Positions 1 through 29,909 of a stretch of DNA of 29,909 bases are shown here, one piece after another. The DNA comes from a virus. The DNA is taken from positions 1 to 29,909 of IMG/VR virus record IMGVR_UViG_3300037963_001728. One strand, given 5' to 3'. Below the pieces are notes generated by a model. That model did no database searches and was not told the DNA's origin. It worked only from the letters and a program-made list of their open reading frames with translations. Each line of letters begins with the position of its first letter. Within the stretch, counting starts at the first letter, position 1. A program made the translations under genes and the position numbers.

Positions 1-827
1 TTGACCTGTTCCGAAGTCATATAAACATATCTGGATGTGTAAATCTTTTTAGGTAAGTCTAGACATTCATCTTTCAAAACCCGAAAAGAAAACTTATCTA
101 TCTTTTCTGTCAATTCTTTTATATGACGATACCCTACAACTTGCTGAAAACTGTGACCTCCCATCTGACGGCTGTTTAAAACTGCATACCTTGCCCGAAA
201 AGCATAATAAGAACTAAAGCCTAACATATTCTTGCCTAGGAACTCACACTGTGAAAACAGATCCAATGGTGAATTTGTTACGGGCGATCCCGTTAATATT
301 CTTTTGTAAGCAAATTTACTTGCAATCTTTAACAAAGCTTTTGTTCTTTTTGCCTTTGGATTTTTAATCGTGGTTGACTCGTCCAAGGCAATTAAACCTT
401 TGGCCGCAAACATTGAACTAATGACATCTGCATTTTTAAATGCACGGGTCGTGGAGAAGGCCTCAACATTCATAACAAATATAATAAACTTATCTTGCGG
501 TGGATTCCTCCAGAAGTTTAACCAATACTTCTTTTCACCCTGGTTCATATTAGATTTCCAGAAAATACATTCATGTTCTATGTCTTCTGAAAAATGTTCT
601 GGTATTTCTTTACTGATCCAGTTACGATAAACTCCCTTGGGAGCGATAATGAAAGCAAAGTTTATTTTTTTAAGTCTTGCCAACATGGTAATATTATCAA
701 GCAAAACCTTTGATTTACCTGTACCCATCTCCATAAACAAAGCAAAACTGGATCTATCCCAACCCTTCTCCAATGCTTTAATTTGATGTTTATATGGTTT
801 TGTTTTAAATTGTTCTTGACTTATCAT
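1..827 (-). CDS. SNF2/DEAD-like SF2 helicase, 3' end cut by window edge
   Basis: I translated this open frame from the minus strand; 275 codons are visible and it runs off the left edge. Visible motifs in order: a Q-motif-like YKHQIKALE (residues 12-20), Walker A MGTGKS (34-39), an Ia-like IIAPKGVYRNW (60-70), Walker B LDES (148-151) followed by TTIKNPKAKR, and motif III LTGSPVTNSPLDLF (178-191). This set and its spacing are typical of the first RecA lobe of SNF2-family ATPases; the second lobe lies outside the window. The ATG at 827 is preceded by a GGGGGA ribosome site. It is transcribed away from the replication operon from a shared 78-base region. Known role of the family: ATP-driven translocation on or remodelling of DNA. 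Its use in phage replication or recombination is inferred from context. Confidence 0.85.
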   Translation of the reverse strand, partial: MISQEQFKTKPYKHQIKALEKGWDRSSFALFMEMGTGKSKVLLDNITMLARLKKINFAFIIAPKGVYRNWISKEIPEHFSEDIEHECIFWKSNMNQGEKKYWLNFWRNPPQDKFIIFVMNVEAFSTTRAFKNADVISSMFAAKGLIALDESTTIKNPKAKRTKALLKIASKFAYKRILTGSPVTNSPLDLFSQCEFLGKNMLGFSSYYAFRARYAVLNSRQMGGHSFQQVVGYRHIKELTEKIDKFSFRVLKDECLDLPKKIYTSRYVYMTSEQV

Positions 828-849
828 TCATGTTCCCCCATATTGTATT

Positions 850-878
850 AATATATGTTGCAATAATTAAATTGTCAA
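850..878 (-). promoter_or_regulatory. sigma70-type promoter for the leftward helicase
   Basis: On the minus strand there is a perfect TTGACA (878-873), a 17-base AT-rich spacer and TATATT (855-850), which matches the -10 consensus at five of six positions. Transcription would begin about 20 bases before the helicase ATG at 827. This suggests early expression by unmodified host RNA polymerase. For the rightward operon I see only a weaker candidate, TTGACT (816-821) and TATTGT (841-846) with a long 19-base spacer. Confidence 0.6.
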
Positions 879-905
879 CTTAAACCTGAAGAGGAGATAC
901 TTGTT

Positions 906-1472
906 ATGAACAAGAATACTTTATTAGAAGAGGATATGTTTGCTGATGCAACCTCGTTTGATAAAATCGATCCAATCGAAGGAAAGAGATTATCAAGTTT
1001 AGTCAATCAGTTAAATCAAGTTACAAAAGATATACAGGAAGCTGAAGACTTTCTTAAAACTTTGAAAGCCAAAAAGCAAAACATATCTTTTGAACAAATT
1101 CCAGAAGTAATGGATGAGATGGGCATAGATCGATTAGACGTGGATGGTGCAACTGTCTCGTTAAAAAGCTTTGTATCTGCATCGATACCTTTGGATAAGA
1201 AAGAAGATGCTTATGCATGGTTAAGAGAGAATGGTTATGATGACATCATTAAGAATGACATAACCTTATCTTTCGGTAGAGGTGAGGATAATGTTGCAAA
1301 AGATCTCATGGCAGATCTTGATCAACGTGGTTTTCATCCCGAATCAAAAACTCACATTCATTCTATGACCTTAAAAGCTTTTGTAAGGGATATGGTTGAA
1401 AAGGGTGAGCCTATTGATTTGGATTTATTTGGTGCATTCGTAGCACGAACAGCCGTTGTTAAAAAGAAATAA
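906..1472 (+). CDS. Unknown phage protein with N-terminal coiled coil, first gene of replication operon
   Basis: 188 residues. I do not recognise a named domain. Residues about 28-62 (LSSLVNQLNQVTKDIQEAED and on) have heptad-like spacing and should form a coiled coil. The rest is mixed and soluble, with a basic end (VVKKK). A strong GAGGAG ribosome site lies nine bases before the ATG. A coiled-coil protein directly upstream of an ssDNA-binding protein is an arrangement I associate with marine phage replication modules, but no function can be stated. With the next gene it lies upstream of the terminator, so these two genes may be expressed more than the rest of the operon. Confidence 0.8.
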   Translation: MNKNTLLEEDMFADATSFDKIDPIEGKRLSSLVNQLNQVTKDIQEAEDFLKTLKAKKQNISFEQIPEVMDEMGIDRLDVDGATVSLKSFVSASIPLDKKEDAYAWLRENGYDDIIKNDITLSFGRGEDNVAKDLMADLDQRGFHPESKTHIHSMTLKAFVRDMVEKGEPIDLDLFGAFVARTAVVKKK

Positions 1473-1483
1473 GGGAGGATATA

Positions 1484-2248
1484 ATGTCTAAAAATATAAC
1501 AACTAAATCAAATACGTCAGTATCACCTATAATGGATGATATTCTTAATTCAGCAGGCGAAGGTATTGATTATGATACAAATGAATTACAAATTCCTTTT
1601 ATCAGAGCGATACAAGCCTTATCACCACAGATCAAGAAGAATGATCCGCAGTTTATTGAAAAAGCATCTCAAGGTGATTTGTTTAACACTGTTACAGGTG
1701 AGTTCTGGGATGGTGAAAAAGGTATCGTAGTTATACCTTGCTACCAGGAAACAAAATATCTTGAGTTCATTCCAAGAGATCAAGGCGGTGGTTTTGTCGG
1801 TGAGATAGAAGTAGACTCACCTGTTCTTAGTCAGACTACCAGGGACAGAAGTGTTGAGATACTTCCTAACGGCAATCAGTTGGTTAAGTCCGATCAACAT
1901 TATTGTATGGTCTTGAATGATGATGGCAGTGCACAACCTGCTATTATTGATATGAAGTCTTCTGCTTTGAAAGTAAGTCGTAGATGGAAGACACAAATAG
2001 CAATGTTCAAGATCCAAGATAAGAATGGAGAGTTCAAACAACCTGCCTTATTTGCTACCAAGTGGCGAGTTAAGACAGTTGAAGAGTCTAATGAACTAGG
2101 TACATGGTACAATCTCAATATAGAGAAAGTCGATCTGGTTGATTCCAAGGCTCTGTTTGATGAAGCGAAAAGCTTTCGATCATCAGTGATGAAAGGGGAG
2201 GCGAAAGCTGTAGCTGAAAACCTTGAAGGCGAAGAAACACCCTTCTAG
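1484..2248 (+). CDS. Probable single-stranded DNA-binding protein
   Basis: 254 residues with a GGGAGG ribosome site. The protein has an N-terminal segment, NELQIPFIRAIQALSPQIKK, of a kind seen in phage proteins encoded beside primases, then a beta-rich core with many aromatic and basic residues. It ends in an acidic tail, EGEETPF. An acidic tail with a terminal Pro-Phe is the hallmark of bacterial SSB C-termini and of functionally similar phage proteins, where it recruits other replication proteins. Its place just before the primase fits. There is no canonical OB-fold signature that I can recognise, so the role rests on tail plus context. Another phage DNA-binding protein family is possible. 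Confidence 0.6.
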   Translation: MSKNITTKSNTSVSPIMDDILNSAGEGIDYDTNELQIPFIRAIQALSPQIKKNDPQFIEKASQGDLFNTVTGEFWDGEKGIVVIPCYQETKYLEFIPRDQGGGFVGEIEVDSPVLSQTTRDRSVEILPNGNQLVKSDQHYCMVLNDDGSAQPAIIDMKSSALKVSRRWKTQIAMFKIQDKNGEFKQPALFATKWRVKTVEESNELGTWYNLNIEKVDLVDSKALFDEAKSFRSSVMKGEAKAVAENLEGEETPF

Positions 2249-2252
2249 GGTT

Positions 2253-2257
2253 AGGAG
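2253..2257 (+). promoter_or_regulatory. AGGAG ribosome site displaced from the primase start by a hairpin
   Basis: The primase ATG at 2297 is directly preceded by a run of T and one C, with no ribosome site in the normal window. The only AGGAG lies at 2253-2257, 39 bases upstream. The intervening hairpin (2258-2289) begins at the next base, so folding it leaves seven unpaired bases (2290-2296) between AGGAG and ATG, a normal spacing. Bridging of a ribosome site by a hairpin is known for T4 gene 38; its use here is inferred. Confidence 0.5.
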
Positions 2258-2295
2258 AGTAGCAGTGTTACCCTCATTACACTGCTACTTTTTTT
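2258..2295 (+). terminator. Intrinsic terminator or attenuator between ssDNA-binding protein and primase genes
   Basis: A perfect 11-base-pair stem is formed by AGTAGCAGTGT (2258-2268) and ACACTGCTACT (2279-2289), with a 10-base loop and a run of seven T (2289-2295). It starts ten bases after the TAG of the upstream gene. Because the primase starts at 2297, any promoter for the primase must lie upstream of this hairpin, so downstream genes depend on readthrough. That would give more ssDNA-binding protein than polymerase and helicase. Confidence 0.85.
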
Positions 2296-2296
2296 C

Positions 2297-3835
2297 ATGT
2301 CAGTAGCACAGAAATTTTTTGATTTATTTGAAGGCTCTAATCTAGCACATGGTGAAACTACTGTGGGCAGTATGAGACGTAATGGTAAGGCTGAAGCAAA
2401 AAGCATTATCGTCAAGACACCTTTGTCTGTTGAAATGATAGAGGGTCATTTAAAAGGTGTCAAAGGTATAGGTTCAATACCTATTACAGATAAGAATGAA
2501 TGTAAGTTTGGTGTCTTAGATATAGACAGTTATAATGTAGATCACAAAGAGATAGCAAAGAAATGTAAAGCATTGAAGATACCGGCAGTTGTTTGCCGTT
2601 CAAAGTCTGGTGGTGCACATATATTTATATTTATGAAGGATTGGGTAAATGCTGCGGAGTTTCGTGATCATCTGTTCGAGATTGCTGCAGCACTAGGTTT
2701 TTCTGGTTGTGAGATATTTCCAAAACAAGATCAGATATTAGCAGATCGTGGTGATGTAGGTAATTTTATAAACCTACCATACTTCGATAATGATAAGACA
2801 GTTCGATATGCAGTGGACGAAAAGGGTAAAGATTTAAGTCTTCAGCAGTTTATTACACAAGCAGATAAAAAAAGAATTACGATACATGATCTTAAAAAGA
2901 TAGATTTCGGCACGAGAAGAGAAGAGTTCTCTGATGCTCCGCCATGTCTACAAGGGTTTTTAAATTTAGGTGTGCCACAAGGTTCAAGGAACACAGTTCT
3001 ATTTAATGTATGCACATACTGTCAGAAGAAGGACAAGGATACCTGGCAGAAGATGTTTGAGGAGATAAACCAAAAGTATTCGTCTCCACCACTACCCGCC
3101 ACGGAGATTGTTGCGTTACAGAAACAACATGAGAAGAAAGAGTATCAGTATCAATGTAATGTTGAGCCGTTGAAGAGTCATTGTGATAAGCAGGTTTGCA
3201 AAACTAGAAAGTATGGTGTAGGAAATGGTAACTCAGCACCTTCAATAGGAGGCCTTACAATACTGTTATCTGATCCAAGACTATTCTTTCTGGATGTAAA
3301 CGGCAGACGGCTTGAGTTATCTACAAAACAATTACAGATGCAGCAACATTTTCAAGAGGCTTGTATAGAGCAGTTAAACTATATGCCACCAATTATGAAA
3401 CCAGGTGAGTGGCAAACATTGATTAATCGTCTGTTAGAGAAGGCTACGACTATTGAAGTGCCAGAAGAGTTAACTATGAAGGGTCAGTTTAAAGAGTTGC
3501 TACAGACGTACTGCACAAGCAGAATAAGGGCACGATCACCAGAGGAACTAAATATAGGTAAGCCGTGGACAGAGAACGATCTTACATACTTTACGATAAA
3601 AGGTTTACAGGAGTTTTTAAGACAACGTGGTTTTAATGGTTACACCAGACCTCAACTTCAACAAAGGTTGAAAGATTTGAACAGTGGTCAGAATTGCAAT
3701 GGTGTATACACATTGAAGAATGATGAAACAGGGAAATGGTCAAACATACGAGTTTGGTGGGTTCCAGAGTTTCACGAAGAAGAAGTTGAATTACCAATAG
3801 AGGAGAGCAGTGATGAATCCGACATCCCATTCTGA
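2297..3835 (+). CDS. AEP-superfamily DNA primase (TOTE/PrimPol-like)
   Basis: 512 residues. The start region FFDLFEGSNLAHG resembles the N-terminus of TOTE-type archaeo-eukaryotic primases. Metal-binding motif I is VLDID (D75, D77); motif II is SKSGGAHIFIF (S104, H108); the region NFINLPYF (156-163) fits the conserved core that follows. A PriCT-like helical part (GVPQGSRNTVLF, 225-236) precedes a cysteine cluster (C287, H295, C296, C301) that may bind a metal. The C-terminal 190 residues look alpha-helical, possibly DNA-binding, and end in ESDIPF, an SSB-like tail. The family makes primers for DNA synthesis, here presumably for the PolA in the same operon. There is no helicase domain in the same chain; separate helicases are encoded nearby. 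The last 23 bases overlap the next gene. Confidence 0.8.
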   Translation: MSVAQKFFDLFEGSNLAHGETTVGSMRRNGKAEAKSIIVKTPLSVEMIEGHLKGVKGIGSIPITDKNECKFGVLDIDSYNVDHKEIAKKCKALKIPAVVCRSKSGGAHIFIFMKDWVNAAEFRDHLFEIAAALGFSGCEIFPKQDQILADRGDVGNFINLPYFDNDKTVRYAVDEKGKDLSLQQFITQADKKRITIHDLKKIDFGTRREEFSDAPPCLQGFLNLGVPQGSRNTVLFNVCTYCQKKDKDTWQKMFEEINQKYSSPPLPATEIVALQKQHEKKEYQYQCNVEPLKSHCDKQVCKTRKYGVGNGNSAPSIGGLTILLSDPRLFFLDVNGRRLELSTKQLQMQQHFQEACIEQLNYMPPIMKPGEWQTLINRLLEKATTIEVPEELTMKGQFKELLQTYCTSRIRARSPEELNIGKPWTENDLTYFTIKGLQEFLRQRGFNGYTRPQLQQRLKDLNSGQNCNGVYTLKNDETGKWSNIRVWWVPEFHEEEVELPIEESSDESDIPF

Positions 3836-4028
3836 AGATGATGAGCTTCTCACATTAACGGATATTGTCGAATGGATAAAGGTTTCCGAGTCTACTATCT
3901 ACAGATGGATGGACGAAGGTATCTTTCCAAGACCTTTGAAGTTAGGTGCGGAGAGCAAACAGAGTCCTATGCGGTGGATACGCAAGGATGTATCTGATTG
4001 GATTAAAACTAGACCAAGGACAAAGTAA
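3813..4028 (+). CDS. AlpA-like helix-turn-helix DNA-binding protein
   Basis: 71 residues. The pattern LLTLTDIVEWIKVSESTIYR, then WMDEGIFPRPLKLG and a final MRWIRKDVSDWI, is the classic AlpA/excisionase-like winged helix-turn-helix layout. AGGAG at 3801-3805 is best placed for the ATG at 3813; a GTG at 3810 is the in-frame alternative. The gene overlaps the end of the primase gene in another frame and the helicase start by one base (TAATG). Proteins of this family act as transcription activators or as excisionases. With no integrase in view, a regulatory or origin-binding role is as likely as excision. Confidence 0.8.
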   Translation: MNPTSHSEDDELLTLTDIVEWIKVSESTIYRWMDEGIFPRPLKLGAESKQSPMRWIRKDVSDWIKTRPRTK

Positions 4029-5545
4029 TGTTAGAAAAATTAATCTTTGGGCCACCAGGCTGTGGCAAGACGTTTACGTTAATAAACGTGGTTCGTGATG
4101 CGTTGAAAAAGGGTACACCACCAGATAAGATAGGCTTTGTATCTTTCTCTCGTAAATCAGTTGAAGAAGCTAGAACAAGGGTTGCAACTGAACTAAATCT
4201 TACAGAGGAGGACACACCCTGGTTTAGAACTTTACACTCTACGGGTTTTCAATGGCTTGGTTTTAATAAAGATCAAGTCATGTCTAAATATGATTTTAAC
4301 AATATTGGTAATGAGGTTGGGTTAGTATTCGACACAAATACAGCTAGAAATAGTCAAGATGGTTTGATAAACATGTCAGCCAGAGAAGGCAACAAGTATC
4401 TTGAGGTTATACATAGATCTATTATGAGATGTGTATCTTTAGAGGAGCAGTTTAACGAAACAGAAGATTATACATTACACTGGACGTTACTTAACAAACT
4501 TAATGCTGTCTATCATAATTTTAAAAAAGAAAACGATAAAGTTGATTTTACAGATATGATTAAAGGATTTGTAAGAGGGGGCAGTTCACCCAGTTTAGAT
4601 TTATTAATTGTAGATGAAGCACAAGATTTAACTCCGCTACAATGGAGACAGGTTGATGTTATGAAACATAATGCCAAAGAGATATGGTATGCAGGTGATG
4701 ATGATCAATGTATACACAGATGGAATGGTGTATCTGTTGAGGACTTTATGAACTCTTGTCATAATATCGAAGTTTTAAAACAAAGCTACAGAGTTCCTAC
4801 TTCTGTTTTTTCTGTTGCGAATAGAATTGTAAAAAGAATATCTTATCGCCAACCTAAAGATTGGCATCCTATGATGAAGCCTGGCAGTGTTAACTATCAT
4901 TTAAATATGCATGATGTAGATATTGACCAAGGTTCGTGGACAATCATGGCCCGTACAAATAAAATTGTACAAAAGATAGCAAACTCTTTACGAGAGGATG
5001 GGTATCTTTTTAATCTATATGGTTCACCTAGTTTAAATCAAGGCATGATTAATAACATGAAGACATGGGAGCTTTTGCAGAAAGGCAGTAAGCTACCTTT
5101 ACAGATGATCAAAGATTTGTATGCTGCACTTCCCAAAGTGGGAGATAATGCAAAAATTAAACGTGGTGTGACAAAACAGTTAGATTTTTTAGAGCATGAT
5201 CTTATTCTTGGATATGATGATTTAGTTAAAAACTACGGGATGATTGCACCAAAAGACACTCCCTCAAGAGATATGCTGAATGTATCAAAAGATGATCGGT
5301 TTTATATGGATGCGTTGATTAGAAGAGGAGAAGATTTTGAATCTCCAAGGATCGATGTGTCAACTATTCATGCCATGAAAGGCGGTGAGGATGATAACAT
5401 CATGCTTATGTCCGAGTCATCTCGTGCTTGTGTCAAGAACGAAAACCAGGATGATGAGCATAGAGTCTTTTATACAGGTGTTACAAGAACAAAAGAAAAC
5501 TTACATATAATAGAAACAGGGTCGGAGCATAGGTATCAAATATGA
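4028..5545 (+). CDS. UvrD/Rep-type SF1 DNA helicase
   Basis: 505 residues with a complete SF1A set: motif I GPPGCGKT (8-15), Ia FVSFSRKSVEEAR (37-49), II IVDEAQD (194-200), III GDDDQCIHRWNG (223-234), IV QSYRVP (252-257), V STIHAMKGGEDDNI (445-458) and VI FYTGVTRTKENLHI (481-494). The protein is shorter than cellular UvrD (about 720 residues), mostly in the accessory subdomains. It is a 3'-5' DNA translocase by family. Placed between primase and polymerase, and with no DnaB-type helicase in the window, it is a candidate for the fork helicase. The start codon overlaps the preceding stop, and the end overlaps the next gene by four bases (ATGA). Confidence 0.9.
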   Translation: MLEKLIFGPPGCGKTFTLINVVRDALKKGTPPDKIGFVSFSRKSVEEARTRVATELNLTEEDTPWFRTLHSTGFQWLGFNKDQVMSKYDFNNIGNEVGLVFDTNTARNSQDGLINMSAREGNKYLEVIHRSIMRCVSLEEQFNETEDYTLHWTLLNKLNAVYHNFKKENDKVDFTDMIKGFVRGGSSPSLDLLIVDEAQDLTPLQWRQVDVMKHNAKEIWYAGDDDQCIHRWNGVSVEDFMNSCHNIEVLKQSYRVPTSVFSVANRIVKRISYRQPKDWHPMMKPGSVNYHLNMHDVDIDQGSWTIMARTNKIVQKIANSLREDGYLFNLYGSPSLNQGMINNMKTWELLQKGSKLPLQMIKDLYAALPKVGDNAKIKRGVTKQLDFLEHDLILGYDDLVKNYGMIAPKDTPSRDMLNVSKDDRFYMDALIRRGEDFESPRIDVSTIHAMKGGEDDNIMLMSESSRACVKNENQDDEHRVFYTGVTRTKENLHIIETGSEHRYQI

Positions 5546-5805
5546 AAAGAGATCAGATATTAGATAAAGCAAAGATATTGATCAGTGGTGAAAGAGCAAA
5601 GGATTATGGTGATGCTTACCTTAATCACAAGAGGATAGCTGAACTCTGGAGTCCAATACTTGATAAGGATATTACAGTTGAACAAGTGTATGCTTGTATG
5701 ATTGCTGTTAAGTTATCTAGATTAATTGAAACACCAGACCATGAAGACTCGTGGATTGATATATGTGGATACGCTGCATTAGGAGGAGAGAAGAATGAGA
5801 GATAA
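5542..5805 (+). CDS. DUF6378-like small phage protein
   Basis: 87 residues. The pattern SGERAKDYGDAYLNHKRIAE, then LWSPIL, MIAVKLSRLIETPDHEDSWI and DICGYAAL at the end, matches what I know of the DUF6378 family, common in phage genomes beside nucleotide and replication genes. The conserved charged residues (R19, K21, D22, D25, K57, R60, D66, D73) recall all-alpha nucleotide pyrophosphohydrolases of the MazG type, but the metal-binding EExxE motif is absent, so no enzyme activity is claimed. It is embedded in the operon by a four-base overlap upstream and an 11-base overlap with polymerase downstream; its last codons carry the polymerase ribosome site AGGAGGAGAG. Confidence 0.7.
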   Translation: MKRDQILDKAKILISGERAKDYGDAYLNHKRIAELWSPILDKDITVEQVYACMIAVKLSRLIETPDHEDSWIDICGYAALGGEKNER

Positions 5806-7687
5806 CAGTACAATGCATTTTCTTGAACGTCTTGAACTTGACCAGATGGAGAATGATTGGACACCTCCTACAGAGTTTCCAGATCTGACAAACTGTAAAT
5901 ATATAGCTATAGACTTGGAAACAAAAGATCCAAACCTTAAAAAGCTAGGCCCAGGGTGGACACGCAAAGATGGATATGTAGTTGGTATAGCTATCGCAGG
6001 TGGTGACTTCATGGGTTATTATCCTATACGGCACGAAGCAGGTGGCAACCTTGCAGAGGATAGGGTTATGTCATGGTTAAAGGATCAATTGAACACTCCC
6101 AACATTCCAAAAATTATGCACAACTCCATGTATGATATGGGATGGCTATATGCCTCTGGTGTTGATGTGAAGGGCAAGATCATAGATACAATGGTTGCTG
6201 CACCTCTGGTAGATGAGAATAGGTTTTCCTATGCTCTGAATGCTCTAGGGCGGGATTACATAGACATGAGGAAAGATGAAAAGCTTTTGAGGGCAACAGC
6301 AAGTGATTGGGGAATTGATGCTAAAGAAGAGATGTGGCGATTACCTGCAAAGTTCGTTGGTGCATATGCCGAGCAAGACGTAATTATGACCTTGAAACTA
6401 TGGGATAGATTGCAGACAGAGATCACCTCGCAGAGTCTTGAAACAGTATTTGATCTGGAAACAAGCTTAATACCCGTTGTCATGGATATGAGAAAGAAAG
6501 GTGTAAGGGTAGATCTTGATCAAGCTGAAAAAGCAAGAAAAAAATTAATTAAAATAAAAGATGATTTAGTTCTTGACATAAAGAAAGAAACTAGTCTGGA
6601 AGTATTACCCTGGGTGGCAACAAGTATTGCATCTGTATTTGACTTTTACAAAGTACCTTACGGACGGACAGAGAGCAACAATCAGCCGTCTTTTACAAAA
6701 GCTTTCTTACAGACTTGTGAGCATCCTATTGCATCAAAGATATTGAAACTAAGAGAAGTTGATAAGGCAAACAATACGTTTATCGATAGTATACTAAGAT
6801 ACGAGCACAAAGGCAGAATACATTGTGAATTTCATCAGCTGAGATCAGATGACGGAGGGACAGTTACTGGTCGCTTTTCTTCTTCTAATCCAAATCTGCA
6901 GCAGATACCTGCTAGAGATCCAGAGATTAAGTCTTTGATAAGAGGTTTGTTTCTACCAGAAGAAGGCACAAAGTGGGGGAGCTTTGACTATTCGAGCCAG
7001 GAGCCAAGGTTATTGGTTCATTATTGTGCGAGTCTTGGTGAAGATAGACATCCCAAGATTGATGAACTTGTAGAACAATATAATACAGATGATCCAGACT
7101 TTCATCAGATGGTGGCAGACATGGCTGAGATTAATCGTAAACAAGCCAAGACAGTTAACCTTGGTATTATGTATGGTATGGGCATAGGTAAGTTGGCAAA
7201 TACTCTAGATATAACAAAAGAAGAAGCCAAAGAGTTGTTAGCTAAATATCATTCTCGTGTGCCATTTGTAAAAGGTTTGGCAGACATGGTTTCTTCCAGA
7301 GCATCTAGATACGGACAGATACGGACTATCTTAGGTAGACGTTGCCGTTTTAATTTATGGGAGCCTAATAGTTTTGGTTATAAGAAACCTTTAAAGTATG
7401 AAGAAGCACATAAGGAGTATGGGCCTAGTATACGAAGAGCCTTTACTTACAAGGCATTGAACAAACTTATACAAGGCAGTGCTGCAGATCAAACGAAGAA
7501 GGCTATGGCGGACTGCTATGAAGAAGGGTTTTGTCCGTTAATCACTGTGCATGATGAACTATGCTTTAGTATAGAGTCCGAGGATCAAGCATCGAAGATC
7601 AAGGAGATTATGGAAACGGGTCTTGAACTAAAAGTTCCAAGTAAAGTAGACCAGGAGTTAGGTGATAATTGGGGAGAGGTTGGATGA
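5795..7687 (+). CDS. Family A DNA polymerase with 3'-5' exonuclease, Leu762 type
   Basis: 630 residues. The N-terminal proofreading domain keeps its acidic residues: D40 and E42 in AIDLETKD, D114 in HNSMYDMGWL, and Y191/D195 in YAEQD. The polymerase domain shows VTGRFSSSNPNLQQIP (357-372), motif A FDYSSQEPR (D398), motif B RKQAKTVNLGIMYG (R448, K452, L456, Y460) and motif C VHDE (585-588). L456 aligns with E. coli Phe762. There is no 5'-3' exonuclease domain, as usual for phage polymerases. AGGAGGAGAG precedes the ATG at 5795. It should be the replicative polymerase of the phage. The stop overlaps the next start (ATGA). Confidence 0.95.
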   Translation: MRDNSTMHFLERLELDQMENDWTPPTEFPDLTNCKYIAIDLETKDPNLKKLGPGWTRKDGYVVGIAIAGGDFMGYYPIRHEAGGNLAEDRVMSWLKDQLNTPNIPKIMHNSMYDMGWLYASGVDVKGKIIDTMVAAPLVDENRFSYALNALGRDYIDMRKDEKLLRATASDWGIDAKEEMWRLPAKFVGAYAEQDVIMTLKLWDRLQTEITSQSLETVFDLETSLIPVVMDMRKKGVRVDLDQAEKARKKLIKIKDDLVLDIKKETSLEVLPWVATSIASVFDFYKVPYGRTESNNQPSFTKAFLQTCEHPIASKILKLREVDKANNTFIDSILRYEHKGRIHCEFHQLRSDDGGTVTGRFSSSNPNLQQIPARDPEIKSLIRGLFLPEEGTKWGSFDYSSQEPRLLVHYCASLGEDRHPKIDELVEQYNTDDPDFHQMVADMAEINRKQAKTVNLGIMYGMGIGKLANTLDITKEEAKELLAKYHSRVPFVKGLADMVSSRASRYGQIRTILGRRCRFNLWEPNSFGYKKPLKYEEAHKEYGPSIRRAFTYKALNKLIQGSAADQTKKAMADCYEEGFCPLITVHDELCFSIESEDQASKIKEIMETGLELKVPSKVDQELGDNWGEVG

Positions 7688-8145
7688 GCAAATTAATTGC
7701 CGTTCCAATTAATTTAAAAGAAGCAAACGAATTTGTTGCTAGTTTTCATAGACATAACAAACCTGTAGCAGGTGCGAAGTTTTCTGTTGGATGTTCAGAT
7801 GGTGAACGTCTTGTTGGAGTAGCAATTACAGGAAGACCCGTAGCAATTAGAAAAGATGATGGCGTTACGGCTGAAGTTACAAGGTGCTGTGTTCTTGATG
7901 ATGCACCAAAAGGTACATGTAGTTTTCTCTATGCTTGTTGTTGGAGAGCTTGGAAGGCTATGGGTGGTAAAAGAATTATAACATACACATTACAAGCAGA
8001 AAGCGGTGCAAGTATGCGTGGTGTTGGTTGGAAACTTTTACATGAGGTTGAAATTAATAAACATAAAGGTTGGACAAACAGACCTGGTAGAGAGTGGCAG
8101 GCTGTCAGTGGTCAACAAAAATTCTGTTGGGGAGTAGAAGTTTAA
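7684..8145 (+). CDS. XF1762 family protein (GNAT-like fold possible)
   Basis: 153 residues from the ATG at 7684, which follows GGGGAGAGG; an in-frame TTG at 7669 would add five residues but lacks a suitable site. Features I associate with the XF1762 family: EANEFVASFHRHNKPVAGAK (13-32), GVAITGRPVA (45-54), DDGVTAEVTRCCV (58-70), CSFLYACCWRAWKAMGGKRI (79-98) and YTLQAESGASMRGVGW (101-116). The order of a substrate-binding histidine stretch, a Gly-Arg-Pro strand and a helix before the ITYT strand recalls N-acetyltransferase-like folds, but the function is not known. It overlaps the polymerase gene by four bases and is the last gene of the rightward operon, converging on the lysozyme gene. Confidence 0.75.
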   Translation: MSKLIAVPINLKEANEFVASFHRHNKPVAGAKFSVGCSDGERLVGVAITGRPVAIRKDDGVTAEVTRCCVLDDAPKGTCSFLYACCWRAWKAMGGKRIITYTLQAESGASMRGVGWKLLHEVEINKHKGWTNRPGREWQAVSGQQKFCWGVEV

Positions 8146-8153
8146 ACCTCTAC
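8134..8153. other. Palindrome spanning both convergent stop codons
   Basis: GTAGAAGTTT and AAACCTCTAC pair at nine of ten positions around the centre 8143/8144. The central TTTAAA supplies TAA on both strands. The element could fold on either transcript but has almost no loop and no long T tract, so a bidirectional terminator is only a possibility. Confidence 0.5.
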
Positions 8154-8588
8154 CTCTTCCATACGCTTACATAAACGCTCCGCCCGATTTGGCACCTGTT
8201 TATGCCACCTCGAGTCACGCATTTGGTAGGCACTTTCCTTCCAATTGCCATCCATAACAGCTTGTATATGTTTGCGAAATTTGCTGTATCTTGGTCTGCC
8301 TAGGTTAAACATCATGTTTGCTATAATCTGTTTAACCTCTTCTGGTAGCTTGTCCCAGTCATCATAGACTTTCTTACAGTCTTGGATAACAGTCTGTATA
8401 TCCTGTTCAAAAAGTTCTGTAACTCTTTCTTCAGATACCTTTGCACCTAGCTCTAGATCAAACTCTGGTTCATCCTCACGGCACAAATGTCCGATTCCTA
8501 CTGTCTTTAGCGAAAGGTGATCGAGGTAAGTCTCATACTTGACCCCCTCATCAATGATTAATTGTTCTCTTAATTTTTCTAAATCCAT
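8142..8588 (-). CDS. T4-type lysozyme (endolysin)
   Basis: 148 residues. The N-terminus LIIDEGVKYETYLDHLSLKT, followed by VGIGHL, aligns with T4 lysozyme, placing the catalytic triad at E14, D23 and T29 (T4 Glu11, Asp20, Thr26). The end, DSRWHKQVPNRAERLCKRM, matches the conserved C-terminal helix region. It hydrolyses the glycan strands of peptidoglycan. There is no signal peptide or N-terminal membrane anchor, so release would need a holin, or the enzyme acts with the virion. Its ATG overlaps the stop of the very large upstream protein (TAATG), so the two are translationally coupled. Being last in the late operon fits a lysis role; a virion-carried role during entry is an alternative. Confidence 0.88.
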   Translation of the reverse strand: MDLEKLREQLIIDEGVKYETYLDHLSLKTVGIGHLCREDEPEFDLELGAKVSEERVTELFEQDIQTVIQDCKKVYDDWDKLPEEVKQIIANMMFNLGRPRYSKFRKHIQAVMDGNWKESAYQMRDSRWHKQVPNRAERLCKRMEEVEV

Positions 8589-11500
8589 TATGGACTCCTT
8601 GCTTGTAATGATTGTGCTAATGCTTGTGTAGTTGGATTAGGATTAACAATCGGATTTGTTCCTAAAGGACTCACACCACCAGCACTTGATGCAGCAGATG
8701 GAGGCATTATTTGAGAAGTTAAATCAGTTTTCATTTGACTTATTTGTGGAGCTAATTGTTTAGCAACCTCTCCTGTAACAGGTTTTACTTCTTCTGCTGT
8801 TTGTTCAGTTAATCCCCTTGCACCTTGTGCCTCTAGTTGTGCTGCGGTTGTTTGTGCAATTTGAAATAATTGTCCAAGTTTATCTGCACCAGGTTTTCGA
8901 CTAGCCATCATAATTTTTAAAACAGTAGGATTTCTTAACATTTTAGACATAAACGCAAAACCTAATGCTGTTGGTATAGTGGCTAAAGGTGCTGTAACAA
9001 GACCAAATAATGTTAAAGATAAAGCAATGGTTGGTGCAGCCAAACCACCTTTACCAACAGTAGCTGCATTAGAAACCTTAACCATATCGTCTGCTAAAGT
9101 GTTTAAAGTTTTAGCGGTTCCTTTGCCAAACATGGCATTGATAGTATCATCTCCATAATTAGTTAAAACATTTTTAAGTTTTGTTCCAAGTGCTCCAGAT
9201 TTAAATGCATCTTCAAAATCGGGAGTTAGTCTAGGCCTTCCTACATCATCTACTGCTGCACCTATATCTTTTAACAATTTGCCCATAGCTGCATCTTGCA
9301 CTGCACCAAAAGTTTGAGGTGTTAAATTTGTTTTAGCAACATTAATTGACTCTGGCGTTTTAAAAACTACTTGAGCTATTTTTTCTGGATCGCCACCTGA
9401 TCTTTGTAAACTATTTATTAAATCGTCCTTCTCTAAATCTGCCTTTGCTTTTGTTGCTTGTTTTAATTCTTTAAGGGAATCAAACAAAGGTTTACCTTCA
9501 AGAGCCGTAGCTGTATCATCTGATAAATTAGCATTACTTCTTCTTAATGTTTGAACAACATCATCAATTTCATTTAATTCTTTTTTAAATAAAATTTTAG
9601 CCGTTGATCCTAAACTACTAAGATTATTAGCTAATTTAACACCATCAAATACTTCTTGACCAGTAATCTTATCAATAACTTTTGATTTATCTAACTGTTC
9701 TTTTAAAAACATTCGACCTAAGTTTTGTCTTAATTCTTCAGCAACCTCTGCACCTGTTCCTCTAATCTGTGCTAATTCTTCAGCATTTCTTTGTATTTTT
9801 AACACATCTCTTTCAACAGCCAATCTTGCTGGATCATTAGGATTTAAAAATTTTACCTCATCTAAAGCTTCGTCAATTGTTTTTGTTCCAATTCTTTGAC
9901 TTTCTATAAAAGCTTTACCTTTTTGAAGATCTATTTTTTTCATGGTTGTAGGTAACCCACGAACAGCAGCTAACACCTGTCGTAAAGCATCTGGATTATC
10001 TTTTGTAATAATTTCATTAAAAATATAATTAGGATTTAACGTACCTCTTCTTGCTTCTTTTAATAAATTTTCATTAACGACTTTGTCAAAACGTCCCATT
10101 CCTACGCCATATAATCGATTAGCTCTTCTTAAATTTCTTAAGGCAGTTTGAACATTAACAAGATCTAATCCTTCTTCACTTAATCCAACATCACCTGTAG
10201 GAAAAGATTCTGATTCATCAAATATTCTTGTTGTGCGACCTACTCGCTCGGCCGCTCTACTTGTTGAAACTGTACCTGAATCTAAGTCTGGAACTTTTTC
10301 TGGAAAAATAGCTTGACCAAAACCAGCTTTAGCATCTGCTTCTGCTGCTACTCTAGTTAAATCAACCTCTGCATCTCTTAAAGATTGTTCAACAACTTTT
10401 TTCATTCGACCCAATGCATTAGATGTTGCTCCACCAAAAACCTCTGGTGAATAACTAGCTTGAGATAGTTGTGTTCTTATTCTATTCATTTCAAGAACAG
10501 TGGCTTTTCCACCTTCAAGGTTTTTAATATCTTTATAAAATTTAGTTGCTTTAATATCTAAAGGTGCTGTTTCAGCTAATTCATCAAGTGCTTTAATTAT
10601 AGGGCCAGTATTTACTATTCTACGACCTTTTAATGTTCTGTTAATACCAGAATACAAAGCATCCATATCTCTGTCGAAAACACTTTTACTTAAAGTTAAC
10701 TTATCAGCTAACTTTTTAGAAACATTTTGATCATCTTTTAATTGACTCATAATTTTAGAAACTATTGCTTCAGTATCTTTACTAATATTTTTTTGTGCCA
10801 TTTCAAACTTTTGATTTGTATTTGCATATGCTTGATCAATGTCTTTCATTATAGAATCATTTAAATTTTTTATGCTTTGTTTATTTACGCCTCTTACATT
10901 TTCTAATTCTTGTAAAGCTAATTTTAAATTCTGTTGTGCAGCCACTTTTTGTGGAAACACACCTTCATAAATTGATTGAAGACGATTTAATATTGGACGA
11001 AAAGATTCATCAGTTGCACCTGCAACAGTTGGTCTAAATCCTTGATTCACAAGTTTTCTAGCTTGTGCTCTAAGTGCTTCATTTTCTGGACCACTAGGTC
11101 CTTTTATAAGTCTACCAAAAAAAGAAGATATACCTCTACCAACACCTTCACCAGCTAAAGCAAAAGCACCTTCAAAGGCAGAGTCTCTTAGAACATCTCC
11201 AAGAGATTGTTTTTGTAAACCTTGAGAATATTCAACTGCTTCATCAAGAGCTTTACCAGCAAATCCTGCTGCACCAACTAATGCAACTCCTGGTATAAAT
11301 CCTATACCAGATGCCATTAAAGATGCACCTATCGCAGCACCTATTGGAGCAGCCGTTGCACCAGCAAAATCTTTTAAATCATTAAAACTAAGACCCTCTT
11401 CATCTATGGCTATTTCTCTTCCTTTACCCATTCCAAGAGTTTGTCTGCCTTTTTTTGTAAGTATAAATCTACCAAGAGCATCTTGTCTAAAACCATCCTC

Positions 11501-11878
11501 ACCAACTTTTTCTCTTAAATACCCAGCACGTTCTTCATCAGTGTCCATTCTACCATAACCAAAACGAGAAAAAGATCCTATACTGTCTAAACCAGTAGAG
11601 TAATCAACGCCTGGTTCTTTATATGTACGTTCAAACTCTTCATCAGTAATTTGTTCATTGGTTAAAGGATCAATACCTGCTAATCTTTTTTTTCTAGCAT
11701 AGTCTTGTATTTCTTCTACGGATGCGTCAGATAAATCTAAACTTTCAGTTTTAGGTTGAACGCTAGGTTGAGAAAAAAACTTATCCATAATTGCTTTTTT
11801 CTCTTTTTCGTTAGGAGTATCTCCCTCTATTTCTATTTGAACATTACCTTGAGGGGTTTCTATAATTATATCACCCAT
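8588..11878 (-). CDS. Very large putative internal virion (ejection) protein
   Basis: 1096 residues, no recognised enzymatic domain. A short beta-rich N-terminus (DIIIETPQGNVQIEIEG) is a common start in such phage proteins. A Gly/Ala-rich hydrophobic stretch (about 171-210, with GAAIGASLMASGIGFIPG) and another near the C-terminus (about 945-978, with LFGLVTAPLATIPTALGFAF) could insert in membranes. Between them lies a long, mostly helical region rich in Lys, Asp, Asn and Leu. The tail is Pro/Ala/Gln/Ser-rich. Size, helical content, two membrane-active segments and position between lysozyme and other large late proteins resemble T7 gp15/gp16-type proteins that leave the capsid to form a DNA conduit. 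That role is inferred, not shown. Confidence 0.7.
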   Translation of the reverse strand: MGDIIIETPQGNVQIEIEGDTPNEKEKKAIMDKFFSQPSVQPKTESLDLSDASVEEIQDYARKKRLAGIDPLTNEQITDEEFERTYKEPGVDYSTGLDSIGSFSRFGYGRMDTDEERAGYLREKVGEDGFRQDALGRFILTKKGRQTLGMGKGREIAIDEEGLSFNDLKDFAGATAAPIGAAIGASLMASGIGFIPGVALVGAAGFAGKALDEAVEYSQGLQKQSLGDVLRDSAFEGAFALAGEGVGRGISSFFGRLIKGPSGPENEALRAQARKLVNQGFRPTVAGATDESFRPILNRLQSIYEGVFPQKVAAQQNLKLALQELENVRGVNKQSIKNLNDSIMKDIDQAYANTNQKFEMAQKNISKDTEAIVSKIMSQLKDDQNVSKKLADKLTLSKSVFDRDMDALYSGINRTLKGRRIVNTGPIIKALDELAETAPLDIKATKFYKDIKNLEGGKATVLEMNRIRTQLSQASYSPEVFGGATSNALGRMKKVVEQSLRDAEVDLTRVAAEADAKAGFGQAIFPEKVPDLDSGTVSTSRAAERVGRTTRIFDESESFPTGDVGLSEEGLDLVNVQTALRNLRRANRLYGVGMGRFDKVVNENLLKEARRGTLNPNYIFNEIITKDNPDALRQVLAAVRGLPTTMKKIDLQKGKAFIESQRIGTKTIDEALDEVKFLNPNDPARLAVERDVLKIQRNAEELAQIRGTGAEVAEELRQNLGRMFLKEQLDKSKVIDKITGQEVFDGVKLANNLSSLGSTAKILFKKELNEIDDVVQTLRRSNANLSDDTATALEGKPLFDSLKELKQATKAKADLEKDDLINSLQRSGGDPEKIAQVVFKTPESINVAKTNLTPQTFGAVQDAAMGKLLKDIGAAVDDVGRPRLTPDFEDAFKSGALGTKLKNVLTNYGDDTINAMFGKGTAKTLNTLADDMVKVSNAATVGKGGLAAPTIALSLTLFGLVTAPLATIPTALGFAFMSKMLRNPTVLKIMMASRKPGADKLGQLFQIAQTTAAQLEAQGARGLTEQTAEEVKPVTGEVAKQLAPQISQMKTDLTSQIMPPSAASSAGGVSPLGTNPIVNPNPTTQALAQSLQARSP

Positions 11879-11887
11879 ATGTAACCT

Positions 11888-14059
11888 TTAAGTTTTAAGT
11901 TTAAAAACTGGCAATCCAAATTCATTTTTTTCGGATTGTTCATATAAATCATCAAAAGATTTTACTGTTTGTAAATTTTCACCAAAATAAGGAGCAACTT
12001 TTTCTTTGATAGGATCTATAATTCCTAAAGCAGATTCAGTTGTTCCTGGTCTATACAAATTAACCAAATCACCTTCAATTGATCTCATAACACCAATACT
12101 TCTTTGTTGTTCTGATCTCATTTTTTTGATTGCATTTTGCAGTCTTCCAACCATTATGCCTTTATCTTCTGTAGCTAACTTAAAGATCCCCCCATCAAGT
12201 GCACCCGCTCCAAAAAATGCAGTGATTAAAAATTCAACATCTCTATTTGAAATTGAATTAGCAGATTGAACTCCACCTAATGTTACAGGTATTAAATCTT
12301 GTAAAGCTTGTTTCATGGCAGAAACAGCTTCTGCTTTAGTTTTATATTCTTTACCTATTTCTATACCAAATAAGTTACCGCCTTTTACCATAGCATCTTT
12401 AACGACATTACTTAAACCAGTTACTCCACCTTCAGCAGTAAGCAACATAGCTTTATTTAAAAGACCAATACCATTTTCTGCTTGTATAACGCTTCTTGCA
12501 GCACCATCATATTCTTCTCTAACTTTTCTAGCTTGACCAATATCTTTTATCTGTTTTGATTTAATTAAATCTTGAATATACTTTTTATTAAGTTTTACAG
12601 AATCAGCAATTCCTTGCATAACAGAAGATGCGAAACTCGTAGGCTGTAAGCCACTTGGTATATTACCATCCATTAAGTCACCTTGTGAAATTGGAACAGC
12701 ATCATTTTTTGAATATTTTTTACCTTTGTATTCAATATCTTTACTAGCAATCATAACAAGAGGTTTATCTCTTAATTGTTTTGTTTTTGCTTTTGCTAAT
12801 CTTTCTTCAGCATTTATTTTAAATTGTTCAGTTAAACCGAGTTGAAGACCAGTTAAACTAATTTGTCTATTAAAAGCATCTTTTTTCTCTTTATCTTTTA
12901 TAAGCATGTCAGCACCATCACTTAATGCTTTAGCAATGTTTGTCATGGCATTTGGACTTTCACCTGCAGCCATAGCAAAACCTATCTTGGCAATAGCTAA
13001 CCCTTGATTAAGACCTTCATACTTTGGTGCACGATCCGTGAACTGTTTTATAATGTCGTCTATAACATTTTTCTTTTGTTCTTCATTACCTGTTTTAAAC
13101 ACCTCTTTAACAAGTTCAGGTGGTCTTGATACTGGAAGCTCTACGTCTGATGTTTCTTTATCTGTTTTTTCTTTAGCTGTATCTGTTAAGCCAAAAGTCT
13201 CATCATCACCCATTCCAAGATTTTGTTCACCAGTTCCCGTGATAACTTTCTTTTTTTCTTCTTCTTTTTTAATTTCTTTTTCATCTGGATAAAGAAGTTT
13301 TCTAATCTCTTCATTTATTGAAGCATCTATCTCTGGAACATTTTCTGTATCATACATAGTTTTAAGTTCTGGTATAGACTTTGTTATTTGATTTTCATCA
13401 CCAACTTGTGTAATTTTACCAGGAACCATACCAGGAGGTCTTGCAAGAGAAGGATCTATTTTCTCTATTCCCTCTAATTTGGTTAAATCAATACCATCTA
13501 ATATTCCTTTCGGATCTCCTTCTTCAATAAGTTTTCTAAGACCAGGTACATTTAAATTTTTCTTTTGAAACAATTCAGCAACACTCATTATACCTTGTGC
13601 TCCTAAATCACCAATTTCTCCTAAATATTGTCCTGCTTTAGAACCTAATACACCTGCGGCAGTAACGGCTTCTTCTGGTTTAAATACAGAAGAAAGACCC
13701 TGTTCTAAACCAATCGGACTTTTTGCTCTTTCTGCTCTGTTTCTTAACAATTCATTTATTTGTTCATTTGTAATTTTAGTTACAGAACTGTTAGGTTGGA
13801 ATTTTCCACCCTCTTTATTAACATACATTCCAGGAACCAAAGGCCTTACAAAAGAATTTAAAAGTTGATTTTGTAATAAAATTCTATTTCTTAATTGTGG
13901 AGATGCATTTAAAGCCATGTTTATAGCATCTTGATTTGATATGTTACTTACATCAACTCGTCCAGCATTTTGAAAATATTGCACATCTTCAATACCACCT
14001 TTTTTGCGTAACTCTTTACGAGCACCTCTGTTGAACATTTTTCGGTTCATTACATTCAT
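11888..14059 (-). CDS. Putative internal virion protein (723 aa)
   Basis: 723 residues, soluble and largely helical. A basic N-terminus (MNRKMFNRGARKELRKKGG) is followed by a region with short Gly/Pro-containing repeats, a strongly charged linker (about 255-272, KEIKKEEEKKK), and a C-terminal domain (about 525-690) containing NSISNRDVEFLITAFFGAG. I associate this ending with large late proteins of marine phages found beside the ejection genes, but the family has no named function that I can give. The start shares ATGA with the upstream stop. An alternative start at MNRKM three codons later is equally plausible. The low cysteine and aromatic content fits a capsid-internal protein. Confidence 0.65.
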   Translation of the reverse strand: MNVMNRKMFNRGARKELRKKGGIEDVQYFQNAGRVDVSNISNQDAINMALNASPQLRNRILLQNQLLNSFVRPLVPGMYVNKEGGKFQPNSSVTKITNEQINELLRNRAERAKSPIGLEQGLSSVFKPEEAVTAAGVLGSKAGQYLGEIGDLGAQGIMSVAELFQKKNLNVPGLRKLIEEGDPKGILDGIDLTKLEGIEKIDPSLARPPGMVPGKITQVGDENQITKSIPELKTMYDTENVPEIDASINEEIRKLLYPDEKEIKKEEEKKKVITGTGEQNLGMGDDETFGLTDTAKEKTDKETSDVELPVSRPPELVKEVFKTGNEEQKKNVIDDIIKQFTDRAPKYEGLNQGLAIAKIGFAMAAGESPNAMTNIAKALSDGADMLIKDKEKKDAFNRQISLTGLQLGLTEQFKINAEERLAKAKTKQLRDKPLVMIASKDIEYKGKKYSKNDAVPISQGDLMDGNIPSGLQPTSFASSVMQGIADSVKLNKKYIQDLIKSKQIKDIGQARKVREEYDGAARSVIQAENGIGLLNKAMLLTAEGGVTGLSNVVKDAMVKGGNLFGIEIGKEYKTKAEAVSAMKQALQDLIPVTLGGVQSANSISNRDVEFLITAFFGAGALDGGIFKLATEDKGIMVGRLQNAIKKMRSEQQRSIGVMRSIEGDLVNLYRPGTTESALGIIDPIKEKVAPYFGENLQTVKSFDDLYEQSEKNEFGLPVFKLKT

Positions 14060-14982
14060 TGTGATGCTGGTGCTCCAAATATTCCGCTAAACATATTAGG
14101 ATATGCTTGTCCTAGTCCAGCTAATCCAAGTCCTAATCCAGCGACCTGTGACAGCATACTAGGATCTTGTGTCTGTTGTTGTGTAAATGTACCGCCAGTT
14201 GATGGTACACCTCTAAATATATCTGATAAGAAACCTATGTTCTGGTAAGGTGATCTCGCTCTTTCTACCGCAGTTCTTCTAAATGCATCCAGACCAGCCT
14301 GTTGTTGTGCCTGTTCCAAGCCACCCAAACCGAGAAGACTTGATACATCTCTTTGCTGTGCACCTTGCAGACCAAGACCTAACTGTGCTGTAGCTTGTCC
14401 AAGTCCACCAAATATCTGTCCAGCCTGTTGCTGTCTTCTCTGTTGGTTTTCAAACGCTGCTTGTGCTTGACCCATAGCTTGTTGGTAGCCTTGCGATCTT
14501 AACTGTGCACCAGTTCTTGCTTGTTGATCAAGAACATTTCTACCTATTTCAGCCTCTCCTATTGCCTGTCTACCACCACCAAATGCACCAGCAGCAACTG
14601 CTCTATCTCTTAAACCTTGTTGCTGTTTAGTTCCTAATCTTGCAATGTCTTTTTCTGATTGTCTTATTACATCCTCTGTATACGGATCCATAAATTGTGA
14701 CACAGATCGAGGATCAAAAGTTCCAGTGCTTTGAGCTATGGCTTCTGCACCTTTGCCCAATGTTCCCACAGCTGATTGAAAATACGGAGCATATGCACCT
14801 AGTCCTGCCGCACCCATTTGTATGGCTTGTTTTTGCAAAGGTGTCATGTCCGCTATTTTATATTCTGGAACCTCCATTCCTCCTTCGGTTCCAAGAGCCG
14901 AGGCTCCAGCTAAAAGATCTTTAAGATATTTTTCTTGATAAGCTGGTAAAAAGGTTTGTGAAGAACCAGATTGAACTGCCAT
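14056..14982 (-). CDS. Gln/Gly-rich putative internal virion protein
   Basis: 308 residues. The middle (about 130-225) is very rich in Gln, Ala and Gly, for example GQAQAAFENQQRRQQQAGQI, and should be one or more long amphipathic helices. Before it stands SQFMDPYTEDVIRQSEKDIA (95-114) and AAGAFGGGRQAIGEAEI (130-146), features I know from marine phage proteins encoded near ejection proteins. It ends in a Gly/Leu-rich segment (LGLGLAGLGQAYPNMFSGIF). The gene is coupled on both sides (TAATG upstream, ATGA downstream). A role as an internal core or ejection component is inferred from this neighbourhood. Confidence 0.65.
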   Translation of the reverse strand: MAVQSGSSQTFLPAYQEKYLKDLLAGASALGTEGGMEVPEYKIADMTPLQKQAIQMGAAGLGAYAPYFQSAVGTLGKGAEAIAQSTGTFDPRSVSQFMDPYTEDVIRQSEKDIARLGTKQQQGLRDRAVAAGAFGGGRQAIGEAEIGRNVLDQQARTGAQLRSQGYQQAMGQAQAAFENQQRRQQQAGQIFGGLGQATAQLGLGLQGAQQRDVSSLLGLGGLEQAQQQAGLDAFRRTAVERARSPYQNIGFLSDIFRGVPSTGGTFTQQQTQDPSMLSQVAGLGLGLAGLGQAYPNMFSGIFGAPASQ

Positions 14983-15518
14983 TATGCTTTCCTTTCAAGC
15001 TTATTCATTAATTCATACATTGCATCAGCACCTTTTTCAATACTTCCGCCACCTGCAGCCTTAACTGCTTTGTTTGTAAACACAAATTCACCATCTGACA
15101 AGGCTGCTCTTTGAACTGGCTTACCATTTTGATATATCATGCCAGGTATGCTGTCCGAGGTTCCAGTACCAGGTCCACGCAACAATCCACCAAATTCTGG
15201 CTCTGCCATGCCACCTAAACTATATGCTGACATTATACCGCCATCCGCTGCTTTCTTTACTTTTTCAAGATCCTCATCACGCTGTTCTTTTGTTCCAAAT
15301 CTTTCATCAGTCAATGTGTTTACAAAAACATTATATTTTGTTGGATCGCCTTTATAGTCTGGATCTCTTTCACCCGTTGCTATCTGTTCTGGGGTAAAAA
15401 GACTTTCTAAACCTTTACCTCCACCACGTTTAAGTAACATGTCCAATAGACTAGCACCCAGAAAAACACCTGGGAAACCGCCTATACTTTTAAATAAACC
15501 TCCAAGACCTGAAAACAT
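14982..15518 (-). CDS. Small virion-associated protein with DGEFVFT motif
   Basis: 178 residues. The N-terminus is hydrophobic and Gly-rich (MFSGLGGLFKSIGGFPGVFL). The C-terminal third reads ALSDGEFVFTNKAVKAAGGG, followed by SIEKGADAMYELMNKLE, a signature widely found in marine phage structural proteins. The central part, GGIMSAYSLGGMAEPEFGGL, is also typical. Exact function is unknown. Position between the gp10-like tail gene cluster and the internal proteins suggests a virion-assembly or tail-tip role. AGAGGA precedes the next gene upstream, not this one, and this ATG region is followed directly by the Gln-rich protein gene through a TAATG overlap. Confidence 0.65.
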   Translation of the reverse strand: MFSGLGGLFKSIGGFPGVFLGASLLDMLLKRGGGKGLESLFTPEQIATGERDPDYKGDPTKYNVFVNTLTDERFGTKEQRDEDLEKVKKAADGGIMSAYSLGGMAEPEFGGLLRGPGTGTSDSIPGMIYQNGKPVQRAALSDGEFVFTNKAVKAAGGGSIEKGADAMYELMNKLERKA

Positions 15519-15540
15519 ACAATATCCTCTTTGCTCTACC

Positions 15541-15864
15541 TTAACTTATTTCTTGATAACTTACAACCATATGTAAGCGATCATTTACAGCACCTGTTGC
15601 TTTTAATGTTTCTGATTCTGCTAACACCAAAGGCTCTGTCAATAGTTCAACTGTTGCTTTTGCAGATATTGCCTTATCTTTAAACAATTGAAATGTTACA
15701 GGAGTATCTGCTGTATCTGTAATTGTTACATTTAATGTTTCACTATTATTACTTTGTTCACAAACAACAATTGATTTAATAATAGCCGTTGTTGCGTTAG
15801 CTGGTGTTAAAATTGTTGTATCTGTTTGCAACTTCTTTTTAACATTTTTATATAATATTGCCAT
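15541..15864 (-). CDS. Small beta-rich virion protein, paralogue of the 25061-25408 product
   Basis: 107 residues, almost entirely predicted beta strands, with few charged surface clusters. The ending VSYQEIS and a central VELLTEPLVLAESETLKATG correspond to SYMEIT and ELITNAPIPAGSSLELLAGN in the protein at 25061-25408. This shared pattern suggests a small beta-sandwich virion protein, perhaps a decoration, neck or tail-completion protein. No enzyme motif is visible. The start overlaps the preceding stop (TAATG). Confidence 0.6.
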   Translation of the reverse strand: MAILYKNVKKKLQTDTTILTPANATTAIIKSIVVCEQSNNSETLNVTITDTADTPVTFQLFKDKAISAKATVELLTEPLVLAESETLKATGAVNDRLHMVVSYQEIS

Positions 15865-16088
15865 TAACTTAAAAACCAGTTTATTGTTTGTGAATTATTA
15901 GCTATCTCATTACGTTGTTGTTGTGCAATGTAAAACTCTAATGCTCTTACTAAGTCTTGTAAATATTGAGTATTCATTGTTTGCTGTAAAGAATAATTTA
16001 TTCCACCCGCACCAGGACTGTATCCAAAAGGAGAATCTTGTGGTGGTGGATCGGGTAAACGTGGTGGGCCTTGATCAGACTCTGCCAT
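15864..16088 (-). CDS. Small unknown late protein
   Basis: 74 residues, not recognised. The N-terminal third is Pro-rich and extended (GPPRLPDPPPQDSPFGYSPG); the rest looks like one long helix (LQDLVRALEFYIAQQQRNEI). I chose the ATG at 16088, which follows GGGAGG at good spacing and overlaps the upstream stop as TGATG; a TTG one codon earlier is possible. Coupling to the gp10-like gene suggests a tail or neck role. Confidence 0.55.
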   Translation of the reverse strand: MAESDQGPPRLPDPPPQDSPFGYSPGAGGINYSLQQTMNTQYLQDLVRALEFYIAQQQRNEIANNSQTINWFLS

Positions 16089-18421
16089 CAACGCCTCCCA
16101 TCTGGTCTAAGACTAACCCTTGGTGATCCTAGTTTCCATTTCATACCAAGAGCACTTGAATCAACCTTTAAAGAAAAAGATCGACCTCTTGCCCGTAAAT
16201 TAATTTGATTCGTAAATAGTTCTACAGGAGATGTAGATGTTCTGGTTGCTGTGCCAGAAGATGTGTTACTGTACGCTAAACCAGGTTCATTTCTAGCTCT
16301 TATTGTAAATGTTGCCGCAGGAGAACTGGTAGAGTCAGAACCTTGAAAGGTTAAGTCTGGTATTACTTTCTGTATCAAAGTAAATTTATCTCCATCCCCT
16401 ATGTCCATTGGCCCAGATTCAATAAACGATGTCATGGCAGAACCATCATCATCAAAACCAAACTCATGGTTGTACAGATAAGAAGATCCTGCAGCTATGG
16501 GAAACTGTCTTATACCCTTATCTAACCATGCTGTTCTTACTAATGTTCCATAGTACCAGATTTGTTGATTGTAGTTATAGATGACATATTTATCTATATC
16601 GCCTGTGCCTTCATTAGCTAGTGAATTAGACTGTGATGGATACAGCCATATGACTTCACCAAACTCAGAGTTAACACCAGATACCACTTTGTCTCTCTGT
16701 TCGTTATTAAAATCAAGAAACACTTTGTCTTTAACAGTGCAAGGTAGAGTTTTCGTACCACCAGCGTATACATAAAAGTTATCTTTACCCATCCAGAATA
16801 CAAAATCTTCTGTAGCAACAGCAGCGTTTGGACCCATGATCGTGATGTTTGATGCAATCTGCTGTATACCAAAAACAAAATCCCCACCAATAAAACGTAA
16901 AGAGTGCAATGATGTATCTGTATATACGAGTATCTCACGTTTTGTTTCTATGGCTTGTACAAACTCTGACCCAGATCCAAGTCTTATGCTTCCAGCTGTT
17001 GTAGCAGAACTAATCGTCCAGTTTATTACAGACTCCTGGTTAGACCATCTTATCATCAAAGGATCTTGGACATCTGTTCCGTATGTGTTCGTACCGAAAC
17101 AAAGCACATGTCTATCGATGTCACTTACAAGAACCTGTTTGGCAACAGTCGGTGTATTTTCTGCACCAGATATTGTACCTATTTCCACGGCTCTTGTAGA
17201 TAACCCATTTGTTTTATCCCAAAGATATATTGCACCATCTCTAGGGTTAATAATTAAATCTTCACCAAAGTTGTCATGTGACCATGTTCGTATTTCACGA
17301 GTTGTACCAGATACTGCTGCTATACCCCAACCAGTAAAGTCATCATCAGATGATGCATTTCCAACAGCAAGTCTAACAGTTGTATTATCTGCATGAGTGG
17401 CAGCAGTTGTACCACTTGCACCTCTTGTTGATGGGCCACCACCAGTTCCTAATGTATTACTGCTAATTGTTCCTACTGTTATAAGTTCTTCTTCTACTAA
17501 TATTGTATCACCAGCAGTAATTCCTGTAACACTGTCAACATCAATTGCTGTCTCACTAGCATCAAGTGCCTCATTCAATTGGGTTGTCAAAGCACCATCA
17601 GTCGTGCCACCAAACAGTCCAGCACCCCAACCTGTACCACCAACCTGTGAGTCAAGACCTGAATTTATTTGATAAACTGCTTTTGAATTATTAAATGTTA
17701 ATGTTCCATTTGTAACTGAACCACCTGTAGTAGATGCACTAAGTTCAAAATTTGTTGCATCTGTAATTGAAGCTACTGTAGCACCAGTAGGTATACCAGT
17801 TCCACTAACTGTTCCACCTACAGCAAGAGCTGCTGTAGAGTCCATTGTTATAGTTGGATCATTATTATAATCACAGGTAGCATCTGTAAAAGACCCATTA
17901 CCTGTATCTGATGCATTTGCTGTTACACTAACTGTTATAGTATAAGAATTACCATTTAAAATAGATACAATTTTATGTTCGGCATTGAGTATTGATGCTG
18001 TTACAAGACCACCTAAAGTTGCCGCACCACTAAAAGTAACAAAATCATTTTCTGCTGCACCATGACTATTTTCTGTAACAGTAATGGTTGAGGAACCATT
18101 TGTAGCAGAAAAGGTTACATCACCAACGCTTGTTGTTAAACGAATTGGTGTTATATCATTGAAAGACCCACCTTCTTCTATGTAGTATTTTAAATGTGTA
18201 CCTATACCTAAAAAGTCAGAACCATCTAACGCAGTCCAGTTATGTAAACGTCTGGCCGTACCCAAATATGTACTACCCGTTAACTTAGACCATCCACCTA
18301 TCTTTTCTGGATATCCTAATTTAAAACGAATTTTATCACAATCTGTCCACCCACCTTCATTACTGTAGGATGTAATGTCTGTATTTATACCTGGACGAAA
18401 TTGTAACTTGGTTAATGGCAT
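16088..18421 (-). CDS. P22 gp10-like DNA stabilisation / tail nozzle protein
   Basis: 777 residues. The start, LQFRPGINTDITSYSNEGGW followed by TDCDKIRFKLGYPEKIGGW, is characteristic of a phage tail protein family related to P22 gp10. It forms the nozzle or hub below the portal that closes the DNA channel. Later blocks, such as HNWTALDGSDFLGIGTHLKY and SHDNFGEDLIINPRDGAIYL, suggest a beta-propeller-like core. Three beta-rich modules appear inserted after residue 100: about 103-175 (ITVTENSHGAA type), 185-245 (Thr/Gly-rich) and 285-350 (TAIDVDSVTGITAGDTILVE). The first resembles a segment in the 29060-29569 product. These modules are Thr/Ser/Gly-rich and likely face outward. The start overlaps the upstream stop (TAATG). 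Confidence 0.75.
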   Translation of the reverse strand: MPLTKLQFRPGINTDITSYSNEGGWTDCDKIRFKLGYPEKIGGWSKLTGSTYLGTARRLHNWTALDGSDFLGIGTHLKYYIEEGGSFNDITPIRLTTSVGDVTFSATNGSSTITVTENSHGAAENDFVTFSGAATLGGLVTASILNAEHKIVSILNGNSYTITVSVTANASDTGNGSFTDATCDYNNDPTITMDSTAALAVGGTVSGTGIPTGATVASITDATNFELSASTTGGSVTNGTLTFNNSKAVYQINSGLDSQVGGTGWGAGLFGGTTDGALTTQLNEALDASETAIDVDSVTGITAGDTILVEEELITVGTISSNTLGTGGGPSTRGASGTTAATHADNTTVRLAVGNASSDDDFTGWGIAAVSGTTREIRTWSHDNFGEDLIINPRDGAIYLWDKTNGLSTRAVEIGTISGAENTPTVAKQVLVSDIDRHVLCFGTNTYGTDVQDPLMIRWSNQESVINWTISSATTAGSIRLGSGSEFVQAIETKREILVYTDTSLHSLRFIGGDFVFGIQQIASNITIMGPNAAVATEDFVFWMGKDNFYVYAGGTKTLPCTVKDKVFLDFNNEQRDKVVSGVNSEFGEVIWLYPSQSNSLANEGTGDIDKYVIYNYNQQIWYYGTLVRTAWLDKGIRQFPIAAGSSYLYNHEFGFDDDGSAMTSFIESGPMDIGDGDKFTLIQKVIPDLTFQGSDSTSSPAATFTIRARNEPGLAYSNTSSGTATRTSTSPVELFTNQINLRARGRSFSLKVDSSALGMKWKLGSPRVSLRPDGRR

Positions 18422-19047
18422 TATGCTGCAGCTCCATATAAATCAGAAAAGGATATTGTTCCAGATGTAGGCACACTTGTATTAGCATTTCTAGTTTGTG
18501 CAATTGTAAATGTAAACGCATTAACACTTGCTGCTATTATAGTGTCGTCTTCTCTAAATTGACCTCCATTATCAAGAGCTTGTGCTGTTATATGTGTTGC
18601 TCCAACATGATTTGATGAAACAGTTGTACCTGATACAGATGTACTGTAAGCTGTTGGTGTAGTCATACCACTATGTGTTGCAGCACTTTGAGATAAAAGA
18701 CTGCCGACCAAAGTTCCAGAACTATTTGAGAAAAAAACTCTTGTAACTGGAACTGAAAAACCTCCACTTTTTTTAGCTGTAAATGAACCAGAATAAGTAA
18801 ATGAAGAAAAAGTATCGCCAGAAGCTACAGTTGTACCCAATGCTTTTGTGCTTGTTACATTTCCAGATGCATCACCACCAGTAGAAGTAAAAGCAACTCC
18901 ATCAGTAGTTACACTACCACCAAGATTTGCAGTAGAAGGAACTTCACTACCACCTCTATACAAATCACTCATTGATATAGCACCAGATATGCCAAATTCA
19001 GTTCGCATATCACCCATACTTATAGTGCCACTACTCTGAAGAGTCAT
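18421..19047 (-). CDS. Beta-rich tail-associated protein with IS-x-x-DL motifs
   Basis: 208 residues. The N-terminus TLQSSGTISMGDM is common in marine phage tail proteins. The motif Ser-Gly-x-Ile-Ser-[Met/Phe]-x-Asp-[Leu/Met] occurs three times: SGTISMGDM (6-14), SGAISMSDL (21-29) and SGTISFSDL (195-203). The interval is rich in Ser, Thr and Gly and should be beta structure of the fibre or adhesin kind. There is no catalytic motif. It sits between the gp10-like gene and the S74 fibre, which supports a place in the tail, possibly as a fibre-attachment or small fibre protein. Confidence 0.6.
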   Translation of the reverse strand: MTLQSSGTISMGDMRTEFGISGAISMSDLYRGGSEVPSTANLGGSVTTDGVAFTSTGGDASGNVTSTKALGTTVASGDTFSSFTYSGSFTAKKSGGFSVPVTRVFFSNSSGTLVGSLLSQSAATHSGMTTPTAYSTSVSGTTVSSNHVGATHITAQALDNGGQFREDDTIIAASVNAFTFTIAQTRNANTSVPTSGTISFSDLYGAAA

Positions 19048-19049
19048 GT

Positions 19050-20609
19050 TTACTTATCTTTCTTTAATTCATCAATTTGTTTTTGCTGTTCTTTAATTGC
19101 CTCAATTAAAACACCAACTATATTACCATATGCAACAGACTTATATTCACCATCTGTTACAACTTCTGGTAAAACTTTTTCTATTTCTTGAGCAATTACA
19201 CCAACACCTTTTTCAGCTTGTTTGGTATAAGACACACCACGCATATTCATTACTTTGTCTAAAGCGTTATCTATTGTTTTAACGTCAGACTTTAATCTTT
19301 CATCTGAAAAAGCTGTAATGTCACCATCAGCAACTATTGCACCAGAAACATCAATACCAGAAGTTGTAGTAGCTATTTTTTCACTACCATTAAAGTAAAG
19401 TTTAGCTGCACCACCAGCAGTAAAAAGAGCCAAGTTTGCACCTTCAGCCGCATTATTTAATGCTATTGAGTCAGCTAACAATTTAAAATGCCCTGAACCT
19501 GTAGTGTGTTTAATTTTTGAATCACCACTTTCGTGAAACATTATTAAATCAGCACCTGCTCCTATATGAATACCATTTGTAGTTGTGCTACCATCAGCAG
19601 GTATAGACAAAACACCTTCATGTGCTAGTCTCATTTTTTCTGTTGCAGCTTCAGAAACGCCTAACTTAAATACTAAATCAGTTTCATTGTTATCTGCGGC
19701 AAAAGTATCATCTGCTTCAGCTACGATAGATGCGGCTGTAGTTATAGCATCAGTTCCACCTGCTTCAAGTGGAGCATTAAATTCTACTGCACCTAAGACG
19801 TTTCCATCTGTAACATCAGTCGAAGTAGTTTGTAATTTAAGTATCGCACCATCTGTTGCTTTTACTTCAAGATCACCTTCATGCGTTAACCTCATTTTTT
19901 CTACAGCAGCATTGTCACTAGCAACAGTTGTTGCTAATTTAAATACTAAATCAGTTGCAGTTGAATCATCATCAAATTCATCATCTGCTTCAGCAATTAT
20001 TGAAGCAGCAACTATTTGTGCATCACCATCTGTACCATCACCTTCATTTGGTGCTTGAAACTGTAAAGCTCCAAGAACATCACCATCTGTAATGGTCGTA
20101 TCAGATGTTTGTAAAGTTAACAATGCACCATCATCTGTTTTGATGTTAACATCTGTTGTAAACTCATCTGAACCAGTTTCAATCTTCTGTACTTTTGCAG
20201 TAGAATCATTTCCAGTTCCATCACAAAATATAATTCCAGTTTTATTATTTTCGATTGCAACAGCACGGCCATTATCAACAGTTCCACCCGTGCCTTGAAT
20301 AAAGGTTACAGTATCTCCAGAGGCATTCTTTACAAAATATAATTTTTTAACACTGTTTGGAGCAATAGTTACTGTGTGACCAGCACTTAAAGAACCAGTA
20401 AATTGTAAAACTTTAAAAAGACCATCTGTCAATGTGCCATCAGAAGTTGTTATGGTACTGGTGGTTCCAGTTAAACCGATACTTGTAACTCCGTTGATTG
20501 CTCTATCTATCATATCAAAGTTTAAATTAGTCGTGGTTCCCCAGGTTCCTGCCTGTTCTCCCGTTCCTATTTTTTCAAACTTGTTATTATCTGTATAAGA
20601 ACTTCCCAT
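19050..20609 (-). CDS. Tail fibre/spike with C-terminal S74 self-cleaving chaperone
   Basis: 519 residues. The N-terminus (GTGEQAGTWGTTTNLNFDMI) is typical of phage fibre attachment regions. A tandem repeat of about 85-90 residues fills 159-336. The C-terminus carries a peptidase S74 domain: FSDERLKSDV (434-443) with the Ser435/Lys440 pair, GVGVIAQEIEKVLPEVV (468-484) and a final coiled coil (LIEAIKEQQKQIDELKKDK). S74 domains help fibre trimers fold and then cleave themselves off just before the serine, so about 85 residues should be removed. The mature fibre probably binds host surface structures. It is a strong candidate for the main receptor-binding protein. Confidence 0.85.
   Translation of the reverse strand: MGSSYTDNNKFEKIGTGEQAGTWGTTTNLNFDMIDRAINGVTSIGLTGTTSTITTSDGTLTDGLFKVLQFTGSLSAGHTVTIAPNSVKKLYFVKNASGDTVTFIQGTGGTVDNGRAVAIENNKTGIIFCDGTGNDSTAKVQKIETGSDEFTTDVNIKTDDGALLTLQTSDTTITDGDVLGALQFQAPNEGDGTDGDAQIVAASIIAEADDEFDDDSTATDLVFKLATTVASDNAAVEKMRLTHEGDLEVKATDGAILKLQTTSTDVTDGNVLGAVEFNAPLEAGGTDAITTAASIVAEADDTFAADNNETDLVFKLGVSEAATEKMRLAHEGVLSIPADGSTTTNGIHIGAGADLIMFHESGDSKIKHTTGSGHFKLLADSIALNNAAEGANLALFTAGGAAKLYFNGSEKIATTTSGIDVSGAIVADGDITAFSDERLKSDVKTIDNALDKVMNMRGVSYTKQAEKGVGVIAQEIEKVLPEVVTDGEYKSVAYGNIVGVLIEAIKEQQKQIDELKKDK
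19602..20135 (-). repeat. Two diverged protein-level repeats in the S74 fibre
   Basis: Copy 1 (about 20135-19863) and copy 2 (about 19856-19602) both run from a DGA[LI]L-LQT start through TDG-VLGA, IVAEADD-F (IIAEADDEF in copy 1) and TDLVFKL to EKMRL-HEG. They have diverged at DNA level, so this is an old duplication of a fibre shaft segment. Confidence 0.75.
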
Positions 20610-20618
20610 TTAATACTC

Positions 20619-21095
20619 CTATGGTATAATCTCTGTCCATGTGTCACCAGTATGTGTAATCTCTGTATAAGTAGCCGTGACACTTGGCGTAATCTCTGTG
20701 TAAGTCACAGTAACACTTGGATCAATTTCTGTAAATAATAATTCACCCGTTGATGTTTGTGTGAAGTTTAAATCTTGTGTTGATGTGCCAACTAAAGTAC
20801 GAACACCAGTTGCTGTTTGCACAGTTGAAGATACCAGATCCGTTTCTAATGTTGACCCTTTAACAAAAACCGCAGAAGAAGATGCTACAGATGTTGATTC
20901 AAGACTTGCACTATGAACAAGTGTTCGGACTCCAACTGTTGTTTGTGTGGCTGACGATGACATTGTACTCGCACCAACAAGTGTACCAGCCGCAGCAGAA
21001 GACGATACGGCTAATCCTGTCATTGATGCTGAAAGCTCTAGTACCTTATTAATACTACTAATAGGGTTTTCTGATAATGAGCTAAAGCCTAGCAT
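20619..21095 (-). CDS. Unknown late protein with short internal repeats
   Basis: 158 residues, not recognised. It is rich in Ser, Thr, Val and Ala with almost no basic residues. Two repeats are visible: GVRTLVHSAS (55-64) and GVRTLVGTST (95-104), each preceded by Thr-Gln-Thr-like stretches; and near the C-terminus a series YTEITPSV, YTEITHTG and WTEIIP. The composition suggests a beta-structured, probably trimeric, surface or fibre-like protein. It lies immediately upstream (in transcription) of the S74 fibre gene and just after the adhesin-chaperone array. Its function is inferred only from this place. Confidence 0.55.
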   Translation of the reverse strand: MLGFSSLSENPISSINKVLELSASMTGLAVSSSAAAGTLVGASTMSSSATQTTVGVRTLVHSASLESTSVASSSAVFVKGSTLETDLVSSTVQTATGVRTLVGTSTQDLNFTQTSTGELLFTEIDPSVTVTYTEITPSVTATYTEITHTGDTWTEIIP

Positions 21096-21097
21096 AG

Positions 21098-21394
21098 TTA
21101 ACCTTTAGGATATTTATCTTTTACTGCCTTAATAGTTGTTTTCCAACCATCAATACCATTGTGGTATAAATCATCTAACTGATCTTTAATAGACGGATAA
21201 GCTACTGCTCTATCTCTTTGATATTTGTTATTATCGTAAATAGTTTGAAGTTCTGCCTGTTTGTCTGTAATTTGTTTGTTGGTAATTTTAGTAGGATTAC
21301 CATCGTGCCAAGTAATTTTATTTATATCTTCATCATATACACTAACTTGTGCATCTGATTTTATTGCTACAATTGCACTTATAATATCTGTCAT
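21098..21394 (-). CDS. Small putative tail-fibre assembly chaperone-like protein
   Basis: 98 residues from the ATG at 21394, which shares ATGA with the stop of the preceding gene and follows a GGAG ribosome site; a longer frame starting at 21442 would read into that gene and is not favoured. The C-terminal half, YQRDRAVAYPSIKDQLDDLY then HNGIDGWKTTIKAVKDKYPK, is a pattern I know from small proteins encoded directly after phage tail fibre genes. The charged, helical character fits a chaperone or assembly factor. No membrane segment or enzyme motif is seen. The function is inferred from family pattern and position. Confidence 0.6.
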   Translation of the reverse strand: MTDIISAIVAIKSDAQVSVYDEDINKITWHDGNPTKITNKQITDKQAELQTIYDNNKYQRDRAVAYPSIKDQLDDLYHNGIDGWKTTIKAVKDKYPKG

Positions 21395-21915
21395 CCAGCT
21401 ATCTCCATACAAGTAATCACACTTGTTCCATTTCCTAACCAAGCATTGTTTGCTTGGTCTTGACTTCTATTTACAGTAATAGTTCCACCACTTTGAACAG
21501 CAAATTGGATTTTGTATGTCACTTCACTTGTGGTATTTGGAGAATCTAAAAAAGTAATACTTGCAGAATCCCCACCAGTTTGTGCTTCATCTCTTAAAAA
21601 GAGAGTACATTCCGTTCTATTATTGCTAGTATCGTCACCTCTTAAAATGCTTGTTGAACCTCTTACCAAATCAAAAAACTTTACATAAGTATTTGTAGCA
21701 TTGTTAGAGATATGTGCTTGAATAAAAATTTTACTTGATGTTGATGAAGGAGTGATATTACATTCCCAAACAGAACCACTACCACTTTCATCTGTTCCAT
21801 CAATATCTACAAATGATGTAGACGTTGAACTGGCATAAGCTGTATTAGAAGAACTTACAACTTGTAATACAGCACCTGCTGGTAAACCTGCATCTCCTAT
21901 TCTTGATATTGCCAT
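21391..21915 (-). CDS. Small tail fibre-like adhesin (paralogue of 22135-22719 product)
   Basis: 174 residues. LPAGAVLQVVSS near the N-terminus, ITPSSTSSKIFIQAHI (about 54-69), FLDSPNTTSEVTYKIQFAVQ (about 122-141) and the ending TSVITCMEIAG all have counterparts in the product at 22135-22719. Such proteins are common in marine phages, where they are annotated as tail fibre or virion proteins. The fold should be a compact beta-sandwich or trimeric tip. No catalytic residues are evident. It is coupled to the small chaperone-like gene downstream by ATGA, which suggests the two are made and used together. Confidence 0.65.
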   Translation of the reverse strand: MAISRIGDAGLPAGAVLQVVSSSNTAYASSTSTSFVDIDGTDESGSGSVWECNITPSSTSSKIFIQAHISNNATNTYVKFFDLVRGSTSILRGDDTSNNRTECTLFLRDEAQTGGDSASITFLDSPNTTSEVTYKIQFAVQSGGTITVNRSQDQANNAWLGNGTSVITCMEIAG

Positions 21916-21928
21916 TAGTTAATTCTCC

Positions 21929-22138
21929 CTATTTCCATTCTTCTGTTGGTATTGTTGGAAAAGTTGGATTGCTTGGATTAGTTTTTCTAATTACTCTTAA
22001 CTCTTTTCTGTATGTGACAAACTTTGCGATACAAGCATCCGTAAGTTCACAATCAGACAACTGTGTCCAATCACTTTCATTTAATAATTGATGTGCTTTA
22101 TATTCATTAGGTCTATTATGAAGTCCTTTTATTGTCAT
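21929..22138 (-). CDS. Small tail assembly chaperone-like protein
   Basis: 69 residues. The layout SDWTQLSDCELTD, then FVTYRKELRVIRKTNPSNPT and FPTIPTEEW resembles the phage tail assembly chaperone family (Phage_tail_APC), in which an aspartate-tryptophan start precedes a helix with Y-R-x-x-L-R and a Pro-rich end. A related layout occurs in the 23930-24211 product (KYRQELRDIT, VTFPTKP). The start shares ATGA with the stop of the fibre-like gene before it. Such proteins assist folding or attachment of tail fibres; which partner it serves is inferred from the overlap. Confidence 0.65.
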   Translation of the reverse strand: MTIKGLHNRPNEYKAHQLLNESDWTQLSDCELTDACIAKFVTYRKELRVIRKTNPSNPTFPTIPTEEWK

Positions 22139-22719
22139 GCTTTTATCTCCATAAGTGTTAATGAACTTGTGTATGTACCAGCTTGTCCATAAAGTCCTTC
22201 ATTTCCTTGTGGGCGATTAATATGTTGTGTAACTGACCCACCACTTGCATTACTAGACGCAAATTGAACCTTATAAGTAAATTGATTTGTAGATGGGATA
22301 GTATCTAAATAAGTTGCAGTTATTGGTGAACCAGTATCATATATAGTTCCCAAAGTATGTTCATCAGAACTCCAAAAAGAACCATTTCTTACAAAATCAT
22401 TAGAGGTTACAGTTGTACCAGCTACTGCACTAGCATTACCACCACCACTTGTTTCGTATCTATATATTCTAAATCCACCATTAGTATTTGATTTTGCTAA
22501 CCCAATGTTTGTTGTTACAAAAATTTTATTATTTGTACTTGAAGCTGTAATATTTACAGATAAGCCTGTAACATCTGTCCAAGTTGTTGTGCTGTCTATT
22601 TCTTGTTCTGTAAAACTATGAGCCGATAAACATTGAAGCACAGTACCAGACGGCATTTTAGCACTGGGTACAGTAGTTCCAGTTCCTAAAAGATTAGCAA
22701 GGTTTCGTGCGTTGCTCAT
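22135..22719 (-). CDS. Small tail fibre-like adhesin
   Basis: 194 residues from the ATG at 22719, which overlaps the preceding stop as TAATG; a longer frame from 22743 is not favoured. An N-terminal helix (NARNLANLLGTGTTVPSAKM) links to PSGTVLQCLSAH, a start seen in many marine phage small fibre proteins. Then follow NITASSTNNKIFVTTNIG, YLDTIPSTNQFTYKVQFASS, HINRPQGNEGLYG and TLMEIKA. These match the neighbour at 21391-21915 block by block, so the two are paralogues. The predicted structure is beta-rich. It is coupled by ATGA to a chaperone-like gene. Confidence 0.65.
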   Translation of the reverse strand: MSNARNLANLLGTGTTVPSAKMPSGTVLQCLSAHSFTEQEIDSTTTWTDVTGLSVNITASSTNNKIFVTTNIGLAKSNTNGGFRIYRYETSGGGNASAVAGTTVTSNDFVRNGSFWSSDEHTLGTIYDTGSPITATYLDTIPSTNQFTYKVQFASSNASGGSVTQHINRPQGNEGLYGQAGTYTSSLTLMEIKA

Positions 22720-23033
22720 TAGATACTCTGACTCTCTGCCCAAGTTTTATAATTAGCTTTAACTGTATCAGTCCACGCTGCATTTGCAATAGCCTGTACA
22801 GAAGCATCTTCACCACTAATGTCAGTGGCTGTATGTGTCCACTTACCATCAGCACCTTTATTTGAAGTAAATGGTGCTAATACATGACGATGAAATGAAC
22901 GAGTTAATTCTTTCTTAGAACCATCTGCTTGTTCTTCCATAATCTTTGTTGCTTGACGAACTTGTATGTTCCATGTATTTACGACTTCAATTTTATCGTA
23001 TTCTATTTCTTTTGTCATATCACCTTGTGCCAT
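22719..23033 (-). CDS. Small unknown tail-region protein, possible assembly factor
   Basis: 104 residues. A strand-rich N-terminal half, IEVVNTWNIQVRQATKIMEE and ELTRSFHRHVLAP, is followed by an acidic or Thr-rich linker (SNKGADGKWTHTATDISGED) and an amphipathic C-terminal helix (VQAIANAAWTDTVKANYKTW). I associate this type with marine phage tail clusters but know no function. AAGGAG at good spacing precedes the ATG. It stands directly after a fibre gene, in the same relative position in which the neighbouring pairs hold a chaperone-like gene. Confidence 0.55.
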   Translation of the reverse strand: MAQGDMTKEIEYDKIEVVNTWNIQVRQATKIMEEQADGSKKELTRSFHRHVLAPFTSNKGADGKWTHTATDISGEDASVQAIANAAWTDTVKANYKTWAESQSI

Positions 23034-23046
23034 AATATTTTCTCCT

Positions 23047-23919
23047 TTATGTTGGGTAAATTACAGTCATTATGAAAATTACATCGCCACTTAATTCAGA
23101 TGCCTGCATGGCTGTAGTTCCACCTGTATCATCCCACAATCTTAGTAACACTTCACTAGAACCTGCACCAACTTGATAACCCATAACATGACCAGCAGTT
23201 ATATTTGCGTTCGTCATTCTTCCACAAGCAAACCCAGATGCAGTTCCTATAGTATTTCCACTCATAGATGTAAAGGGTAATCCAGTAACTTTAGCATCAC
23301 CACTAACACTTCCTAATGAGGATATTCTTATATAAGCTGTGACATAGGCTAATCCACCTATCTTTCTATAATATCCAGTATCCCAACCCCCTGATTGAGC
23401 AGTGGCATTATTACTTCCATCTGTAAGTGTCCAGTTCCATGTACCTTCTTCATAGTCATCAAATAATTCGTTATCTTTACCACTTGCATCACTTGTAGCA
23501 CTAAAATCTATTCCATGACCACTAGCTACAGTTACGTCACCATCAGTTAAAGTTAAGCCATTAGCAACTGTAAGACTGCTACTTACTCCACCACTTAATG
23601 TAACTGCACCACTAAACGTACCACCACTTGAAGCACTTACTGTATCGGCAACACTGAATATATCATAAACTAACACAGTCACCTCATCATTTGCAGATAA
23701 CGCTGAAAGACCTGCTATAGTATTAGCTGTGTTTGTATTATAATCTGTTCCTGCTTTAAGCAACACACCATTGAGATACACATCAACAAATGCACCATCT
23801 GTAAATGTAAGCGTAGCTCCATTGGCATCTGCTCCAGATACGGATGTATCAGATGCATCTGCAACAAATAAAAATCTATTTCTTACTCCAAAATGTGGTG
23901 ATTTTCCTATGTATGGCAT
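23047..23919 (-). CDS. Tail fibre protein (MPYIGKSP type)
   Basis: 290 residues. The N-terminus MPYIGKSPHFGVRNRFLFVA, followed by a domain with VDVYLNGVLLKAGTDYNTNT, is a well-known start of marine phage tail fibres and may be the attachment part. Short shaft-like repeats follow (TFSGAVTLSGGV, LTLTDGDVTV), then GHGIDFSATSDASG and DNELFDDYEEGTWNWTL, which commonly introduces the beta-rich C-terminal receptor-binding domain (about 160-290). An AAGGA site precedes the start. The C-terminal domain lacks a chaperone segment, so folding may need a separate helper, possibly the next gene product. Confidence 0.7.
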   Translation of the reverse strand: MPYIGKSPHFGVRNRFLFVADASDTSVSGADANGATLTFTDGAFVDVYLNGVLLKAGTDYNTNTANTIAGLSALSANDEVTVLVYDIFSVADTVSASSGGTFSGAVTLSGGVSSSLTVANGLTLTDGDVTVASGHGIDFSATSDASGKDNELFDDYEEGTWNWTLTDGSNNATAQSGGWDTGYYRKIGGLAYVTAYIRISSLGSVSGDAKVTGLPFTSMSGNTIGTASGFACGRMTNANITAGHVMGYQVGAGSSEVLLRLWDDTGGTTAMQASELSGDVIFIMTVIYPT

Positions 23920-23929
23920 TTGTTATTCC

Positions 23930-24211
23930 TTAACTCGGTTTCGTTGGAAAAGTTACGTTATCCAAATCAGATGCTTTAGTAATGTCTCTAAGCTCTTGTC
24001 TGTATTTTCGCCATGCAGTTGCATCGCCACCACTATCTGCAAGTGTATTTATTTTATGGTCAGCTTCTTCTAACAATGGTTTTCTAGTATCTCTTAAATT
24101 ATTTTTTTTACGCTCAGTAGCACCATCAGCCCAAGCCTTTTCTTCAACTTCCCTTGCTTTAACTTCTTCTGAAGTCATTTCTACCAATAAATTATTAACC
24201 ATTTTTTTCAT
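23930..24211 (-). CDS. Small tail assembly chaperone-like protein
   Basis: 93 residues, charged and helical. The end, AWRKYRQELRDITKASDLDN then VTFPTKPS, matches the C-terminal pattern of phage tail assembly chaperones (Phage_tail_APC-like). The N-terminal part (EMTSEEVKAREVEEKAWADG) is a long helix. The ATG overlaps the stop of the fibre gene before it as TAATG, so its translation depends on that fibre. The second in-frame ATG three codons later is an alternative start. Compared with the 21929-22138 product it has a longer N-terminal helix but the same ending. Confidence 0.65.
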   Translation of the reverse strand: MKKMVNNLLVEMTSEEVKAREVEEKAWADGATERKKNNLRDTRKPLLEEADHKINTLADSGGDATAWRKYRQELRDITKASDLDNVTFPTKPS

Positions 24212-25059
24212 TAGTCTTTAAGCCCATAAAGTTTAACTGATCCTGATGCAATATCTCCACTACTCATATAAAATCTTATACCATTTACAACATCAGAAGC
24301 ATTAGTTGAATTTATACTACCAGTAAAAGTTGTAGCAGTATGATTAGCACTTGTACTAAAATTATTTTCAATACCACTAATACAACATGGTCTTGCTGTG
24401 TTATTTACATTTTGTAAATTTGCGTTAATAGTAATCCCTTCACCTGTGGCATTTCCTATAGAGTAGTAAGAAGTTCTAGTGAGTATAGTATCAGCGTTAT
24501 CATTTAAATGAAGAGCAGCATCTAAATTACCTGCCGCTCTTCCATAATAAGAACTACCTGTTTGTACTGATCCACCTACAAATACCTGAAGATATAAATA
24601 AACATTATCGGTTGCTGGTAAAAACTCTGCTTGTATTAAATAATTATTATAAGTTGAATTGATATATGTAGAATCTATATCATAAGCAGAAACAGCACTA
24701 CTTATAGTTGCTGAAAGAAGATGATCCATACCAGCACCAGTTACATTTCCAGTAAACGTACCATTGACAGCAGTTAAGTCTTGTCCTGCAGGATGATTAG
24801 CTGTACTTGCAACTGCGTTGTGGTGCAACACATAAATATTGTTTGTGCCACTTGGAGGTGCGGCAGTAAATGTTAATGTTGTACCACTGACTGAATATGC
24901 TGTTGTTGGAATTTGTCTTACATTTTCTACAAAAACTGCAATACCATTTGTCGTTGCCGCTTTAGACAATGTAAAAGCAGTCGTACTAGCGTTGCCACTA
25001 AATGTATCTTTAGTAACTGATGCAAAGTTTGCTGCAGGTTGATTGCCAACATAAGGCAT
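24211..25059 (-). CDS. Tail fibre protein (MPYVGNQPA type)
   Basis: 282 residues. The first 100 residues, with SVTKDTFSGNASTTAFTLSK, GIAVFVENVRQIPTTAYSV and TLTFTAAPPSGTNNIYVLHH, form a highly conserved attachment module of marine phage tail fibres. A short linker (NGTFTGNVTG) leads to a beta-rich C-terminal domain of about 165 residues that ends in IASGSVKLYGLK, a typical fibre tip ending. The N- and C-terminal parts are familiar while the middle is variable, as expected for a host-binding protein under selection. It is coupled to the chaperone-like gene at 23930-24211. Confidence 0.75.
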   Translation of the reverse strand: MPYVGNQPAANFASVTKDTFSGNASTTAFTLSKAATTNGIAVFVENVRQIPTTAYSVSGTTLTFTAAPPSGTNNIYVLHHNAVASTANHPAGQDLTAVNGTFTGNVTGAGMDHLLSATISSAVSAYDIDSTYINSTYNNYLIQAEFLPATDNVYLYLQVFVGGSVQTGSSYYGRAAGNLDAALHLNDNADTILTRTSYYSIGNATGEGITINANLQNVNNTARPCCISGIENNFSTSANHTATTFTGSINSTNASDVVNGIRFYMSSGDIASGSVKLYGLKD

Positions 25060-25060
25060 A

Positions 25061-25408
25061 TTAAGTTATCTCCATGTAAGATAAGGCAACATCTGTAGCA
25101 CCTGTTGCAGTTACTGATATACTGTCTGTAGCTTCTAAAACAACTTTGTTACCAGCCAAAAGCTCTAATGATGATCCTGCTGGAATGGGTGCATTAGTAA
25201 TAAGTTCTACTGGTTGGTTAACTTCATCATTATCGTTTGTTCTATTACCTGTGTCAGATGTTAATGTAACTGTGGCAGTAACTTGACTTGTTGTTGTATT
25301 TCCTAATACCAAACCTAGTATTATCGTTGTTGTGCTACTAGCTACTGTGTAGATTACATCTGCACTTGTTACTCCTGCTTTGCTTGATAATTTAAATGTA
25401 TTTGCCAT
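25061..25408 (-). CDS. Small beta-rich virion protein, paralogue of the 15541-15864 product
   Basis: 115 residues, nearly all predicted beta strand. TTIILGLVLGNTTTSQVTAT, ELITNAPIPAGSSLELLAGN, KVVLEATDSISVTATG and the ending LSYMEIT follow a pattern seen in small phage virion proteins near the tail, and match the product at 15541-15864. It is placed between two fibre genes. AGGA precedes the start at normal spacing. A tail or fibre-base structural role is likely; the exact place is unknown. Confidence 0.6.
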   Translation of the reverse strand: MANTFKLSSKAGVTSADVIYTVASSTTTIILGLVLGNTTTSQVTATVTLTSDTGNRTNDNDEVNQPVELITNAPIPAGSSLELLAGNKVVLEATDSISVTATGATDVALSYMEIT

Positions 25409-25411
25409 ATT

Positions 25412-27703
25412 TTATCCTAACGCTATTGCTAATGCTGTTGCTTCATCTGCCGCTGCTGATGCAGTTGTAACGCCTAAATCTGACACTACCTCAGAAGCAC
25501 TTCTGCCCTCTATACTTGTGCCATCAACTTTTAAAAAATCATTATCTGCAACATTTGCATTTGCAACTAAAACATTACCATTAGAAATACCTGTTGATAA
25601 TGTTGCTACAGTTGTTATAGCAGTGCCGTTAAGTGTGATTGCGTCTGCTTCAAGTGTTCCGTCAAAGTCACCATCAACGGCATCTATGTTACCTTTAAAT
25701 ATTGTTGATGATATAGTTCCTGTACTTGGATTATATGTGAGGTTGCCATCCATTTCCAAACCAACATTACCTGTACTTGATGTAGCACCTTCTACAAAGG
25801 TAATTAAATTTTCTTCGTTTGTACTTTCATTATCTGTAACTAAAACATGAGCAGCGTTTGTTGCATTTGTAACTGTCACACCTGCAATCACAGTGTTAAG
25901 TGCTGTGCCATCAACAGTTATGGCATCAGCCTCCAATGTGCCATCAATATCTGCATTGCCACTAATATCTAAAGAACTAGCTTCTATCTCTCCACTTGCT
26001 TTAAATATTACATTATCACCACCAGATACTTCAAAGATGATTTGATTATCTGTGCCAAACTTTATTCTGTTGTCTGCGTCTCTACCTATTTCTAAACTTG
26101 TGTTAACTACAGATGTAATGGCTGTTTGTGCTGCATCTATGGCGACATCTATTGTATTGTCTGCATCTTGATATGTAACAGTAACACCTGTTTCTGTGTT
26201 ACTTGAGAACATAGCACCCGTTGTATCAGATATAACTTCAGATAACGCTGTTCCACCAATTGTAATTGCATCAGCTTCAACTGTGCCATCAAAGTATGCA
26301 TCTTTAAATTCAAGACTGTCAGTTCCCAAATCAACAATTGCATTAGAACCTGGTGTTAAAGCTCCATCTGTAAGTATTAATTGTTTTTCGTTTCCTGCAT
26401 AAAAATTTATTGTGTCTGCTGTTTCAAAATCTATTTTAGTTTGATCATCTTCACCAATTTTTATATCTGTAGCTAATAGAGATGTAATACCAGTTTGTGC
26501 AGCGTCTAAACTTACAGCACCACTTGATACAGAAAAGAATGTATCACTAAATGATGCTATACCTTTGTTAGATGTGGTAGCATCTTCACCTGCGATAGTT
26601 ATGGTGTTACCCGTTGCTGAAGTGTCTATACCTTCACCACCAGCAACTGTTAATGTTTCGCTGTCAAGATCAATAGCTATTGTACCACTGTCAGTTGTTG
26701 CATCTAAATCTTGTGCTGTAACCTGGCTATCAACATAAGCCTTAATAGATTGTTGTGTAGCTAAATGCGTTGCTGAATTTGATGACATATCATCTTCATC
26801 TTTGACAGCCGTACCACTAACGCCAGTATTTAACACGGGAGATGTTAAAGTTTTATTTGTAAGAGTATCTGTAGATATACGAGATACTAATGTTGAATTA
26901 CCACCTGTGGGTAATGTTAATACATCAGATGCACTTGCTGAATGTGGCTGTGCTTGTAGTGTTTGAGCATGAGCATTACCAGACTCACAATAAAATTTAA
27001 GTTGTGCAACTGATCCACTGTTTGTTTTTAAATCAATCAGACCGCCATTAACTGTAAGATCATCACCTACAGTTACATCACCAGATGTTGTAACGCTTGA
27101 TAAAGTTCCAACCGATGTGATATTAGTTTGTGCTGCAGTTTGTAATGTACCTGCTAACTGTGTTGCTGTTAGTCTTCCTGTACTTGGATTGTAAGTTAAA
27201 TCTCCGTCACTTTCTAATCCTATGTTACCACCATCTACATCACCACCTGCTGTAAATACAACGGCATTATCTTCATTTGTGCTTTCATTGTCTGTAATTG
27301 TTACAGTTGTGGCTACTGTAGCAGTATCAGCGTTGCCCGTGACATCTCCTGTAATATTACCTACAAATGTGCCGTTTATATTATTACTTGCATCCTTAAA
27401 CACTGCTTTATCAGCAGGGTATGTCATAAAGATAGTTCTTGTACCAGATGACCAATTTACTTCATTATTTGAATTAGAACTAGCTAATATAGTTGTTCGA
27501 GCTAATGTAGTTCCAGAAGATGTAAAAGTGCCTAAACCAACTTCAAAGTCAGTGTTGTCTGTACAAACATAATACGTTGTATCAGAATTACTAAGATTAG
27601 CAGTAAATGTTTCAAAACCACTTACAGCACCAGCTAACGTATATGTTCCAGTGCCTGTAGTGGTTGTGGTTTCTTTAACTCTGTCTTTTATTACTAAAGC
27701 CAT
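25412..27703 (-). CDS. Long repeat-rich tail fibre protein
   Basis: 763 residues with only traces of enzyme-like or globular sequence; Thr, Asp, Gly and Ala dominate. The N-terminal part (about 1-105, with [29 protein letters not shown] and [11 protein letters not shown]) is a fibre attachment module. The shaft holds several repeat types: TDNESTNE blocks, GT[LV]EADAI blocks, AAQT-IT blocks and [14 protein letters not shown], which is widespread in phage fibres. The C-terminus ends in [15 protein letters not shown] and an Ala-rich helix, without the S74 chaperone or a clear tip domain. It may therefore be a connector or proximal half-fibre carrying the smaller tips encoded downstream. Confidence 0.75.
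25604..27298 (-). repeat. Diverged protein-level repeats in the long fibre
   Basis: The type A block (TDNESTNE through YNPSTG) occurs at about 27298-27146 and 25849-25691. The type B block (GT[LV]EADAIT--GTA) occurs at about 26290-26231, 25945-25886 and 25663-25604. A third block (AAQT-IT through IG-D) occurs at residues 401-439 and 524-563. Spacing is irregular, as in a duplicated fibre shaft. Confidence 0.7.
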
Positions 27704-28194
27704 TACTTCAACTCAATACTCAAGTTTGTTGCGTTAATTCTAAATATATCACCCTCTGCTAATGTCTTACTTGCATCTAATGCTCCGATAAACAAAAAGT
27801 TATTGTTGCCACTAGAGCTGGAACTATCATTAATAAATACATGAGTTATTGTTTGTGTTCCACTATCTGTCTTAGCTGCGAAATCAATTGCATTTGTATT
27901 CTTTGCGGTCTGTTGATTTGCTGTAGGTGATACTAGTGTCCAAGCAGTAGTTTGTACTCTCGCATATCCACCAAAACTTGCTTCTGTGACGGATACAGAA
28001 CCTGCATCTGCTGATTCACCTGTGCTATCGGAAAAGTTTGAAACGGCAGTAGCCAATCCAACATATATATTACTTCCTAATCCGTTAGCATTGCCACTAC
28101 CAAAGTTAGCACTGGATACTTGTGCATTATTATTAAATATAAAATTTAGTATCCTATGTTCTAAATAGGTGGTTGCTGCATTTGAGGTTGCCAT
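27703..28194 (-). CDS. Phage tail fibre-family protein
   Basis: 163 residues. The order is: an N-terminal helix ([13 protein letters not shown]), IYVGLATAV (43-51), [13 protein letters not shown] (73-85), [20 protein letters not shown] (98-117), [15 protein letters not shown] and a final [16 protein letters not shown]. This matches a common small phage tail protein family of the form lyvALfT, GYaRv, I-F-a, G-ithv-ifD, Gd-lri. The AGGAGA ribosome site lies eight bases before the ATG. It is encoded between the adaptor and the long fibre, suggesting a part of the tail collar or fibre base. Confidence 0.65.
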
Positions 28195-28204
28195 AATTTA
28201 TCTC

Positions 28205-29059
28205 CTATGTTCTTTGCCTACGAGGTAATCCTTGTCTATAAGCATCATTATTTTCTCTTGATTCACCAAAATCTTTTAAACGACTTACTTCTTCCATGAA
28301 CCTTCTTTCATACAATTGTATAACATCTGCCTCTCCTTTCATAAAAATATACGCTTCTACAAGCGATCCGTAAAGTAAAGCATTAATTGCATTCTTACTT
28401 AACCAGGATGTTGTAGTATCACTTGATATAGCGGATATAGCAGAACTATGAGAAGTTGTACTACCTGTTATTGTCTCACCATTTGTAAAACCAGTTGTTG
28501 GTACGATGATTGTTAATTTATTGTCACTATCATTTTTACTGTCAATAGTAGCTGTAACACCGCTGGAGGAACCTGTTATTGTTTCTCCTACCGCAAAACT
28601 TGATGCTGAAGAAACAGTTAATTGAATTGTACTATCAGCTAAACTTGTTGGTCTGTAATAATAATGTAGCTCAACTGGGTAATTGCTATTAGGTGTAGGA
28701 GATAAGATAAAATTATCTACATCAAATCGTGCATAGTATTTAGGGACACCTGTAGTCGCAGGATTAGGGTGATATTCTTGAACAAAGTTTACATCTTTCT
28801 CTAACAGAAAAACTAAATTACTTGAAACTGTTATTGATAAACTAAAAGGTGAAAAGAAATCTGTTGGAACAGACAAAAATCTATCTGAAGAAGTTGTAGC
28901 ACTTGTTACATTTTTACGAAAAACTTCAAAGTCAATCATCTTAAAAAGACGATTTTCTGTAGATCGAATAAAGTTTCTTAAATTAGAAACAAAAGTTGTT
29001 TCATCATTCTCAGTATAATCTTGGATAGATGTTCTTAATGTTGTTAATGTGTAACTCAT
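28205..29059 (-). CDS. Head-tail adaptor-like protein with inserted beta module
   Basis: 284 residues. A helical start (TTLRTSIQDYTENDETTFVS, FIRSTENRLFKM), a central beta part (FLSVPTDFFSPFSLSI, KYYARFDVDNFILSPTP, ELHYYYRP) and C-terminal helices (SWLSKNAINALLYGSLVEAY, IFMKGEADVIQLYERRF) match the adaptor proteins of phages that bridge portal and tail (SU10/P22 gp4-like). Residues about 143-214 form an extra segment with two similar halves, FAVGETITGSSSGVTATI and FTNGETITGSTTSHSSAI, between the last core strand and the helices. The start follows the preceding stop directly. Role: docking between portal ring and tail. Confidence 0.7.
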   Translation of the reverse strand: MSYTLTTLRTSIQDYTENDETTFVSNLRNFIRSTENRLFKMIDFEVFRKNVTSATTSSDRFLSVPTDFFSPFSLSITVSSNLVFLLEKDVNFVQEYHPNPATTGVPKYYARFDVDNFILSPTPNSNYPVELHYYYRPTSLADSTIQLTVSSASSFAVGETITGSSSGVTATIDSKNDSDNKLTIIVPTTGFTNGETITGSTTSHSSAISAISSDTTTSWLSKNAINALLYGSLVEAYIFMKGEADVIQLYERRFMEEVSRLKDFGESRENNDAYRQGLPRRQRT

Positions 29060-29569
29060 TTAACTCTCCAACGTCACGGGCCCAGCAGATGCAATACCGC
29101 CACCACCTGTGGTATTACCTAACGTAGCTGTAGCAGTTACGCTTATAGTGTACCTATTTGTATCTACCACAGATTGAATTGTAAAGCCAGATGAACCTTG
29201 TATAGTAGCACTTGATATACCATCAAAAGGTGATACATCTCTAAAACGAACTGTGCTTGAAGCAGATCTTCCATGACCTGGTTCAGTTACTGTAACAGTT
29301 GTAGGACTGCTTCCACCACTTCCAGTTTTAAATGGATTGTGAGGTAAAATAACAGAAACAGATGGCTCTTCTCTATCTGGTCTAGCATCTTTAATTGCTT
29401 CAGCGTCTGCTGTTTTTACTCGTAAATCTATCTGAGGATGTTTTGGTTCAAACTCATCTTTACCTACAAAAAGACCATTCCATTCTTTTCTCATGTCTCG
29501 TAAGCGATAACGAAATCCAGATCTGTCTGATATACCATAAGAGTTTTTGCCTGTAGCAAATCGTCCCAT
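29060..29569 (-). CDS. Head-tail junction protein (MGRFATGK type), unknown exact function
   Basis: 169 residues. The start, MGRFATGKNSYGISDRSGFR followed by DMRKEWNGLFVGKDEFEPKH, is very conserved in marine phages and occurs next to adaptor genes; I know no assigned function. The first 80 residues are basic and probably extended or clamp-like. Residues about 89-155 form a beta module (TVTVTEPGHGRSASSTVRF, IQSVVDTNRYTISVTATA) that resembles one in the gp10-like protein. The gene lies between two adaptor-like genes, overlaps the upstream stop as TGATG and abuts the next start, so all three should be made together for the head-tail joint. Confidence 0.6.
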   Translation of the reverse strand: MGRFATGKNSYGISDRSGFRYRLRDMRKEWNGLFVGKDEFEPKHPQIDLRVKTADAEAIKDARPDREEPSVSVILPHNPFKTGSGGSSPTTVTVTEPGHGRSASSTVRFRDVSPFDGISSATIQGSSGFTIQSVVDTNRYTISVTATATLGNTTGGGGIASAGPVTLES

Positions 29570-29909
29570 CAGACACTCAAGTATTTAATATCGGGTGTTA
29601 AAGTTAAAGCCACTTTATCCTCATCCTCGGCCGCTGCTCTTTGAAACTCTTCTTCATAAACAGACTTTAATAACTGTGTTCTTTCTGGTGCACGTTTTAT
29701 TGACAGATAGTATGAAAGACCTGCCACCATGCAAGGTAAAAAACGAAAAGGAACATCTGATGTGTTTTGCAGAGTATCCGCATCTTGTATTCTTCTAACA
29801 TAGAAATACTCTAAAGTATCTGTGCTATTCTCTGGAGTAGGCCACAAGAATATTTTAGGAGTAATTTGTCTATCAAAGTAATACTGTGAAGGTCTACCTG
29901 TTTGAGTTT
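29569..29909 (-). CDS. Adaptor/head-tail connector-like protein, 5' end cut by window edge
   Basis: The open frame enters from the right edge; 112 C-terminal residues are visible, the first being TQTGRPSQYYFDRQI. A TTG at 29847 should not be taken as the start because the conserved sequence continues upstream of it. GRPSQYYFDRQITPKIFLWP, LEYFYVRRIQD, DVPFRFLPCMVAGLSYYLSI and a final YEEEFQRAAAEDEDK are a pattern common in marine phage adaptor-type proteins encoded beside MGRFATGK proteins. It resembles the C-terminal part of the P22 gp4/SU10 adaptor group (strand-rich, then helices with YLSIKRAPERT). Full length and start are outside the window. Confidence 0.65.
   Translation of the reverse strand, partial: TQTGRPSQYYFDRQITPKIFLWPTPENSTDTLEYFYVRRIQDADTLQNTSDVPFRFLPCMVAGLSYYLSIKRAPERTQLLKSVYEEEFQRAAAEDEDKVALTLTPDIKYLSV

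Follow-up and report, generated by a model that had tools for sequence, protein, structure and literature searches.

The window analysed here is the whole 29,909-nt record of a marine phage (IMGVR_UViG_3300037963_001728), and its primase gene raises the question of how a start codon is reached when the Shine-Dalgarno (SD) word lies on the far side of a hairpin. Comparison with related phages makes it likely that the primase ribosome binding site includes this hairpin (2258-2289) as a structural element and belongs with the split translation initiation regions found in T4 genes 38 and 25. The replication genes and the elements of the junction are as follows.

906-1472, + strand: gene for a DUF7307 protein, part of the replication gene set
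1484..2248, + strand: gene for a Pam3 gp34-like protein of 254 aa, probable ssDNA-binding protein (SSB); stop codon TAG at 2246-2248
2253..2257, + strand: SD AGGAG, 39 nt linear distance to the start codon; SD:anti-SD duplex -7.3 kcal/mol
2258..2268, + strand: 5' arm of the hairpin, AGTAGCAGTGT, pairing with the 3' arm
2269..2278, + strand: hairpin loop of 10 nt, TACCCTCATT
2279..2289, + strand: 3' arm of the hairpin, ACACTGCTACT, forming 11 Watson-Crick pairs with the 5' arm
2290..2296, + strand: U-rich spacer TTTTTTC between stem and start codon, also a terminator-like U-tract
2297..3835, + strand: primase gene with an archaeo-eukaryotic primase domain; start codon ATG at 2297
4028-5545, + strand: gene for a UvrD-type helicase
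5795-7687, + strand: gene for a family A DNA polymerase

The protein upstream of primase is of the Pam3 gp34 type (PF23977, E 2e-65; phrog_2402), one of its relatives is annotated as an ssDNA-binding protein, and its C-terminus, read from the sequence, is acidic (EGEETPF). From family, annotation and the acidic ETPF end it is probably an SSB, and it is called so below. The primase matches phrog_21866 (primase, E 1.6e-87) and PF22548 (AEP-TOTE). A sequence search against solved structures gave no significant match for the upstream protein and only weak matches for the primase. In a DNA search of annotated phages no nucleotide relatives of the window were found, and protein matches were all under 60%.

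Anatomy and energetics of the junction

The 48 nt between the SSB stop codon and the primase ATG hold AGGAG, a perfect 11-bp hairpin with five G-C pairs and TTTTTTC. The earlier note had placed these elements from the letters alone (AGGAG at 2253-2257, an 11-bp stem at 2258-2289, a seven-base spacer all T but the last, ATG at 2297), and all of these positions hold. It had also claimed that there is no other ribosome site near the primase ATG, and no SD-like word occurs in the 22 nt that precede it. Primase stands alone in this among the plus-strand genes of the window: each of the seven others has such a word close to its start. The start at 2297 agrees with homology: sister clades start at the same residue (MSxxxxFxxxFEGS), some of them with an ATG that overlaps the upstream stop. 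An alternative upstream start was discarded, as no ATG, GTG or TTG follows the in-frame stop at 2252-2254 before ATG 2297 is reached.

The folding energy of the junction region is -23.9 kcal/mol, where shuffled sequences average -13.4 (z -3.75), and 1 of 200 dinucleotide shuffles folds as well. Simple hairpin and terminator scans gave no excess in the window and missed this hairpin, the terminator scan because it allowed loops of 3-8 nt only. Searching the window against Rfam gave no match above the gathering score.

With the stem formed, only 7 nt and the helix would separate AGGAG from the AUG, and a 30S subunit could pair with AGGAG and reach the AUG at a normal distance; with the stem unfolded, AGGAG would be 39 nt away and useless. 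We infer such use of the split site by ribosomes. Against delivery, the predicted fold lengthens the stem and forms weak A-U and G-U pairs between GGAG and the U-tract, which partly hide GGAG; the SD would therefore be mostly paired at equilibrium and not fully free (unpaired fraction of GGAG in the window, 0-0.17). By computation, freeing GGAG in the window costs 3.6 kcal/mol against -7.3 for SD:anti-SD pairing, and opening all structure up to the ATG would cost 22.5 kcal/mol. The same calculation gives 4.4 against -9.0 for T4 gene 38 and 1.5 against -5.8 for T4 gene 25. In two relatives (L003, L009) the cost of 6.2-6.3 about equals the SD gain of -5.9, and this net value near zero is a weakness for delivery.

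Conservation and recurrence of the layout

Relatives were collected by scans of a viral collection and one scan of a genome collection, giving about 290 loci; the junction between the two genes was extracted from each locus, and the primase start was placed by homology. The genome collection contributed one relative, L318 in a Maricaulis MAG, with a hairpin and then a downstream start region. Four kinds of junction (a to d) were found, plus a small clade that repeats the layout of (a) with an unrelated stem.

Kind (a), the window clade, comprises eight distinct junctions with GGAG, the stem AGTAGCAGTG/CACTGCTACT, 6-9 U-rich bases and ATG. In kind (b) a separate SD lies downstream of the hairpin, in most cases a GGAG that stands 6 nt before the ATG. 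In kind (c) stop and start overlap (TAATG) or lie at most 3 nt apart, and an intergenic hairpin is absent. Kind (d) (L123 and L157-L167) has a hairpin and no SD before the primase ATG: the intergenic hairpin is worth 20 kcal, the (A)ACC-ATG start is conserved, and there is no recognisable SD on either side of the hairpin, against 24 of 44 other long ORF starts at these loci that have one. Since primase is started after the hairpin in kind (d) without an evident SD, the SD may not be essential, a point that counts against delivery. In L151 and L152 the junction is 260 nt long, and an extra small ORF with its own SD has apparently been inserted between hairpin and primase.

GGAG and the stem core TAGCAGTGT...CACTGCTACTTTT are identical in all eight junctions of the window clade, while in the flanking genes 54% of four-fold degenerate columns vary and 46% are invariant; the comparison of 24-26 invariant positions at the junction element with this 46% treats sites as independent and ignores the tree, and is to be read as a guide and not as a p-value. 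Between the window and L008 or L010, 36-38% of four-fold sites differ. L001, at 3.4% divergence from the window at four-fold sites, differs in loop and U-tract but not in GGAG, stem or spacing class. Across the clade, loop length (for a stem of 10 bp) runs from 5 to 34 nt and the linear distance from GGAG to ATG from 32 to 63 nt, whereas the spacing with the hairpin collapsed is constant at 6-9 nt. GGAG adjoins the stem throughout; in L003 and L009 it overlaps the stem foot by two bases. The long loops of L001 (L001:4545-4610) and L005 (L005:4245-4313) hold ATG codons, and a short ORF there overlaps the primase start in another frame.

The stem shows no compensatory changes in the window clade, as the core is invariant, and covariation hence gives no signal either way; selection could therefore be on the sequence and not on the pairing. 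The stem has been preserved against large loop indels, and an unrelated stem re-evolved in the second clade. There (L133/L237, L141/L236 and L235/L238, the GC-hairpin clade) the junction reads GGAG-CGGGGGC-(TTCG/AATA/GTGA)-GCCCCCG-TATTTTT(T/CT)-ATG, with a collapsed spacing of 8-9 nt; across both clades the linear distance from GGAG to ATG is 26-63 nt. In the tree of the upstream protein the split layout requires two origins, on the branches starred in it, which means that the layout arose before primase twice independently. In-frame stop codons within the loop of L141 and L235 exclude a start upstream of the hairpin in these members; the loop of L133 has no in-frame stop and an in-frame ATG lies upstream of its hairpin, leaving the start ambiguous.

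The layout was also sought at other genes, as GGAG, AGGA or GAGG immediately before a perfect stem, 7 bp or longer, that ends 3-12 nt before a start without a linear SD. The sample held 5595 candidate starts from 319 loci (2.03 Mb, mostly related phage DNA). The layout was found at 11 of these starts, all of them primase starts of the two clades, where dinucleotide shuffles expect 2.5; a first pass had given 10 of 2769 against 1 expected.

The claim that the hairpin delivers the SD is thus well supported on several counts: SD and stem core are conserved, loop length is variable, collapsed spacing is constant, a second clade is independent and the layout is confined to primase. Junctions that keep a distant SD and have lost the stem, which the earlier note had set against its own reading, do not occur among the relatives.

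Terminator and boundary hairpin as other readings

The earlier note had given the hairpin two tasks, and this dual role is possible, although we would put it at somewhat less than an even chance: hairpin and U-tract would act behind the SSB gene as an intrinsic attenuator, and in transcripts that read through, the hairpin would be the spacer that lets primase be translated. The stem is followed directly by a U-tract, and the terminator score D (classical formula) is a terminator-like 12.2 for the window. D is also positive for L003, L008, L009, L010 and all three members of the GC-hairpin clade, and many sister junctions have GC-rich hairpins with T-runs and then a separate SD. Terminator quality is, however, not kept among relatives. 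D is negative (-9 to -23) in three of the eight members of the window clade (L001, L004, L005), which have interrupted U-tracts and yet keep SD, stem and spacing; loops of 31 nt (L001) and 34 nt (L005) are among these negative scorers, with the U-tract TTTTCTATTT. About half of the sister junction hairpins also have a negative D. The stem moreover begins 9 nt past the SSB stop codon. In E. coli a translating ribosome almost fully represses a terminator several bp downstream of a gene, and full efficiency is reached beyond about 27-30 nt (PMC4824070), so that at 9 nt termination would be nearly abolished. With three members scoring negative and the stem this close to the stop, attenuation is possible but not clade-wide. 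Judged from the sequences, then, it is SD, stem and spacing that are the common feature of the window clade, and not attenuation; of the two tasks, SD delivery is supported and the attenuator is only plausible.

All 164 SSB/primase junctions examined have a strong hairpin shortly before the primase start or a little way into the gene. At each of the 135 junctions without overlap an intergenic structure reaches -14 kcal/mol or lower, and the 29 with a stop-start overlap all have a strong hairpin at about codons 7-20 of primase, e.g. GCAGTGTTTGA-GGGA-TCAAGCACTGC. Examples of this coding hairpin, at about codons 6-23, are

L097:953-1006
L070:4777-4830
L119:1144-1197
L084:2184-2237
L132:4799-4852

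Against synonymous shuffles the coding hairpin has z values of -2.4 to -6.5. Four of its pairs have changed on both sides, with 15 double-change cells against 3.9 in shuffles, and in most members examined the strongest structural bias along the primase gene falls there. The same threshold is passed by 14 of the 135 members without overlap, against 29 of 29 with overlap; a sign test for a trade-off between intergenic and coding hairpin, with only four independent pairs, was not significant. The window's own primase has no coding hairpin, and the core of the latter (GCAGTG/CACTGC) is also found in the window's intergenic stem. In L132 a second coding structure at about codons 43-66 (z -5.9 against synonymous shuffles) is stronger than the start-proximal one.

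These counts and the paired changes favour a reading in which the hairpin serves only the gene boundary, protecting the 3' end of the SSB mRNA or binding a protein as an operator; the upstream GGAG would be incidental, and primase would be translated by coupling or by SD-independent initiation. The clade with a hairpin and no SD near the ATG agrees with it, and so does the invariant stem sequence of the window clade, as expected of a protein site. It leaves unexplained why GGAG abuts the stem at an invariant position in two independent clades, why the collapsed spacing is constant and why the layout is confined to starts without a linear SD; the loop, whose bases a protein operator would usually conserve, is the variable part, and coupling over 42-84 nt is unlikely. 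We therefore hold this reading to be improbable. An operator repeated along the genome was discarded: sequences within one mismatch of GTAGCAGTG number 10 in the window where 6.2 are expected, which is near chance, and the viral collection has this hairpin preceded by GGA(GA) in the window clade only. An inverted repeat bound by protein as DNA is unlikely, with an arm spacing that varies from 5 to 34 nt.

A boundary hairpin and the delivery of the SD can both hold. The boundary hairpin would have a general role, most likely to keep SSB output above that of primase, probably by protecting the 3' end of the SSB mRNA or by partial termination. The hairpin of the window would derive from the one retained by other lineages between the two genes or just within them; in the window clade and the GC-hairpin clade it would have been built into the ribosome site, and SD delivery is probably a lineage-specific use of it. 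A further version is more tentative, and we think it rather unlikely as a whole: the hairpin would be a fixed requirement that moves across the primase start between lineages and in two of them is both SSB terminator and assembler of the primase ribosome site. If true, one fold would limit primase mRNA and yet be required for primase translation.

That the hairpin is a product of chance without function is very improbable, for although simple scans find no excess of hairpins or terminators in the window, the fold z-score, the 24-26 invariant positions and the independent recurrence all speak against it.

Relation to the split sites of T4

In T4 a structure is reported to cut the SD spacing from 22 to 5 nt at gene 38 and from 27 to 11 nt at gene 25, mutations that weaken these structures were reported to lower translation, and the gene 25 structure is kept by close relatives and missing from distant ones (PMC3014915). 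The T4 gene 38 precedent cited in the earlier note agrees with both the T4 sequence and this source, and gene 25 also fits. The window likewise has an SD too far from the start linearly (39 nt) and a stable hairpin between the two, and the collapsed spacings of 6-9 nt (window clade) and 8-9 nt (GC-hairpin clade) fall within the 5-11 nt of T4 (PMC3014915).

Gene 38 shares with these junctions an SD by the upstream stop codon, a GC hairpin with a UUCG loop immediately behind that SD, a short A/U-rich spacer and the AUG, and the GC-hairpin clade (L133) looks very like it. It differs in that it encodes a tail fibre assembly protein and not a primase and in that the sequences are unrelated; the window hairpin is also longer, its loop in relatives can be as short as 5 or as long as 34 nt, and a terminator-like U-tract forms its spacer. 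Gene 25 also has its hairpin between SD and AUG, but it is another gene with another sequence, its site overlaps the upstream gene and no U-tract follows the stem. The intrinsic terminators between SSB and primase of the sister phages lie at the same junction, with a hairpin and then a T-run in many members; unlike in the window, their SD (commonly ACGGAG) follows the hairpin, in most cases with 6 nt to the ATG, which leaves the hairpin outside the ribosome site.

The literature searched, with few subscription papers in it, contained no other description of such a primase site. Very few genes, chiefly T4 38 and 25, are known to have a split ribosome site, and gene finders do not seek such sites. 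The mechanism is thus already known from these two genes; what is new is the gene, the two independent origins, the tolerance of loop length and the U-tract as spacer. Two origins at one replication gene, with loops of 5-34 nt, show a layout that is evolvable and tolerant, and the junctions form a natural variant series on which to study how a 30S subunit copes with a hairpin that parts SD and AUG. That a hairpin recurs on one or the other side of the primase start suggests an unrecognised control of the SSB/primase ratio in a large group of phages.

Farther along the window, 7669-8145 encodes a protein that matches phrog_1384, a family of Mom-like DNA modification proteins (E 4e-33; the Pfam Mom match is below its cut-off), possibly with an anti-restriction function.
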